A stretch of 64,000 nucleotides of DNA from an uncultured bacterium. Lineage in GTDB: Bacteria > Patescibacteriota > Saccharimonadia > Saccharimonadales > Saccharimonadaceae. Location: contig CAIJKY010000003.1 in NCBI GenBank assembly GCA_903821365.1, positions 62,001 through 126,000 on the forward strand, read 5' to 3'. The notes under the pieces are model-generated. The model saw only the letters and a program-made list of their open reading frames with translations, was not told where the DNA came from and made no database searches. The first letter of the stretch is position 1. Each line of letters begins with the position of its first letter. The translations under genes and the position numbers were made by a program. Positions 1 through 64,000 of the stretch are shown piece after piece.

Positions 1-139
1 TGGCTTGCTTAACACTGGCGACGATAATATCGCCGACACGTGCGTATCGCTTGCCACTACCGCCGAGAACACGGATACAAAGAAGTTTCTTTGCGCCACT
101 GTTGTCGGCAACGTTTAACATGCTTTCTTGCTGAATCAT
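1..139 (-). CDS. rplN: 50S ribosomal protein L14 (3' part outside the window)
   Basis: The visible N-terminal 46 residues begin [20 protein letters not shown] and run through [23 protein letters not shown], the hallmark start of L14, which binds 23S rRNA near the inter-subunit bridge. The rest of the gene lies beyond base 1. The ATG (137-139, minus strand) overlaps the TGA of rpsQ as ATGA, so translation is coupled. This is the last visible member of the S10 operon, and the order rpsQ-rplN is the ancestral one. Confidence 0.95.
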
Positions 140-450
140 GATTTAGCCTCCGCAGCAGCCTTTGCTTTTGGCGTTACTGCTTCGACTTCTTCTTTCAAAG
201 CGATCTCGCCATGTGATCGTTCGATAATACGGCCAAGAACAAACGCTTTGCGCTTGCTGATTGGACGAGTCTCGACAATCTCAACACGATCGCCTCTAGC
301 AGCTTCATTCTTTTCATCATGCACTGCAAAGCGCTTAGTGATCGTATACTGCTTGCCATAAATTGGGTGGGTAACGCGGCGAGCGATGCTTACGACAATT
401 GTCTTGTCTTGGACATCAGATACAACGTTACCGGTAAATTTCTTAGCCAT
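136..450 (-). CDS. rpsQ: 30S ribosomal protein S17
   Basis: This 104-aa S17 binds 16S rRNA early in small-subunit assembly. The OB-fold core is recognisable: [16 protein letters not shown] near the N-terminus, then [12 protein letters not shown] and a [14 protein letters not shown] stretch. It is about 20 residues longer than the compact bacterial form because of an Ala/Lys/Glu-rich C-terminal tail ([17 protein letters not shown]). It sits 2 nt after rpmC and overlaps the rplN start by 4 nt, so it belongs to one polycistronic unit. Confidence 0.96.
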
Positions 451-452
451 AA

Positions 453-707
453 TTATTCCTCTTCTCCAGACTTCTCATCGCTGTCTGTACTTGTTGCGCT
501 TGCGGTCTGCAAAACGGTTAAAATACGCGCGACATCTTTACGAAGTGCACCGATGGTGCGCGGATTAGGTAACTCGCCAGCCTTGAGTGAACGCTGCTTT
601 TCGAGCAACTCAGTGCGCTTAGCACTTAATTGGTCGTGAAGCTCTTTTTCGCTCATTGCCGCGTAGTTAACTGTTGATTCTTTGGCGGTTATCGTTTTCG
701 TGGCCAT
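453..707 (-). CDS. rpmC: 50S ribosomal protein L29
   Basis: This is an 84-aa L29. The start [10 protein letters not shown] at 707 is chosen because a longer in-frame extension would run through the upstream rplP gene. The conserved core is visible as [32 protein letters not shown]... followed by [15 protein letters not shown], equivalent to the IRrvRkdIARi helix of L29. It has an acidic/Ser-rich tail ([11 protein letters not shown]) not found in short L29s. L29 lies at the peptide exit tunnel and helps dock trigger factor and SRP. The gene starts 1 nt after the rplP stop. Confidence 0.94.
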
Positions 708-708
708 A

Positions 709-1122
709 TTATGCACTCTCCCGCTTGAGGAACTTTGTCTTGACTGGAAGCTTGTGTGCTGCGAGACGCATTGCTTCACGAGCAACTGCTTCATCGACAC
801 CTTGCATTTCAAACATGACGGTTCCGGCTTTAACTTTTGCGACAAAGAACTCAGGGTTACCCTTACCGCTTCCCATTTTCACATCCTGTGGCTTGCGCGT
901 GACAGGGGTGTGTGGGAAGATGCGGATCCAGATTTTACCACCACGTTTGACGTAGCGGGTCATTGCCTGACGAGCGGACTCGATTTGGCGCGAGGTAATA
1001 CGTTCGTTACTTTGGCTCTGTAGAGCATAGTCACCGAAAGCAACGTAGTTGCAAGCTGAGGCGATGCCGCCATTCTTGCCCTTACGGACTTTTCGATACT
1101 TAGTTTTCTTTGGTAATAACAT
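709..1122 (-). CDS. rplP: 50S ribosomal protein L16
   Basis: This is a 137-aa L16 of normal length. [15 protein letters not shown] at the start and [19 protein letters not shown] in the middle are diagnostic. L16 contacts 23S rRNA beside the A-site tRNA elbow and the peptidyl transferase centre. A rpsC-to-rplP gap of 18 nt carries the ribosome binding site (AGGT...), and the rplP stop is followed by the rpmC ATG after 1 nt. The order rpsC-rplP-rpmC-rpsQ is the ancestral S10 order. Confidence 0.97.
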
Positions 1123-1140
1123 AATTTATATCCTCGACCT

Positions 1141-1779
1141 TTATCCTTGAGCTCGTTCGCCCTTATAAATCCATACTTTGACACCAACAATACCGGCACC
1201 AGGTAACTGGGCACGAGTAGCGTGGTAGTCTATGTCTGCACGAAGTGTGTGCAGCGGTACAGAACCAAGGATTACTTTTTCACGGCGAGCCATCTCGGCA
1301 GAGTTCAAACGTCCAGCAACCTCGATACGAATACCTTTGGCACCAGAGTTCATAGTGTTTTGTGCCGACATCTTAACGGCACGACGGAAGTTGATGCGGC
1401 GCTCTAGTTGACGCGCAATGTTTTCAGCAACAAGTCGAGCTGCCATTTCTGGACGCTTAACTTCTTCAATATTGACACGTACTGGGCGCTGCATGATTTT
1501 CTCAATGCCCGCTTTTAGTTCTTGAGCACCTGCACCACCACGGCCGATAACGACACCAGCTTTCGCTGTGTGAATTGTGACCGTCACCAAGTTTGGTGAA
1601 CGTTCAATATCGACTTTTTGGATAGTTGCGCGTGTTGCGAACTTGCCATCGATGTAGCTGCGAACCTGCAGGTCTTGCGCTAAGAATGTAGCGTAATCAC
1701 GACCGGTAGCAAACCATTTGCTACGCCAGTCTTTATTGACCTGAAGTCGCATGCTAATAGGATTTACCTTCTGTCCCAT
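1141..1779 (-). CDS. rpsC: 30S ribosomal protein S3
   Basis: This 212-aa S3 lies at the mRNA entry site, where it takes part in helicase activity. The start MGQKVNPISMRL at 1779 is the family's standard N-terminus; a longer in-frame reading would enter rplV. The KH domain motif is visible as AGVVIGRGGAGAQELK around residues 70-90, and the C-terminal domain contains GIRIEVAGRLN and IDYHATRAQLPGAGIVGVKVW. The TAG of rplV and this ATG are separated by 1 nt. Confidence 0.97.
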   Translation of the reverse strand: MGQKVNPISMRLQVNKDWRSKWFATGRDYATFLAQDLQVRSYIDGKFATRATIQKVDIERSPNLVTVTIHTAKAGVVIGRGGAGAQELKAGIEKIMQRPVRVNIEEVKRPEMAARLVAENIARQLERRINFRRAVKMSAQNTMNSGAKGIRIEVAGRLNSAEMARREKVILGSVPLHTLRADIDYHATRAQLPGAGIVGVKVWIYKGERAQG

Positions 1780-1780
1780 G

Positions 1781-2185
1781 CTACTTCTCCTCTTTCGCAG
1801 CTGTTTTGGCAGCTGGCTTAACAGCACGCTGTTTTGCAGTGCCTGCGAGCGTTACATAAATATGGCTAGTTTTCTTCTGGTACGGTTTTGCCATGCCACG
1901 AGCTCCAGCGCGGAAGCGCTTAAGACGCGGACCAGCAACGACACTCAGCTCAGCAATAACCAATGTCTTTTCGTCTGCGCGGAAGTTATGACCAGCATTG
2001 GCGCGAGCACTCAAGATAGCTTTTTTAACTACCAAGGCGGCGCGCTTTGGTGTGTAGTCAAGAATCGTAAGCGCATCAGCAACTGTGCGTCCACGAACAA
2101 GGCTGGCAACAAGGCTTACCTTGCGCGGTGCTTGATTGATATCGCGAGCGCTAGCAGTAACAGTTAGTTGTGTGTTATCTGCCAT
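1781..2185 (-). CDS. rplV: 50S ribosomal protein L22
   Basis: This 134-aa L22 has a beta-hairpin that lines the exit tunnel. MADNTQLTVTASARDINQAPRKVSL, then the conserved RGRTVADALTIL and the hairpin region GPRLKRFRAGARGMAKPYQKKTSHIYV identify it. The start at 2185 is chosen because upstream codons belong to rpsS. The last 20 residues form a Lys/Ala tail (KQRAVKPAAKTAAKEEK) that lengthens it relative to 110-aa relatives. It is translationally packed between rpsS and rpsC. Confidence 0.96.
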   Translation of the reverse strand: MADNTQLTVTASARDINQAPRKVSLVASLVRGRTVADALTILDYTPKRAALVVKKAILSARANAGHNFRADEKTLVIAELSVVAGPRLKRFRAGARGMAKPYQKKTSHIYVTLAGTAKQRAVKPAAKTAAKEEK

Positions 2186-2186
2186 A

Positions 2187-2450
2187 TTATTTCGCCTTCT
2201 TTGCGTGGCCACGGAACTTACGAGTTGGTGAGAACTCGCCAAGTTTGTGTCCTACCATGTTTTCAGACACTAACACTGGAATGTGTAGCTTGCCGTTGTG
2301 AACTGCAAGCGTACGACCTACCATGTCAGGGCTGATAGTGCTTGAGCGAGCCCAAGTCTTGATGATGGTCCTGTCGTTGACGCCAAGACTCGCCACTTTT
2401 TTCGCGAGCTTGAAATCGACGTATGGTCCTTTTTTCAGTGAACGACTCAT
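2187..2450 (-). CDS. rpsS: 30S ribosomal protein S19
   Basis: This is an 87-aa S19. [12 protein letters not shown], the [18 protein letters not shown] core and [15 protein letters not shown] close to the C-terminus match the family along its length. S19 sits in the head of the small subunit near the A-site tRNA and bridges to L5. It starts 1 nt after the rplB stop and is followed by rplV after 1 nt, within the uninterrupted rplC-to-rplN unit. Confidence 0.97.
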
Positions 2451-2451
2451 A

Positions 2452-3291
2452 TTATCTCTTCCTCTTCGCCTCGTGGCGGCTCTTTACAATCATCTTAGTT
2501 GAATACTTACGACGGCGTGTACGGTAGCCAAGTGTCAATTGACCCCATGGTGTACGCGGTGCTTTACCAGGTCCATGACGGCCACCATCACCACCACCAT
2601 GTGGGTGGTCTGCGGCATTCATCACAACACCACGAACAGTTGGGCGAATACCCATGCGACGTTTGCGACCAGCTGAGCCGATCTTAACGTTGCCATGCTG
2701 CTCGTTACCGATAACGCCCAATGTGGCTTCACACTCGACACGGATACGACGGACTTCACCGCTTGGCATCTTTACCTGAGCGTACTCTTCGTCGCGTGCC
2801 ATGAGCTGTGCTTTACCACCAGCAGCGCGAACGGCTTGTGCGCCGCGGCCAACTTGAAGCTCAAGGTTATAGATAAGGCTACCAGCAGGAATGCTGCTTA
2901 GTGGCAAGCGATTACCTGGTTCGATAGCAACATCCGCACCAACACTAATTGTTGCGCCTGGCTTCATTGTGTTGCCAGCAATTACGTAGTGGCGAAGACC
3001 ATGCTGATCTTTAATACGAGCAATACGTGCAGAACGGTTTGGATCGTACTCGATGTGCTCAACAACTGCTTCGGTACCGGCAGGCAAACGATAGTTCATC
3101 AAACGGTAGAACTGTTTGACACCACCACCGCGGTGACGAGTCGTAATGCGACCCTGGTTGTTACGACCAGCGGTCGTTTTCTTAATTTTAAGGAGTGACT
3201 TGAGCGGCTTCTTAGTGGTAATACCACTGAAGTCCTGGCTCGTCATGCCACGACGGGCAGGCGTCGTTGGGTTATATTGTTTAATAGCCAT
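2452..3291 (-). CDS. rplB: 50S ribosomal protein L2
   Basis: This is a 279-aa L2 of usual length. It begins [21 protein letters not shown], has [22 protein letters not shown] near residue 50, and ends in the signature region with [22 protein letters not shown]. The His of the GGGDGG neighbourhood is the residue linked to peptidyl transferase activity and subunit joining. The ATG shares its last base with the rplW stop (TAATG), indicating coupled translation. Confidence 0.98.
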
Positions 3292-3587
3292 TACGCAGCC
3301 TCCTCGAATACCTTAATACTGTCGCCATCTTTAAGGCGGACATAGGCTTTTTTCATGTCACTGCGACGAGCATTAACAAACTTACCACGACCACGGTGTG
3401 TTCGCAGTGCTTTACCGTTTTGTCGAACAACGTTAACGGTCGTAACCGTTACGTTATATTGCTCGGCAACTGTTTGAGCAATTTGCTGCTTGTTGAGCGT
3501 ATCTGGGACAACGAATACGTATGTACCCTTTTGGCTTTGTGCGTACCCTTTTTCGCTCATGCGAGGGGTGATTAAGAAGTGACTCAT
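3291..3587 (-). CDS. rplW: 50S ribosomal protein L23
   Basis: This is a 98-aa L23, the exit-tunnel rim protein that docks trigger factor and SRP. The start MSHFLITPRMSEKGYAQS at 3587 is chosen because a strong Shine-Dalgarno (TAGGAGG, 6 nt upstream) precedes it; an ATG 6 codons earlier would bury that site. The family motif YVFVVPDTLNKQQIAQTV.EQYNV...TVNVV is present, with the RRSDMKKAYVRLKDGDSI C-terminus. The ATG overlaps the rplD TGA (ATGA). Confidence 0.96.
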   Translation of the reverse strand: MSHFLITPRMSEKGYAQSQKGTYVFVVPDTLNKQQIAQTVAEQYNVTVTTVNVVRQNGKALRTHRGRGKFVNARRSDMKKAYVRLKDGDSIKVFEEAA

Positions 3588-4213
3588 GATTTGCCTCCTA
3601 GCCATTCATGCACGATGGCAATAGCTGGACGTGCCATGATAATTGTGTCGGCATTAAGAATGTCGAACACTGTCAAGTAGCGGGCACTGATGAGTTTTAC
3701 ATCTTGAAGGTTAGCCGTTGCACGAATTGTTGCTGGGTCTTTCGACTCGACAACCATTAGCGTGCGACGTGAGATAGGGTTATGCTTTGCCACGAGTGCG
3801 ACAGCATCTTTTGTCTTGCCGCTATCAAAGGCAAGCGTGTCAACGATAACGATCTTATTCGCCTTGTTCGCAAGAGAAAGTGCTTGTCGGAGTGCGACGC
3901 GCTTTGCAGTCTTGCTAATGTTCAGCTTGTAGTTCTCGTTACCGCGTGGGCCGAATACGATACCACCGCCACGCCAGATCGGGTTACGGCTTGAACCGAA
4001 ACGAGCACGGCCAGTACCCTTTTGGCGCCATGGCTTTTTACCACCACCGCTAATTTCACCACGAGTCTTAGTGCGGGCAGCGCTCGTGCGCGACTCGGCT
4101 AAGTAAACATTGTAAGCGAGTTTAAGAAGCTCATGGTTTTTGACTTCAACCGCAAAGATTTCTTCAGGAAGTGAAGCGCTTGGTTTTGCTGATTTTGTTG
4201 GTGCGGTTGCCAT
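3584..4213 (-). CDS. rplD: 50S ribosomal protein L4
   Basis: This is a 209-aa L4. The tunnel-lining loop is visible as TKTRGEISGGGKKPWRQKGTGRARFGSSRNPIWRGGG (residues about 50-85), followed by GPRGNENYKLNISKTAKRVALRQAL. In E. coli L4 autoregulates its operon. Here the first gene of the unit is rplC with a roughly 130-nt leader that could host such control, although nothing in the sequence proves it. The ATG overlaps the rplC TAA by one base. Confidence 0.97.
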   Translation of the reverse strand: MATAPTKSAKPSASLPEEIFAVEVKNHELLKLAYNVYLAESRTSAARTKTRGEISGGGKKPWRQKGTGRARFGSSRNPIWRGGGIVFGPRGNENYKLNISKTAKRVALRQALSLANKANKIVIVDTLAFDSGKTKDAVALVAKHNPISRRTLMVVESKDPATIRATANLQDVKLISARYLTVFDILNADTIIMARPAIAIVHEWLGGKS

Positions 4214-4836
4214 TACTTAGCCCCTCCAATCATCAAGATGCCTTTTTTTGGACCAGGCACAGCGCCGCGAAGGCCAATAAGATTGTGCTCTAGGTTAATA
4301 TAAGCAACAACAAGGTTCTGTACGGTTACCTGTTCGGCACCCATACGGCCAGCCATGCGCTTGCCTTTGAACACTTTTTGCGGATACATCGAGCCGATTG
4401 AGCCCGGCTTACGAGCATATCCGTTACCGCCATGCGTTTTACTGCTGGTGGTGAAGTTGTTACGTTTTACGTTACCCGCAAAACCCTTACCTTTGCTGGT
4501 ACCAGTGACGTCTACGAGATCGCCCTGGCTAAATGCTTCGACAGTGAAAGCGCTTCCGACAGTAAGCGTACTGCTTGCGTCGTCGCCTTCATCTATACGT
4601 ACTTCGCGTAAAACCTTTGGAGTTACGCCAGCTGCTTTTACGTGACCAGCTACGGCATTGCTCAAGTTCTTACCCGTTCCATAAGCCAATTGCACCGCGT
4701 TGTAACCATCGCTGTCGACGGTCTTTACTTGAGTTACGGTGCAAGGGCCGGCTTGAACAAGCGTTATTGGAATGCTAACGCCGTCTTCACCAAGGATCTG
4801 GGTCATACCAATTTTGGTACCGATTAGTGCCTTCAT
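4213..4836 (-). CDS. rplC: 50S ribosomal protein L3
   Basis: This is a 207-aa L3. It starts MKALIGTKIGMTQI at 4836, preceded by an AGAGAGG ribosome binding site; the in-frame extension upstream is leader RNA. The central loop that reaches the peptidyl transferase centre is seen as GTSKGKGFAGNVKRNNF...KTHGGNGYARKPGSIG, and the C-terminal part is GKRMAGRMGAEQVTVQNL. It is the first gene of the rplC-rplN transcription unit and is separated from rpsJ by a promoter, a membrane ORF and a terminator. Confidence 0.97.
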   Translation of the reverse strand: MKALIGTKIGMTQILGEDGVSIPITLVQAGPCTVTQVKTVDSDGYNAVQLAYGTGKNLSNAVAGHVKAAGVTPKVLREVRIDEGDDASSTLTVGSAFTVEAFSQGDLVDVTGTSKGKGFAGNVKRNNFTTSSKTHGGNGYARKPGSIGSMYPQKVFKGKRMAGRMGAEQVTVQNLVVAYINLEHNLIGLRGAVPGPKKGILMIGGAK

Positions 4837-4967
4837 CCTGTTGCCTCTCTTACTACATGCAAAAATCTTGGCTTCCCGCAGTATCTCTATGTACTGCACT
4901 CTAAACTGCAGCTCCCGAGACTTACGAAAACACCAAGACGCGTGCGATGCGCTTTATATACCATTGC

Positions 4968-4997
4968 ATTGTATCAATAAAACTGCTGTTTCGTCAA
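4968..4997 (-). promoter_or_regulatory. Promoter of the rplC ribosomal operon
   Basis: On the minus strand, TTGACG and TACAAT are separated by 18 nt. The start site would lie about 130 nt upstream of the rplC ATG. The leader contains two small inverted repeats (CTGCA/TGCAG and GCAGTA/TACTGC at about 4889-4918) that could be a ribosomal-protein binding structure. Only the promoter boxes are directly seen; the regulatory role is inference. Confidence 0.7.
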
Positions 4998-5015
4998 CGG
5001 TTTTAATCAGAAGCT

Positions 5016-5294
5016 TTAGAGTACGATACCTGTTGGCAGAAAGAGCGTGATAATCGCCACAATAAGTAGTAGTGCATACTCAACTTTACGGTCTATCTGA
5101 AAATGATCATGACTCGCAAAGAATAGACCAATAATAAGCCCTAGCGGAAAGGCGCTGATTGAAATACCGCCGATAACAACTGGCGTCGCAAGCTTCAGCC
5201 AAAAACTACCAAGGATGATATACAGCACTATTTTTAAAAGATACGTAGAATCGGCCTCTGCGGCCTGTGGTTTTTTGGATATTTTAGTTTTCAT
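5016..5294 (-). CDS. Small membrane protein of unknown function inserted between rpsJ and rplC
   Basis: This 92-aa protein is not recognised as a known family. A charged N-terminus (MKTKISKKPQAAEADS) is followed by three hydrophobic stretches: about residues 19-45 (LLKIVLYIILGSFWLKLATPVV), 48-62 (SAFPLGLIIGLFFAS) and 72-92 (VEYALLLIVAIITLFLPTGIVL). The segment HDHFQIDRK between the last two would be a short polar loop. It has its own promoter (5309-5337) and no convincing Shine-Dalgarno. It splits the normally contiguous rpsJ-rplC pair, lying after the rpsJ terminator and just before the rplC promoter. The function is unknown; it may be lineage-specific. Confidence 0.7.
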   Translation of the reverse strand: MKTKISKKPQAAEADSTYLLKIVLYIILGSFWLKLATPVVIGGISISAFPLGLIIGLFFASHDHFQIDRKVEYALLLIVAIITLFLPTGIVL

Positions 5295-5308
5295 AATATA
5301 TTACTGTT

Positions 5309-5337
5309 AGTATCGCATACTCGTTCCTCACGGACAA
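5309..5337 (-). promoter_or_regulatory. Promoter of the 92-aa membrane ORF
   Basis: TTGTCC and GATACT (minus strand) are 17 nt apart, with the ATG 14 nt beyond the -10 box. The mRNA leader would be only about 8 nt and lacks a Shine-Dalgarno, so translation would be close to leaderless. Confidence 0.55.
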
Positions 5338-5356
5338 CCACGATGTCACTGGAAAT

Positions 5357-5387
5357 AAAAATACCCGCTTTAGTGACGGGTATTTTT
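5357..5387 (-). terminator. Intrinsic terminator after rpsJ
   Basis: A perfect 11-bp stem (AAAAATACCCG / CGGGTATTTTT) with a 9-nt loop ends in a T tract on the minus strand. It lies 17 nt past the rpsJ stop, so rpsJ appears to be a monocistronic unit. The A/T symmetry would let it work in both directions. Confidence 0.85.
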
Positions 5388-5403
5388 ACAGACGAATCAG
5401 TAA

Positions 5404-5727
5404 CTACATGCGGATTTCAGCGTCACAGCCTGCAGGCAAGCTTAGGCTTTGCAGTGAGTCGATTGTCTTTGGCGTAGCGTTGATAATATCAATTAAACGC
5501 TTATGCACGCGCATCTCGTACGCTTCACCACCCTTTTTGTAAACGTGTGGTGATTTAATCACAGTGTATGTACTACGTCGTGTTGGCAGTGGTACAGGAC
5601 CGGCAATTGTTGCACCGGTACGGAGCGCAGTGTCGATAATCTGCTTTGCAGACTGGTCAATTACTTTGTGATCGTATGCTTTGAGGCGAATACGAATTCG
5701 TGGGGCTTGTGGTTTGGCATCAGCCAT
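5404..5727 (-). CDS. rpsJ: 30S ribosomal protein S10
   Basis: This is a 107-aa S10 (NusE), a small-subunit head protein that also serves in antitermination with Nus[40 protein letters not shown] and [12 protein letters not shown] are diagnostic. It is normally the first gene of the S10 operon. Here it has its own promoter (5819-5847) and terminator (5357-5387) and is cut off from rplC by a membrane ORF. A short GCAC/GTGC hairpin precedes its ribosome binding site (GGAG). Confidence 0.97.
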
Positions 5728-5818
5728 TTCTTACTCCTGCACAGTCAGTGCGGGTAACGTAATCTCTTCACGGAGTCACACCGGACGAGTTGTCGTTACA
5801 ATTAAGTTGATTAAATGA

Positions 5819-5847
5819 AGTATATCTGTTTTCGGATATATTTTCAA
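5819..5847 (-). promoter_or_regulatory. Promoter of rpsJ
   Basis: TTGAAA and TATACT lie 17 nt apart on the minus strand, about 90 nt before the rpsJ ATG. It is divergent from the promoter of the 154-aa ORF, which starts 25 nt away on the other strand. Confidence 0.75.
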
Positions 5848-5871
5848 GACGTCGTTACCAGGCATATAATA

Positions 5872-5900
5872 TTGACTATGTATTAAAAATATGTTAATAT
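5872..5900 (+). promoter_or_regulatory. Promoter of the 154-aa plus-strand ORF
   Basis: TTGACT and TAATAT are separated by 17 nt of A/T-rich spacer. The spacing and spacer resemble those of the promoter at 8715-8743 in front of the lipoprotein gene: both begin TTGACTAT and have ATATGTTA around the start of the -10 box. An 8-bp hairpin (ATACTGAG / CTTAGTAT with one G-U) lies in the leader at about 5908-5932. Confidence 0.7.
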
Positions 5901-5958
5901 AATAATATACTGAGATCGACTCGACTTAGTATGCACCGCACCTGAAAAGGAGCACATC

Positions 5959-6423
5959 ATGACCGGTACTATCGACGCGCTTACCCGCGAGTACCATCTC
6001 GACCCACGACAGTGGAAGGTGCGGTACATCACTGATGTACTGTATGTTTTCACTGCCAGCATTGTGTTGGACGGTTACCCTTACGCCGTCTACGCCATCG
6101 TGAATCCTCGGACTCACGAAGTGTTGGCTGAAATGCTTTCACTGACTGAGTGCGAACAGCCGTGCAGCAGCACAGCTACCAGTCGTGTGACGCTGCGCGA
6201 ACTGGAGCGACGCTTCGAGCTTCGCAATTCGTCGCAGTGGCAGCTGAAGTGCGAGCTCTCTTCTGAGCTTCACTTCTATGTCGCCTACGCCACCGTCGGA
6301 TACGATGGCTTCGAAGGCGGCTGTGGCGTAGCTACTTGTTACGACCTCTGCGTTATCGCCAATCCGCATAGTGGCGAGGTATATGACTACGAGGTTCTTC
6401 AAATCGAGCGCTACTCTTACTAA
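5959..6423 (+). CDS. Unknown 154-aa protein in the tuf-rpsJ gap
   Basis: The family is not recognised. The start is fixed by AAAAGGAG 6 nt upstream of the ATG. The protein is acidic, soluble-looking and rich in Tyr, Cys and aromatic residues (WKVRYITDVLYVF, VAYATVGYDGFEGGCGVATCYDLCV). Two similar halves may exist: YPYAVYAIVNPRTHEVLAE (about 35-52) and CYDLCVIANPHSGEVYDYE (about 127-146) share a 'Y..c.IaNPrsgEV' pattern, suggesting an internal duplication of a beta-rich unit. Its codons are richer in G and C at third positions than the flanking ribosomal genes. It is transcribed opposite to both neighbours, with its own promoter and terminator. Confidence 0.75.
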   Translation: MTGTIDALTREYHLDPRQWKVRYITDVLYVFTASIVLDGYPYAVYAIVNPRTHEVLAEMLSLTECEQPCSSTATSRVTLRELERRFELRNSSQWQLKCELSSELHFYVAYATVGYDGFEGGCGVATCYDLCVIANPHSGEVYDYEVLQIERYSY

Positions 6424-6591
6424 GCGGCTCTTGTGCCGCCAACGTAAGTAGCCGTCTCGACTGATAGTGCACGAACTGGTGATAGTGCTGTAACGGTAGA
6501 GTAAAGTGCGCCTCTGGCGTGTGGTTGTTGACTGATAGTCTGTCATTGATGATGTGCATGCACAGAGTGCATGGTAGTCGATTTTAGAAAA
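6424..6591. other. Non-coding stretch after the 154-aa ORF with a recurring short motif
   Basis: No gene is seen here. The motif ACTGATAGT occurs at 6460-6468 and 6531-6539, and a variant ACTGGTGATAGTGC at 6475-6488. A 12-bp perfect palindrome TGTGCATGCACA lies at 6553-6564. These may be decayed sequence or 3'-UTR structure; nothing further can be assigned. Confidence 0.35.
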
Positions 6592-6609
6592 GGCGCCCTC
6601 CGGGGCGCC
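6592..6609 (+). terminator. GC-rich hairpin ending the 154-aa gene's transcription
   Basis: GGCGCCC / GGGCGCC is a perfect 7-bp stem with loop TCCG, followed by ACTTTCATTTT. The T tract is weak, so this is a hairpin-type terminator facing the tuf terminator on the other strand. Confidence 0.65.
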
Positions 6610-6648
6610 ACTTTCATTTTAAAGTTTTATATATTCAGGATAACCAAT

Positions 6649-6678
6649 AAAAAATGCCCCACAGTGGAGGCATTTTTT
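6649..6678 (-). terminator. Intrinsic terminator of tuf
   Basis: AAAAAATGCC / GGCATTTTTT forms a stem with a short loop and ends in six T residues on the minus strand. It lies 19 nt past the tuf stop. Confidence 0.85.
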
Positions 6679-6696
6679 AGAAGTGCGAGCGACTAA

Positions 6697-7881
<1,185 letters not shown>

Positions 7882-7963
7882 GTATGGGTCTCCCTTAATA
7901 AGTTACTTAATACATATTCCTCGCATGAGATAACAAACCTCAGGACGCAAGACGTATAGCGAA

Positions 7964-7992
7964 ATTATAGGCAATTTCAACCAATCTGTAAA
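7964..7992 (-). promoter_or_regulatory. Promoter of tuf
   Basis: TTTACA and a consensus TATAAT lie 17 nt apart on the minus strand, about 80 nt before the ATG. The leader ends in a GGGAGA ribosome binding site. Confidence 0.8.
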
Positions 7993-8018
7993 GTGTTTCG
8001 TTGTATTATCCCGTGCTT

Positions 8019-8630
8019 CTACTGAAGCGTGTGCAGCTTCTTGGCTGCAGTGCGTAGAGCACCTTCATGCTCATTGAGCATTTTGAGTGTGTCTACATCA
8101 TCACCATTCAACAATGAAGTCAACTTGTCACAGTACGTGCGTACACCGCGATCAACATAGTAATAGTAACTACCGATAACAACATCGGCTTTGTAATTCT
8201 TGTCCTTGCCGTAGTCGAAAGTGTCGCCGATGATCTTGGCTTCGTCTTCTGAAACGCGAGTGATACGTATCGTTGGCGTCAAACAGCCTCTAAACGACAG
8301 GCTGTCTTCGTCGGTCATGGCCACAGTCGAGGCTTCGGGCCCAGTTTTTGTAAAGTTATAACGAATTTTCTCGGCACGGAGTGGTGATTCGATTGAAAAG
8401 CCAACGTTCCACTCTTTAATCGTAATGACGGCCTGAGTTTTCGCGCCACTAGTTTTTGCGATATAGCTTGAATCGGTGTCACTAACCCCCTGAGCGTTAT
8501 CGTAGCTAATAGTAATCTTGCGATTAAGATCCATAATATTCCAGACCAACAGCGCGACCAGCCCCACGATCACCACTGCGACACCCAGCTCAACCGGACC
8601 TAACTTTAATGTTTTTTTCAGCCCACTCAT
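8019..8630 (-). CDS. Membrane-anchored protein of unknown function between fusA and tuf
   Basis: This 203-aa protein is not recognised. A short basic start (MSGLKKTLKLG) leads into one transmembrane helix at about residues 13-32 (ELGVAVVIVGLVALLVWNIM); the remaining 170 residues would be outside the cell. The ectodomain has two Cys (RGCLTPT and TYCDKLTS) that could pair, a YYYYVDRGVRTYCD aromatic patch and a helical C-terminus. The start has GAAAGG 6 nt upstream. It has its own promoter at 8657-8685 and is followed by the tuf promoter with no clear terminator, so some read-through into tuf is possible. Confidence 0.75.
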   Translation of the reverse strand: MSGLKKTLKLGPVELGVAVVIVGLVALLVWNIMDLNRKITISYDNAQGVSDTDSSYIAKTSGAKTQAVITIKEWNVGFSIESPLRAEKIRYNFTKTGPEASTVAMTDEDSLSFRGCLTPTIRITRVSEDEAKIIGDTFDYGKDKNYKADVVIGSYYYYVDRGVRTYCDKLTSLLNGDDVDTLKMLNEHEGALRTAAKKLHTLQ

Positions 8631-8656
8631 ATATACCCTTTCGTTTGCTTATGAAT

Positions 8657-8685
8657 ATCGTAAACAATAAAGACAACATTAGCAA
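8657..8685 (-). promoter_or_regulatory. Promoter of the 203-aa membrane-anchored ORF
   Basis: TTGCTA and TACGAT lie 17 nt apart on the minus strand. The box faces away from the lipoprotein promoter at 8715-8743, so the two genes share one divergent control region of about 90 bp. Confidence 0.55.
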
Positions 8686-8714
8686 TATGCGGAGAGTGCC
8701 CTACGGATGCAACA

Positions 8715-8743
8715 TTGACTATATATAATATATATGTTATAGT
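8715..8743 (+). promoter_or_regulatory. Promoter of the lipoprotein gene
   Basis: TTGACT, 17 nt, then TATAGT. The sequence after the -10 box (GAAT) is shared with the promoter of the 106-aa ORF at 13342-13369 (TATAGTGAAT in both). Transcription from here gives a leader of about 130 nt containing two hairpins and the left inverted repeat. Confidence 0.75.
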
Positions 8744-8750
8744 GAATTGT

Positions 8751-8774
8751 TAGGCATATTCTTTTATATGCCTA
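8751..8774 (+). promoter_or_regulatory. Leader hairpin 1 of the lipoprotein mRNA
   Basis: TAGGCATAT / ATATGCCTA is a perfect 9-bp inverted repeat with a 6-nt loop. It lies at the very 5' end of the predicted transcript, where it may protect the RNA. Confidence 0.5.
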
Positions 8775-8782
8775 GTTATTTA

Positions 8783-8798
8783 ATAACGGATATCACAC
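8783..8798 (+). repeat. Left copy of a perfect 16-bp inverted repeat flanking the lipoprotein gene
   Basis: ATAACGGATATCACAC is found here and its exact reverse complement at 9981-9996. The matches stop sharply on both sides. The core GATATC is palindromic. The two copies enclose a single gene with its leader and terminator. No target-site duplication could be seen outside the repeats. Confidence 0.85.
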
Positions 8799-8801
8799 AC
8801 G

Positions 8802-8854
8802 GGAGTCTTGCGCTTTGGTTAGGATGCCAATTGCTAACTAATGCGCAAGACTCC
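8802..8854 (+). promoter_or_regulatory. Leader hairpin 2 of the lipoprotein mRNA
   Basis: GGAGTCTTGCGC / GCGCAAGACTCC is a perfect 12-bp stem enclosing 29 nt, inside which GTTAG / CTAAC pair again. It ends 16 nt before the GGAAGGAG ribosome binding site. Such a stable structure in a 5' UTR suggests control of translation or of RNA stability; the ligand, if any, is unknown. Confidence 0.55.
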
Positions 8855-8879
8855 AGAACCCTACGACGGAAGGAGCACT

Positions 8880-9905
8880 ATGCTCCGCATGACACGATCA
8901 GGACTGTACGCTGCAGCCCTCGTTGTGGCGGCCGTGGTGCTTGGTGGCTGTACGCCACCGGTTATCACGCCGCCATCAGCAACGACTACCGCAGCACCCG
9001 CGGCACCGACCTACACCGTCGCGCCCAAGGTGCTCTCGACGCAGCTCAGGGACATCGTACCCGGAGGTGCCGTCGCCAGGACCGAGAACGTCTTCACCAC
9101 CTTCATGGGTGGTGAGTACGCGATCCAGCCGCTGGTGACACAGTTCCAGGCGCTCTCAAGCGAGCAGCGCCAGATGGGGCTCGAAGAGCGTGCACTTCGC
9201 GACACGATCGCGAAGGCGGAAACCCACGGCAGGGTCAACATCCTGCCTGGCAACTTCGTCACCCTCAGGGCGTCGACGCCGCAGCAGTACAGCGGTGGTT
9301 CATACGATCCGAAGGCCATCGGTCTCGGCGCAGTCGAGAACCCGGTCGTCTATCTCGAGTCGCGGGAGCAGAGTCTCCCGACGGTCGTGCTGGTCACCTA
9401 CCGGGCCATCGGCATGACCACACCGACTCAGCCCGACTTCGGGCAGGCATTCGACCGGGTGTACAACGTGCCCGGCGGCATGGCCATCCAGAAGCAGATC
9501 GTCCGTGCTGACGGCAATCTCTACGCCGTCGAGTGGATGGCGCGTACCATCAGCGCAAGCTGTCCGACCAAGCCCAACCCGGGCTGTATCTATCAGTACG
9601 CGCGCACCCCCAAGTACGACCAGACGGCCTTCTTCGGGAGGCGCGACGCACTGGCCGTGCTGAACATCAAGCTGCTGTCGGTGCCCGGTGTTTCGGGCAA
9701 GTACACCGGCGGCGGCGACATCAAGCTGCTGGCAAGCGGTAGCCGGGGCCAACTGGCCCCTATCGCCTCGAGCTACAACAAGCCAACGGTGGAGGGTGAC
9801 ACCACGGGCCAGTTCAAGGCCATGGAGACCCTGCTGAAGCTCGGGGGTGCTGCCTACAGCGGCACTCTCATCGGCTCGCTTCCTGGCTTCGCGGCCATCG
9901 GCTAA
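8880..9905 (+). CDS. Predicted lipoprotein with GC-rich, actinobacterial-like codons
   Basis: The protein has 341 residues from the ATG at 8880, which follows GGAAGGAG; an in-frame ATG at 8841 lies inside a leader hairpin and has no ribosome binding site. The N-terminus is a lipoprotein signal: MLRMTR, a hydrophobic stretch (LYAAALVVAAVVL) and the lipobox LGGC, after which the mature protein starts CTPPVITPPSATTTAAPAAPTYT, a Pro/Thr/Ala linker. The remainder is soluble, with one likely disulfide (SASCPTKPNPGC). No known domain is recognised. Third positions are strongly G/C, unlike the neighbours, and the gene is read opposite to fusA and the 203-aa ORF. A surface role is inferred from the lipobox only. 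Confidence 0.85.
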   Translation: MLRMTRSGLYAAALVVAAVVLGGCTPPVITPPSATTTAAPAAPTYTVAPKVLSTQLRDIVPGGAVARTENVFTTFMGGEYAIQPLVTQFQALSSEQRQMGLEERALRDTIAKAETHGRVNILPGNFVTLRASTPQQYSGGSYDPKAIGLGAVENPVVYLESREQSLPTVVLVTYRAIGMTTPTQPDFGQAFDRVYNVPGGMAIQKQIVRADGNLYAVEWMARTISASCPTKPNPGCIYQYARTPKYDQTAFFGRRDALAVLNIKLLSVPGVSGKYTGGGDIKLLASGSRGQLAPIASSYNKPTVEGDTTGQFKAMETLLKLGGAAYSGTLIGSLPGFAAIG

Positions 9906-9916
9906 CCTCTACTCTC

Positions 9917-9951
9917 GTTGGGCGGCGCTCCACATGCGGGCGCCGCCCAAC
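9917..9951 (+). terminator. Long GC hairpin after the lipoprotein gene
   Basis: GTTGGGCGGCGC / GCGCCGCCCAAC is a perfect 12-bp stem with an 11-nt loop, 11 nt past the stop. It has no U tract, the style common in high-GC Gram-positive bacteria. Confidence 0.7.
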
Positions 9952-9980
9952 AACGAGACGATAGGATCAAGGGGGAGATG

Positions 9981-9996
9981 GTGTGATATCCGTTAT
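9981..9996 (-). repeat. Right copy of the 16-bp inverted repeat flanking the lipoprotein gene
   Basis: GTGTGATATCCGTTAT is the exact reverse complement of 8783-8798. It lies between the lipoprotein terminator and the fusA terminator. The unit bounded by the two repeats is 1214 bp. Confidence 0.85.
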
Positions 9997-10030
9997 CCTT
10001 CCCTTTCGATTTTTATTACATTGTTACATC

Positions 10031-10063
10031 AAAATAGCCACTCTTTTCACGGAGTGGCTATTT
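10031..10063 (-). terminator. Intrinsic terminator of the str operon (after fusA)
   Basis: AAATAGCCACTC / GAGTGGCTATTT stem with a CGTGAAAA-type loop and a T-rich tail on the minus strand, about 20 nt past the fusA stop. Confidence 0.85.
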
Positions 10064-10083
10064 CTTTTTAGCGAAGCTGCTAC

Positions 10084-12165
10084 TTACGCAGCGCGCTTTT
10101 CGATTACATCGGCTGCAACATTTGGTGGGACTTCTTCGTATTGAGCAAGCTCCATTGTGCTAGCGGCGCGACCTTGGGTCATTGAACGAAGGTCGGTTGT
10201 GTAACCAAACATGCTCGCAAGTGGCACCATAGCGGTCACCATCTTAGCGCCCATGCGGTCATCCATACTTTCGATGCGTCCACGACGACCGTTCAGGTCA
10301 CCGATGACATCGCCCATGAACTCTTCAGGGGTGAGTACTTCGACTTTCATGATTGGCTCAAGCAAGACTGGGCTGGCTTTTTTGACACCCTCTTTAGTTG
10401 CCATACTACCCGCCATCTTGAAGGCCATTTCGTTGGAGTCCACATCGTGGTAGCTACCGTCGTACAGCGTCACTTTAACGTCAACGACTGGGTAACCGGC
10501 AATAACACCGCCCTTAAGGGTCTCTTCGGCACCTTCACGGACTGGTTTACGGTACTCTTGCGGCACGACACCACCTTTGATTTCGTCAAAGAATTCAAAG
10601 CCCTTCCCAGTTTCGTTTGGCGCAACACGCAGCCATACATCGCCGTATTGGCCACGACCACCAGATTGCTTAACGTACTTACCTTGGATTTCAACCTCTT
10701 TTTTAATCGTCTCACGGTAAGCAACTTGCGGTTGGCCAACCGTTGCTTCAACCTTGAATTCACGCTTCATACGGTCAACGATAATCTCAAGGTGCAACTC
10801 ACCCATGCCTGAGATAATTGTTTGGCCAGTTTCTTGGTCGGTGTGAACGCGGAAGGTTGGGTCTTCTTCGGCGAGACGGCCTAATGCAAGTGACATCTTT
10901 TCTTGGTCAGCCTTAGTCTTTGGCTCGATAGCAATACTCACTGGTGGTTCTGGGAACTCGATACTCTCAAGGATAATCGGGTTGGTTGGATCGGTCAGTG
11001 TTGTACCAGTCGTAGTGTTTTTAAGACCAACGACCGCTGCGATGTCGCCGGCGACCACTTCACTGACGTCTTCACGCTTGTCGGCGTGCATACGGACGAT
11101 ACGACCAATGCGCTCTTTGTCACCGGTGCTGGCATTAAGAATGTAACTACCGGCGGTTAACTTACCGCTGTACACACGAACAAAGATTAAGCGACCAACA
11201 AATGGGTCGGTGGCAATCTTGAAGGCCAGTGACGCAAGTGGTTCGTTGACATCAGCTTTACGGCTGATTTCGTCGCCAGTTTTTGGCTGAGTACCCCATA
11301 CCTCACCAATGTCAATCGGGCTTGGCAGGTATTCAGTAACAAGGTCGAGAACCTTTTCGACGATAACACCGCGGCCATCACCACCCGTAACAATGTAGAA
11401 CTCACCAGTCAGGACGCTCTTACGAATTGCTTGTTTGAGTTCAGTTTCAGTAATGCTTGCTTCGCCACCATCAAGATACTTCTCGAAGAGTGCATCGTCG
11501 GCTTCAACAGCCGCTTCAACCAGCAGCGTGCGAGCGTTCTTTGACTTTTCGAGCATGTCTGCAGGAATCTCACCCTCGATAAGCTCGTGGTCGGTAAAGT
11601 CATTGTACGTGTACGACTTCATATTAACGAGGTCGATGACACCATTAATTTCTTTTTCATGACCGATTGGCAGGTGAATCGGCAGTGCACGACGGCTCAA
11701 GCGTTGGTGCAAGCTTTCAAGTGATTTGTAAAAGTCTCCACCAGTTTGATTAATTTTATTGATAAAGCAGATGCGTGGCACACCGTACTTGTTTGCTTGA
11801 CGCCAAACAGTTTCAGTTTGAGCTTCAACGCCCATCTTGCCATCAAAGACCACGACTGCGCCATCAAGTACGCGCAACGAGCGCTCAACTTCAACGGTGA
11901 AGTCGATATGTCCTGGCGTATCGATAATGTTGATCTTGTGATCTTTCCAGAAACAAGTAACAGCGGCGCTAGTGATAGTGATCCCACGTTCGCGTTCTTG
12001 TTCCATCCAGTCAGTTGTCGTCTCACCTTCGTGGACGGCACCAATTTTGTGGCTTAAACCGGTGCGGTATAGAATACCTTCGGTCGTCGTTGTTTTACCG
12101 GCGTCGATATGGGCAATAATACCGATGTTACGGTACTTATTCAGGGGAATGTTCTGTGCTGCCAT
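10084..12165 (-). CDS. fusA: Translation elongation factor G
   Basis: This 693-aa GTPase drives ribosomal translocation. Domain I shows G1 [16 protein letters not shown], switch I/II with [21 protein letters not shown] and [21 protein letters not shown], and G4 NKINQ (the usual NKMD is varied to NKIN). Domain IV has QYGDVWLRV, and the C-terminus has [20 protein letters not shown]. Its ribosome binding site is AAGGA, 5 nt before the ATG. A terminator-like hairpin at 12225-12260 separates it from rpsG. Confidence 0.97.
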
Positions 12166-12224
12166 AATTCCTTATGCGTGCCTTTCTTATTACTATGTTG
12201 TGGCTTACGTATAAAACTCGTAAA

Positions 12225-12260
12225 AGCGCCGGCCACACAAAGAGTGTTATGCCAGGCGCT
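12225..12260 (-). terminator. Terminator-like hairpin between rpsG and fusA
   Basis: On the minus strand AGCGCC(T)GGC pairs with GCCGGCGCT, leaving one bulged T, and is followed by TTTT. It lies inside the str operon, so it may attenuate rather than end transcription and would set the ratio of EF-G to S12/S7. Confidence 0.5.
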
Positions 12261-12274
12261 CCTACGAAAAAGTA

Positions 12275-12754
12275 TTAACCTCGTGCAAAATGAGCGAATG
12301 CTCGGTTGGCTTCGGCCATCTTGTGGGTGTCTTCTTTTTTCTTGAAGGCAGCACCAGCTTGGTTGTACGCGTCAGAAAGTTCTGCGGCAAGACGTTGGCT
12401 ATATGGCATACCCTTTTTAGAACGGGCTGCTTGCACTAACCACATGAATGCGTAATGCTGTGAGCGGTGCCCGCTGATTGGGAATGGAATTTGGTAGTTT
12501 GCACCACCAACACGGCGGCTTTTTACTTCAACATTTGGAGTGATGTTTTTCAAAGCAGCCTCGAAAACCTCTACTGGGTTTTCGACTTTGACTTTTTTGG
12601 CAGCAATTTCGAGTGCTTCGTAGACGGCGCGTTCAGCGATCTGCTTTTTGCCATCGAGCATGCTCTTGTTAATTAAGCGCTGAACTTGGACAGAATCATA
12701 GACGCGGTCACCATTGAGCTTGCGCTGTAATGATTTAGTTTTTTTACGTGGCAT
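12275..12754 (-). CDS. rpsG: 30S ribosomal protein S7
   Basis: This 159-aa S7 organises the 3' major domain of 16S rRNA and contacts E-site tRNA. RLINKSMLDGKKQIAERAVYEAL, NITPNVEVKSRRVGGANYQIPF and ARSKKGMPYSQRLAAEL.DA are diagnostic. The last residues (KMAEANRAFAHFARG) are the usual MAEANKAFAHYRW region with a changed end. The ATG overlaps the rpsL stop by one base (TAATG). In E. coli S7 represses this operon by binding between rpsL and rpsG; such a spacer is absent here. Confidence 0.97.
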   Translation of the reverse strand: MPRKKTKSLQRKLNGDRVYDSVQVQRLINKSMLDGKKQIAERAVYEALEIAAKKVKVENPVEVFEAALKNITPNVEVKSRRVGGANYQIPFPISGHRSQHYAFMWLVQAARSKKGMPYSQRLAAELSDAYNQAGAAFKKKEDTHKMAEANRAFAHFARG

Positions 12755-13170
12755 TACTTCTTACCTTCCTTCTTTGCACCGTACTTACTACGGGCATTCT
12801 TGCGATCTTTAACACCTTGAAGGTCGAGAGCGCCACGAACAATGTGGTAACGCACACCTGGAAGGTCTGGTACACGGCCGCCGCGGATAATAACGACCGC
12901 GTGCTCTTGAAGGTTGTGGCCTTCGCCGCCGATGTACGCCCATACTTCATGACCGTTCATCAAACGAACACGTGCTACTTTACGAAGCGCCGAGTTTGGC
13001 TTACGAGGTGTCTTAGTGGTAACGCGAACACAAACACCACGCTTGAGTGGTGCGTCTCTGTTGTAATATTTAACTTTTAATGCGTTGTAAATACGGCCGA
13101 GCGCTGGTGACTTGCTTTTTTTGCCAGCAGTCGCACGGGGCTTACGCACTAATTGGTTGATTGTTGGCAT
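12754..13170 (-). CDS. rpsL: 30S ribosomal protein S12 with streptomycin-resistance-type residues
   Basis: This 138-aa S12 belongs to the decoding centre. [13 protein letters not shown] starts it, and the 13-residue insert [13 protein letters not shown] is of the Gram-positive type. The normally invariant Lys43 of the [10 protein letters not shown] motif is Arg here (residue 56; motif reads [11 protein letters not shown]), and Lys88 of GGRVKDLPG is Pro (residue 101; GGRVPDLPG). Both positions are classic sites of streptomycin resistance in other bacteria. The Asp that RimO can methylthiolate (the D of PDLPG) is kept. It is the first gene of rpsL-rpsG-fusA, with an AGGAG ribosome binding site. 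Confidence 0.97.
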
Positions 13171-13192
13171 GTAAAACTAACTCCTGAGATTA

Positions 13193-13223
13193 GCACTGTT
13201 TTGCATGATTACTCAAACAGTGC
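13193..13223 (-). promoter_or_regulatory. Inverted repeat in the str operon leader, just before the rpsL ribosome binding site
   Basis: GCACTGTTT / AAACAGTGC is a perfect 9-bp repeat with a 13-nt loop, ending about 10 nt before AGGAG. Depending on which upstream promoter is used it is either a leader hairpin able to control initiation or an operator next to the -10 box TATAAT at 13224-13229. Confidence 0.5.
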
Positions 13224-13301
13224 ATTATATTTGTCGCTTACATACACAAATGGTTTGGCAGCACACCATCTCACTTGGTCATAAGCAGAAACTCAATTGC
13301 T

Positions 13302-13310
13302 AGTATACCA
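13302..13310 (-). promoter_or_regulatory. Extended -10 promoter of the str operon
   Basis: TGGTATACT on the minus strand is an extended -10 element, with a weak GTGGAC 18 nt upstream of TATACT. A second -10-like TATAAT is at 13224-13229. The leader from the distal start would be about 125 nt. Confidence 0.5.
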
Positions 13311-13341
13311 TCTGTAAGATACGCTGTCCACAGGTAAATCA

Positions 13342-13369
13342 TTGACAATGATGACTTAGTTAGTATAGT
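13342..13369 (+). promoter_or_regulatory. Promoter of the 106-aa ORF
   Basis: Consensus TTGACA and TATAGT lie 16 nt apart. The leader carries the perfect palindrome ATCATCGATGAT at 13385-13396. Confidence 0.7.
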
Positions 13370-13423
13370 GAATATCCACAAGAGATCATCGATGATTTCT
13401 TATGACAGAGCGGAGTCGACACA

Positions 13424-13744
13424 ATGGGACCTAAGCCGCTACAGCTGAGTGTATACGTTGCATTCTATGCAGCGTTGAAGCAGTACGCAAACGAAGATGG
13501 GTATTTGATTTGCAATGTCCCAAAGGTTTACATGGAGTCGTTCGATAGGAGTAGTTCAGCCGGTCAGCGCGTGACTGATGTTCTGGTGCGAATGGGCTGC
13601 TTAAAGAAGCACGTGTCGAAGCAGAGACGCAATCTTGCCCCTTTCTGCATCTATCAGTTTACTGAAGTTGAGCCATCGGAAGAGCTCTACGATCTCTATG
13701 TCGTGCAGCCACATCTCGAAAAGAACAAGCCTGCGAAGAGCTAG
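13424..13744 (+). CDS. Unknown 106-aa protein in the rpoC-rpsL gap
   Basis: The family is not recognised. The ATG follows GCGGAG by 8 nt. The protein is soluble and mildly basic in the middle (MGCLKKHVSKQRRNLAP) with an acidic C-terminal third (TEVEPSEELYDLYVV). The arrangement of a helical N-terminal half (VAFYAALKQYA), a RVTDVLVRMGCLKK segment and a strand-like FCIYQF resembles a small winged-helix protein, but that is only an impression. It is transcribed opposite to the str and rpo operons from its own promoter. A 10-bp inverted repeat (GACAGAGCGG at 13404-13413, its complement at 13771-13780) brackets it. Confidence 0.7.
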   Translation: MGPKPLQLSVYVAFYAALKQYANEDGYLICNVPKVYMESFDRSSSAGQRVTDVLVRMGCLKKHVSKQRRNLAPFCIYQFTEVEPSEELYDLYVVQPHLEKNKPAKS

Positions 13745-13782
13745 TTCTATGTGCTCGGTCTGGAGGCGGCCCGCTCTGTCTT

Positions 13783-13821
13783 CATTCCCATGCGCTTATA
13801 TCTAATGAGCTTATGGGAATG
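13783..13821 (+). terminator. Hairpin after the 106-aa ORF
   Basis: CATTCCCAT / ATGGGAATG is a perfect 9-bp stem extended inward by GCTTAT / ATGAGC with one G-U pair. It is followed by TATTT, a poor T tract. Confidence 0.55.
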
Positions 13822-13832
13822 TATTTAGCAGT

Positions 13833-14026
13833 TCAAAGGCTGTATGGCGTTATACGGCGCACTAATACCGCTATATCTTCTTGTGCTTTAGACATGCGGG
13901 CTTTGTCCTGAGCGCCAACAAACGTATTGAGTACAATAGCCGCGAGTATACCGATAACAACAATAACGATGAGCAACTCAACAATTGTAAATCCGCCCTT
14001 CCTAGTAGTTTAAGCAGTGATGACAT
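13833..14026 (-). pseudogene. Broken type IV pilin (prepilin) gene
   Basis: On the minus strand one frame reads KGGFTIVELLIVIVVIGI followed by LAAIVLNTFVGAQDKARMSKAQEDI, an unmistakable class III signal and N-terminal helix of a type IV pilin: G before F(+1), Glu at +5, hydrophobic helix. That frame has no start codon. An ATG at 14024-14026 opens MSSLLKLLGR in another frame, and a single -1 shift at about 13998-14003 would join it to KGGFT. The frame stops after about 55 residues (TPYSL-stop), with no beta-rich globular domain. I read it as a pseudogene with a leader frameshift and a lost C-terminus. It follows the rpoC terminator directly and has no evident promoter. Confidence 0.75.
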
Positions 14027-14028
14027 AC

Positions 14029-14061
14029 AAAAGACAGCCCCGACAAGGGGGCTGTCTTTTT
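14029..14061 (-). terminator. Intrinsic terminator of rpoBC
   Basis: AAAAGACAGCCCC / GGGGCTGTCTTTT forms a 13-bp stem with a short loop and a T tract on the minus strand, 25 nt past the rpoC stop. Confidence 0.9.
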
Positions 14062-14085
14062 ATAACAGAGTAGTACGTTCGTCTC

Positions 14086-17912
<3,827 letters not shown>

Positions 17913-17913
<1 letters not shown>

Positions 17914-20900
17914 TAAGCAATCTCCTTCTTAATCTCTTCTTCAATTTCTTCTGCATCACGGATGGTCATGCCATCTCCTAAATCAAGTGCGCCGTATTCG
18001 TCGACTTCGTCGGCAATGGTGACATCAAGCGGTGTCGCTGCAGCGTCTCCAATGATTGTCGCCGGATCAACTGAGGCACCGATTGTCGTTGCCAATACTT
18101 CCTCGGCATCAATGTCTTGGCTGCCTTCCATAAGGTCAACACGAAGACCAAGACCTTGTAGCTCTTTAACAAGCACATTAAAGCTTTCTGGCACCTTAGG
18201 TCCCATAATCTTTTCGTTCTTGATGATCGCTTCGTAGGCTTTTGCACGTCCGTACACATCATCAGATTTGATGGTAAGCATTTCTTGCAGTGTCGCCGAG
18301 GCGCCATATGCTTCAAGTGCCCACACCTCCATCTCACCAAAGCGCTGACCACCATTTTGCGCCTTACCACCAAGTGGCTGTTGGGTAACCATCGTGTATG
18401 GCCCGATTGAGCGCGCGTGGATTTTGTCGGCAACCATGTGGTGCAGCTTAATGATGTACATGTTTCCAACAGCAGTACGCTCCTGGAATGCTTCACCAGT
18501 ACGGCCGTCAAATAGCTGTAATTTACCGTCTTCAGGGAAGCCAGCCTTTACAAGCTCTTCGACAATCGTTTCTTTAGTGACACCGTTGAACGGTGGCGTC
18601 GCGACCTTGTAGCCAAGTGCGCGTGCCGCCATACCGAGGTGAGTTTCAAACAACTGACCAAGGTTCATACGTGAAGGCACACCGAGCGGGTTCAAGATAA
18701 CGTCGATTGGCGTACCATCTTCCATAAATGGCATGTCGGCAGTCGACAGAACACGCGCAACTACACCCTTGTTACCGTGGCGACCAGCAAGTTTGTCACC
18801 AACCGAGATCTTGCGCATTTGGGCAACAAAGATCTGAATTTGCATCAATACGCCAGCCTTAAGCTCGTGGCCGTTCTCGCGAGAGAAGACCTTAACGCCG
18901 ACCACTTTACCGTGCTTGCCGTTGCTCATGCGCTGTGATGTGTCGCGAACATCTTTGGCTTTTTCGCCAAAAATTGCACGAAGTAAGCGCTCTTCAGAGC
19001 TCAGCTCTTGCTCACCTTTTGGCGTAATCTTACCAACAAGAATATCGCCAGCTTTAACTTCAGCACCGATACGAACGATACCATCTTCGTCAAGGTGACG
19101 GAGGCTATCTTCGCTAACGTTTGGAATGTCGCGTGTGACAATTTCAGGACCAAGTTTTGTCTCACGTACTTCGACCATAAAGTCGGTAATGTGAATACTT
19201 GTCAGCTCGTCTTCTTGAACAATACGTTCGCTCAAGATAATCGAGTCGTCCATGTTATACCCGCCCCATGGCATAAAGGCAACGAGTAGGTCACGGCCCA
19301 ATGCAAGCTCACCGTCAGCCATGCTCATACCCTCAACAAGAACGTCGCCAGCTTTGACCTTTTGGCCACGCGTTACGACAACCTTTTGAGTAATGCTCTC
19401 GCCTTCGTTACTACGGCGGAAGTGAACTGGATTGTAAGTCTTGGTGTACTTGCTGTACTTAACTTGAACCTCAGCGGCCTCAGCTTTGATAACTTCACCA
19501 TCTTCTTCGGCAATCATCAGCTGGCCTGAGTTACGTGCGACAGCGCCTTCGATACCAGTACCTACAATCGGGCTGGTTGTCTTAACAAGTGGTACTGCCT
19601 GTTTCTGCATGTTCGAACCGGTCAAAGAGCGGTCGATACGGTTCTTTTCAATAAATGGAATCAGTGCAGCGGTTGAACCTAGAATCTGACTACGGCCAGC
19701 ATCCATGTAGGTGACGTCCGAAGCGTTATCTTGGCCTGGCTGGAGATTATTTCGTGCCGAGACACGTTCGTTTGCAAAACTGCCATCTGCTTTGAGTTCA
19801 TTACCAGCTTCTGCGATAACTTCATTAGCTTCGCCTGCAGCGTCAAGATAGACGACATCGTTAGTCACTTTGCCATCAACAACTTTACGGTATGGAGTCT
19901 CGATAAAGCCGTACTCGTTAACACGAGCATAGCTTGCAAGGTTAAGCACGAGACCAATGTTGGCACCTTCAGGCGTTTCAACCGTACAAAGGCGACCATA
20001 GTGTGTTGGATGCACGTCACGCACTTCAAAACCAGCACGCTCACGACTCAGACCACCAGGACCCATTGAGCTCAGGCGACGTTTGTGCGCGAGTTCTGAG
20101 AGTGGGTTGGTGTGATCCATAAACTGTGAAAGCTGTGAGCTGGCAAAGAATTCACGAACAGCAGCAACTACTGGGCGAGCGTTAATAAGCTGCGCAGGTG
20201 TCACTGTTTCAATTTCGCTCATGCTCATGCGGTCTTTAGCGTTACGTTCCATACGAAGCATACCGATACGGAACTGACGGCCAACAAGCTCACCAACCAT
20301 TTTCACACGGCGGTTATGCAGTGCGTCGATGTCGTCAGGTGCTTCCTGGGTGTTGTTGAGACGAATAACTTCGCTGATGATCGCCACAATATCTTCAAGG
20401 CGAACAACACGGTTTTCGACAGTGTTAGGAACATCGACACCAAGGCGCTGATTGACTTTGTAACGACCAACGCGAGATAGGTCGAAACGTTTAAAGTCAA
20501 AGAACATGCGTTCAATCATGCTGCGAGCGTTATCGACAGTCGCGAGATCACCTGGGCGGAGGCGTCGGTAGACTTCGATCATAGCTTCATTGCTGCCCTT
20601 AGTTGGGTCTTTGTCGAGAGTGGCGTCGACATATGATGTCTCTCCGGTATCAACCGCTTTGAATAGCTCTTTGATAGCAGTGTTTGTACCGTACCCTAAT
20701 GCACGAAGAAATGTGGTAATAGGAATTTTGCGACGTCGGTCAATTTTGACGTACATAGCGCCAGCCGATGCTGTCTCAAATTCAAGCCATGCACCACGGC
20801 CAGGAATTAATTTAGCACCGTAGTTGTTACGGCTACCATTGTTGTCGGCGGTGAAGAACACACCAGCAGAACGAATAAGCTGATTAACGACAACACGCTC

Positions 20901-21308
20901 TGCGCCGTTAATGACAAACGTACCACGGTCGGTCATCCATGGGTAATCGCCAAGATAGATTTCTTGTTCTTTCACTTCGCCAGTGACTTTGTTCGTCAAC
21001 TCAACGGTCGCTTTTAGCGGCGCTTCATAGCTAACGTTGTTATCACGAGCTTCAGCTTCACCCATTTTAGGATCTTCGAAGTGATATTGCTTGAAACGTA
21101 GCTCAAGCTTTGTCTCGGTGTAATCTTTGATCGGGTTAACTTCCGCAAAGATTTCGCCAAGTCCTTCACGGACAAACTCTTGCCATGAACGTACTTGATG
21201 CTCAATTAGGTTTGGCATTGGAAGCAAGCTATCTGCTTCTGTGAAAAAACGTCGTGCAGTACTGCCGCTCGCAGCACTGTCGGGCGTCTTGGTCGTCTTG
21301 GTGGCCAT
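17913..21308 (-). CDS. rpoB: RNA polymerase beta subunit
   Basis: This 1131-aa subunit is compact and Gram-positive-like in length. The rifampicin region reads ASSQLSQFMDHTNPLSEL followed by AHKRRLSSMGPGGL. The main contact residues equivalent to Gln513, Asp516, His526 and Ser531 are kept, so rifampicin sensitivity is expected. Further motifs are GRHGNKGVVARVL, PFNGVTKETIVEEL and QPLGGKAQNGGQRFGEMEVWALEAYGA. The C-terminus is acidic (DAEEIEEEIKKEIA). It is the first gene of rpoB-rpoC; no rplJL lies upstream, where the neighbours are a GNAT gene and clpP. Confidence 0.98.
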
Positions 21309-21339
21309 AGAGACACTACCCCTTATAAGGTTAGATTAA

Positions 21340-21354
21340 TGGTTGGTCCAACCA
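21340..21354 (-). promoter_or_regulatory. Palindromes in the rpoBC leader
   Basis: TGGTTGGTCCAACCA is a perfect palindrome around one central base. Directly upstream in the transcript CCGGT / ACCGG forms a second small hairpin (21353-21375). The leader is about 175 nt, so either RNA structure or a DNA operator is possible. Confidence 0.45.
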
Positions 21355-21488
21355 CCGGTAAAAACACCGGCAATCGATGATGGCAACCGAAGATCACTAA
21401 AGTGGCATTGTTCGTCGGCTTGTACGCATGGTGCCACCCACGCATACACGAACACTCGCGCGCCACTGTATACTACTTCTTGCATACT

Positions 21489-21517
21489 ATTGTCTAGAAG
21501 AAATTGCAAATTGTCAA
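21489..21517 (-). promoter_or_regulatory. Promoter of rpoBC
   Basis: A consensus TTGACA is followed after 17 nt by GACAAT on the minus strand. Confidence 0.65.
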
Positions 21518-21541
21518 TACGAAAATTATTAAACGACGTGG

Positions 21542-22165
21542 TTACGCGGCACGACGAAGGTCGCGCATTGAAGTATCGGCGACATAGAGCGTGCGTTCCA
21601 CCTCGACACCATCGCCAACCGGCCACACTTGAGTGCCGTGTAAACTTGGCATAAACATTGGATCGCTCTGCTCTTCAACGAGTTTCACTGAAGGTCGATT
21701 CTCTCGCCTCACCACCGTCCAGGCATAGCCCCGCGTCTCAACATCTTTTATGGCTTCTGCTACGAGTAAGCTCAGTACATAGGCTCCAGTGCCTCGCGTC
21801 GCCTCTGGACGATCAAGATCTGCCCAGCCTGCAACGTTCGGTCCGTTTACTGCTGGCAATGACAGACGTCCTGGACGCCACAGTCGTTGTTGACGATAGC
21901 TAGCAACACCTACAAATGCATCATCCTCTGTGGCACGCACTGCATAATAGCCCATTGCGTGGTTTTGTGCCGCATGAGCTGCACGCTCAATTGAAGCCCG
22001 AGCGGCTTCAGGACTGTTATTACGATCTACGACACCAGGAAAGTCCGCCTGCAATCGATCTGCATTACGAGTGACTGCGTCGTAATACTCTTTACCTTCC
22101 GCTTCTGATGGGTTAAGAGAGAAAGCTTGCAACCTAACCGTGGCTCCAGATTCTACACTTATCAT
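21542..22165 (-). CDS. GNAT-like N-acetyltransferase
   Basis: This 207-aa protein starts at MISVESGATVRLQAF, 2 nt past the clpP stop. The pattern of a leading strand, NPSEAEGKEYYDAVTRNADRLQADFP, the AMGYYAVRATEDDAFVGVASY strands and the GTGAYVLSLLVAEAIKDVETRGYAWTVV helix fits the RimJ/RimL side of the GNAT fold; the RGTG segment would be the acetyl-CoA pyrophosphate loop (usual form QxxGxG/A). The C-terminus (NRPSVKLVEEQ) matches the 'N.pS..l.ek.GF' region but lacks the GF. The substrate is unknown. It is probably co-transcribed with clpP. Confidence 0.65.
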   Translation of the reverse strand: MISVESGATVRLQAFSLNPSEAEGKEYYDAVTRNADRLQADFPGVVDRNNSPEAARASIERAAHAAQNHAMGYYAVRATEDDAFVGVASYRQQRLWRPGRLSLPAVNGPNVAGWADLDRPEATRGTGAYVLSLLVAEAIKDVETRGYAWTVVRRENRPSVKLVEEQSDPMFMPSLHGTQVWPVGDGVEVERTLYVADTSMRDLRRAA

Positions 22166-22167
22166 GC

Positions 22168-22764
22168 CTAAGCTTTGCTCACCACTTTGTCGGCTAAGCC
22201 ATACGCAACTGCCTCTTCGGCATTCATCCAAAAATCTCGCTCCATATCTTCACGGATTTTTGATAATTTTTGGCCGGTGTTGTCAGCCATGATCTGCGTA
22301 AGACGCTCTTTGATACGAAGCCCTTCTTTAAGAGAAATTTCCATATCGGTGACCATCCCACGTGATCCACTGCTAGGCTGGTGAATCATCGTTGTTGCAT
22401 GAGGCAGCATAAAGCGTTTGCCTTTCGTACCAGCGCTCAACAAGAATGCGCCCATGCTCGCCTGTAGGCCGATGCCATAGGTCACAACATCAGGCTTGAT
22501 AAATTGCATCGTGTCATAAATTGCCATGCCATCATAAACACTGCCACCAGGACTATTAATATAAATGGCAATATCTTTTTTTGGATCTTCATACGCAAGA
22601 TGGAGTAGCTGCGCCACCACAAGATTAGCGGTGTGCTCATTCACTTCGTCGCCGAGAAAGATAATGCGCTCTTTTAGTAAACGGCTGTAAATATCGTAGG
22701 CACGTTCGCCGCGATCGGTACTTTCAATCACCGTTGGGACTAAGTAGTTTGAAGGCTTGTTCAT
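22168..22764 (-). CDS. clpP: ATP-dependent Clp protease proteolytic subunit
   Basis: This 198-aa serine protease forms the barrel that partners with ClpC/ClpX. The catalytic Ser is in [14 protein letters not shown], His in [14 protein letters not shown], and Asp in the C-terminal [12 protein letters not shown] region. The start is [14 protein letters not shown] at 22764; upstream codons fall in the promoter. The -10 box TATACT ends 6 nt before this ATG and there is no ribosome binding site, so the mRNA should be leaderless. A CIRCE operator overlaps the promoter (22784-22810). The clpC gene at 46-48 kb carries the same element. Confidence 0.97.
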
Positions 22765-22770
22765 AGCATT

Positions 22771-22810
22771 AGTATACAAAAAACTAGCACTCGATGCAAT
22801 AGAGTGCTAG
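22771..22810 (-). promoter_or_regulatory. clpP promoter overlapped by a CIRCE (HrcA) operator
   Basis: The operator is CTAGCACTC-N9-GAGTGCTAG (22784-22810), differing from the CIRCE consensus TTAGCACTC-N9-GAGTGCTAA only at the outermost bases. The promoter boxes TTGCAT (in the N9) and TATACT (22771-22776) lie 17 nt apart. The same hairpin, flanked by AAAAA/TTTTT, can serve as the terminator of the upstream 174-aa gene, whose stop codon is inside it. Confidence 0.85.
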
Positions 22811-23331
22811 TTTTTGATCATTGCCGACCACACAACCACGCCGTCTTGGTCACAGAGCACTGGCATCATTCCCGAATCAACAATGGCATGGAACTTGCCC
22901 GCTAATGTCAATAAATAATTGATTGCTTGAGCACGTGTTAGATGCTCATCCTCCATGATAGTAGCGACTGTTTCTGCATGTTCTTCGCAGAGCTCAACAG
23001 TTAAGAGTTTTGCGCCGATACTTGGTTCTATGCCCTCGGCGACAATAGCCTGTTCACAGAAAAACTCCGCGAGCAGCTCTATCTGAAGTTTTTCACCATC
23101 ATCATACAAAGCACCATTAATTACCCAAGAGTCAGGCACCTGATAGTCAAGCACAAGCCCGCAGTTACTAATGTCACTGTCGAGCCGTATTGCTGTCTCT
23201 AAGAGTGAATACACCGTGTCATTTGGCGAGCGACAATGCTGCCGACGATGCGACTCAACTGCAAGCGCAGCAGGTCTGTCGAGCACAATGGCACCAAGTT
23301 CAGGCTGTGGTTCTCGTTCGCGCTCAGGCAT
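22807..23331 (-). CDS. Unknown 174-aa protein upstream of clpP
   Basis: The family is not recognised. The start is MPEREREPQPELGAIVLDRP at 23331 with a weak GGGG before it. The protein is soluble and acidic, largely alpha/beta by eye. It has Cys at HRRQHCRSPN, NCGLVL, FFCEQA, ELCEEH and VLCDQD, five in all, which is many for this genome. A helix-rich C-terminal half (EEHAETVATIMEDEHLTRAQAINYLLTLAG) looks like a small regulatory or binding domain. It lies 23 nt after tig and ends within the CIRCE element of clpP. Confidence 0.65.
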   Translation of the reverse strand: MPEREREPQPELGAIVLDRPAALAVESHRRQHCRSPNDTVYSLLETAIRLDSDISNCGLVLDYQVPDSWVINGALYDDGEKLQIELLAEFFCEQAIVAEGIEPSIGAKLLTVELCEEHAETVATIMEDEHLTRAQAINYLLTLAGKFHAIVDSGMMPVLCDQDGVVVWSAMIKN

Positions 23332-23354
23332 GAGAACCCCACATAGCTGTCTGC

Positions 23355-24647
23355 TTACGCGGCCTTCGCTGGTGCGTCGTTCAACGCCACTAGCTGTTCA
23401 ATCGTTTTGTCAGTCAACGTACGATTAGCAATATCTCGGCGTGCTTCAGGTGTGCTCAGTTGCTCACTCATGTTTGGGTATTGTTGTATGAGCACTTTGA
23501 GTTGCGCGTTGAGTTCGCCCTGGCTGACTTCAATATTTTCGGCTTTTGCAAGTTCGGCAAGAATAAGACCAATCTGCACTCGCTTCTCAGCAGCTGGGCG
23601 CAGTTCTTTGGCTTCCCATTCGTCACTCGTCAGCTTTTGCTCTGCTAAGTAATCATCAAGTGTTACACCACGAGATTGAAGATTTTGGAACATATCTTTC
23701 TTCAAACTAAGAATCTGGTCTTTGATAAGCACTTCTGGCGCTGGCACATCGCTCTTGCCAACAAGGTCTTCGAGCAAGTCATTTTTATATGCATCAAGCG
23801 CTGCTTGCTCGGCGCGAGCACCAAGCTCGTGCTCAATATCCTGGCGTAGTTCTTTGAGATTAGCAAATTCGCCGTGGCGCGCTGCGAAGTCATTATTAAG
23901 CTCCGGCAACACAACTTCGTTTACCGTATGAACCGTGCCTGTAAATGTTACTTTAGCACCGGCCAGTGCTGCTTGGTGATAGTCCTTAGGAAAAGTGACA
24001 GCAAAATCATAACTGTCGCCAGCCTTCTTGCCAACTAATTTCTCTTCAAAGCCAGGAATAAATGATTTTGAACCAAGCACTAATGGATATTGCTTACCCG
24101 CAGCACCAGGAACAAGTTCTCCTGCTGCATCACGTCCTTCAAAATCAATAATCACTTCATCACCATCTTTACTGGCACGATCAGCTGGTGATTTCACTGC
24201 GCTGCCACGTCGCAAGTTCTCGACAACTTCGTCGATATCACTTGCGGCAACCTTTTTCACATCTTTTTTGGCCGATAACTTCTTGTAGTTACCGAGCTTA
24301 ACTTCGGGCAGAATATCAGCTTCGGCAACAAGCTCTAGTTTCTCGCCAGGTACAAAGTCAGTCACATCGACTTCGGGGCGCTCAAGTGCTTGTAACTTCT
24401 CATCGGTAAATGCTTGCACAACATAAACACCAGCAGCATCTTCGGCAATCTGGGCGTCTATCATCGCAGGGTCAAGCTGTTTTGCGGCTACACTAATAGG
24501 CACTTTGCCTTTACGAAAGCCGGGTACTTTAATCGTTTTTGCGAGTTTTGCAACCGTCAGTTGGCGGGCATCAGCAAGATCTTCAGCAGTAACTGAAACG
24601 CTAATTTTTACACGAGTTTTACTTAAGGATTCAACGGTATACTTCAT
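23355..24647 (-). CDS. tig: Trigger factor (ribosome-bound chaperone and prolyl isomerase)
   Basis: This 430-aa protein has the three-domain plan. The N-terminal ribosome-binding domain contains the loop PGFRKGKVP (about residues 44-52). The FKBP-type domain spans about 150-245 (GDEVIIDFEGRDAAGELVPGA...KSFIPGFEEKLVGKKAGD). The long helical C-terminal arms follow. It binds L23/L29 at the exit tunnel. On the minus strand TATAAT ends 9 nt before the ATG with no ribosome binding site, so a leaderless or near-leaderless mRNA is likely. Upstream on the same strand are the RNA methyltransferase and hisS. Confidence 0.97.
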   Translation of the reverse strand: MKYTVESLSKTRVKISVSVTAEDLADARQLTVAKLAKTIKVPGFRKGKVPISVAAKQLDPAMIDAQIAEDAAGVYVVQAFTDEKLQALERPEVDVTDFVPGEKLELVAEADILPEVKLGNYKKLSAKKDVKKVAASDIDEVVENLRRGSAVKSPADRASKDGDEVIIDFEGRDAAGELVPGAAGKQYPLVLGSKSFIPGFEEKLVGKKAGDSYDFAVTFPKDYHQAALAGAKVTFTGTVHTVNEVVLPELNNDFAARHGEFANLKELRQDIEHELGARAEQAALDAYKNDLLEDLVGKSDVPAPEVLIKDQILSLKKDMFQNLQSRGVTLDDYLAEQKLTSDEWEAKELRPAAEKRVQIGLILAELAKAENIEVSQGELNAQLKVLIQQYPNMSEQLSTPEARRDIANRTLTDKTIEQLVALNDAPAKAA

Positions 24648-24675
24648 AACTGTATGATTATAAACTGAAACAGCC

Positions 24676-25515
24676 TTATTTACCAGATACGGCAGTGGCT
24701 TTTTGCATCATTTGACGGTTCGTTTCGTACATAATAATGCCTGCGCTCATTGCCAAGTTAAGACTGTCGGCAGCGCCGCGCATCGGTAGCGAACAGCCAA
24801 TGTCGTAATGCGCACGAGCATATTCGCTCAAGCCATACTGTTCACTACCAAATATTAGGGCAGTCTTGCCGGTTAGTTCAGTGTCATACACTGAACGTTC
24901 GCACTCGGGTGTGATGGCGATAACAGTCCGGTCATTTGATTTACAAAATTCGTATACCTCTTCAATCGATTGCTGATAAATGTGCAAATTAAAAATAACG
25001 CCCGTGCTGGCACGCACAATATTAGGGTTAAACAAATCAACACGAGGGTCGGCAATAACAATATGTCGGAATCCTGCGCCTTCGGCCGTACGGAATATCG
25101 TCCCAGCATTACCTGGTTTTTCGACACCTTCGACAACCAATAGCGGCTCGCTTGGCAATGCGCTGGCCGAAAGCTTCGGATAGGCAAATTGTTTCGCTAC
25201 TGCGATCAAGCCATCTGGCCGATCACGATAAGAAATCTTTTCAAATATCTCTTTGGGTACTTCAACAATTTCAACTCCGATCGAACTGACAAGGCTCCAC
25301 TCATTCTTGCCTAAAAAGCACTCTGGACTTATCAGCACTTGTTCAAACTGCAGCTTGCCGGACGCCACCGCCCGCTCAAGTTCGCGGTATCCCTCAATGA
25401 TAAAGCTGCCCGTTTCCTTACGGTAATGGCTGCGTTTTAATGCTGTGATATGTTTCAGCTTTGGGTTCTGGCGACTGCTAATGATATGCGTAATTGGACG
25501 TTCCATAGATACCAT
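24676..25515 (-). CDS. SpoU/TrmH-family RNA 2'-O-methyltransferase
   Basis: This 279-aa protein has an N-terminal L30e-like substrate-binding domain (SSRQNPKLKHITALKRSHYRKETGSFIIEGYRELERA) and a C-terminal SPOUT knot domain with the three family motifs: EKPGNAGTIFRTAEGAGF, ALIFGSEQYGLS and LPMRGAADSLNLAMSAGIIMYE. It should methylate a ribose 2'-OH of rRNA or tRNA using SAM; the exact target cannot be read. The first ATG (25515) is preferred because AGGA lies 5 nt before it. It follows hisS by 6 nt. Confidence 0.9.
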   Translation of the reverse strand: MVSMERPITHIISSRQNPKLKHITALKRSHYRKETGSFIIEGYRELERAVASGKLQFEQVLISPECFLGKNEWSLVSSIGVEIVEVPKEIFEKISYRDRPDGLIAVAKQFAYPKLSASALPSEPLLVVEGVEKPGNAGTIFRTAEGAGFRHIVIADPRVDLFNPNIVRASTGVIFNLHIYQQSIEEVYEFCKSNDRTVIAITPECERSVYDTELTGKTALIFGSEQYGLSEYARAHYDIGCSLPMRGAADSLNLAMSAGIIMYETNRQMMQKATAVSGK

Positions 25516-25521
25516 TAGATC

Positions 25522-26868
25522 CTAGACGTCGAACAATCGATTAACTGCCGCTTCATCATCCTGAACGCGGTGATCATGAATAGTCGCAACCAAGCGCTCA
25601 AAACTCATTTTGTGCTCGCTTGCCTCGGCGGTAAATTTAACGGTATAACGGTCTTCTGCGATTTCTGTCTCACCGACAAACAAAAGAAATGGCACATTGA
25701 GCTTAATTGCAGACTTCAACTGTTTATCAAGTTTACGCCCAGTAATATCGACGGCAACGCGCACACCCTCGGCGCGCAAACGTGTCGCCAATGATTGTGC
25801 AGCAGGAAGCGTTTTATCACCGAGGACGAGCATGTACGCCTCTGTAGCTGGGCGAAGCTTGGGCACTAGCTTGTGCGTTGTTAAAAATTCTTCCATCATG
25901 GTCGCGCCCGGCGCCATGCCGACGGTTGGCACAGTATCAACGCCGAATAAGCTCACTAAGCCGTCATATCGCCCACCACCAAACATTGCTCGTCGATTGT
26001 CGGGATGTAAATCGAATACTTCAAATACCACATCGGTATAGTAATCAAACCCACGCATTAAAGTAATGTCGAACACCGCACTGTGCGTGCCGCGAAGCCG
26101 TAGCTGGTCGAACAATTGTTGCACGTCTTGCACCGGCTTACTCTCACGAACGAGCTTTGGCAATTCTTGCATGGTTTTCGCTCCGACAAGCTTAGCAATG
26201 CGGCCCAACCCTTCGGTTGCCTTACCATCATCGAAAATATCAGCTGCAGCATCGCGAAATTCTTCGTGCGACATCTTATCTTTGCGATCGAATAGCTTAA
26301 TCATCAAAGCCGCCTGCATAACATCGAGCTCCAGATAGTCACACATCATCACATCGATCAAGGTACGGCTATTGACTTTGATGGTGAACATTTTCTCAGT
26401 CGCGCCAAACGCTTTCATAATCGCGTCAGCCATGCTAATAATTTCAATATCAGCTTCGAGTCCTTCGACACCAAACAAGTCGACATTCATTTGCCAAAAC
26501 TCACGCTCGCGGCCTTTTTGAGGACGTTCATAGCGCATAAAGTTAGCTATAGAATATAAGCGCGCAGGGTACGCCATCTCTTGGCGACGCGCCGCCACCA
26601 TACGACTCACGCCTGGTGTCATCTCGGGCCGAATCACAACTTGTCGATCACCACGATCAGTAAAACTGTAGGTCTGCTCGTTTACAATTTCTTGTCCAGT
26701 CTTGGCAGCAAACAAGTCAAAGCTCTCAAGCAGTGGCGTCATGTACTCTTCGTAGCCATAGCTTTCAGCGACACGCCGCCATGTTGCAAAGATATAGTTT
26801 TGCAACAACTTATCCTGCGGATAGTAGTCTCGTGTGCCTTTGTAGCTTTGCGTGGATAGGTATGACAT
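25522..26868 (-). CDS. hisS: Histidyl-tRNA synthetase
   Basis: This 448-aa class II synthetase charges tRNA-His. Motif 2 is VIRPEMTPGVSRM, the His-binding signature is MRGFDYYTDVVFEV, and motif 3 is FGGGRYDGLVSLFG. The C-terminal anticodon domain follows (AYMLVLGDKTLPAAQSLATRLRAEGVRVAVDI). The start is MSYLSTQSYKGTRDYYP at 26868, the usual KGTRD N-terminus. A TGGTATAAT extended -10 lies only 10 nt before the ATG and no ribosome binding site exists, implying a very short leader. Confidence 0.97.
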   Translation of the reverse strand: MSYLSTQSYKGTRDYYPQDKLLQNYIFATWRRVAESYGYEEYMTPLLESFDLFAAKTGQEIVNEQTYSFTDRGDRQVVIRPEMTPGVSRMVAARRQEMAYPARLYSIANFMRYERPQKGREREFWQMNVDLFGVEGLEADIEIISMADAIMKAFGATEKMFTIKVNSRTLIDVMMCDYLELDVMQAALMIKLFDRKDKMSHEEFRDAAADIFDDGKATEGLGRIAKLVGAKTMQELPKLVRESKPVQDVQQLFDQLRLRGTHSAVFDITLMRGFDYYTDVVFEVFDLHPDNRRAMFGGGRYDGLVSLFGVDTVPTVGMAPGATMMEEFLTTHKLVPKLRPATEAYMLVLGDKTLPAAQSLATRLRAEGVRVAVDITGRKLDKQLKSAIKLNVPFLLFVGETEIAEDRYTVKFTAEASEHKMSFERLVATIHDHRVQDDEAAVNRLFDV

Positions 26869-26900
26869 AATATGGTTAATTATACCATACAGCAGCAATC

Positions 26901-26940
26901 AAAAATCGCTCGCTGCACCAAAGAGTGCAAACGAGCGACT
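26901..26940 (-). terminator. Terminator of the LPXTG-protein gene
   Basis: On the minus strand TCGCTCG-TTTGCAC pairs with GTGCAG-CGAGCGA, followed by TTTTTGATT. It separates the surface-protein gene from the hisS promoter. Confidence 0.8.
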
Positions 26941-26960
26941 GATGAATTCTTAACATAGTA

Positions 26961-28031
26961 CTAGCTACGTCGTCGTGCTACAGCGTACATACCGATGTAT
27001 GTCAGTAGGGCTGCAATAACTGGCACTGTCATACCAAACATGCTGCTACCCGTCTCAGGTAAGCTTGCAGGCATCGTTGGCTGCTCAGCAACTGGAGCTG
27101 GGGCAGCTGGTGTTTCAACACCACCGCCGTTGCCAGGTTGCGCAGGGACGACAGGAGTCGTTGGTGTTACTGGAGTTGATCCACCGCCATTTTCGCCTGT
27201 TGAACCGCCGCCGTTACCACGCTGGCCTTCATAGAAGCATTTGCCTTCAGCAAGATAAACTTTGCTCTCAATGTTTTGAGTACCATGGCCATTTTCGCCA
27301 ACAGTCGTGATTTCTGGACCGTAGTAGACATCGATCTGTACGTTTTTACAAGCTTCAGGCAAGTTAACATAAAGATCACTTGTTCCGTCAGTACCCTTTT
27401 GAAGTGTTACTGATGTGCTGTCAAAGATTGGCTGTGGATAGGCAGTAACATTGCCTTCGAATGCTTGACCGTTGTAGTTGTCGGGCATTGTGTATGAAGA
27501 CAAATAGATAGTGACATCTTCACATAGTGGCATGTGATCGCGAGTCGTAACGTTAACTGAGCCATCGCTAGTCCAGTTAATTACCAAGTTCTGCTGTATT
27601 TTACCATCGATACAGTCAGCTGGTGTTGGTGTTTGATCGCCTTCGTCGTCGCAAGCTTCGTGGCGTGCGTTTGTCTGTGAAACATTACCACTGTAGATAA
27701 ACTTTGTTGTGTTGTTTGGGTCACTCGCAACAAAACCGGTACGTAGCTCGGTTACGCCTGGTGTTGCGTCATAGCCACCGTTTAAACTATTTTCAAAATT
27801 ATTCCAGTCAACATGAACAGCAGCACTGTTCTTGTTAGTGACTTTCCAAATTGATTGGCCAAGTGTTGCATCTGAACACACTGGCACGATTTCAAGTGCG
27901 ATGACGCTTGGGTCGGGTGTCATAGTAGCACCGTCAGTTGCGCGTGCGGTCACACTTGTGCTGATTGCAGCAGCAAGCATCATAGAAACGCTTGCCATAG
28001 TAAATAGAACAGACCTCGCTGTTATTGACAT
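26961..28031 (-). CDS. Secreted cell-wall-anchored protein with LPETG sorting signal
   Basis: The 356-aa protein has a Sec signal peptide (MSITARSVLFTMASVSMMLAAAIST, likely cleaved near VTARA) and an ectodomain of about 250 residues with seven Cys that can form disulfides (VCSDA, EACDD, DCIDG, LCEDV, EACKN, KCFYEG). A Gly/Ser and Pro/Thr/Val linker (GGGSTGENGGGSTPVTPTTP) and a complete sortase signal follow: LPETG, hydrophobic helix (MTVPVIAALLTYIGMYAV), ARRRS. The domain type is not recognised; repeated T/S/N-rich beta strands suggest an adhesin. It is monocistronic, with a strong promoter (28067-28095), a TAAGGAG ribosome binding site and a terminator. No sortase gene is in the window. Confidence 0.9.
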   Translation of the reverse strand: MSITARSVLFTMASVSMMLAAAISTSVTARATDGATMTPDPSVIALEIVPVCSDATLGQSIWKVTNKNSAAVHVDWNNFENSLNGGYDATPGVTELRTGFVASDPNNTTKFIYSGNVSQTNARHEACDDEGDQTPTPADCIDGKIQQNLVINWTSDGSVNVTTRDHMPLCEDVTIYLSSYTMPDNYNGQAFEGNVTAYPQPIFDSTSVTLQKGTDGTSDLYVNLPEACKNVQIDVYYGPEITTVGENGHGTQNIESKVYLAEGKCFYEGQRGNGGGSTGENGGGSTPVTPTTPVVPAQPGNGGGVETPAAPAPVAEQPTMPASLPETGSSMFGMTVPVIAALLTYIGMYAVARRRS

Positions 28032-28066
28032 AAAAACTCCTTAAACCTTACCTTACACTGTAAAAT

Positions 28067-28095
28067 AGTATATCAGAAGATTTGATTTATGTCAA
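28067..28095 (-). promoter_or_regulatory. Promoter of the LPXTG-protein gene
   Basis: A perfect TTGACA and TATACT lie 17 nt apart on the minus strand, one of the strongest promoters in the window. Confidence 0.85.
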
Positions 28096-28131
28096 TAACA
28101 TTGCTAAATAAGCTTTAGCGTTATGTCGCGC

Positions 28132-29799
28132 TTATGGCGATTGCTGTGCTTGATAATTCTGCACAGTTGGCAGAATCTCAGGCATAGTGTCATAGCCGAC
28201 ACGATAGACGTAGAGCATCAATCCGTCAGAATACTTCTCACTACGCGTTTTTTCATAGCGCATATCAAAGTACTGTTGAATCTTTTTCTCGTAACCCTGG
28301 TCATAGCTCAAAAGCAGATATATGTAGTCGTGGCCTTGCTTTAGCTGGTCAACTTGCTGTGGCAATGCCGCCTCATTGAATGCAGGCACTGCGCCAACAT
28401 TCTGGCGGTCCCATAATGGCAAAGTTCGTATCTGCAGCGGTCCATTGTAGTAATACTCAAATGGATAGACAGTAAACGGTGACGATATAACAATGACATC
28501 GTGTATACTGGCGTGACTTTCAATGTCTTTAGCAGCAACGCTGTAGTTTTCTTTTACCGGCGTGTCAAAGCTGTTAACCTGCTGAGCAAATGTTGCCCCA
28601 ACAATACCAAACCATGCCACCATCAAGAAAACTGCGAAGTTGCGACGATAGCGACTAATTAACCAAGCGATCGCAATGGTCAACGGTGCGATCGCAGACA
28701 CCATGTAACGACTCAGGAAGAATGGCGTCACAACGAAGCTTAACGCAAAGGCCGCGACAATCGGCACAAATGACATAGCAAGTAGATAGCCGACCGTTTT
28801 TTCGAGTTTCAAGTGTCGTTTAACCGTAAAGAAGGCGACGATCAAGATTAAAGGCCATAGCGATACAATAGCCGTGTTAACAGCATCAGTTTGGAAGCCA
28901 AACAAAAACTGCGAGTAGACGTTAAAGAAGTTGACTGCCGTCGGGCGTTCGATAAGTGGCCGTGTGTTACTGGCCAACCCTTGCATGACAAAATAAGTAA
29001 TCCATGGAGAGATTGCGATCAGCATGGCAACCATTACCGCGACAAAGCGCTTGAATGCACCTTTAACAAATGACTTGTGATTAATCAAGTAGTACGTCGC
29101 TTGCGCAAGTAGGTTGAACATAAAGAAGTAGTGCGAATAGGCGCCAAAGATAGCACTGATAGCGTAGCCCCACCAACCCTTGTTATATTTAAGGATTCGT
29201 GCGAAGAAGTACTGGTTGATCGTCGCAAAGAGCACGAGCAATGTATACATACGTGCCTCGTTAGCGTACCAGTTCATGAATGGCGAGAAACTAAACAACG
29301 CAGTCACTGCCAGCGCCCAACGACGTGACAAAATTTGACGCGATAACAAGTACACCATAGGGATGGTCAACAAGAAGAAGATCATTGAAAGCGAACGGAC
29401 AGCGGTCGTGCTGTCACCAAAGAAGAAGATCCACTGCTGTAAAATGATGTGGTAGAGCGGCATGTGCACGTCTTGGGCTACGACTTCGAGCATGCCTGTA
29501 AACGAGTGTGAAACTTGCCAAATACTCTGCGATTCATCAAGCCGAAGGCTGTTGTTGATCAGCAAGAAATGCGAAATAGCAACCGCGCCAGCCATACAGA
29601 ATAATAAGCCTAGACCGATATAAATGCGCTGGGCTAGTGTCGAGCGGTCGGCTTTCAGCTCGGCCTGCGCGTTGATAAACTGCTGCTTCAACGATTCGTT
29701 TGCCTTATGCGCAGCTACTTTTTTAGCGTTCGCTTGCGTACGTGCTGCCTGACGGTTGGCACGAACTTTCGGACTTATTTTCTTGCGGAACCAATTCAT
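28132..29799 (-). CDS. GT39/ArnT-like polytopic glycosyltransferase (GT-C fold)
   Basis: The 555-aa protein begins with a basic, coiled-coil-prone cytoplasmic tail of about 55 residues (KVRANRQAARTQANAKKVAAHKA). About ten membrane helices follow. The first periplasmic loop carries LRLDESQSIW, the acidic motif of GT-C enzymes that use polyprenyl-phosphate sugars, then HMPLYHIILQQWIFFFGDSTTAVRSLS, typical of the PMT/ArnT/RgtA group. The C-terminal soluble part is about 130 residues. It probably transfers a sugar from a lipid-linked donor to an extracellular acceptor; the acceptor is unknown. It is the last gene of the glycan operon and overlaps the GT2 gene by 4 nt. Confidence 0.8.
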   Translation of the reverse strand: MNWFRKKISPKVRANRQAARTQANAKKVAAHKANESLKQQFINAQAELKADRSTLAQRIYIGLGLLFCMAGAVAISHFLLINNSLRLDESQSIWQVSHSFTGMLEVVAQDVHMPLYHIILQQWIFFFGDSTTAVRSLSMIFFLLTIPMVYLLSRQILSRRWALAVTALFSFSPFMNWYANEARMYTLLVLFATINQYFFARILKYNKGWWGYAISAIFGAYSHYFFMFNLLAQATYYLINHKSFVKGAFKRFVAVMVAMLIAISPWITYFVMQGLASNTRPLIERPTAVNFFNVYSQFLFGFQTDAVNTAIVSLWPLILIVAFFTVKRHLKLEKTVGYLLAMSFVPIVAAFALSFVVTPFFLSRYMVSAIAPLTIAIAWLISRYRRNFAVFLMVAWFGIVGATFAQQVNSFDTPVKENYSVAAKDIESHASIHDVIVISSPFTVYPFEYYYNGPLQIRTLPLWDRQNVGAVPAFNEAALPQQVDQLKQGHDYIYLLLSYDQGYEKKIQQYFDMRYEKTRSEKYSDGLMLYVYRVGYDTMPEILPTVQNYQAQQSP

Positions 29800-31346
29800 G
29801 AGGTGTGCTCCACGGCGGCGCGGTGGCTCGCCTTTTTAGTACGGCGCATAAAGGCGGGGCGCGGGAAGTTGATTTTAGGACTTGCGGCATAGATAAATGG
29901 AACAAAGCAACAAACCGTTACGAGCGCCCAAGCGATGTTCGCCAACAGCGAAGCGCTCAGTCCTTCGCGTTGATATGCAACGGCAGCACCAACGATCGTC
30001 AATACGATGTAGGCAATCTGCGGCACCACCAGGTACAAGAAATTACCCTGGATGGCCTGCTTTGAAGTAATGGCAAATGATGTCTTTTGGTTAAGCAGCA
30101 CTGCGATAAGCGCTCGAATCTGCAAGAAGAATGAACTGATCGAGAACGATATAGCCTGGAATGTATAAGCGTAGTTACTCGTAGTTTGCAGCAGGTATAG
30201 GCTGACAAAAATGTACGGCGTGAAGACAAGTGCTAAGGTCATCGTTGAAGTTGTGATTGCGGTTGCACCAGTGAATAAGAAGATGATTGGCAAGAGTGCA
30301 TCAATCAACACGACACTGCCTGAAAGATAATAGCTCGCCGAAATAAGATACTGCATCTTTTGTTTAAATGTTAAGCCACGACGGAAGAGTGGATTAAATT
30401 TGAAGATAACTTCGAGGCTTCCACGTGTCCATCGATACTGCTGCTTGTAATATGACAAGAAGTCTTCGGGCGCAAGGCCTTCAGCGAGAACCTTTGGCAC
30501 ATAGACGCTCTTCCAGCCACGTTCGTGCATGAATAATGATGTCAAGAAATCTTCGGCAATGTTAAACTCGCACATACCACCAGCATCGCTCAAAGCTTCG
30601 CGGCTCAAGGCCATGTTAGTACCGCACATAAAGACAGAGCCAAGTCGGTTTTTACCGCTCATGATAGGTCCAAAGAACAGCGATTGCTGATCCCAAGCAA
30701 CTTGCGTAACGCGGTTTACGCCTTGGTTATTGTAATACTGCGGTGTCTGGACAAAGCCCATTTTAGGATCAATAAAGTAGCCCATGACTTCACGGAGGAA
30801 TGATACGTACGGTACGTGGTCGGCATCAAAAATAACGATGTATGGGCTCTTAGTTTGCTTGAGGGCATTATTAATATTGCCGGCCTTTGCCCCACCAGGT
30901 ACTTGCCGGGTGATCACGTTGATACCGAGCTTGTCGCCAAGTTCGACTACTTCGTGCCAGTTATCTTTTTTTGCGACAAAGCCGTCATTCAGAATATTGA
31001 CGGTAAATTTTGGGTAATCCATCGCCAGCGCTGCGCGAGCAGTCTCTTCGATGATTTCGATAGGCTCACCAGCAACAGTAATAAACACATCAACAGACTT
31101 TGAGAAGTATGGCGCAAAAACAGCGTCACTTCGCTTCTCCCAAACGGTGTAACAGTAACCGATAATCTGCCAGAGGTGGAATACCTCGCCAGCGATCAAT
31201 AGTGAAAACAATACAATATTGCCATGCTGGAAAAAGAAAGTAATGACGATAAAGTAAAGGACTGAGAGCACGCAGTTAAGCGCTAGGAGTGGTTTGCTTG
31301 CTGTGCCATGCAAGAAAGCAAATCGTTTGTTATCGTGGTTGGTCAT
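29796..31346 (-). CDS. BcsA-like processive family 2 glycosyltransferase
   Basis: This 516-aa membrane enzyme has two N-terminal helices (residues about 20-65), the cytoplasmic GT-A domain and five or more C-terminal helices. Catalytic motifs of the cellulose/hyaluronan synthase group are all present: VDVFITVAGEP, the UDP-binding FDADHVP, the base in FNIAEDF (TED equivalent) and QQYRWTRG (QxxRW). No PilZ domain is seen, so direct c-di-GMP control is unlikely. It should polymerise and export a beta-linked polysaccharide. The GH8-like gene just upstream overlaps its start by 17 nt, the pairing seen in cellulose operons (bcsA-bcsZ). Confidence 0.85.
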   Translation of the reverse strand: MTNHDNKRFAFLHGTASKPLLALNCVLSVLYFIVITFFFQHGNIVLFSLLIAGEVFHLWQIIGYCYTVWEKRSDAVFAPYFSKSVDVFITVAGEPIEIIEETARAALAMDYPKFTVNILNDGFVAKKDNWHEVVELGDKLGINVITRQVPGGAKAGNINNALKQTKSPYIVIFDADHVPYVSFLREVMGYFIDPKMGFVQTPQYYNNQGVNRVTQVAWDQQSLFFGPIMSGKNRLGSVFMCGTNMALSREALSDAGGMCEFNIAEDFLTSLFMHERGWKSVYVPKVLAEGLAPEDFLSYYKQQYRWTRGSLEVIFKFNPLFRRGLTFKQKMQYLISASYYLSGSVVLIDALLPIIFLFTGATAITTSTMTLALVFTPYIFVSLYLLQTTSNYAYTFQAISFSISSFFLQIRALIAVLLNQKTSFAITSKQAIQGNFLYLVVPQIAYIVLTIVGAAVAYQREGLSASLLANIAWALVTVCCFVPFIYAASPKINFPRPAFMRRTKKASHRAAVEHTS

Positions 31347-32508
31347 ACTGGCCCCCTATGTTCGGCAGATTGTTGTTGTACAGCGCAATACCTAACCATG
31401 TCCATGTATCATCACGGTAGCCAAGTACTTGTCGGTAACTTTGAGTATCAGGATTGTAGAGCGTCAGAAGTTTTTGCTGATAAATATCAGTTGCGGCTGG
31501 CTGATCGAATGCCAAGAAGTAACCCATAAGCATGCCGTATGTCGCAGGAATATCAGCAGCCGACTGAGCAGTACCTGTCGTACTGTAACGGGCAACAAGT
31601 TCATGATTTGCGTGCCAAGCGGTCGCAAGAGGTTGGTAGCTCGCAAGCAGACTCAAAGCGCGAGCGTCATTATTCCACTTGCTATCAAGTGCCAATGCAT
31701 ACGCAAGCTGCCAGCTGTCATCGCCGACCGTGCCGTTATTGGCACCGGTCTTCGTGAGTATGACATCAGTCGTACCGACTGGCGTGACCGCATATGATGT
31801 CGCAAGTAATTCGCCTGGATAGGCTTGTTGAGCGCCTTGCAAAAGTTCGTATGTATTATTAAGAACAGCCTTCCAGTCGTGTGACGGGTCAACACGGGCA
31901 AAGCTTCTGAGAATCTGGGGCGCAAAGTCGGCAGTGTTGAGCGTGTTTCCATCGGCAACCGATACAAATACTGGCTTACCATTGATGGTACGGACGTGGT
32001 CACGCCATAATGCCACCATGAGTGGACGAGAATCCCAAAGATACTTCCCTTCGCGCCAGCGAGCAGAGGCCATAATCAGTCCATATGCCATTTGCTGGTC
32101 AGCACCAGCCGAGGTTTTAGCATCTTTAATACCATAGTTACCATTGACGAGCTCGCCAAAAGTATTGGCAAAATGATAATCATCAGTTTGAAGATTATCC
32201 TTTGTCCATTGCCAGCTTTTATCAAATGTCGTGATGTCATCCATCCATACCGCACGTTGCATAGTGGTTGCCTGTCCCATCGCGGTTGAATTGCCATCAT
32301 TATCTTTTTGAATAGTACGGCCTGTACTTTCAAGAGTATTCTTTTTAAACGTACTCCAAAGCTCAAGCATTAAGCGATTTGGCGAATAGACTTCGGGCAC
32401 TGACACGCCGCCCGTCTGGCTCATGCGTGCAGCATAGGCTGAAGAACCGATCAGTGCACCGGCAAGTACCATAACGGCAATGGCCGCTATAATAAGGATT
32501 CTCTTCAC
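31330..32508 (-). CDS. GH8-like (BcsZ-type) secreted protein with altered catalytic site
   Basis: The 392-aa protein has an N-terminal signal/anchor (MKRILIIAAIAVMVLAGALIGSSAYA). The body follows glycoside hydrolase family 8: TTFDKSWQWTKDNL, then AGADQQMAYGLIMASARWREGKYLWD matching the (S)D.DxxiA..L..A...W region, and a later DDSWQLAYALALDSKW repeat of the alpha/alpha toroid. The family's catalytic acid normally sits in T.SEGQ; here the segment reads STAMGQ, with Met at the Glu position. The second-motif Asp (GAD) is kept. It may bind rather than cut glycan, or use another acid. It lies between two GT2 genes in one operon. Confidence 0.75.
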   Translation of the reverse strand: MKRILIIAAIAVMVLAGALIGSSAYAARMSQTGGVSVPEVYSPNRLMLELWSTFKKNTLESTGRTIQKDNDGNSTAMGQATTMQRAVWMDDITTFDKSWQWTKDNLQTDDYHFANTFGELVNGNYGIKDAKTSAGADQQMAYGLIMASARWREGKYLWDSRPLMVALWRDHVRTINGKPVFVSVADGNTLNTADFAPQILRSFARVDPSHDWKAVLNNTYELLQGAQQAYPGELLATSYAVTPVGTTDVILTKTGANNGTVGDDSWQLAYALALDSKWNNDARALSLLASYQPLATAWHANHELVARYSTTGTAQSAADIPATYGMLMGYFLAFDQPAATDIYQQKLLTLYNPDTQSYRQVLGYRDDTWTWLGIALYNNNLPNIGGQYDQPR

Positions 32509-33275
32509 GAGGTGGCTCCATGGATTCGTGCGACAAAGGCGCGGTTATTTTCAAAACCTGCACGTACTTGACGGCGCGAAACCTTAGCACGTAAAGACAA
32601 TGTTGCTTTCATGATCTCAAGCGAAGCTTTGACGACGCTTAATTTCACTGGGCCACTGTGGCGTTTCGCAAAGTCAATGTCGTGACTGACAATTCGGTAA
32701 CGACGGAGCAAACACTGCACGATGAACTCAAGATCGAAGCTCCAAGGTGATGGGTGCATCTCTAGACCATCGAAGACGCTGCGACGAAATACTTTTAGCC
32801 CTGACTGTGTGTCGTAGTCAATACCGAATAGAGCACGAGTAAAGACAAAGTTATAACTTGCAGAAACAAACTTGCGTAGAGCACTCGTGTCATTGCTCAC
32901 ACGGCGAGTAACGACAACATCAGCGTTTTCTTCAGTAATAAAGCGAACCATTTCAGGAATTGATTCAGGAGGGTACTGTAAATCGGCATCGATCATACAC
33001 AGTACATCGCCAGTTGCGCTGTCGACACCTTGTAAAATCGAGAAAGCTTTGCCTCGTTCACCACGTTTTTGTTCTACAGCAACGGGATACTTGTCTTTGA
33101 ATGAGTTAATCACCGCAACGGTGTTATCGTCAGAGAAGTCATCAATAAATAGAATGTCATAAGGAATGGTAGTCGGAGCCATTGCGCGAGCAATTCGCTC
33201 AATTAATAGAGCAATATTGCCTTCTTCGTTGAGCGTCGGCACTATGATAGAGAGTGAGGCTGAGCGGGTATGCAC
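32505..33275 (-). CDS. DPM1-like polyprenyl-phosphate sugar synthase (GT2)
   Basis: This 256-aa GT-A enzyme has no membrane helix. The N-terminus reads SLSIIVPTLNEEGNIALLIERI, the metal/donor motifs are DILFIDDFSDDNT and CMIDADLQYPPE, and QSGLKVFRRSVFDGL is typical of dolichol-phosphate mannose synthase-like proteins. It should load a sugar onto undecaprenyl phosphate, the donor needed by the GT39-like enzyme of the same operon. The start is GTG at 33275 with AAGGAAAA 8 nt upstream. Its stop overlaps the GH8-like start by 4 nt (ATGA). Confidence 0.85.
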   Translation of the reverse strand: MHTRSASLSIIVPTLNEEGNIALLIERIARAMAPTTIPYDILFIDDFSDDNTVAVINSFKDKYPVAVEQKRGERGKAFSILQGVDSATGDVLCMIDADLQYPPESIPEMVRFITEENADVVVTRRVSNDTSALRKFVSASYNFVFTRALFGIDYDTQSGLKVFRRSVFDGLEMHPSPWSFDLEFIVQCLLRRYRIVSHDIDFAKRHSGPVKLSVVKASLEIMKATLSLRAKVSRRQVRAGFENNRAFVARIHGATS

Positions 33276-33315
33276 AATGCTTTTCCTTAATAGAGTTAAC
33301 TTTTAAATCTTTTAT

Positions 33316-33344
33316 ACTGTAACAATAATTAGTCTTTTTGTCAA
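33316..33344 (-). promoter_or_regulatory. Promoter of the glycan operon
   Basis: A perfect TTGACA and TACAGT lie 17 nt apart on the minus strand, about 40 nt before the GTG of the DPM1-like gene. Confidence 0.75.
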
Positions 33345-33468
33345 CATAATTGTTTTACATATTTAATTTGCTGTGTACGACTGCACGCAAATAAGCACTT
33401 TAGCTCTATCATAACGCATAATAAGCGGCTTGAACATGATGTATTGACATTATTTTGAAACATGAGAT

Positions 33469-33501
33469 CGCCCCAGCATGCATGGCGTGCACACCGGGGC
33501 G
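33469..33501 (-). terminator. GC hairpin after the 226-aa coiled-coil gene
   Basis: CGCCCC / GGGGCG encloses GCATGC / GCGTGC. There is no clear T tract. It lies just past the stop of the 226-aa ORF and upstream of the glycan operon promoter. Confidence 0.55.
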
Positions 33502-33508
33502 GATCAAC

Positions 33509-34189
33509 TCAGTTGGTTGATGGCGGGTCTGGCTCGGGCGTTCCATCGTGAACGGCTTCTTGAAGCTGCCGAAGCAGATCGAGATGGCGCTGCTGCGCAG
33601 TCTTGAACTCGCTCTCGCACATCTCGAGATGGTCACAGGCGGCAGAGAGTTGAATCTCGGCAGCCGCGACCAGGCCTTCCCAACCACCGTTCTGCGCGCT
33701 TGGAGTCACCTCGTGTTGAACTCCGTCACTGATGAACCGTAGCGATGTCGCATCCTCACTCAGCGCCTTGCGATACTTCCACATAGCGTTCTGGAGGCCG
33801 TCGACGATACCTTGCGCTGTGGTCCAGGCTTCGTTACGCCGATGCGCCTCCACTTCTGCGTCACCAATGAGCAGCAGCAGTGCTTGCTGTTCGGCAGAAT
33901 GATTGGTGGTCGCTAGCAGCCTCTGAAGCCGCTTGGTTGCATCCTCTCTCAGCTTTGTGCGCCGATGCTCGAGCTCAGTCTCTCGGTGCTCGAGCGTCAT
34001 GCGATCAAGCGACAGCGCGTGCATCTGCAGCTCAAGCCACTTCTCGTCTTCAAAACGCTTGAGCGCCAGCTTGTCGAGCATTGGCTTCATCAATCGTCGT
34101 TGACCGAGCCAATAGCCGACAGCCAGCAGCACGACCGCGATCACGATACTCGCGATGGGCACCAGCAACACTAGTGGTTGCGTGTACAC
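33509..34189 (-). CDS. Single-pass membrane protein with long coiled coil, GC-rich
   Basis: This 226-aa protein is of unknown function. A hydrophobic helix at residues 5-28 (PLVLLVPIASIVIAVVLLAVGYWLG) is followed by QRRLMKPM and about 150 residues of heptad-like, charged sequence (MTLEHRETELEHRRTKLRED, EVEAHRRNEAWTTAQGIVDGLQ), so a coiled coil facing the cytoplasm is likely. The C-terminus is acidic/Pro-rich (DGTPEPDPPSTN). The start is GTG with GAGGAG 8 nt upstream. Codons are GC-rich compared with neighbours. It has its own promoter at 34243-34271 and a GC hairpin behind it, like the other patchy GC-rich genes here. Confidence 0.75.
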   Translation of the reverse strand: MYTQPLVLLVPIASIVIAVVLLAVGYWLGQRRLMKPMLDKLALKRFEDEKWLELQMHALSLDRMTLEHRETELEHRRTKLREDATKRLQRLLATTNHSAEQQALLLLIGDAEVEAHRRNEAWTTAQGIVDGLQNAMWKYRKALSEDATSLRFISDGVQHEVTPSAQNGGWEGLVAAAEIQLSAACDHLEMCESEFKTAQQRHLDLLRQLQEAVHDGTPEPDPPSTN

Positions 34190-34242
34190 AACTTCAACTC
34201 CTCTCTGGGAGTGGTCTAAGGTGAGCTCGTTTGAGCTTAGTT

Positions 34243-34271
34243 ATAATACAATGTTTTTGTGTTTACATCAA
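34243..34271 (-). promoter_or_regulatory. Promoter of the 226-aa coiled-coil gene
   Basis: TTGATG and TATTAT lie 17 nt apart on the minus strand. The -35 box overlaps the stop codon of the preceding phosphotransferase gene. Confidence 0.65.
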
Positions 34272-35041
34272 CTATTCGTTTTTGACTTAGAAAAGCCCTT
34301 CAGCCAATCAATATCTAAAACAATCTCCTCGGCGTCACCACGACGACGAAAGCTCGCCCAAGGCTCAATATTATTTCCGCCAAGCTCTTGGATTCGACAT
34401 AATTCTTCTTTAAGCCACTCGATTGCAGCATACAAAATATCATCTACCTTAAAGCTACCGTAGGCCTCGCATAGGACATTCAAGCGTTTACGCAGATTTG
34501 GCTGTTCGATAAAACCAGCTTGCTGCCAACCTTTTTCACCTCGAAGCGGCACAAAATAATAAGCCATCTGTGCTAAGTCTGTAACTCGCTCACCTGGCTC
34601 TGCAAAATCCCAGTCAATGATTCCTGTCAGCTCATCATCTTGCCAAAGAGTGTTCCAAGGGCCAAGATCACCATGACGAATTATTTGTCCAGGTAATTTT
34701 TCCATCTTGCCGATGCGCCAATGTGCATCTTCAGAGGGCTGAAAATTCTTAACTACGTCATGATATTTACGTAGCATTTTTGCAGCTTGGATCAAGCCGT
34801 GGTCGCTAAAAAGAGTCGCTGGCCAAGGTCGAGTCGCTGCGTTGCCAGGTAAAAAATTAAGTATCTCACGCCCTTGGTCATCAAAGCCGAGCGGACGGGG
34901 CGCAAAAGCAAGGCCTTCATCATTTAAAAAGCGTAATAATTCATGTATTGTCGCCGTCCATGGTCCGGCTTGGCGGTGCACAGTATCACCAATCTTTACA
35001 GGTGAGCTCACCGAGCCGAAGTCTAATTTTTCTTCTTCCAT
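34268..35041 (-). CDS. APH-family phosphotransferase (aminoglycoside/choline kinase-like)
   Basis: This 257-aa protein has the kinase-like core: the catalytic loop IIRHGDLGPWNTLW (HGDxxxxN) at about residues 138-151 and the metal-binding DFG-equivalent GIIDWDFAEPG shortly after. The N-terminal lobe is short (VKIGDTVHRQAGPWTATIHELLRFL). The family includes aminoglycoside, choline and fructosamine kinases; the substrate cannot be named, and resistance should not be assumed. A -10-like TATCAT lies 6 nt before the ATG, suggesting a leaderless message. Confidence 0.8.
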   Translation of the reverse strand: MEEEKLDFGSVSSPVKIGDTVHRQAGPWTATIHELLRFLNDEGLAFAPRPLGFDDQGREILNFLPGNAATRPWPATLFSDHGLIQAAKMLRKYHDVVKNFQPSEDAHWRIGKMEKLPGQIIRHGDLGPWNTLWQDDELTGIIDWDFAEPGERVTDLAQMAYYFVPLRGEKGWQQAGFIEQPNLRKRLNVLCEAYGSFKVDDILYAAIEWLKEELCRIQELGGNNIEPWASFRRRGDAEEIVLDIDWLKGFSKSKTNS

Positions 35042-35090
35042 CCTACTATGATACAGCAGTGCTCATGGACTAAAGAAGCTTGAACCAAAT

Positions 35091-35123
35091 AAAAAAGACG
35101 TTGGCATGCCAATCGTCTTTTTT
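35091..35123 (-). terminator. Terminator of tRNA-Leu
   Basis: AAAAAAGACG...TTGGC / GCCAA...CGTCTTTTTT forms a long stem with a 2-nt loop and a strong T tract on the minus strand, 13 nt past the tRNA. Confidence 0.85.
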
Positions 35124-35135
35124 ATAATAATCTCA

Positions 35136-35220
35136 TGGTGCGCGAGAGAGGACTTGAACCTCCACGCCTCACGGCACATGCTCCTAAGGCATGCGTGTCT
35201 ACCAATTCCACCACTCGCGC
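35136..35220 (-). tRNA. tRNA-Leu(UAG), CCA encoded
   Basis: This is an 85-nt type II tRNA. The acceptor stem GCGCGAG / CTCGCGC is perfect, the 7-nt anticodon loop CTTAGGA has anticodon TAG (reads CUA/CUG leucine codons), and there is a long variable arm (TGCCGTGAGGCGT). The T arm contains GGTTCAAGTCC, and the 3' CCA is encoded at 35136-35138. It is transcribed from its own promoter at 35231-35259. Confidence 0.95.
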
Positions 35221-35230
35221 GTACCTGATA

Positions 35231-35259
35231 ATACTACCCTAGGCTGACGGTTTTGACAA
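35231..35259 (-). promoter_or_regulatory. Promoter of tRNA-Leu
   Basis: TTGTCA and TAGTAT lie 17 nt apart on the minus strand, placing the start a few nt before the tRNA 5' end. The -35 box lies just after the rsmD stop. Confidence 0.65.
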
Positions 35260-35263
35260 TCAA

Positions 35264-35830
35264 TTAAACATGAAAAGAAGCCGCAATTTCTGCAGCTCCT
35301 TTTCGGTAAAAAATCAGCGCCGCGTCTCCATAACTAGATTTGTCCACCACAACAACTCCACTCACACTCGGCGCAGTCTCTCTACCTGGTTGTGATAATA
35401 CCATAAGCCCATTCGGCTGCAAATGGGTGGCGAGCATAGTGATTGTGGATAACTTAATGTCATCATAAGGTGGATCACAGATAACGATATCGTATAATTT
35501 GTCGGGGTTGTTTTCACTCCAGGCGCGGCAATTCGCTTTAATAAGCTTTACTTTTTCTGCAAGCTTAAGTTCGGTGATGTTCCGTTCGATAACGAGCTGT
35601 GCTTTGCGGTCACGCTCGATTGCTATTGCTCGGAACGCGCCGCGGCTAATCGCTTCAAAGCTAATCGCACCACTACCTGCAAATGGGTCAAGCACACGTT
35701 TACCACTAATATCACCCAGTTTATTAAATAACGCCGTACGAATACGATCACCCATCGGATGCGTCGTGAAGCCAGTCGGTGCGTCAAAGCGTTGGCCGCG
35801 CAACTCTCCGGCGATAATGCGAAGCTTCAT
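35264..35830 (-). CDS. rsmD: 16S rRNA (guanine966-N2)-methyltransferase
   Basis: This 188-aa Rossmann-fold methyltransferase has the N-terminal MKLRIIAGELRGQRF and THPMGDRIRTALFNKL hallmarks of RsmD, SAM motif I in VLDPFAGSGAISFEAISRGA, and the catalytic DPPYDD (motif IV). It should methylate G966 of 16S rRNA in the 30S head. The ATG overlaps the stop of the upstream zinc phospholipase-like gene by 4 nt. Confidence 0.95.
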   Translation of the reverse strand: MKLRIIAGELRGQRFDAPTGFTTHPMGDRIRTALFNKLGDISGKRVLDPFAGSGAISFEAISRGAFRAIAIERDRKAQLVIERNITELKLAEKVKLIKANCRAWSENNPDKLYDIVICDPPYDDIKLSTITMLATHLQPNGLMVLSQPGRETAPSVSGVVVVDKSSYGDAALIFYRKGAAEIAASFHV

Positions 35831-36654
35831 GTGCGTGCCTTTGTTTTTGGCGCAGATTGAGCCTTATATGCGGCTTCGTACCAAGCCAAAGTAACCACCT
35901 TAACAATAAGCGGTGTTAGTTCCTCGCGAGTTAATCGAGCCAATCGCGATGTCCAGCCATGCTTTTGAAATGTATCGTACATCTTCAGCGCATATACCTG
36001 GGCGGCTGCTTCTTTAAAAACAACGGCGATACCATCTTTTTTGACACGTTCAAGATCTTCCTTTGTCGGATAGCCAGAGAGTAGTTTGAGCGACGTTATG
36101 GTCGTTGCTACGCCCCATTCATATGTGCCATGCGCAGTCATTAAACCACCAGCGCCCCAAACATACCAGTTATTGCGAAACTTTTCACGCGCGCCCTCGC
36201 CTGGATACACCAATTTTTTATAGATTGTCGTCCGCGTCTCTTTCCCCTCGCCGCGAAGCTTCTCGAGACTTTCTTCAAAGGGCTCATGGTGTGCCGGCGT
36301 AAGACCATCGACAAGTGCATGCGCCATCCAGGCGGCTTCGAACGCTGCTCGCTCATGGTTGCCACTCTTAAGCGCCGCAACGAGGTTAAATTGGTGATCG
36401 CGCACCATATCAACGATGCCGTTATCATTAGGATCATTTGGATTGTAGTAGTGCCACGGCTCGTCCTGGGCTGGCGATTTACGTTTAAGCGCATCCGGGC
36501 CATTAACGCCTTCAAAATGGACAATAGCGCGTGCCGACGGGAACGGCAAACGAGGCGCAACCTGCGCCATAGCCTTACGAGCTACTCGGTCTATTTTTTG
36601 ATGCGCACCAAGCACTTTGCCAGAGCTAGAGCGCAGGGTCGTTCCAGAGTACAT
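35827..36654 (-). CDS. Predicted zinc-dependent phospholipase C / S1-P1 nuclease-fold protein
   Basis: This 275-aa, mostly helical protein has no signal peptide. His and Asp residues are spaced as in the trinuclear-zinc phospholipase C/S1-P1 group: GAHQKIDRVA near the N-terminus, IVHFEG, EPWHYYNPNDPNDNG, MVRDHQFNLVAAL, then AAWMAHALVDGLTPAHHEP (the 'w.aH.laD...P.H' signature). Substrate and location are not clear, since such enzymes are usually exported. The promoter is strong (36729-36757) with a leader of about 65 nt and no Shine-Dalgarno. It is co-transcribed with rsmD. Confidence 0.6.
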   Translation of the reverse strand: MYSGTTLRSSSGKVLGAHQKIDRVARKAMAQVAPRLPFPSARAIVHFEGVNGPDALKRKSPAQDEPWHYYNPNDPNDNGIVDMVRDHQFNLVAALKSGNHERAAFEAAWMAHALVDGLTPAHHEPFEESLEKLRGEGKETRTTIYKKLVYPGEGAREKFRNNWYVWGAGGLMTAHGTYEWGVATTITSLKLLSGYPTKEDLERVKKDGIAVVFKEAAAQVYALKMYDTFQKHGWTSRLARLTREELTPLIVKVVTLAWYEAAYKAQSAPKTKART

Positions 36655-36728
36655 AATGGTTTCACGGTTATGTTGATAACTGTTATTTTTCGCTGCTAAG
36701 CATGATTTAATAATGCTACTTGAGCTAG

Positions 36729-36757
36729 ATTATATAATGGAGAGCGCAAAAGAGCAA
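36729..36757 (-). promoter_or_regulatory. Promoter of the zinc phospholipase-like gene and rsmD
   Basis: TTGCTC and a consensus TATAAT lie 17 nt apart on the minus strand, in the 137-nt gap after recG. Confidence 0.75.
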
Positions 36758-36791
36758 GCATAAGCGCGAATTGGCAGCCAACGGGCCGCAC

Positions 36792-38867
36792 TTAGTTGAG
36801 CGTTATGACTCGCTTGGCGCGTTCGATTCGGCTCGCGAGCTCTGGATAGTTGTTGAGATCGATTGTGCTGTTAAGCAACCACTGCGCGGCTTTTTGGACA
36901 CGCTCAACAAATCGCACATCACCAATCCGTGCCAGGCGCATATCAAGCTGGCCATGCTGTGCTCGACCATAGACTTCACCTGGGCCACGCAACTCAAGAT
37001 CGACTTCTGATAGATAGAACCCATCGGTTGACTGCTCGAGCTCACGCAAGCGTCTGCTTGGCGCTTTACTGGTTGCAGGAATAAGATAGCAATAGCTTTG
37101 CTCCTTACCCCGCCCTACGCGACCACGAAGTTGATGTAGCTGGGCCAAACCGAAATGGTCGGCATTTTCGATAATCATTATTGTAGCATTTGGTACGTCG
37201 ACACCGACCTCGATAACCGTCGTTGATACTAACACGTCGATTTCGCCAGCAACGAAGCCTGCCATGATTTCCGCTTTTTGGTCAGCATTCATAGCGCCGT
37301 GCAGCATCGCGACACGGCGATGCTTGAGCAAACTACCGCTAATTTTTTGAAAAGCCTGGACGACACTCTTGTGATCATCGCCGCCAGGTGCTGCCTTTGT
37401 CTTTGCCGAGCCCTTACCGGGCACTGCCGCACTCGGCTCGATTTGTGGACACACAACATAGACTTGCCTCCCAGCCTCGATTGCCGTGTCTGCCGCTTCG
37501 TACACTTTTGCACGACTATTTGGTGATGCGATTTTTGTCGTGATCGGCGTACGGCCGGGCGGTAGCTCATTTAAGATACTCACATCGAGCTCACCGTACA
37601 CTGTGAGCGCCAAGCTACGCGGAATAGGCGTCGCTGACATAGACAATAAATGAGGCATGCGCGCACTTTTGTCCATTAATCGCCGGCGTTGTTCAACGCC
37701 AAACCGGTGTTGTTCATCGATAACCACAAAGCCAAGTGAATGAAAGTTAACTGTTGGTTGAATCAAGGCATGCGTACCAACGGTGACTGCAATCGCGCCG
37801 CTCGCTACTGCCTCGAGTAACGGCGCTCGAGCTTTTGGTTTAACACTCCCAGTGAGCAATGCGACCGTAAGGTGATGTGGCGTCAATAATTTATCGAGCG
37901 TTGCTGCGTGCTGCGCTGCCAACAGTTCAGTCGGTGCCATAAATGCCGTTTGATATCCAGCTTGTGCCGCCATAAAAGCCACCATAGCTGCAACTACTGT
38001 TTTACCGGAACCAACATCACCTTGCAGCAGCCGATTCATTGGCGTGCCAGCTTCGAGGTTTTTGATAATTTCCCAGACAGCGCTGCGCTGAGCATTCGTC
38101 AATTTAAACGGCAGGCTACCCGCAAAAGCTTGCGCCGCCGCCTCATCGAACGGAATGTGCCACGCTTCAAGTGCCGCATTCTCGCGCTTGTTCATGGCAG
38201 CTGCAACCACAACCGCCAGCAATTCTTCAAAACCAAAACGTTGTCGGCCAGCTTCATAATCGGCTTTTGTCATTGGCGCATGTATAGCCCTGAGGGCTGC
38301 TGGACGTGCTAAAAGATCATATTCTTTGCAGAGCTCTGGTGGCAATGTTTCTGGTAGGTCATCGACCAACGGCATAAGCGAACTCAGGGCGCGCCCAATG
38401 AATGCCGACGTTAATCCTTTGGTTTCTTTATAAACTGGCGTAATTCGCGATCCATTTGGATCAACATTTGCAGCAAGCTCAGTCTGTGGATTATTAAGTA
38501 CATATCTGCCACGAGCAAATTCATACTCTCCAGAGAAGTAGTATTCCTTTGACGTGTCGATTTGAGCGGCACGATATGGCTGATTAAACCACACGACCCG
38601 TAGCTCACCGCTTGTGTCGGCAACGACAGCCTCAGTAACGTGAAGCCCTCGTCGCACATAGCGCCCCGTCACTGTTGTCGGTTTTGCCAAAATTGTCACT
38701 TTACCTGGTTGGACTTTACCGATTGCAATGACATCTCCATAATCTTCATAGCTACGCGGGTAAAAATCCAAAAGATCGCCAACCGTCACCAGACCGAGCC
38801 GTTCAAACTGCTCAGCGCGCTTTGGGCCTATGCCCGCCATAAGTGAGAGAGGCATGTCTAATTTCAT
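36792..38867 (-). CDS. recG: ATP-dependent DNA helicase RecG
   Basis: This 691-aa helicase regresses stalled forks and acts on branched DNA. The wedge/OB domain occupies the first 180 residues (AGIGPKRAEQFERLGLVTVGDLLDFYPRSYEDY). The helicase core has Walker A LQGDVGSGKTVVA, motif II VIDEQHRFGV, MSATPIPRS, STTVIEVGVDVPNAT and QLRGRVGRG. The C-terminal DFYLSEVDLELRGPGEVYG-like end is present. It begins 25 nt after the tyrS stop and is probably co-transcribed. Confidence 0.97.
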   Translation of the reverse strand: MKLDMPLSLMAGIGPKRAEQFERLGLVTVGDLLDFYPRSYEDYGDVIAIGKVQPGKVTILAKPTTVTGRYVRRGLHVTEAVVADTSGELRVVWFNQPYRAAQIDTSKEYYFSGEYEFARGRYVLNNPQTELAANVDPNGSRITPVYKETKGLTSAFIGRALSSLMPLVDDLPETLPPELCKEYDLLARPAALRAIHAPMTKADYEAGRQRFGFEELLAVVVAAAMNKRENAALEAWHIPFDEAAAQAFAGSLPFKLTNAQRSAVWEIIKNLEAGTPMNRLLQGDVGSGKTVVAAMVAFMAAQAGYQTAFMAPTELLAAQHAATLDKLLTPHHLTVALLTGSVKPKARAPLLEAVASGAIAVTVGTHALIQPTVNFHSLGFVVIDEQHRFGVEQRRRLMDKSARMPHLLSMSATPIPRSLALTVYGELDVSILNELPPGRTPITTKIASPNSRAKVYEAADTAIEAGRQVYVVCPQIEPSAAVPGKGSAKTKAAPGGDDHKSVVQAFQKISGSLLKHRRVAMLHGAMNADQKAEIMAGFVAGEIDVLVSTTVIEVGVDVPNATIMIIENADHFGLAQLHQLRGRVGRGKEQSYCYLIPATSKAPSRRLRELEQSTDGFYLSEVDLELRGPGEVYGRAQHGQLDMRLARIGDVRFVERVQKAAQWLLNSTIDLNNYPELASRIERAKRVITLN

Positions 38868-38892
38868 ACGCTACAAACACTCCGCATAGTCC

Positions 38893-40170
38893 TTACAGTA
38901 CTATGCAAACTTTATCGCTCTTTTTGCCGCGCTTAATCAAAACTGGACCCGAAACAATGTAGTCGTCTTCTGAAATTCGACTATTGTTGATGCTGATCGC
39001 TTTATCTTTTATCAATCGAGTTGCTTCAGTACGAGAAGAAGCTAAGCCCCTTTGCACCAATACCTCACTAATCAAAATACGTCCCGGCTTGCCCTCGATG
39101 GCGTCAATAGACAGTGTGGGGATCTCTTTTGCGATTAGCTCAATAATGCTATGGTCAGCGTTCATAAAATCTATCTTGCCCGATATCACCTCGCTCGCAG
39201 TAACGACTGCTTGCGCCACTACCGCGCCGTGAACAATTTCCGTAACCGCAAACGCCAGTTGCTTTTGCGCATGACGCTCGTGGGGCGCCTCTTTGAAAAT
39301 CTGCATTATTTTTGCAATTTCATCGGGCGACATTGTCGTAAAGATTTTCAGATAGTCTTCTACCCCGTCATCATCGGCATTCAACCAGAACTGGTAAAAC
39401 TTATAAGCGCTCGTCTTTTCGCTACTGAGCCAAACAGCACCATCTTCACTTTTACCAAACTTTTTGCCGGTCGACTTATTCATAATGATTGGCATTGACC
39501 ATACATGAGCTTCTGCTTTCTCAAGCTTACGGATGAGTCCGATACCCGCAACGCTGTTGCCCCACTGATCAGCACCACATAGTTGGAGAGTTGCGCCTTT
39601 GTCTCTATATAAATGTAAGAAATCGTAACCTTGGATTAACGAATAACTAAACTCAGCGTAGCTGATTCCTTTACCGCCAAGTCCAATACGCGACTGGACA
39701 AACTCCCTATCAAGGAGTTGTGTCATTGAAAAGTGCTTGCCAATCTCTCGAAGAAAATCGAGATACCCCATATCTTTAAACCAGGTGTAATTATCGACTA
39801 TCTCGAACTCCTTGCCTGCAAAGACAGTTTTGTACTGGGAGGTAATGCCGGCGACGTTCTTCGATACTTCCTCAAGGCTTTTAAGCTCTCTTTCTTCAGA
39901 CTTACCGTCTGGATCACCAATAGCTCCTGTTGCCCCGCCAATAAGTAGCACTGCTTTATAGCCATGCTTTAAAAAGACACGAACCATCATTGCTGCCGCA
40001 AGATTGCCAACTTGCATTGAGTCAGCGCTCGGATCGACACCAAAATAGAGCGTCCGTTTCTCTTTATCAAGTAGCTCAGGCGACGTAAAGGTAGACTGGT
40101 GATAAAATCCCCGCCATAAAAGCTCTTCAGAAAGTGTCATTGCGGTCGTTTGTTCTGTGTCGGTACTCAT
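38893..40170 (-). CDS. tyrS: Tyrosyl-tRNA synthetase with unusual HIGH motif
   Basis: This 425-aa class I synthetase has a C-terminal S4 domain (GRILISEVLVQRGLASSRTEATRLIKDKAISIN). The tyrosine-binding segments GVDPSADSM, YDFLHLY and QLCGADQWGNSVAG are clear, and KFGKSEDGAVW is the KMSKS loop. The HIGH signature reads QVGN (context SADSMQVGNLA), so the first His, which helps tyrosine activation in well-studied enzymes, is Gln. The start is ATG at 40170, 7 nt after the extended -10 TGGTATACT, so the mRNA should be leaderless. Confidence 0.95.
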   Translation of the reverse strand: MSTDTEQTTAMTLSEELLWRGFYHQSTFTSPELLDKEKRTLYFGVDPSADSMQVGNLAAAMMVRVFLKHGYKAVLLIGGATGAIGDPDGKSEERELKSLEEVSKNVAGITSQYKTVFAGKEFEIVDNYTWFKDMGYLDFLREIGKHFSMTQLLDREFVQSRIGLGGKGISYAEFSYSLIQGYDFLHLYRDKGATLQLCGADQWGNSVAGIGLIRKLEKAEAHVWSMPIIMNKSTGKKFGKSEDGAVWLSSEKTSAYKFYQFWLNADDDGVEDYLKIFTTMSPDEIAKIMQIFKEAPHERHAQKQLAFAVTEIVHGAVVAQAVVTASEVISGKIDFMNADHSIIELIAKEIPTLSIDAIEGKPGRILISEVLVQRGLASSRTEATRLIKDKAISINNSRISEDDYIVSGPVLIKRGKKSDKVCIVL

Positions 40171-40263
40171 GCTCAATAGTATACCAGAATTACACCTGAA
40201 ACACTGCTTATATATCAGTGTGTAACAGTAGTGAGTCGAGGGGCTCTACAAAACTATTCGGTG

Positions 40264-40272
40264 TGCTATAAT
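40264..40272 (+). promoter_or_regulatory. Extended -10 promoter of the class A PBP gene
   Basis: TGCTATAAT is a consensus extended -10 box without a good -35. AAGGAG lies 13 nt before the annotated ATG, a long spacing. Confidence 0.65.
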
Positions 40273-40312
40273 GACGTATGATTCTTAGGGTAGCAAGGAG
40301 CACATAACATAC

Positions 40313-43114
40313 ATGAGTTCTCAAAAACGTTCTTCCTCAAATAGGGGGAAACTGCAAGTATATTCCAACTTATCGTCACGGCGTAAGGAGAAATCCGATG
40401 CCAAAGCTCGACGCAAAGCCGAGTATCTTTCGACATTGCCAAAGCACCCTCTAAAGCGACTCTTGTATCGTATGCATCCAAAGCGTGTCGCCAAATATTG
40501 GTTTAGCCGCAAAGGTGCACTTATGGCGCTGAAACTTGCAGGTGTGGCCGTTTTACTTATCGCTATTTTATTTGCAGGTCTCGTTGCTTATTTCCGCAAA
40601 GACCTTGATTCAATTCGTCCAGGTGAATTATCAAAACGCGTCCAAACAACAGTGACACGTTACTTAGACCGTAACGGCGAGACTCTTTGGGAAGATAAGG
40701 GTGGTGGAGATTACAAGATCGTCGTTGATTTCAATGAGATCAGTCAACCTATGAAACAAGCAACCGTAGCACTTGAAGATAAAGATTTTTACAAGCATGG
40801 TGGCGTCAGCTTTACTGGAACGGTTCGTGCCTTATTCAATAACGTCGGCGGAAGTGGCGGTACACAAGGCGGGTCAACTTTGACGCAACAACTTGTCAAA
40901 AAGGTCTTCTTTAGCGAAGAAGAGGCCAATCAGCGCTCTGGCCTCAGTGGCGTAAGCCGTAAGATCAAAGAGGCTATTCTCGCGGTTGAAATTGAACGCA
41001 TGTATAGCAAAGACCAGATTCTCAATCTCTACCTCAATGAGGTGCCATATGGTGGCCCTCGTAACGGTGTTGAATCTGCCGCTCAAACTTATTTTGGGAA
41101 GCATGCAAAAGACTTGACGCTTGCCGAAGCTTCGCTTATGGCAGCCATCCCTCAGTCGCCAACTACCTTCAACCCTTACAATAAAGATCCTGAGGCCAAT
41201 AAAGCCTTGCTCGCCCGTCAGAGCCTGGCGCTCGATAAGTTAGTTGAACAAGGCTATGTTAAAGCCGCTGATGCCGATGCCGCAAAGAAAGAATTCCCCG
41301 ATTCAGCAACCCTACAAAGTAAGCTACAGCCTGAGAACAAAGAGTTTGCTACCGCAATTGCACCCCACTTTGTACTAGAAGTGAAACGTCAGCTAAAGGC
41401 AGAGTTTGGTGATGCTCTCGTCGGCAAGGGCGGCCTCACCGTCAAAACAACATTGAGCAAGAAAGCCCAAGAAGACGCCGAAGCCGCAGTCGCTGCTGGC
41501 GCCAAGTTGCTACCAGGTGCTGGTGCCGACAACATTGCGCTTAGCTCAGTTGATGTCGATACAGCACAAGTTATTGCGATGGTTGGAAGTGTCGACTTCA
41601 ACAATGACTCTATCAATGGCCAGTTCAACTCCGCAGTTAATCCTATTGAACCTGGTTCAAGTGCCAAACTGTACGACTATGCCAATCTCTTCAAGGAACG
41701 ATCTGGCACCAATTACGGGCCCGGTTCTATCTTGAAAGATGAAAACATTGATGATCTCTATTGTGCTGGTAATACCTCGGGTAAATGTCAGCTTCGCAAT
41801 TACACTGGACGGTTCTACGGTGATGTAACAATACGCCAAGCCTTTGGTAGCTCACTCAACATTCCAGCAGTTAAGTCGGTGATTATTGGCGGTACCGAGA
41901 ATGTCGTTCAGACGGCTAAAGACATGGGTAACTTACATTATTGCGACAACAACACATCGCCTGGTCTATCGCTGGCCATCGGTGGTGGATGTAGCGGCTT
42001 GCAAGTTGAGCACACAAATGCCTACGCTACGGTCGCGCGTGGCGGGGTTTATAAACCACTAGCATATGTGCTTGAAGTTAAAAATGCGCAAGGTCAAACC
42101 ATTAAACAATGGAAAGACGATGCAGGCAAACAAGCTATCGACCCTCAAGTAGCGTACATGCTAGAAGATGCACTCAGCGACGCTGACGCACGTAGCTTAG
42201 TCTTTGGCGCACAAGGCCGATCAACTGGCTTTGTTATCCCTGGCGGCGTTAAAACAGCAACCAAGACGGGTACAACTGATAACGGCTCTGGCAAATCAAA
42301 AGATAGCTGGATGATGAGCTTCTCGCCTCGCGTTGCAACCGGTGCTTGGTCGGGCAACCATGACGGGTCTGCAATTGGCGTCAGCGCGAGCAACGTTGTC
42401 TACCGAGTCATCAATGATTACATGGCCAAGGTTCACCCTGACGTTTACGAAAGCGCTGGAACCTGGAAACCAAATGATTGGTTCGCCCGCCCGCAAGGCA
42501 TTCAAGATTTAACTGTCAACGGTAAAAAAGATATTTGGCCATCATGGTATAAGAAGCCATCGAACGCCGACGGCACAAAGATAACTTTTGACAAAATCAG
42601 CCGCAAGAAAGCTACAAACTGTACGCCAGCTCGCGCCAAAGAAGATGTACTTGTTCAAAAGGTGAAAGATCCAGTGCGTAACAATGAGCGGCTAGTTGCC
42701 CCTGATGGGTATGATCCAAACGCTGATGACGACAAGCACCAATGTAGCGATACCAAGCCGTTCGTCAACGATGTACAAGCCTCTCGAGTGTCTGCAGGCG
42801 TCTACCAGCTTAAAGCTACTGTTACTGCCGGCACTAACCCACTACAATCAGTCGAATTTACGGTTAACGGCAACTCAGTTGGCTCTGCAACGGCAAGCGC
42901 TAGCGGTGATTACGTTCTTAGCTATACTGCAACCGCAAATGGCGCGATCAATGTTACTGCAACCGCAGTTGATGCAGCCCTCTATGATGGCTCACTCAGT
43001 AAAAGCATCAGCGTATCAATATCAATGCTCAACAACAGCCCTACCTCTGACGGAAACACACGCAACGCAGAGGTAGCGAGCTGGCGTGAACGAATACGAA
43101 GTACTGCTCATTAA
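40313..43114 (+). CDS. Class A penicillin-binding protein (bifunctional peptidoglycan synthase)
   Basis: The 933-aa protein has a basic cytoplasmic tail of about 75 residues and a membrane helix (MALKLAGVAVLLIAILFAGLVAYF). A GT51 domain follows (ATVALEDKDFYKHGGVS, GGSTLTQQLVKKVFF, EAILAVEIERMYSKDQIL), then a transpeptidase domain with the Ser active site in PGSSAKLYDY (SxxK), SLN in FGSSLNIPAV and TKTGTTDNG (KTG). After about residue 830 an Ig-like domain (VSAGVYQLKATVTAGTNPLQSVEFTVNGNSVG) ends the protein. Both active sites look intact, so the cell makes its own peptidoglycan. It is one of few plus-strand core genes and converges on the PIN-TRAM gene with a 4-nt overlap. Confidence 0.95.
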   Translation: MSSQKRSSSNRGKLQVYSNLSSRRKEKSDAKARRKAEYLSTLPKHPLKRLLYRMHPKRVAKYWFSRKGALMALKLAGVAVLLIAILFAGLVAYFRKDLDSIRPGELSKRVQTTVTRYLDRNGETLWEDKGGGDYKIVVDFNEISQPMKQATVALEDKDFYKHGGVSFTGTVRALFNNVGGSGGTQGGSTLTQQLVKKVFFSEEEANQRSGLSGVSRKIKEAILAVEIERMYSKDQILNLYLNEVPYGGPRNGVESAAQTYFGKHAKDLTLAEASLMAAIPQSPTTFNPYNKDPEANKALLARQSLALDKLVEQGYVKAADADAAKKEFPDSATLQSKLQPENKEFATAIAPHFVLEVKRQLKAEFGDALVGKGGLTVKTTLSKKAQEDAEAAVAAGAKLLPGAGADNIALSSVDVDTAQVIAMVGSVDFNNDSINGQFNSAVNPIEPGSSAKLYDYANLFKERSGTNYGPGSILKDENIDDLYCAGNTSGKCQLRNYTGRFYGDVTIRQAFGSSLNIPAVKSVIIGGTENVVQTAKDMGNLHYCDNNTSPGLSLAIGGGCSGLQVEHTNAYATVARGGVYKPLAYVLEVKNAQGQTIKQWKDDAGKQAIDPQVAYMLEDALSDADARSLVFGAQGRSTGFVIPGGVKTATKTGTTDNGSGKSKDSWMMSFSPRVATGAWSGNHDGSAIGVSASNVVYRVINDYMAKVHPDVYESAGTWKPNDWFARPQGIQDLTVNGKKDIWPSWYKKPSNADGTKITFDKISRKKATNCTPARAKEDVLVQKVKDPVRNNERLVAPDGYDPNADDDKHQCSDTKPFVNDVQASRVSAGVYQLKATVTAGTNPLQSVEFTVNGNSVGSATASASGDYVLSYTATANGAINVTATAVDAALYDGSLSKSISVSISMLNNSPTSDGNTRNAEVASWRERIRSTAH

Positions 43115-43836
43115 AGCTTCTTAGCAAAGACCATTCGTCCGGCCTCTGTCTGTAACATGCGACTAATTGATGCGTCGACGATTTTACCAATAGAATTAGC
43201 GGCGCCATCTACAACTACCATGGTGCCTTCTTCTAAATAGCCGACACCTTGTCCCCGAACTTCGCCCTTTTGAACAATCTTGATCTTCACTGTTTCGCCG
43301 GGCAGATGTGCTGGTCGCAGCGCGTGAGCAAGTTCGTTGACGTTGAGCACAGTTACCTTCTTGATAGTAGCCACTTTGTTGAGGTTATAGTCTATCGTAC
43401 AGAGCACTGCATTTTGCTGCAAAGCTATCTCAGTGATTGCTGTATCAGTCGGCATAGCCTCAGGAAGTGAGTCTTCGAGAATAATAACCCTATTGGGGAG
43501 GGCTTTTTGAAGGTCTTTGACAATATCAAGACCAAATCGAGCACGGCTCCGCTTGTAGTGATCTGCAGTATCCGCAAGCAGCTGAAGTTCGTGCAAAACT
43601 CGCTGCGGCACAATTATGGTATGTGCCAGAAAACCCGTCTCCGCAATACTCAGTATCCGTCCGTCTATTAGTGCACAGCTATCAAGAACGACCCGGTTGC
43701 TCGTCATGGGCGTGTTTTTTTTACTCTTCAAACGCAACAGATAGCGTAACGTGACTAGCTGCAAAAGCAACGCACTAAGAAGTAACCAGAAATTAAAAAA
43801 TGAAAAGTGTTGAGTGCCATCGAATATATTAAACAT
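43111..43836 (-). CDS. Membrane-anchored PIN-TRAM protein (YacL-like)
   Basis: The 241-aa protein has one N-terminal membrane helix (FFNFWLLLSALLLQLVTLRYLL). A PIN domain follows with acidic residues in VVLDSCALIDGRI, PEAMPTDTAITEIA and LCTIDYNL, then a C-terminal TRAM domain (KGEVRGQGVGYLEEGTMVVVDGA). The arrangement matches the YacL-type PIN-TRAM family, presumed to be RNA-binding nucleases, with fewer helices than Gram-positive YacL. It starts 4 nt after the radA stop and is likely in the radA operon. Confidence 0.85.
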   Translation of the reverse strand: MFNIFDGTQHFSFFNFWLLLSALLLQLVTLRYLLRLKSKKNTPMTSNRVVLDSCALIDGRILSIAETGFLAHTIIVPQRVLHELQLLADTADHYKRSRARFGLDIVKDLQKALPNRVIILEDSLPEAMPTDTAITEIALQQNAVLCTIDYNLNKVATIKKVTVLNVNELAHALRPAHLPGETVKIKIVQKGEVRGQGVGYLEEGTMVVVDGAANSIGKIVDASISRMLQTEAGRMVFAKKL

Positions 43837-43840
43837 AGGA

Positions 43841-45196
43841 TTATTGTAAATGTGCTATTAAAGTTTCTCTCAAACTGCGCGCCGCAATAACATTGATACC
43901 GGCTGTCTTCCCGTTGGCGGCCGATGGTGGAACGATAGCCGCCGCAAAGCCAAGTTTAACCGCCTCGTTCAGGCGGCGTTCGGCTCCTGGCGTTGAGCGA
44001 ACTTCTCCAGCCAATCCAACTTCTCCAAAAACGATTGCATCGTCTTTTAGCTGGCGTTGTGCGGCTGCGCTCGCGATCGCCATGCATATAGCGAGGTCTG
44101 CGCCCGGGTCTTGCAGTTTGATGCCCCCAACAACATTGATATACACATCTTTTTCAGATAATTTAAGATTAGTTCGTCGCTCAATAACTGCGATTAAAAC
44201 ATTCAAGCGATTCAAGTCAAAGCCTGATGCCGTCCGCTTTGGGTAGCCAAAACTTGTCGTATTAACGAGCGCCTGTATCTCAACAAGAAGTGGTCGGTTG
44301 CCCTCCATCGTTGCAAGCACAACTGAACCATCAGTGCTTTGACGTTCTGCGAGCAACGCCGCCGATGGATTTGTCACTGGTGCCAAACCTTTTTCATCCA
44401 TTTCAAAGACGGCAGCTTCTGTCGTAGAGCCGTAGCGGTTCTTTAACGCTCTTAGTACTTTGAAACCAGCGTAGCGGTCGCCATCGATAGACAACACGAC
44501 ATCCACCAAATGCTCGAGCACTTTTGGCCCAGCAATACTACCTTCTTTGGTGACGTGTCCGATCATGATCAGAGTCGTGTGTGATTGCTTGGCGGCCATA
44601 GTTAACACATTGGTCGTATTAGTTATCTGACTGACCGATCCGGGGGCGGCGCTTAACTCAGCGAGAGCCATCGTTTGAATCGAATCAAGCACAACGACGT
44701 CATAAGTCGATTGTCGTATGGTTGCCGCAACATCATCGGCCGAGTTAGTGCTAATGAAATGTACGTTATCGTGCACGGCGCCCAATCGTTTGACGCGCGC
44801 CGCAACTTGCTCCAGTGACTCTTCACCGCTAACATAAAGGACTGAGTGATGAGCGGCGATCTTTGCAGCAACTTGTGCAAGGATTGTGCTTTTGCCGATC
44901 CCTGGCTGCCCAGCAAGCAAAGTGACGCTACCAGGCATAAAGCCACCACCAAGCACTACATCGACATCGCCGATGTCTGCGGTGATGCGTGGCACTGATT
45001 TTGAGCCCGCCTCATTCAAAGATTTTGGTTTCAGTACTGTGCCTGTTGATCGAAAAACAGCCGCATTGCCTGTGGTTTCTTGAGGCATCTGCTCAACCAT
45101 GCTATTCCATGAGCCACAATTATCACAGCGGCCGCTCCACTTAGGGTAGCTCGTGCCACATTGTTGACAAACGAAGGATGTTTTTGCTTTGGCCAT
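43841..45196 (-). CDS. radA: DNA repair protein RadA (Sms)
   Basis: This 451-aa branch-migration ATPase of recombinational repair begins with the intact C4 zinc finger (FVCQQCGTSYPKWSGRCDNCGSW). Walker A LAGQPGIGKSTI, the RadA-specific KNRYG motif and a Lon-type C-terminal domain (DVYINVVGGIKLQDPGADLAICMAIASA) follow. The promoter TTGACG-17-CATACT ends 7 nt before the ATG and there is no ribosome binding site, so the transcript should be leaderless. The zinc finger's survival contrasts with the loss of both zinc sites in RpoC. Confidence 0.97.
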   Translation of the reverse strand: MAKAKTSFVCQQCGTSYPKWSGRCDNCGSWNSMVEQMPQETTGNAAVFRSTGTVLKPKSLNEAGSKSVPRITADIGDVDVVLGGGFMPGSVTLLAGQPGIGKSTILAQVAAKIAAHHSVLYVSGEESLEQVAARVKRLGAVHDNVHFISTNSADDVAATIRQSTYDVVVLDSIQTMALAELSAAPGSVSQITNTTNVLTMAAKQSHTTLIMIGHVTKEGSIAGPKVLEHLVDVVLSIDGDRYAGFKVLRALKNRYGSTTEAAVFEMDEKGLAPVTNPSAALLAERQSTDGSVVLATMEGNRPLLVEIQALVNTTSFGYPKRTASGFDLNRLNVLIAVIERRTNLKLSEKDVYINVVGGIKLQDPGADLAICMAIASAAAQRQLKDDAIVFGEVGLAGEVRSTPGAERRLNEAVKLGFAAAIVPPSAANGKTAGINVIAARSLRETLIAHLQ

Positions 45197-45203
45197 GCGT
45201 ACT

Positions 45204-45232
45204 AGTATGCAGACTTAATGGACGTCCGTCAA
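45204..45232 (-). promoter_or_regulatory. Promoter of radA, leaderless
   Basis: TTGACG and CATACT lie 17 nt apart on the minus strand. The -10 box is 7 nt from the ATG. The promoter overlaps the stop codon of the upstream HExxH-protein gene. Confidence 0.7.
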
Positions 45233-46237
45233 AGAATCCGGCTTACTATTAACTTTTTGCTGTAAACTATTAAATTCTATGGCAAGCGAATTGAGTTGAG
45301 TACGTTTTTCATCGTATTGACTTCTAAGGCTGTCGTTATCGGATCGACGATTCGCCAAATCATTTTTGCGCACGGTCAATGCAGCACGCTGGCTATCAAA
45401 CTCTTCTTTTGTCATCGTTCCGCTACTCGCCTTGGCATTAAAAGCGCTCACATCACTGTTAAAACTTGTGACATCGGCATTTAATTGTTGGGTTGAACTG
45501 TTGATGGTAGCTGCCAGGCTATCAAGATCTTTCGCAAGGCTTGCTTGCTTGGCTTTAAGGCTATCAAACACCGCTTGGTAGCTGGTTGCCAGTGCAACAA
45601 CTTGCGATCGTTTGGTGAAATATTGGCTATAGTATGTCTCAAGCTCTGGTGAAAGATTCGCTTGCTCGGTTCCTAAAATAGAATGCATCTCATTCAATAA
45701 CTCGCCCGGCTCGATTCGATTATATAGCGTGATGAGCTGCTTAATATGATCGTCTACCTGCGTATCAAGCTGCTTCTGTACCAACTGGTTAATATGGTCA
45801 CGCTCGCTGCTACTGAGCCGCTCATACGCCGCATGAAGCATCTCATGAGCAGCCGTCACCTCACGCACACCGGAGAGCGTTTGATCTTGGACATCAAACA
45901 CATAGATCCGTTGCCCGATATAACAGCCTAAGACATTGCTGTTTTCATCGCCAGCTGCCTGACATTTAGTCAAAAAATCACTTCGGCCATGAAGCTCTGG
46001 TTGTTGAGCATAAAAAACTTGCCGCCCATAATTCGATAGCCCAGCGCCATCGGCCAGTTGTTGAATTGCAGATGTCGGATGGTACGTCTGTAAGATCGCC
46101 CAATCTTTAATGTCTTGGCGAAACAACAAGACCGCACCGGCTGCAGCAAGCATAATAATTGAAAATAATATGCTTGCTGCACGACCAGATTGGCGCACAA
46201 TTGGCTGTTGGCTTGATTGATTATTCTTGTTTCGCAT
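45215..46237 (-). CDS. Membrane-anchored HExxH protein with coiled coil
   Basis: This 340-aa protein is of unknown family. One membrane helix lies at about residues 20-39 (AASILFSIIMLAAAGAVLLF). The external part begins with a domain holding two Cys (TKCQAAGDENSNVLGCYIGQ), possibly a disulfide, and EVTAAHEMLHAAYERL, a zincin-type HEMLH motif that suggests a metallopeptidase; a third ligand is not obvious. Residues 200-340 form a long coiled coil (ASLAKDLDSLAATINSSTQQLNADVTSF). It overlaps the clpC stop by 17 nt, so it is co-transcribed with clpC and may share its heat-shock control. Confidence 0.65.
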   Translation of the reverse strand: MRNKNNQSSQQPIVRQSGRAASILFSIIMLAAAGAVLLFRQDIKDWAILQTYHPTSAIQQLADGAGLSNYGRQVFYAQQPELHGRSDFLTKCQAAGDENSNVLGCYIGQRIYVFDVQDQTLSGVREVTAAHEMLHAAYERLSSSERDHINQLVQKQLDTQVDDHIKQLITLYNRIEPGELLNEMHSILGTEQANLSPELETYYSQYFTKRSQVVALATSYQAVFDSLKAKQASLAKDLDSLAATINSSTQQLNADVTSFNSDVSAFNAKASSGTMTKEEFDSQRAALTVRKNDLANRRSDNDSLRSQYDEKRTQLNSLAIEFNSLQQKVNSKPDSLTDVH

Positions 46238-48698
46238 TGAACGCTAGCTCACCACGCTTTGCGGTTACCTTCACGACGTCACCTTTGGCAACCTTGCCAC
46301 TAAGAAAAGCGTCAGCAAGTTGGTCTTCTATGTGCTCTTGAATTGCTCGTCGCAGCGGACGGACACCCTGCATAGCTTCGTATCCTTTATCAATAATGTA
46401 GTTAAAGGCCGAGGCTTGCACCTGCAGTTTCAAATGTTGCGACTGCAATCGTTCATTAAGTTCAGCCACTTGCAAATGAGCGACGGCGAGTGCATCTTTG
46501 CGCGTCAGTGCCTTAAAGACAATTACTTTGTCAAAACGATTGAGTAGCTCTGGCCGCAATGTGTGGCGTAGTTCTTGCAATGCATCACGTTCATGACGCG
46601 CATGCAGGTCGGCAAGCTTAGTCTCTTCTTCGGTGCTTGTCACGTTAAAGCCAAAGCTGGCCTCGCGCTGCATTTTGTCGGCACCAATGTTGCTCGTCAG
46701 AATAACAATAGTGTGTGCAAAATTAACCTGTCTACCCTTAGCATCGCTCACATGACCATCCTCGAGGATTTGTAGCAGCATATTCAATACATCGGGGTGA
46801 GCCTTCTCGATTTCGTCAAATAAGACAACGCTGTACGGTTGGCGTCGGACTTTTTCGGTAAGCTCACCGCCATCATCATATCCAACATAGCCCGCTGGGG
46901 CACCGAGAAGCCGTGCGCCACTATGACGCTCGCTAAACTCGCTCATGTCAATTTTGATCAATGCGTCCTTGCGACCAAACACTTCACGGGCAAGCACGCG
47001 CGCCAACTCCGTCTTGCCAACACCACTTGGCCCCATAAAGATGAATGAGCCAATCGGTCGTGACGTACTGGCAATACCTAGTCGATTGCGTCGTATTGCT
47101 TTTGCAACGGCATCAGTGGCAGTTTTTTGCCCAAGCACGGCTTTTTGCAAATGATCTTCAAGGTTGCGCAAAAACTGTGCCTCTTGACGAAGCAGCTGCG
47201 TCACAGGTATACCTGTAGAGCGTGCAATTGTATAAGCAATATCATCAGTTTGCATCGTTAGCTTTTGCTTTGATTCATGCGCTTGCTTTAGCTCACGAGC
47301 TTTCTGCTCTAAACGACTCAGCCGTGTCTTGTATAATGCTGCGCGTTCATAATCTTCAACCTCAACCGCCTCTTCCATTTTGCTCGCAACTAACTTTACC
47401 TCGCGTTGGATACGACGCAGGCTGGCATTTGTTTTGCCACGCTCCGCTTTAACATGTGCAGCAGTTTCGTCAAGCACGTCAATGGCTTTGTCGGGCATAA
47501 AACGATCAGAGATAAAACGGTCGGATAACTTGACTGCATCCGCTGCGACGTCATCGCTAATTGCAACTCCATGGAATAACTCATAGTGGTGCTTCAGGCC
47601 GCGCACAATCGCGGTTGCTTCTTTGATGTCTGGTTCGGGCACGTTAATTGGTTGAAAGCGACGCTCTAGAGCCGCATCTTTTTCGATGTGCTTACGGTAT
47701 TCTTCGACAGTTGTTGCACCGATAACTCGCATCGTACCGCGAGCAAGTGCTGGTTTCAATATATTGGCAGCATCCATGGCACCCTCGGCGGCACCTGCGC
47801 CAACTAATAAGTGTAGCTCGTCAATGAACAAGACAAGGTTTTTATCGTTGGTCGCCTCATCAACTAAACGTTTGAGCCGCTCTTCAAATTCGCCACGATA
47901 TTTTGTACCAGCAATCATGCCTGCGAGATCAAGCGAAACAATACGCATTTCGAGTGCGTGCTCTGGAGCATCTTCAGCCGCGATCGCTCGCGCAAGGCCT
48001 TCGACAATTGCCGTCTTACCAACACCCGGCTCGCCGATAAGCACTGGGTTGTTTTTAGTGCGACGACCAAGAATGGTTGTAACACGCTTAATAATAGACT
48101 CGCGGCCAATAACCGGATCAAGCTCGTTATTGTGCGCTTTGAGCGTTAAATCAGTGCCAAAGCTTTCAACGATTCCACCCCGCTTGCCATTACTGCGACG
48201 GTTATTCGTTTCTGATTTTAAATCAGACTCAAACTCTGTTTGTTGGCGCTGTAGGTAGCCCTCAAGCTCACCTGTGAGTACTTCAATATTGACATTCATG
48301 TCTCGCAATAAGACGGTGGCGCGAGCATTTTTTTGAGTCATAATGCTGAAGAGAATATGCTCAGTACCGCAATAATCTTGATTAAATTCTTGAGCGACAT
48401 CCCAGCTCATGCGAAGCGTTAATTTTGCCGTTTCGCTGAGACCACGAGCCCCAGTGTTAATGACGAGCGCTTTAGGAGTCAAGTTAAGAGCTAACTGGGC
48501 GCGCTCTAGCGTCACGCCAACTTTGTCGAGTAGTTTTGCACCAACAGACCCACCCTGACTTAACACGCCAAGGAGAATATGTTCTGTGCCAATGTAAACA
48601 CTTCCAAGAGACCTGGCAATAGATTCGGCTTGTTGCAAGCTTGAACGCGCATTGTCGGTCAGAAATTCACTAAAATCGATAAATTCACCGCGTGGCAT
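46221..48698 (-). CDS. clpC: Clp protease ATPase subunit ClpC
   Basis: This 825-aa double-ring AAA+ unfoldase feeds ClpP. The N domain is made of two repeats (ARSSLQQAESIARSLGSVYIGTEHILLGVL...). AAA-1 has Walker A LIGEPGVGKTAIVEGLA, and a UVR motif middle region (EEAVEVEDYERAALYKTRLSRL) distinguishes ClpC from ClpB. AAA-2 has FMGPSGVGKTELARVLA. The ClpP-docking loop is not clearly seen. It is controlled by a perfect CIRCE element at 48778-48804, overlapping its promoter. The leader is about 60 nt with AAGGAGG at 48751-48757 on the opposite strand only, so the true ribosome binding site is GGGAG 14 nt upstream. Confidence 0.96.
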   Translation of the reverse strand: MPRGEFIDFSEFLTDNARSSLQQAESIARSLGSVYIGTEHILLGVLSQGGSVGAKLLDKVGVTLERAQLALNLTPKALVINTGARGLSETAKLTLRMSWDVAQEFNQDYCGTEHILFSIMTQKNARATVLLRDMNVNIEVLTGELEGYLQRQQTEFESDLKSETNNRRSNGKRGGIVESFGTDLTLKAHNNELDPVIGRESIIKRVTTILGRRTKNNPVLIGEPGVGKTAIVEGLARAIAAEDAPEHALEMRIVSLDLAGMIAGTKYRGEFEERLKRLVDEATNDKNLVLFIDELHLLVGAGAAEGAMDAANILKPALARGTMRVIGATTVEEYRKHIEKDAALERRFQPINVPEPDIKEATAIVRGLKHHYELFHGVAISDDVAADAVKLSDRFISDRFMPDKAIDVLDETAAHVKAERGKTNASLRRIQREVKLVASKMEEAVEVEDYERAALYKTRLSRLEQKARELKQAHESKQKLTMQTDDIAYTIARSTGIPVTQLLRQEAQFLRNLEDHLQKAVLGQKTATDAVAKAIRRNRLGIASTSRPIGSFIFMGPSGVGKTELARVLAREVFGRKDALIKIDMSEFSERHSGARLLGAPAGYVGYDDGGELTEKVRRQPYSVVLFDEIEKAHPDVLNMLLQILEDGHVSDAKGRQVNFAHTIVILTSNIGADKMQREASFGFNVTSTEEETKLADLHARHERDALQELRHTLRPELLNRFDKVIVFKALTRKDALAVAHLQVAELNERLQSQHLKLQVQASAFNYIIDKGYEAMQGVRPLRRAIQEHIEDQLADAFLSGKVAKGDVVKVTAKRGELAFNAKQE

Positions 48699-48766
48699 CT
48701 GTTATTACTATACTCCCTTTCTGCCTCGTCTTATAGCTCTTTGGAATCATAAGGAGGATAGTTACC

Positions 48767-48804
48767 ATTATAAGAAATTAGCACTCTATGGTCAAGAGTG
48801 CTAA
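48767..48804 (-). promoter_or_regulatory. clpC promoter overlapped by a perfect CIRCE (HrcA) operator
   Basis: TTAGCACTC-N9-GAGTGCTAA (48778-48804) matches the CIRCE consensus exactly. The boxes TTGACC (inside the N9) and TATAAT (48767-48772) lie 17 nt apart, so HrcA binding would block RNA polymerase directly. Confidence 0.92.
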
Positions 48805-48851
48805 TACTATTTTCTGACAATTCAATTATAGCCGCGAGGCAAGGTATATAT

Positions 48852-49994
48852 TTACTTGCTCGCCTGCTCTTCAACAGCGCTCAGAAGCGAATCTTCGATA
48901 TTCTTACGTGGCTTTTTCTCTTCACTCACTGCTTCTGCAGGTGCTGCTGCGTCATCACTCGCTTCGATATCAAGCTCGTAGCCGGTAAGTTTGCCGGCCA
49001 GACGAACGTTTTGACCACCACGACCAATGGCAATTGAAAGCTGGTCGCGCGCTACGATGACACGAGCGTGCTTTTTGGCTTCATCAATAGTGATAGACAT
49101 AATTTCAGCTGGGCTAAGAGCGTTGCGGATAAACGCTTCTGGCTCTTCACCAAATGTGATGATGTCAATTTTTTCTTGATCACCAATCTCGTTCATCACT
49201 GCCTGAACGCGAATACCATGACCACCTACGAATGTGCCGACAGGATCAACACCAGGCACACTCGAACGAACAGCAAGTTTTGTACGCTTGCCGGCCTCGC
49301 GTGCAATTGCCTTGATCTCGACTGCGCCATTGCTCATCTCAGGCACTTCTTGACGGAACAAGTGCTCAATAAAAGCCTCGCTGGAACGACTCAGAATAAG
49401 CTGTGGACCTCGGGTGCCACGCTCAACATCCTTAAGTAGGACTTTTATGCGGCTACCAATACCGTAATATTCACCAGGAATTTGCTCATTCGTTGGCATG
49501 ATACCAGTACCCTTGCCAAGCTCAATACGAACAACACGCTGTTCGACGCGTTGCACAGTACCCGTAACTACAGAGCCAATACGGTCTTCGAATTCAGCTA
49601 ATACAACTTCGCGCTCAGCTTCACGGAGCTTCTGCAATACAACTTGTTTCGCAGTCTGGGCAGCAACTCGGCCAAACGTGGTTGGGTGCTCGATCTCTTC
49701 GTAGATATCACCTTCGGCAATCTCAGGCTTGATTTTTTGAGCATCAATCAAGCTAATCTCAAGTGCTGGATTCTCAACTGTATCAACAACTTCTTTGCTG
49801 ATGTATACCGTAACCGCACCAGTGTTCGAGTCCATAGTAGCGCGCACATCTTGTTCGCGGTCGCCATTGTCTCGGCGCCATGCAGCAGCAATTGCTTGCT
49901 CCAGAATGTCATGCACCATGTCTTCTGGTAAGTTTTTTTCTTCAGCGATCGTGCGGACCGCTAGGGTTAACTGTTTGATGTCTATACCGTTCAT
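48852..49994 (-). CDS. nusA: Transcription termination/antitermination protein NusA
   Basis: The 380-aa protein has an N-terminal RNAP-binding domain (MNGIDIKQLTLAVRTIAEEKNLPEDMVHDILEQAI), the S1 domain (GSVVTGTVQRVEQRVVRIELG), and KH1 and KH2 (VPGVDPVGTFVGGHGIRVQAVMNEI; LSIAIGRGGQNVRLAGKLTGYEL). The C-terminal acidic repeats of E. coli NusA are absent, as in Gram-positives, and are replaced by a short charged tail. The ribosome binding site is AAGGAG. A terminator-like hairpin ends right before that site (50008-50034), suggesting attenuation. Confidence 0.96.
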   Translation of the reverse strand: MNGIDIKQLTLAVRTIAEEKNLPEDMVHDILEQAIAAAWRRDNGDREQDVRATMDSNTGAVTVYISKEVVDTVENPALEISLIDAQKIKPEIAEGDIYEEIEHPTTFGRVAAQTAKQVVLQKLREAEREVVLAEFEDRIGSVVTGTVQRVEQRVVRIELGKGTGIMPTNEQIPGEYYGIGSRIKVLLKDVERGTRGPQLILSRSSEAFIEHLFRQEVPEMSNGAVEIKAIAREAGKRTKLAVRSSVPGVDPVGTFVGGHGIRVQAVMNEIGDQEKIDIITFGEEPEAFIRNALSPAEIMSITIDEAKKHARVIVARDQLSIAIGRGGQNVRLAGKLTGYELDIEASDDAAAPAEAVSEEKKPRKNIEDSLLSAVEEQASK

Positions 49995-50007
49995 ATATCT
50001 CCTTATG

Positions 50008-50034
50008 AAAAAATCCGACCTGGCGGCCGGAATT
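50008..50034 (-). promoter_or_regulatory. Terminator-like hairpin in the nusA leader (possible attenuator)
   Basis: On the minus strand AAT(T)CCGGCC pairs with GGTCGGATT around a GCCA loop and runs straight into TTTTTT, followed at once by CATAAGGAG and the nusA ATG. A possible promoter (TTGCGC-17-TACTAT, -10 at 50044-50049) lies just upstream, so the hairpin would be within the nusA leader. Confidence 0.55.
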
Positions 50035-50059
50035 ACTAATCAAATAGTACTATATGTTG

Positions 50060-50099
50060 CTCGAGTGCGCAAGAGACGGTATGTGTACGCGCACTCGAG
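50060..50099 (-). terminator. Hairpin ending the carbon operon
   Basis: CTCGAGTGCGC / GCGCACTCGAG is a perfect 11-bp stem with an 18-nt loop, about 10 nt past the stop of the 413-aa gene. The T tract is absent. Confidence 0.65.
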
Positions 50100-50108
50100 A
50101 CTCATATA

Positions 50109-51350
50109 CTACGCTCGCTTCAGCGTCTCTGGCGCGATCATATCATTATCGAGTTGGCTCAGTATCTGGTCTTCAAGATTCTTTTGTCCCATATAGCGCA
50201 TAAAGATTTCATTCCATAAGCTTTCGCGGAAATGGTACGAGTAGCGATTATCGTACGTTTCTTCGTTGCTGGCGCTAAGGCTGACATCCATCAGATTCAG
50301 TGTCACTGGCGCCCCATCATACATCATGCCGACATAGTCTTTGTCTTTCCAAAATTCTAATTCGGGATCGAGATCATAGAGCATAGCCTCGGCACGTCGC
50401 CAGTGTAAGTCTTCGGGCTGTACATGCGGCTGGAAAGCCTCTGGGTGGTTCTCATCCTTTAGCTTGCCAAAGTACCGCTGAATCACGCGCCAATGGACAT
50501 ATTGCCCAGCCATAGATGCAGCGTTGCCTGGATCGGCAATGAGTGTCGTAACGATGACTTCGCCAAAATTCTTCTCGACTTGTTTGAGTTTGAAAAATGC
50601 CGAATATAAACGCACTTCATTTAGATAATGGAAAATGAGCGGCAGACTCTTCATAGTAATACCCTTCATCGTCGCTTGCTCCATCGGCACGACAACAATT
50701 GTTCCCATCTCTTTGGTATGCGTAATGTTATGGCGCTTTTTAGCGACAAAATGGCCCGCTAGGCCAACATATTTATCGTGATCCATAACTACTAATGAAA
50801 TATCACGGGTTTCAAAGTCACTTGGAGTCACCGTCTTGAAAAGTTCATCGTATTTGTTGAGCCACTCGGGGCCTTCAGAGAAACGGATCGCCGTATACAA
50901 TTCGTCAATTGGCTCTTGTTTTAGCATGGAGTCAATTGAGCGGTAGTTCAAATGTTCCATCAACTTAGTCGGTGGCATCTTACGTAGCAGCTCTTTGGCG
51001 ACCGAGCGCTTCAATGCCCAGCATGACCAATTTGCCTTGACTGATTTCGCCGCTTTTATGATATGGGGGATCATGTGACGAACATTGTCGATATCAGTGC
51101 CGCCGATCTTTTTAGCAAGTCGTGCGTCATCAGCGGCAATACGTGCGACTAATGCTTGGTAAAATTCACCACCAGTCGTATCGGTTGGGTCAAGCCCTAG
51201 CGCGCGCTGTGATTGTTTTGTCTTTTCGATAATTTCACCGATTAAACGCGCATCAATACCCTGCAGGCCACTAGCTTTTTCGAGCTGCTGTAGTGCAAGC
51301 GAAAATAGCGGCTCTTCAGCATGGAGTAAATCACTTAAAACATGGGCCAT
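50109..51350 (-). CDS. Unknown 413-aa protein at the end of the carbon operon
   Basis: The family is not recognised. It is soluble, with no signal or membrane helix. The N-terminal 100 residues are helical (LSDLLHAEEPLFSLALQQLEKASGLQGIDARLIGEIIEKTKQ) and contain LGLDPTDTTGGEFYQALVARI. The central part has strand-rich stretches (ISLVVMDHDKYVGLAGHFV, EMGTIVVVPMEQATMKGITM, GEVIVTTLIADPGN), and the C-terminal part is aromatic and acidic (DLHWRRAEAMLYDLDPELEFWKDKDYVGMMYDGAP). It starts 13 nt after the PfkB-type kinase stop, so a metabolic or regulatory role linked to sugar phosphates is inferred from context only. Confidence 0.8.
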   Translation of the reverse strand: MAHVLSDLLHAEEPLFSLALQQLEKASGLQGIDARLIGEIIEKTKQSQRALGLDPTDTTGGEFYQALVARIAADDARLAKKIGGTDIDNVRHMIPHIIKAAKSVKANWSCWALKRSVAKELLRKMPPTKLMEHLNYRSIDSMLKQEPIDELYTAIRFSEGPEWLNKYDELFKTVTPSDFETRDISLVVMDHDKYVGLAGHFVAKKRHNITHTKEMGTIVVVPMEQATMKGITMKSLPLIFHYLNEVRLYSAFFKLKQVEKNFGEVIVTTLIADPGNAASMAGQYVHWRVIQRYFGKLKDENHPEAFQPHVQPEDLHWRRAEAMLYDLDPELEFWKDKDYVGMMYDGAPVTLNLMDVSLSASNEETYDNRYSYHFRESLWNEIFMRYMGQKNLEDQILSQLDNDMIAPETLKRA

Positions 51351-51362
51351 GGTTGCTCCTTC

Positions 51363-52322
51363 TTAAAAATCTGTTACTACAAGCGGCATAGTGTGTATGT
51401 GGGCATTGCGATGCAATATTCCCTCTTTGGCACCGATCTTTTGCACAACACTTGTAGAGTTAGCGCTGGCAAAGGTGACCGCTTCTTGAATTGTTTTGCC
51501 TTGGATAATCTTGGCCACAAAACCGCTGGCAAAAGCATCGCCTGCGCCAAGTCGATCAACAACTACCACGTCTTCGTACATTCCAGCCGCCACAACGACT
51601 TTGCCGTCAGTCGCTACTGAACCATTAGGGCCATCCGATACGATAACAACTGGACAATAGGTTATTAAACGACGCGCTAGCTCTTCTGTTGTTGTTCCTT
51701 GCACTAAAATCTGCGCCTCTTCTTTGTTGACGCTCAATACCGTCACGTGTGCGAGTATTTCTTTCAAACGATCGACATGCGCAAGTTCGCTTCCAGCAGG
51801 ATTCATGGCAACCTTAACACCAGCAGCTGCCGCTTGCGCAACTACCGCCTCAAGCAACCCCATTGTGCCAAGTGAAGAGACGTATAGCCAATCTGCTTTC
51901 GCTATTGCGCTAAGATCAAGCGGAAACCCACTAACGGGCAACTTCGAACCATGGTAATTAAGAATGGTGCGCTCGCCATTTGGCGCTAGCAATACCGACG
52001 AATAACTTGCGCGGTACGCTTCATCGATAACAACATGGCTTGTATCAATATCTTCAGCATCGAGCACCTGCATAATCGCCTGGCTCGCAATATCGTGACC
52101 CAGTGCCCACATGTATGCCGCCTCAATGCCTTGGCGCGCGAATGTCGTTGCCGCGTTCGTAGCGTTGCCACCAGTAGAAAACACGACATTATCAAGCATT
52201 AGTTTGCTGCCAAGCTGAAGGTGTTCGTAGAAAATACCTTTTTCACGCTGTGGTTCAAAAACTTTGCCACTCAAAAAAACATCTTGTGTCGATTTGCCGA
52301 TAGTAAGAACTCGGGCTGCCAT
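51363..52322 (-). CDS. PfkB/ribokinase-family sugar kinase
   Basis: This 319-aa kinase has GGNATNAATTFARQG (substrate and lid region) at about residues 51-65 and the C-terminal signature VVVDRLGAGDAFASGFVAKI, in which GAGD forms the anion hole and Asp is the catalytic base. The family includes ribokinase, fructokinase and minor phosphofructokinase; the substrate cannot be read. No classical PfkA is in the window, and the gene follows fba by 3 nt, so a phosphofructokinase or sugar-entry role is plausible. Confidence 0.85.
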   Translation of the reverse strand: MAARVLTIGKSTQDVFLSGKVFEPQREKGIFYEHLQLGSKLMLDNVVFSTGGNATNAATTFARQGIEAAYMWALGHDIASQAIMQVLDAEDIDTSHVVIDEAYRASYSSVLLAPNGERTILNYHGSKLPVSGFPLDLSAIAKADWLYVSSLGTMGLLEAVVAQAAAAGVKVAMNPAGSELAHVDRLKEILAHVTVLSVNKEEAQILVQGTTTEELARRLITYCPVVIVSDGPNGSVATDGKVVVAAGMYEDVVVVDRLGAGDAFASGFVAKIIQGKTIQEAVTFASANSTSVVQKIGAKEGILHRNAHIHTMPLVVTDF

Positions 52323-52325
52323 AAA

Positions 52326-53237
52326 CTAGACCACCGCCTTGCCTGCCGACCCGAAGGCGCTAATCTTTGATTCGACAACTTCTTGAACCGCACCATAGAC
52401 CGTTGGCATTAACTTAACCACGGCGTATTCATCAGGGTTGTCATTGAGTACCTTCAATAGCGTCTCGCGGAAGACATAGCGCATGTCTGAATTAATATTA
52501 ATTTTGCTGACACCAATTTTAGCGGCATCTTCAAAGTAGTGCAGCGGCGTTCCACTGCCACCATGCAGGCTGATGTTTGTCTCGACACTGTCGCGCAACT
52601 GCTGCAATAGCTCAAGATCAAGTTGTTTTGGAACTGGATAAAGGCCATGGAGATTACCAATCTGTACCGCCATCGTGTCAATGCCAGTCGCATTGGCAAA
52701 TGATACCGCTTCTTCAGGCTTAGTGTTCCACTTTTTGACTTCTTCATAGTCAATGGTTTCTTTATGGACGTTTGAGCTGCCCATAAAATAACGCTCTTCA
52801 GCCTCAACAAGTGCGCCAGTAAAGCGCGCGTACTCAACTACCTCTTTAGTTTTTGCAGTGATTTCTTCGAGCGGTGCATCGTGATTAGCTTGAGATATAT
52901 CAATATGGATAAACTCAAATCCCGCATCAATGCCACGCTTTGCCGCCTCGACGCTTGGGCTATGGTCAAGGTTAATGAACATTTCAATAGCGTATTCAGC
53001 TTTATAGTTATCAACCATATCGCGAATATTATCGAGCCCCATCGCTTTCACTTCTCCGTCGCTCACTTCTACCATAACAGGGGCGTTCAATTTTTGAGCT
53101 GCTCGGCATACTGCGATTAAAGTTTCTTGGTTATCAATATTGAATGCACCAACGGCAAACTTTTGTTGACGTGCGCGCTGCATCAGATGACGAGCGCGGA
53201 TACAATTATCGCGGATTTCACGAATAGTTAATGGCAT
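52326..53237 (-). CDS. fba: Class II fructose-bisphosphate aldolase
   Basis: This 303-aa zinc aldolase interconverts fructose 1,6-bisphosphate with two triose phosphates. FAVGAFNIDNQETLIAVCRAA, the metal/catalytic INLDHSPSVEAAKRGIDAGFEFIHIDIS, GIDTMAVQIGNLHGLYP and NISLHGGSGTPLHYFEDAAKIGVSKININSDMR are the expected motifs. It could also be a tagatose/sulfoquinovose-type aldolase of the same family. It sits between the transketolase genes and the sugar kinase in one operon. Confidence 0.88.
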   Translation of the reverse strand: MPLTIREIRDNCIRARHLMQRARQQKFAVGAFNIDNQETLIAVCRAAQKLNAPVMVEVSDGEVKAMGLDNIRDMVDNYKAEYAIEMFINLDHSPSVEAAKRGIDAGFEFIHIDISQANHDAPLEEITAKTKEVVEYARFTGALVEAEERYFMGSSNVHKETIDYEEVKKWNTKPEEAVSFANATGIDTMAVQIGNLHGLYPVPKQLDLELLQQLRDSVETNISLHGGSGTPLHYFEDAAKIGVSKININSDMRYVFRETLLKVLNDNPDEYAVVKLMPTVYGAVQEVVESKISAFGSAGKAVV

Positions 53238-53249
53238 AATGAGAATATC

Positions 53250-54248
53250 CTATTTAGGTTTAACGTTGTCTAGCAGGTCGTGAGCAACGAGCGCAATCTG
53301 CACACCCGTTAAACCAAACTGTTTCAATAGCTCTTGTGGCGTCCCTGACTCTCCGAAGCGGTCTTTCATGCCAATACGACGAACAGGCACTGGACAAAGC
53401 TCGCTAAGAGCTTCACAAACCGCCGAGCCAAACCCACCTGCGGCCTGGGCTTCTTCTGCGGTTATCACCAGCCCAGTCTTACGAGCACTAGTAGCAATAG
53501 TTTCGGTGTCGAGCGGCTTGATAGTCGGTACATGCACAACTTCGGCACTAATACCATCATCTGCAAGCGTTTTAGCAGCCAGAAGTGCCTGATATGTCAT
53601 CGTGCCGGTTGCACAAATCGTAATGTCGGTGCCCGCGCGTAGCACATATGCCTTACCAATTTCGAATGGCGTGTGTTCAGTCGTAAAAACCGGCGATGCC
53701 TCACGCGCAAGACGAAGATAGGTCGGCGTATCGTTAAAGGCAGTTGCAAGCGTTGCCTTCTCGGCCTCAACACTATCGGCTGGCGCAATCACAACCATGC
53801 CCGGTAACACACGCATTAAAGCGATATCCTCAAGCATCTGATGCGTTGCGCCGTCTGGGCCAACACTCACACCAGCGTGTGAACCGACAACTTTAACGGG
53901 ACGTTGATTAAGGCAAATTGTCGTACGAATTTGTTCCCAGTTGCGCCCTGGGCTAAAAGCAGCATAGCTACTTGTAAACGGTATTTTACCCATTGCTGCC
54001 ATGCCGGCAGCGAGTGTGACCAAGTTTTGCTCGGCGATACCAACTTCGACAAATCGCGCCGGGAATGCGTCCCTAAATGCTGACATCTGAGTCGAGTCCG
54101 TAAGATCGGCACACAGTGCAACGATGCGATCGTCTTGCTCTCCAGCTTTCTTGAGGCCGCGTCCAAAGCCTTTGCGAATAGGCTCTTCGGCAATGCCGTC
54201 ATGTCCGACATCATCCGACAAATGCATATTGAGCGGTATATTACTCAT
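53250..54248 (-). CDS. Transketolase, C-terminal (pyrimidine-binding) subunit
   Basis: The 332-aa protein corresponds to the second half of transketolase. RFVEVGIAEQNLVTLAAGMAAMGKIPFTSSYAAF carries the catalytic Glu that activates thiamine diphosphate, followed by GSHAGVSVGPDGATHQMLEDIALMR and the C-terminal domain (IKPLDTETIATSARKTGLVITAEEAQAAGGFGSAV). The start is ATG 54248, preceded by GAGGTG; a GTG 2 codons earlier is less likely. The ATG overlaps the end of the N-subunit gene by 8 nt. Splitting into two genes is common in archaea and some bacteria. Confidence 0.92.
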   Translation of the reverse strand: MSNIPLNMHLSDDVGHDGIAEEPIRKGFGRGLKKAGEQDDRIVALCADLTDSTQMSAFRDAFPARFVEVGIAEQNLVTLAAGMAAMGKIPFTSSYAAFSPGRNWEQIRTTICLNQRPVKVVGSHAGVSVGPDGATHQMLEDIALMRVLPGMVVIAPADSVEAEKATLATAFNDTPTYLRLAREASPVFTTEHTPFEIGKAYVLRAGTDITICATGTMTYQALLAAKTLADDGISAEVVHVPTIKPLDTETIATSARKTGLVITAEEAQAAGGFGSAVCEALSELCPVPVRRIGMKDRFGESGTPQELLKQFGLTGVQIALVAHDLLDNVKPK

Positions 54249-55089
54249 GTTCACCTCGAATCTTACCGTCTAAACTACGGATACGTTTAAGGGCGTCTTT
54301 TGCCTGTTGGCTGTTTGGCGGTGCGCCGTGCCAATGATAGTCGTATTCCATAAAATCAACCCCTTTGCCAGGAACGGTGTGGGCGATAATCACGACTGGC
54401 TTTTCGACGATGGCACGAGCCATACTGCAAGCATCGATAACGCTTTGGACATTATTACCATCAATTTCAAGTACGTGCCAACCAAATGCTTCCCACTTAG
54501 CGCGTAAGTTTTCAAGCGGCATGACATCTTCAGTGTTGCCATCGATCTGAATATTGTTGCGATCAATAATACCGATAAGGTTGTGCAGCTTATACTTACC
54601 AGCAAACATCGCTGCTTCCCAAATATTGCCTTCATTGAGCTCGCCGTCACCCATAACAACGTAGACCCAGCGGTAATTATTATGATCAAAGTTCATTAAG
54701 CTGTAGGCCATACCCGCTGCTTGGCTCAGTCCGCTACCAAGCGGGCCACTCGTTGTTTCGAGCCCTGGTAATCGTACCCGTTCGGGGTGCCCTTGTAGGC
54801 GAGATCCAAATTGACGGAGCGTCATTAGTTCTTCACGATCAAAATAGCCAGCTTCAGCCATAGCGGCATAACGCACTGGCACACAGTGGCCATTGCTAAG
54901 AATTAAAATATCGCGATCATCCCAGTCCGGTTTTTTAGGATTGTGCTGTAATACCGAAAAGTAGAGCGCCGAGAAAATGTCAGCTAGCCCAAGCGGCCCG
55001 GCCGAGTGTCCTGTACCGGCGTGCTCCAACATCTTTATGATGTCAGTGCGAATGTCATTGGCTTTGTGTTCGAGTTGTGTAATAGTCAT
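54241..55089 (-). CDS. Transketolase, N-terminal (ThDP diphosphate-binding) subunit
   Basis: The 282-aa protein corresponds to the first half of transketolase. HAGTGHSAGPLGLADIFSALYF, GHCVPVRYAAMAEAGYF and QGHPERVRLPGLETTSGPLGSGLSQAAGMAY are followed by the ThDP diphosphate/Mg motif VVMGDGELNEGNIWEAAMFAGKYKLHNLIGIIDRNN. It works as a heteromer with the following gene and moves two-carbon units in the non-oxidative pentose phosphate pathway. A 60-nt gap without a visible promoter separates it from rpe. Confidence 0.92.
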   Translation of the reverse strand: MTITQLEHKANDIRTDIIKMLEHAGTGHSAGPLGLADIFSALYFSVLQHNPKKPDWDDRDILILSNGHCVPVRYAAMAEAGYFDREELMTLRQFGSRLQGHPERVRLPGLETTSGPLGSGLSQAAGMAYSLMNFDHNNYRWVYVVMGDGELNEGNIWEAAMFAGKYKLHNLIGIIDRNNIQIDGNTEDVMPLENLRAKWEAFGWHVLEIDGNNVQSVIDACSMARAIVEKPVVIIAHTVPGKGVDFMEYDYHWHGAPPNSQQAKDALKRIRSLDGKIRGEHE

Positions 55090-55149
55090 AAGCTTTATAG
55101 CTATTATAAACTACTGCACCTTAAAAATCATTGCGGTTTGTAGTTCTGG

Positions 55150-55779
55150 CTACGCACATTCAGTAAGAAGTCGCCGATATGCTTCTTTTGGCTCTTCCGC
55201 CCTCTGAATCGCGCCCCCCACATTCAGCACATCAACACCGCCGCGGGCCAACTCGCCTGCGTTATCAAGCGAAATGCCACCGTCCCAGCCTATTTCGGCC
55301 TGAGCGTTAATCGCTTTGATCTCAGGAATCTTGTTAAGTAAGCGAAGATCAGCGACACCACCAAAGTGACCAAGATTACCACTAAACAATAATACATGGT
55401 CAGCGACGGCAATGAGAGCATGGGCATCAGCTGGCGTCGTATCCTGCAGCAGTGATATCCCCACCTTCAGCCCAAACTGATGCCAATGATCAACTAAGCC
55501 GAGTAAATTGCCTGCGGCTTCAGCATGGATGATAACGAGATCAGGGCGCAAACTAATAATGGTTTCTGCCTGCGCAACTGGATCTTCAAACATTAAATGA
55601 ATATCAGCGACAGTGCCGTCTGGCCACCATGACTGAATAGGGCTTATCAAATGATTTTCAGTGAAAACGCCGTCCGCAAGATCAATATGTACTCGTGGCG
55701 CAAAAGCCGTCACTCTCTCTATTTGCTCGCGAAAGATATGCGGTTCATTAGTCGTGATAGTCGGGACAATGACAGCCAT
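55150..55779 (-). CDS. rpe: Ribulose-phosphate 3-epimerase family protein
   Basis: This 209-aa TIM barrel has the metal-binding positions of the family: VHIDLADGVFTEN, VADIHLMFEDP, VIIHAEA and IGWDGGISLDNAGELARGGVDVLNVGGAI. The usual MDG of RPE is ADG here. It is somewhat divergent and could act on a related sugar phosphate, but the neighbours rpiB and transketolase support ribulose 5-phosphate. It is 1 nt from rpiB. Confidence 0.8.
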   Translation of the reverse strand: MAVIVPTITTNEPHIFREQIERVTAFAPRVHIDLADGVFTENHLISPIQSWWPDGTVADIHLMFEDPVAQAETIISLRPDLVIIHAEAAGNLLGLVDHWHQFGLKVGISLLQDTTPADAHALIAVADHVLLFSGNLGHFGGVADLRLLNKIPEIKAINAQAEIGWDGGISLDNAGELARGGVDVLNVGGAIQRAEEPKEAYRRLLTECA

Positions 55780-55780
55780 A

Positions 55781-56230
55781 TTACATCTGGTCTAACTTGT
55801 GGTTACGACGTATATAACGCGGCGCTGCAGCAAACTCAGTGGTCAACCACGTATCAACAATCGCCTGCCACTCCGCCTCTTCGCCATCGAGCAAACGCGA
55901 AGGCAAACAAAGTACATTACTATCGTTGTCATTGCGTGTCATTTTAGCTTCAAACTCATCCCAAATAACTGCCGCTCGAATACCTTGTACGCGATTAGCA
56001 GCCATCGCCATACCTTGACCACCACCACAAATTAAGATTGCCCGTGGATCATCATCATTTGAGCCGAGCACTTGCGTGACGGCAAGATAGGCATAGTCGG
56101 TAAAGTCGTCCTCGGGATCCGGCTGGGTGTCGCCAACATCTTCAACATCGAAGTGACGTTTTGCGAGATATGCAAATACATCTTGCTTCAAGTGAAAGCC
56201 TTGATGGTCGGAGCCGAGGTATACTTTCAT
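55781..56230 (-). CDS. rpiB: Ribose 5-phosphate isomerase B family
   Basis: The 149-aa protein has the RpiB/LacAB start MKVYLGSDHQGFHLKQDVFAYL, VEDVGDTQPDPEDDFTDYA (phosphate side) and ILICGGGQGMAMAANRVQGIRAAVIWDE, in which the catalytic Cys of CGxGxG is kept (here CGGGQG). NDNDSNVLCLPSR matches the HNDAN-type region, with His replaced by Asn. It interconverts ribose 5- and ribulose 5-phosphate. It starts 6 nt after the gap stop. Confidence 0.87.
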   Translation of the reverse strand: MKVYLGSDHQGFHLKQDVFAYLAKRHFDVEDVGDTQPDPEDDFTDYAYLAVTQVLGSNDDDPRAILICGGGQGMAMAANRVQGIRAAVIWDEFEAKMTRNDNDSNVLCLPSRLLDGEEAEWQAIVDTWLTTEFAAAPRYIRRNHKLDQM

Positions 56231-56236
56231 AACGTT

Positions 56237-57265
56237 TTAGGCTTGCTCAGATTTATGTAGCGCTTTGCCAACGTCAGCGGTCAGCTCAACAAGGCGATTG
56301 CTGTATCCCCATTCGTTGTCATACCAGGCGACAACTTTAAGCATATTACCACCGACAACAGCAGTGAGAGGCAAATCAATAATACAGCTGTGGCTGTTAC
56401 CCTTAAAGTCACTACTGACAAGCTCTTCGTTTGTCACGTCGAGAATACCCTGATAAAATGGCTCTTTTGCAGCATCAATAAAGACTTTGTTGACTTCTTC
56501 AACAGTAACATCGCGCTTTAACAGCACAACAAAATCGCTCATACTCACGACAGGCGTTGGGACGCGAACGCTCATGCCGCCAAACTTACCTGCGAGCGAT
56601 GGGAGCGCCTTGGCAGCAGCGATACTCGCGCCAGTTGTAGTTGGAACAATGTTTTCTGCTGCAGCACGTGCCTCGCGCAAGTCTTTCGCTGGAGCATCTT
56701 GGAGTCGCTGGCTAGCAGTGTAGCTATGTACAGTTGTCATCATAGCTTTCTCGATACCAAAGCTATGTTCAAGGATTGCCATAACCGGCGTGATACTGTT
56801 TGTTGTACAACTAGCGTTGCTCACAATATCACTCGCGCCCTCAAGTTCAGTCTCATTGACGCCAAGTACGATCGTCGATGCGCCATCACCCTTGGCTGGC
56901 GCGCTCAAGATAACTTTTTTAGCACCTGCTGGATCAATATGTGCTCGCGCCTTTGCGGGATCAACAAAGAAACCGGTGCTTTCGATGACAACATCGACAC
57001 CGTGTGCTGCCCAAGGTAGCGCAGCTGGATCCTTTTCAGCAAGCACCTTAATGTGCTGCCCTTTGACAATAATGCCGGTCGCGTCAAAGCCCACTTCGTG
57101 TTCATAGCCGCCGTATGAACTATCATGCTTTAAGAGATGAGCAAGCGTCTTAGTGTCGGTAAGGTCGTTGATGGCAACGATCTCAATATCACTTCGCTCG
57201 AACGCGATCTTAAATGCGTTCCTTCCGATGCGGCCAAAGCCATTGATGGCGATCTTTGTCTTCAT
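56237..57265 (-). CDS. gap: Glyceraldehyde-3-phosphate dehydrogenase
   Basis: This 342-aa type I GAPDH has the NAD-binding KIAINGFGRIGRNAFKIAFE, the catalytic Cys in IVSNASCTTNSITPV (about residue 153), the His region TTVHSYTASQRLQDAP, and the C-terminal WYDNEWGYSNRLVEL. It is of normal length. It is the first gene of the eight-gene carbon operon, with promoter TTGTTA-18-TAAAAT and an AAAAGGAG ribosome binding site. Confidence 0.97.
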   Translation of the reverse strand: MKTKIAINGFGRIGRNAFKIAFERSDIEIVAINDLTDTKTLAHLLKHDSSYGGYEHEVGFDATGIIVKGQHIKVLAEKDPAALPWAAHGVDVVIESTGFFVDPAKARAHIDPAGAKKVILSAPAKGDGASTIVLGVNETELEGASDIVSNASCTTNSITPVMAILEHSFGIEKAMMTTVHSYTASQRLQDAPAKDLREARAAAENIVPTTTGASIAAAKALPSLAGKFGGMSVRVPTPVVSMSDFVVLLKRDVTVEEVNKVFIDAAKEPFYQGILDVTNEELVSSDFKGNSHSCIIDLPLTAVVGGNMLKVVAWYDNEWGYSNRLVELTADVGKALHKSEQA

Positions 57266-57303
57266 ATCTATCTCCTTTTAAGCACTAGCTCTATTTGCTT
57301 TCT

Positions 57304-57333
57304 ATTTTACACAATTGCGCTGCTAATTAACAA
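57304..57333 (-). promoter_or_regulatory. Promoter of the gap carbon operon
   Basis: TTGTTA and TAAAAT lie 18 nt apart on the minus strand; TG just before the -10 adds an extended-10 element. Confidence 0.65.
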
Positions 57334-57335
57334 TT

Positions 57336-57368
57336 AAAACAGCCACTGTGAAAATCAGTGGCTGTTTT
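57336..57368 (-). terminator. Terminator of ppa
   Basis: AAAACAGCCACTG / CAGTGGCTGTTTT is a perfect 13-bp stem with a 7-nt loop and T tract on the minus strand, just upstream of the gap promoter. Confidence 0.9.
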
Positions 57369-57397
57369 AACATTATTTACAAGATCATCTCCTGCCT

Positions 57398-57937
57398 CTA
57401 TACGGTCAAGCCAGTCTTTACGCGACCGATCGATTCTTGGATAATCAGCTTGGCTGCTTCGGCATCACCCCAGCCCTCAACAACCGTTGTGCCTGGTTTT
57501 TTGAGATCCTTGTAGTGGTTAAAGTGGTGCTCGATCTTTTGCTTCCAACGCTCACCAAGGTCATCAAGCGTCTTGATGCTGTCGCCGTTGTCACGATCAT
57601 CAGCAGGCACAACCACAATTTTGTGGTCAGCTTCGCCATCATCAATAAAATTGAGCACCCCAATCACACGGCCTTCCAGCCAAACACCAGTCGGAATTGG
57701 CTCGTGGCAAACAACTAATGTGTCAAGCTCATCACCATCTTCGTCAAGCGTACCAGGAATAAAACCATAGTTAACTGGCTTTGCAAAAATCGCAGGCTCA
57801 ACGCGATCAAGCATAAAGCACGCTCGTCCACGATCCCATTCTACTTTTAATGCAGATCCCTGAGGAATTTCAATCACTGTGTTGATAACACCATTTTGCC
57901 AATCACCAGGAACTAAAACTTTATTAAAATCAGCCAT
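57398..57937 (-). CDS. ppa: Inorganic pyrophosphatase (family I)
   Basis: This 179-aa enzyme hydrolyses pyrophosphate. The family motif DEDGDELDTLVV (DGDPLD-type metal site), the N-terminal VIEIPQGSALKVEWDR, YGFIPGTL and the C-terminal HHFNHYKDLKKP are present. The start MADFNKVLVPGDWQ at 57937 follows GAAAGG; codons further up are leader. It is transcribed alone from 57985-58013. Confidence 0.95.
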   Translation of the reverse strand: MADFNKVLVPGDWQNGVINTVIEIPQGSALKVEWDRGRACFMLDRVEPAIFAKPVNYGFIPGTLDEDGDELDTLVVCHEPIPTGVWLEGRVIGVLNFIDDGEADHKIVVVPADDRDNGDSIKTLDDLGERWKQKIEHHFNHYKDLKKPGTTVVEGWGDAEAAKLIIQESIGRVKTGLTV

Positions 57938-57984
57938 ATTATTTGCCTTTCGTTTACCACTGCTCACTCTTGTAATACGTTGCC

Positions 57985-58013
57985 ATTGTAGCCTTTTGCG
58001 TTCATGCAGTCAA
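57985..58013 (-). promoter_or_regulatory. Promoter of ppa
   Basis: TTGACT and TACAAT lie 17 nt apart on the minus strand. It diverges from the promoter of the glycerophosphodiesterase gene. Confidence 0.8.
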
Positions 58014-58055
58014 AACACGCTAGACGTAATGACCAATAACCTATACGCTATAGCT

Positions 58056-58754
58056 ATGTTAGTGATTGGACACAGAGGTGCGCGCGGCTTAAAGCCCGAA
58101 AATACGATTGCCGGCCTCCGAAAAGCCGTTGAGCTTGGCGTTGATATCGTTGAGTTTGATATTCGCCTCACAAAAGACCGTGTGCCAGTGCTCAGTCACG
58201 ACCCGTTCATGCTTCGCACTCATCACGACCCACGCTTGCTGAGTATGTTTACGCTTGAGGAATTGCGCGCCCGCACTGCTGGGAGCGAGTTCCCTATCAC
58301 CACTCTCGAAGCCGCTTTAAAGGAGTGTGCCGGTAAAGTTATCACCAATATCGAGGTCAAGCAAGCAAACGTGTTTCCTTACGCGTTACCGATCATCGAA
58401 AAATACATCCGCCGCACCTCTGACTGGGAACTGTTTATATTCTCTTCATTCTCAATTCGCGCACTGACAAAAATTCGCGCTGCATTGCCACATGCTCAGC
58501 TTGCACTCTTGCATCGTTTAAATCCATTGCTATTTTTGCAGTACAAAGACAAGCTCAACCTCATCGGCGTTGGCTTTCATCGTTTGCATATCAATAGCTT
58601 TGTTCTAGCGCTCACAAGCAAACTTGACTTGTTTACGTATGTCTACACCGTCAATCGCCCCGAGGCGGCTATTAAGCTCGCTGAACGGGGCGTTGACGCA
58701 GTTGTGACTGATCGGCCTGATTTAATAATCAAAGCTTTAGCACAGCCGGAATAG
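58056..58754 (+). CDS. Glycerophosphodiester phosphodiesterase family protein
   Basis: This 232-aa TIM barrel has the catalytic His in VIGHRGARGLKPENT, metal residues in VDIVEFDIRLTKDRVPVLSHDP, NIEVKQ and the end AVVTDRPDLI. It should split glycerophosphodiesters to glycerol 3-phosphate and an alcohol; no signal peptide or membrane helix is seen, so it is cytoplasmic. The start is ATG at 58056; a candidate TATACG box ends 8 nt before it and no Shine-Dalgarno exists, so the mRNA may be leaderless. An upstream ATG at 58029 would add MTNNLYAIA. It converges on trxB with 1 nt between the stops. Confidence 0.87.
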   Translation: MLVIGHRGARGLKPENTIAGLRKAVELGVDIVEFDIRLTKDRVPVLSHDPFMLRTHHDPRLLSMFTLEELRARTAGSEFPITTLEAALKECAGKVITNIEVKQANVFPYALPIIEKYIRRTSDWELFIFSSFSIRALTKIRAALPHAQLALLHRLNPLLFLQYKDKLNLIGVGFHRLHINSFVLALTSKLDLFTYVYTVNRPEAAIKLAERGVDAVVTDRPDLIIKALAQPE

Positions 58755-58755
58755 A

Positions 58756-59694
58756 TTATTCTTTCGGTTGTTCTAAGTATTCGCGGATCTTTAGAGCAGC
58801 AGTTGCGCCTTCACCGACTGCACTTGCAATCTGCATTGTCGCGCCGCTACGGACATCACCACTTGCAAAAATACCACGCACTGAAGTGTGTAATTCTATA
58901 TCAGTCTTAATAAGACCGAGCTCGTCAAGCTCAACGCCCGATCCTTCGAGGAATGCCGTGTTTGGGCTTAATCCGATAAACACAAATACGCCGTCGACTT
59001 CAACATTCACCGGCTGACCATCTTGATGCACGGCAACATGAGTGACTTTTTTATCGACAGCAACAATCTCATCAACGGTTGTCGCTAAATGAACAGTGAT
59101 CTTGCCCTCATCAACCATACGCTGTAGCTCTTTTTTCAAAACGTCACTAGCGCGAATTGTTGAACGGACAAGTAAGTCAATGTGCGAGGTAAAGCGTGTT
59201 AAGAAAATTGCCTCTTGCACGGCAGAGTTACCACCGCCGACAACCGCAAGTCGCTTATCTCGATAAAACGCACCATCACACGTTGCACAATAGTGGACGC
59301 CACGCCCATAATATTCTTCTTCACCGGGGACATTCATCTTTTTGTAATCGCTGCCAGTCGCTATAAGTACCGCTTTAGCCTTAAACGGACCATCACTTGT
59401 GTGAAGTAACTTGTATTCACCATGGTCTTCGATCTTATCAACTGAGCCCAGCTCTATCTTGGCGCCAAAACGCTCAGCTTGTTTCTCGAGCTGTTCAGCC
59501 AATTTGAGGCCAGCGACACCCTCTGCGAAACCAGGGTAATTATCAACTTGATCAGTAATAGCTGCAAGGCCGCCAATAGCGCCTTTTTCAAATAAAATAG
59601 TCTCGATGTCTTCGCGCGTGGTGTACACCGCAGCGGCGAGGGCACTTGGGCCAGCGCCAACCATAATAACGTCGTGAATTGTGTCTTCGTTCAT
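58756..59694 (-). CDS. trxB: Thioredoxin reductase
   Basis: This 312-aa flavoprotein has the FAD-binding VGAGPSALAAAVYTTRE, the redox-active CATC in GRGVHYCATCDGAFYRDKR, the NADPH-binding VVGGGNSAVQEAIFL, and FASGDVRSGATMQIASAVGEGATAA at the C-terminus. It reduces thioredoxin or the glutaredoxin-like protein encoded 25 nt upstream in the same direction. Confidence 0.95.
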   Translation of the reverse strand: MNEDTIHDVIMVGAGPSALAAAVYTTREDIETILFEKGAIGGLAAITDQVDNYPGFAEGVAGLKLAEQLEKQAERFGAKIELGSVDKIEDHGEYKLLHTSDGPFKAKAVLIATGSDYKKMNVPGEEEYYGRGVHYCATCDGAFYRDKRLAVVGGGNSAVQEAIFLTRFTSHIDLLVRSTIRASDVLKKELQRMVDEGKITVHLATTVDEIVAVDKKVTHVAVHQDGQPVNVEVDGVFVFIGLSPNTAFLEGSGVELDELGLIKTDIELHTSVRGIFASGDVRSGATMQIASAVGEGATAALKIREYLEQPKE

Positions 59695-59719
59695 ATTGTT
59701 TCTTTCTTTAACTTACGGG

Positions 59720-59971
59720 TTAAGCGACAACAAGACTAGCAAGCTGTGCGGGTTTGTAACCAACTGAAATATGTTTTGCAAGCGTTTCTGAATCCTCGAC
59801 GACAATGACTGGCATCGTAGCGGCACCACTTAGCTTTACAGCGTCCTCCAATGCTTCGGGATGCATGTCAGTATTTACCTCGGTGTATTCAATCTTTTTA
59901 ATGGTGAGCCATTTTTTTACCATTACACATGAAGCGCAGGCGTTTTTACTATAGACAGTGACTTGTTTCAT
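59720..59971 (-). CDS. Glutaredoxin/NrdH-like thiol-disulfide protein
   Basis: This 83-aa thioredoxin-fold protein starts at MKQVTVYSKNACASCVMVKKWL; the GGGGG upstream is its ribosome binding site and longer in-frame readings are leader. The active site is CASC, and the GAATMPVIVVED cis-Pro region follows. With trxB next to it, it is likely an NrdH-type electron donor reduced by thioredoxin reductase. Confidence 0.9.
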   Translation of the reverse strand: MKQVTVYSKNACASCVMVKKWLTIKKIEYTEVNTDMHPEALEDAVKLSGAATMPVIVVEDSETLAKHISVGYKPAQLASLVVA

Positions 59972-60016
59972 ACCCCCTACTTTCTTTTTTACGGACGTCA
60001 TTAAACGTATACACAC

Positions 60017-60045
60017 ATTATATATGGTGTAGTATTTAAATTCAA
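60017..60045 (-). promoter_or_regulatory. Promoter of the glutaredoxin-trxB unit
   Basis: TTGAAT and a consensus TATAAT lie 17 nt apart on the minus strand, about 45 nt before the ATG. Confidence 0.8.
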
Positions 60046-60061
60046 GACACTATATATGGTA

Positions 60062-60631
60062 CTATTGGTCGATTCCAACAACTTCAATAACAAAGGCGAG
60101 CGGCGTATTACCAGGAATACTTGGGGGTGCACCAGCTGCACCATAGGCTTTTTCGGCAGGAATAGTGAGTTTGCGGACACCGCCAACTTTCATGCCTGGA
60201 ACACCTTCTTTCCAACCAACAATAACCTGATCAAGACTGAGAGAAATTGGCGTTACAGTGCCCTTAGTGTTTGAGCTATCAAATACGGTACCGTCAGGTA
60301 GCCAGCCAGTGTAATTAACTTTTACTTTTGCGCCAGCTGCGACTTCGTCACCTTCGCCGACTTTAAGGTCTTCGCTTTTTAGCTCAGTAACACTGGCCGC
60401 GTCAAAAGCATCCGCCGTGTAGCCAGGCAAGATAAGTTTTGTCGATTGCTGCTCGGCAACGGCTTTCTTTTGAGCTTCTTGTTGCGCGGCAACCGCTTCT
60501 TCTTGTTGCTTTTGCTGATTGTTAGAACTAATGATAATAACAAAGTAGTATCCAACTGAACCAACTGCCATTATGACGGCGATTACCCAGATAAAAATTC
60601 GTTGGCTTTTAGACGTTGTGGACGTTGCCAT
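60062..60631 (-). CDS. Membrane-anchored FKBP-type peptidyl-prolyl isomerase
   Basis: The 189-aa protein has one N-terminal membrane helix (IFIWVIAVIMAVGSVGYYFVIII) and a Gln/Ala/Glu-rich linker (QQKQQEEAVAAQQEAQKKAVAEQQ). An FKBP domain at about residues 85-189 follows (GAKVKVNYTGWLPDGTVFDSS, VIVGWKEGVPGMKVGGVRKLTIPAEKAYG, PLAFVIEVVGID). It should assist folding of exported proteins on the outer face. The ATG follows GGGAG by 8 nt. Confidence 0.92.
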   Translation of the reverse strand: MATSTTSKSQRIFIWVIAVIMAVGSVGYYFVIIISSNNQQKQQEEAVAAQQEAQKKAVAEQQSTKLILPGYTADAFDAASVTELKSEDLKVGEGDEVAAGAKVKVNYTGWLPDGTVFDSSNTKGTVTPISLSLDQVIVGWKEGVPGMKVGGVRKLTIPAEKAYGAAGAPPSIPGNTPLAFVIEVVGIDQ

Positions 60632-60686
60632 GCTGCCGCTCCCTATATTTCAAATTTATAAACTCTTCCCAGTGTACCACAGCTAT

Positions 60687-62468
60687 TTAAGAGGCTATCT
60701 CAAAAGCTTTGAGCTGTTTCTTGGCAGTTTCACTTGCGCCCATTTGTAGCTCAAGCAACTGCGCATAAATACCGCCTGTTTTTGCGAGCTCAAGTGGCGA
60801 ACCAGTTTCATCAACCGTGCCATTTTTAATCGTAATAAGCTTATCGACATGAGCGATAGTCGAGAGGCGATGCGCGATAATAATCGTCGTTCGATTTTTC
60901 ATTAACCGTTCGAGCGCTTCTTGCACTTGAACCTCAGCGCGACTGTCCAGGCTACTGGTCGCTTCGTCAAGAATCAAAATCGGTGCATCTTTCAGAAGTG
61001 CTCGTGCAATGGCCAAGCGTTGTTTCTGGCCACCACTGAGCTTAAGTCCGCGTTCACCGATCTCAGCATCATAACCACCCTTCAGCTTAGTAATAAAGTC
61101 GTGCGCGTTTGCGGCTTTCGCGGCTTTGATTACTTGCTCATCACTCGCTTCTGGCATAGCGTAGGCAATATTCTCTCGGATAGTACCGCTAAACAGCGCG
61201 GGGTCCTGGAACACGACAGCGATATTCTCGCGGAGGCTTCGTTGCTTTACATCAACAACGTTTACGCCGTCGATAGTGATTGCGCCGCTTGTTGCGGTGT
61301 ACATGCGAAGTAGCAAATTAGTGATAGTCGTTTTACCTTCGCCGCTCTCACCAACCAAAGCCGCCTTGCTACCCGGCTCGACAGTAAAGCTAATGTCATT
61401 GAGTACTGGTTCGCCTTCTTTGTATTCAAAATTAACTTCATTGAACTCAATAGCACCTTTTTTGATCTTCATAGTCGGCGTATTTTTGGCGTCTTGGATA
61501 TTTGGCTCAAGTGACATCACCTCAAAGTAATCACGACAGCCAGCAATAGCACGTTGTGTCTGATCAACGATAAAACTCATGCCAAATATCGGCATACGCA
61601 CTAACGCCATAAGCTGGATAATAAAAACCATGTCGCCAACTGTAAAACGGCCACTCAGCGTTTTTAAGAAAATGAAGACGAAGATCGCAAAGAAAATAAC
61701 GTTTAAGACAAGTCGTCGAATGACGTCGTTATTGTGCCATTGTTTTGACTGTTTATAGGTAATATCAACGGTGTTCTGAAAGCGTCGCTCAAAATGACCA
61801 AGCTCTAACTTTTCTTGGACAAAGCTTTTCACTACTTTGATTTGCGCAACGACTTCGGCAAAGCGTCCGCTAGCAATATCGGTTTCGAGGTTCTTTGCAT
61901 TTTGATATTTTTGCCATGATTTGCTTGTCAGTGTCGTCAGCCATAAAAAGCTTGGGTACAGGACAAGTACGAGCAGTGCAATTTCCCAGCTGTAGAAAAA
62001 GAGCACCACTAATACGATTACCACGGTAAGCAGCATGCTAAAGAAGTTATTGGCAAAGGTATTTAAGAATTGTGTTACTTCAAAAATCGTGCGATTGAGA
62101 CGATTGATGATTGTACCGGTTAGCTCTTGGTCGTAATAGCTTTGCGGCAAGCGCAGTAAATGCTGATAGTAGTGCTCACTTAGCTGCTTCTTCATTTTTG
62201 CTGCCATGATATCACCAAGGTATCCACCCCAGTTTGCAAAGAGCGTACCGGCGACATCGGCCGCGAACAAAGCGATGGCTAGCCAAATAATGTACATGTA
62301 GTCCGCAGGCTGTCCTTTGGCTGTGGCAACAACGGCATCGGTTGCAAGCTTAATGACATAAGGCACCGCAAGTGATGCCAGTGCTGACAGAATTGCAAAA
62401 ATAGTGACACCAGCATAATAGCGCCAAAGATTTTTGGTATATTTAAGGGTTTGAATTAACGGTTGCAT
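60687..62468 (-). CDS. ABC exporter (MsbA/multidrug type half-transporter)
   Basis: The 593-aa protein has six membrane helices fused to an ATPase domain. Walker A is ALVGESGEGKTTITNLL, the ABC signature LKLSGGQKQRLAIAR, Walker B PILILDEATSSLD and the switch His IIAHRLST. It should work as a homodimer exporting a lipid, peptide or drug; the substrate is unknown. The promoter TTGTTG-17-TACAAT (62478-62506) places the start only about 3 nt before the ATG. Confidence 0.92.
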   Translation of the reverse strand: MQPLIQTLKYTKNLWRYYAGVTIFAILSALASLAVPYVIKLATDAVVATAKGQPADYMYIIWLAIALFAADVAGTLFANWGGYLGDIMAAKMKKQLSEHYYQHLLRLPQSYYDQELTGTIINRLNRTIFEVTQFLNTFANNFFSMLLTVVIVLVVLFFYSWEIALLVLVLYPSFLWLTTLTSKSWQKYQNAKNLETDIASGRFAEVVAQIKVVKSFVQEKLELGHFERRFQNTVDITYKQSKQWHNNDVIRRLVLNVIFFAIFVFIFLKTLSGRFTVGDMVFIIQLMALVRMPIFGMSFIVDQTQRAIAGCRDYFEVMSLEPNIQDAKNTPTMKIKKGAIEFNEVNFEYKEGEPVLNDISFTVEPGSKAALVGESGEGKTTITNLLLRMYTATSGAITIDGVNVVDVKQRSLRENIAVVFQDPALFSGTIRENIAYAMPEASDEQVIKAAKAANAHDFITKLKGGYDAEIGERGLKLSGGQKQRLAIARALLKDAPILILDEATSSLDSRAEVQVQEALERLMKNRTTIIIAHRLSTIAHVDKLITIKNGTVDETGSPLELAKTGGIYAQLLELQMGASETAKKQLKAFEIAS

Positions 62469-62477
62469 ATGACCCCT

Positions 62478-62506
62478 ATTGTACGCCCACTTGCCAAAGC
62501 CAACAA
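62478..62506 (-). promoter_or_regulatory. Promoter of the ABC exporter, near-leaderless
   Basis: TTGTTG and TACAAT lie 17 nt apart on the minus strand; the -10 box is 9 nt from the ATG. Confidence 0.65.
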
Positions 62507-62604
62507 ATTATTATTAAATGGCGCTTATCTGGTTTATGTGCGCTGTACATATGAACTAGAAATTTGACGAATATGCCATTTCCTACGACAGCGAGGGGCA
62601 TCTC

Positions 62605-62763
62605 ATGAGTATTAAGAAGCTTATAGGCATTGTAGCGATCGCATTGTTCCTCTATTTCGTGATCACCCAGCCGGTCACGGCTGGGGACAAGGTCGTCAAG
62701 ATCGGACACGGGCTGGAACATGCGGCAACAAGCGTGACCAAATTCTTCACCCGGATCACCTGA
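62605..62763 (+). CDS. 52-aa single-helix membrane or secreted peptide
   Basis: This short gene has a clear ribosome binding site (GAGGGG, 7 nt before the ATG). MSIKKLIGIVAIALFLYFVI is a basic start plus a hydrophobic helix, and TQPVTAGDKVVKIGHGLEHA followed by ATSVTKFFTRIT is a small amphipathic tail. The pattern 'KKL...hydrophobic...TQP..A.D.V..iG.GL..AA.S...F' is familiar from small conserved membrane peptides of Actinobacteria. Codons are GC-rich. It lies directly upstream of the bPH-domain gene and is followed by two hairpins. The function is unknown. Confidence 0.75.
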   Translation: MSIKKLIGIVAIALFLYFVITQPVTAGDKVVKIGHGLEHAATSVTKFFTRIT

Positions 62764-62826
62764 GGTGCTTCCGAGCACCTCGCCCCGCAGGCGACCAGAC
62801 AGTGAGAGGCAGCGCTCTCCGTCTGG
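62762..62826 (+). terminator. Two consecutive hairpins after the 52-aa gene
   Basis: GAGGTGCT / AGCACCTC (62762-62781) overlaps the stop codon. A second structure has CCAGAC / GTCTGG enclosing GAGAG / CTCTC (62795-62826). Neither has a T tract, the style of high-GC Gram-positive terminators. Confidence 0.65.
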
Positions 62827-62844
62827 CCGCATGCGGGCACTTTA

Positions 62845-62874
62845 ATGACACTCTTACATATGACACTCTTACAT
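62845..62874 (+). repeat. Perfect 15-bp tandem duplication
   Basis: ATGACACTCTTACAT occurs twice head to tail, immediately upstream of the promoter of the bPH-domain gene. It could be a pair of regulator sites or a recent slippage duplication. Confidence 0.8.
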
Positions 62875-62880
62875 AACAAT

Positions 62881-62914
62881 TTGCGTCAACAGCTTTTCAG
62901 TGTATAAATATAGT
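62881..62914 (+). promoter_or_regulatory. Promoter of the membrane/bPH-domain gene
   Basis: TTGCGT-16-TATAAA (62881-62908) or TCAACA-17-TATAGT (62886-62914) are possible pairs. The ATG at 62965 follows GTGGAGG by 5 nt. Confidence 0.5.
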
Positions 62915-62964
62915 CAGCTCCTGGGCGCCCGCCCTTGAGTCGTTCTCTTTTTTGTGGAGGCATC

Positions 62965-63642
62965 ATGACTGAACCGGATCGTCCGAGCAATTTTGACCCG
63001 CGCGACGCCTGGAATGACTTTCGCGCCTCGCGGTTCATGTTCCAGGCCGTCATCATGGGACTGATGTTGCTGGCGCTAGTAGTATCTGCGTTGGTACTGC
63101 CTTTTGGCGTGACGCTGCTACTGGCCATCGCCAGCGTACCCCTGCTCGGCTTCAGCGTGCGGCGAACGCTTGCCAATTGGCGAGACGAAGACCTGCGTCA
63201 GCCATACGTGCGGCGGCCGCTCGAGCAAGAAATCATTGTGCCGAGCGACTGGTTGCGCAGTTCCAGCATCCTCGGCAAGGGCGAGAATGCTTACTACGAG
63301 CATCGCCGCAGTGGCTACGATCTCTGGGCGATGCTACCGACGCCGATCGCTTCGTTCTCGCTGGGTCTGTGGCTTGTCTTGCATGATCTGGCAAATCTGG
63401 CGTCACTTCTGGTTGCAGTGGCGGTGATAGCCATCTACGTCCTCACTCGCAGCGCACGGTTTTTTACGCTGCTTTGGTCAAGATTGCGTAGACGGCTCAG
63501 AAACCTCAGCATCACGTTGCTGGGGACAGTTCTGTTGATCACACTGTCCTTCGCCATACCAATCGTTCCGTGGGTGGGCATTGCGGCAATTGGCTTGCCG
63601 GTCTACTGGTCTTCGCATCTCGACCACCTACGTCATCACTGA
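62965..63642 (+). CDS. Polytopic membrane protein, N-terminal part of a frameshifted bPH-domain protein
   Basis: The protein has 225 residues from the ATG at 62965 (GTGGAGG before it). Four hydrophobic segments are visible: about 28-60 as a pair (FMFQAVIMGLMLLALVVSALVLPFGVTLLLAIASVPLLGF), about 125-155 as a pair (IASFSLGLWLVLHDLANLASLLVAVAVIAIYVL) and about 178-212 (LSITLLGTVLLITLSFAIPIVPWVGIAAIGLPVYW). It ends DHLRHH-stop, but a +1 shift at about 63608-63625 would continue into the bPH domain of the next entry (YWSS joined to STTYVITD). I read the two as one original gene. Codons are GC-rich like the 52-aa gene. Confidence 0.65.
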   Translation: MTEPDRPSNFDPRDAWNDFRASRFMFQAVIMGLMLLALVVSALVLPFGVTLLLAIASVPLLGFSVRRTLANWRDEDLRQPYVRRPLEQEIIVPSDWLRSSSILGKGENAYYEHRRSGYDLWAMLPTPIASFSLGLWLVLHDLANLASLLVAVAVIAIYVLTRSARFFTLLWSRLRRRLRNLSITLLGTVLLITLSFAIPIVPWVGIAAIGLPVYWSSHLDHLRHH

Positions 63643-63901
63643 CGCGACAGTCGTCATCGACAAAACGCCATGGCTGATATTCGGCGGCACAGACCGCGAG
63701 ACCTTAGTGTTTGTCGGAGCAAAGACCTGGAGCGTAAAACGCAACTTCTGGGAGAGATTCTGGGGCGTCGACAGCTGGAAGCTCACCATCGGCACACTCG
63801 CACAAGAGGATGACCCGATCAACGCCCAGCTGTTCCATCTACCAGGCGGCGAACGACTCGGATCAATCCTGCAGCTGCTTATCGTGCCACGCAGAGAGTG
63901 A
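63581..63901 (+). CDS. Bacterial PH (DUF304-like) domain, C-terminal part of the frameshifted gene
   Basis: The only start in this frame is TTG at 63581 without a ribosome binding site, so independent translation is doubtful. From about residue 15 the sequence TTYVITDATVVIDKTPWLIF, then LVFVGAKTWSVKRNFWERFWG and DSWKLTIGT, fits the bPH2/DUF304 pattern 'tY.lTd.rvii..g......i.l..i..v.v.....erl.g..ti.i..'. It continues with DDPINAQLFHLPGGERLGSILQLLI. Such domains usually follow membrane helices in the same chain, as the preceding frame supplies. Confidence 0.55.
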   Translation: MRQLACRSTGLRISTTYVITDATVVIDKTPWLIFGGTDRETLVFVGAKTWSVKRNFWERFWGVDSWKLTIGTLAQEDDPINAQLFHLPGGERLGSILQLLIVPRRE

Positions 63902-63926
63902 TCATCGCCACTCAAAAGAGAGCAAA

Positions 63927-63973
63927 ACGACTCCGTGCAGGCCTGTCTTCTCGGCAGCGCAGCACGGAGTCGT
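63927..63973 (+). terminator. Long hairpin after the bPH-domain gene
   Basis: ACGACTCCGTGC / GCACGGAGTCGT is a perfect 12-bp stem with a 23-nt loop, 26 nt past the stop. It has no T tract. Confidence 0.7.
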
Positions 63974-64000
63974 ATGCTTCATGTTTTTGAATACAACTAA

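Follow-up and report, generated by a model that had tools for sequence, protein, structure and literature searches.

Complementary untranslated arms around a GC-rich lipoprotein gene suggest pairing of mRNA ends in a genus of Saccharibacteria

A perfect 16-bp inverted repeat encloses a single GC-rich lipoprotein gene in a Candidatus Saccharibacteria draft genome, and we think it probable that its two arms form a long-range stem joining the 5' UTR to the 3' UTR of a single-gene mRNA. Related arrangements recur around other genes, and we tentatively propose that a sizeable class of GC-rich accessory genes in one Saccharibacteria genus may be expressed from panhandle mRNAs with gene-specific, co-evolving UTR arms, a general mRNA end-joining control apparently undescribed in bacteria. 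We infer that the arms pair in RNA inside the cell and, with less confidence, that this pairing controls translation and mRNA decay.

The lipoprotein locus and its inverted repeat

The window, a 64,000-nucleotide stretch of one contig, belongs to a draft genome of 17 contigs (1.025 Mb, 48.4% G+C) whose fusA gene has named Saccharibacteria as its best matches. An earlier note on this DNA had reported a 16-bp inverted repeat around one lipoprotein gene, and a sequence check confirmed it: ATAACGGATATCACAC at 8783-8798 returns as its exact reverse complement at 9981-9996, and the single ORF between the two arms (8880-9905) encodes 341 aa with the lipobox LGGC. It was also correct that the gene is GC-rich and opposite to its neighbours, with 64% G+C against 48.4% for the genome and with tuf, ORF203 and fusA all pointing the other way. 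The features of the locus are as follows.

8019..8630, minus strand: neighbouring ORF203, lineage-specific
8715..8743, plus strand: predicted sigma-70-type promoter TTGACT-17-TATAGT with extended -10 (TGT), the best upstream promoter-like site, beyond the left arm
8783..8798, plus strand: left arm of the inverted repeat, in the 5' UTR, 81-97 nt ahead of the start codon
8802..8854, plus strand: strong leader hairpin between the left arm and the ribosome-binding site, with 21-nt arms that are 90% complementary
8870..8875, plus strand: Shine-Dalgarno sequence AAGGAG
8880..9905, plus strand: orphan gene for the 341-aa lipoprotein (64% G+C), remotely homologous to two genes of the same-genus genome
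9912..9958, plus strand: GC-rich 3' hairpin without a U-tract, -33.5 kcal/mol
9964..10014, plus strand: weak terminator-like hairpin with the right arm as its loop and upper part; AUUUUUAU follows
9981..9996, plus strand: right arm of the inverted repeat, 75-91 nt past the stop codon
10032..10063, no strand assigned: terminator hairpin between the convergent lipoprotein gene and fusA, with a 12-bp perfect stem and a T-rich tail

The lipoprotein ORF most likely starts at ATG 8880, served by the AAGGAG at 8870-8875, rather than at the upstream ATG 8841. Its promoter scores 12, against a 99th percentile of 10 for random sequence. The structured leader and the GC hairpin terminator described in the earlier note both stood up as structures (z -7.8 for the leader hairpin, at -34.4 kcal/mol, and z -7.7 for the 3' hairpin), but the name terminator seems doubtful for the latter because the U-tract is absent. 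The hairpin at 9964..10014 is much less distinctive, with an MFE of -17.0 kcal/mol and a z of -1.4, and 16 of 200 shuffles fold equally well. In the predicted minimum-energy fold of the whole transcript, left and right arms are paired over 16 of 16 bp. The 16-mer has no further copy in the 1.025-Mb genome with one mismatch allowed; the next closest sites carry three mismatches and are intragenic.

The lipoprotein had no match in Pfam, NCBIfam, PHROG or PDB and no homologue among the plasmids, phages, viral or genome contigs searched; beyond the genus, a single marginal match was obtained in 394 genomes of the family. Neither its leader and trailer nor the other class loci tested (see below) matched an Rfam covariance model at the gathering score. 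The fusA-tuf interval in which the gene lies (window 7882-10083) is a variable slot across Saccharibacteria, with lengths of about 0.1 to 8 kb in relatives and unrelated genes inside. GC-rich accessory genes (57-69% G+C) make up about 8% of all genes in the host genome (G000); most have no homologues, and their codon usage resembles that of the high-G+C relative.

GC-rich genes with complementary flanks in two genomes

The earlier note considered such a repeat very unlikely by chance. This holds for the 64-kb window alone, where we estimate a probability of about 0.02 for a 16-bp repeat at such spacing, but not genome-wide, where by our estimate about 0.7 16-bp inverted repeats are expected within 3 kb; the host genome also holds a 17-bp inverted pair at 2.3 kb. 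Because the genome-wide count within 3 kb is near chance expectation, a lone 16-bp repeat is mildly unlikely at most and is not strong evidence by itself. The excess over chance comes from the gene class, not from the single locus.

To describe this class, the whole host genome was read in stretches and its genes were screened for complementary flanks, with gene calls from a simple codon-usage caller written for the analysis. Among 978 genes with 150-bp flanks, the three longest perfect flank repeats (16, 14 and 14) all came from the 64 GC-rich genes, while swapped-flank controls reached 12 at most. A gene-call-free screen for perfect inverted repeats spaced 250-2000 bp, with an enclosed segment of >58% G+C, yielded 12, 6 and 5 repeats of at least 12, 13 and 14 bp, respectively, compared with 1, 0 and 0 in reversed and 2, 0 and 0 in complement controls; lower G+C classes were near the controls. 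With improved gene calls and flanks restricted to intergenic sequence, 7 of the 86 GC-rich host genes scored at least 13, against 0.44 expected. Flank-to-flank inverted repeats of ordinary genes were at background, and the reversed and complement controls showed no excess.

The sole same-genus genome, G001 (about 59% G+C, 1.2 Mb read, two contigs), gave the same pattern: a score of at least 13 was reached by 17 of its 211 genes with at least 64% G+C, against 1.37 expected, although part of the 17 stem from palindromic terminators that recur in tandem gene arrays, without which about a dozen remain. These terminators mimic inverted repeats and were removed by a self-complementarity filter and by eye. 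The repeat is present in only a minority of GC-rich genes, the G+C cut-offs of 0.57 and 0.64 were set after the data had been seen, and the excess statistics precede the curation by hand that gave a list of 19 genes. About 30 loci of other Saccharibacteria, which hold few GC-rich orphan genes, contained no comparable case, so the class may be specific to the genus; the comparison within the genus spans two genomes, of which the host is a fragmented draft.

Across the class, the arms are 12-28 nt long and their sequences differ from gene to gene with no obvious common core. A lack of U-tracts in arm-bearing genes was a trend only (2/19 vs 67/262, P 0.18). Direct repeats flanking GC-rich genes are likewise in excess, which stems from tandem arrays with common promoter-terminator modules. 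Such arrays of short GC-rich paralogous orphan genes are found in G001 at C2:35223-39556, 823796-825242 and 616584-620656 and in G000 at C10:21350-23775. As in moron arrays, every gene comes with an AT-rich promoter and a palindromic terminator of its own.

Both remote homologues of the lipoprotein are in G001. One of them, C2:930370 (about 26% identity), has a perfect 15-bp flanking repeat of its own, TGATAAACAGGCTGA, unrelated to the host 16-mer, with arms 69-83 nt ahead of the start and 64-78 nt past the stop, and in the order seen at the host locus (promoter, left arm, Shine-Dalgarno, ORF, GC hairpin, right arm). The second (P0002) has no flanking repeat. Three further gene pairs allowed arms to be compared directly. 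An NlpC/P60 hydrolase gene (PF00877; C17:43124 / 1054848) sits at a common locus in both genomes, next to the same conserved neighbours; an orphan gene (C10:12430 / 30216) is found in both downstream of one conserved gene, its proteins being weakly similar and of one loose family; and 815831 and 816584 are neighbouring paralogues with arms. In these two same-locus pairs and the paralogue pair, 7 of 8 left-arm differences are mirrored identically in the right arm, a count based on three gene pairs, which suggests that pairing is kept while arm sequence changes.

Chance had in its favour the number of such repeats expected in a genome of this size and the 17-bp pair. As an account of the repeat at the lipoprotein locus we nevertheless find it hard to credit, since this repeat encloses just one GC-rich gene with its arms at the UTRs, is longer than the 12 perfect bases that bound the swapped controls, and has a counterpart of different sequence and identical layout at the homologue.

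Pairing of the mRNA ends and other readings of the arms

In the mechanism that we propose, the promoter outside the left arm would give an RNA starting about 30 nt before that arm and spanning the leader hairpin, the lipoprotein ORF, the GC hairpin and the right arm. Pairing of the arms would close the ORF into a loop, and could, for example, hold the leader closed or form a double-stranded target for RNase III. The right arm might alternate between its local terminator-like hairpin and pairing with the leader; we offer such a switch as a conjecture, possible because the right arm can form the top of the hairpin ending in AUUUUUAU. An identical layout is found in many GC-rich accessory genes of the genus, with arms that differ between genes and match each other within each gene.

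That the mRNA might base-pair end to end is the idea offered in the earlier note that the evidence supports, through the class excess, the matched arm changes and the predicted fold. Twelve transcripts were folded, and in the MFE structure of each the arms are paired. Of the 19 curated cases, 13 have a strong promoter (score at least 10) beyond the left arm and six are without a clear promoter, and left arms show a strand asymmetry, being richer in A than in T (126:85, P 0.006). Promoter placement, predicted pairing and the A bias would all fit pairing of 5' and 3' UTRs in mRNA. Against this, G.U mismatches between arms are no more common than A.C mismatches (11 vs 10), and allowing G.U weakens the signal. 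That G.U is not favoured counts against RNA pairing and leaves room for a role at the DNA level; small numbers or a strict need for pairing could explain the missing wobble preference. In most cases, the lipoprotein gene included, the left arm lies well upstream of the Shine-Dalgarno sequence, so direct masking of that sequence is not evident; the left arm is near the start codon only in C10:12430, 855593 and 361186.

The mismatch types, which look DNA-like rather than RNA-like, would suit a small mobile cassette, non-autonomous and with one cargo gene, of which the arms are the terminal inverted repeats; so would the foreign composition (64% vs 48% G+C) and the position of the unit, alone in the variable fusA-tuf interval. 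This reading, raised in the earlier note, we regard as unlikely. Neither the rest of the genome nor any of 60 relatives contains the 16-mer, and viral contigs gave no paired match; there is no second copy of the ends, the outer flanks (TTATTTA / CCTTCCC) differ and so give no target-site duplication, and the lipoprotein ORF stands alone inside, with no recombinase or transposase. Moreover, the promoter lies outside the unit, arm sequences vary from gene to gene, and homologous genes keep their arms at one locus in two genomes. The earlier note had set against its own reading a 16-mer absent elsewhere with both copies kept in place by relatives lacking the gene: the 16-mer is indeed absent elsewhere, but no relative keeps its copies.

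A second DNA-level possibility from the same source, an invertible segment, would have recombination between the arms flip the gene relative to a fixed outside promoter and thereby switch a surface lipoprotein on and off. In favour of such a device are the promoter outside one arm, the gene inside, the near-perfect inverted repeats and the surface protein; recombination would also give concerted arm change, and no preference for G.U would be expected. We nonetheless consider it quite improbable, as all clear cases in two assemblies are ON, with the strong promoter on the left (the 13 of 19 above), whereas on the right the promoter score is a marginal 10 at most, in four cases. Same-locus homologues also hold identical orientation, and the arms have no obvious core in common across genes. 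Similar objections meet the suggestion that the arms are two protein-binding operators flanking the gene, to which the palindrome GATATC in the arms and the presence of two copies at a modest distance might point: being gene-specific and absent elsewhere, the arms would require a regulator of their own for each gene, and the right arm comes after the stop codon. We give operators very little credence.

Known systems and further elements

Stems that close a long RNA are familiar from 16S and 23S precursor rRNA, where the flanking processing stems pair, their sequence varies, and RNase III cuts them. The likeness lies in the pairing of both sides of a long RNA and its retention as sequence varies; the difference is that the lipoprotein arms enclose an ORF.

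Among mRNAs, the closest precedent is icaR of Staphylococcus aureus, whose 5' UTR base-pairs with a motif in its own 3' UTR; the pairing controls translation and forms an RNase III substrate (PMC3868564). The lipoprotein arms, one downstream of the predicted promoter and one past the stop codon, would be complementary UTR segments of this type. However, icaR is one gene whose 7-nt motif masks the Shine-Dalgarno sequence, and no such masking by the 3' element was seen for the lipoprotein gene, whose left arm stops 81 nt short of the start codon; the Saccharibacteria class has gene-specific arms of 12-28 nt, usually upstream of the Shine-Dalgarno sequence, in many unrelated genes. In the AapA/IsoA type I systems of Helicobacter pylori, a long-distance 5'-3' interaction renders the toxin message translationally inert (PMC6733600). 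The paired ends of hok mRNA have a like effect. AapA and hok would share with our class the long-range pairing of mRNA ends and a folding conserved at several loci, but they encode small toxins with antisense antitoxins and masked Shine-Dalgarno sequences, whereas the products here are varied, among them the 341-aa lipoprotein and an NlpC/P60 hydrolase. A type I toxin-antitoxin mRNA does not fit the locus itself, its product being the lipoprotein and no small hydrophobic toxin. OppZ and CarZ of Vibrio cholerae are 3' UTR-derived autoregulatory sRNAs that act on their own transcripts (PMC7398697); there too a 3' UTR supplies the sequence that pairs with its transcript, but in the form of processed sRNAs after RNase E cleavage, and the Saccharibacteria arms are longer and near-perfect.

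Pairing of mRNA ends is thus known in itself (icaR, hok, AapA), so far in bacteria for a few isolated genes, whereas a genus-wide covarying class appears to be new; a literature search, with most subscription journals outside its scope, found no report of such a class in Saccharibacteria. If the proposal is true, unrelated accessory genes that keep pairing during sequence turnover would amount to a general regulatory layer, genome sequence alone would reveal mRNA-level control in uncultured epibiotic bacteria, and paired arms would mark those accessory genes for surface and cell wall that come and go in these bacteria.

Several further elements came to light. At G000 C9:62090-62769, a 680-bp GC-rich segment with a strong promoter carries a perfect 15-bp inverted repeat, TGCAAGTTGAGAATC; with no called gene and no Rfam match, it may encode a large noncoding RNA, structured and with paired ends, or be what is left of a decayed gene. 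A conserved stretch, CGGTACC-AGGCGATCCCT, in the leader of the NlpC/P60 hydrolase gene (G000 C17:42957-43124, G001 C2:1055504-1055700) had no Rfam match and is possibly a regulatory RNA element. Finally, G001 C2:576374-577550 and 123362-124238 (also 813180-813270) have 85-105-bp terminal inverted repeats containing GACTTCCACTGGAAGTC; these segments may be mobile units or repeated terminators, and the protein enclosed at 123 kb resembles a type IV pilin.
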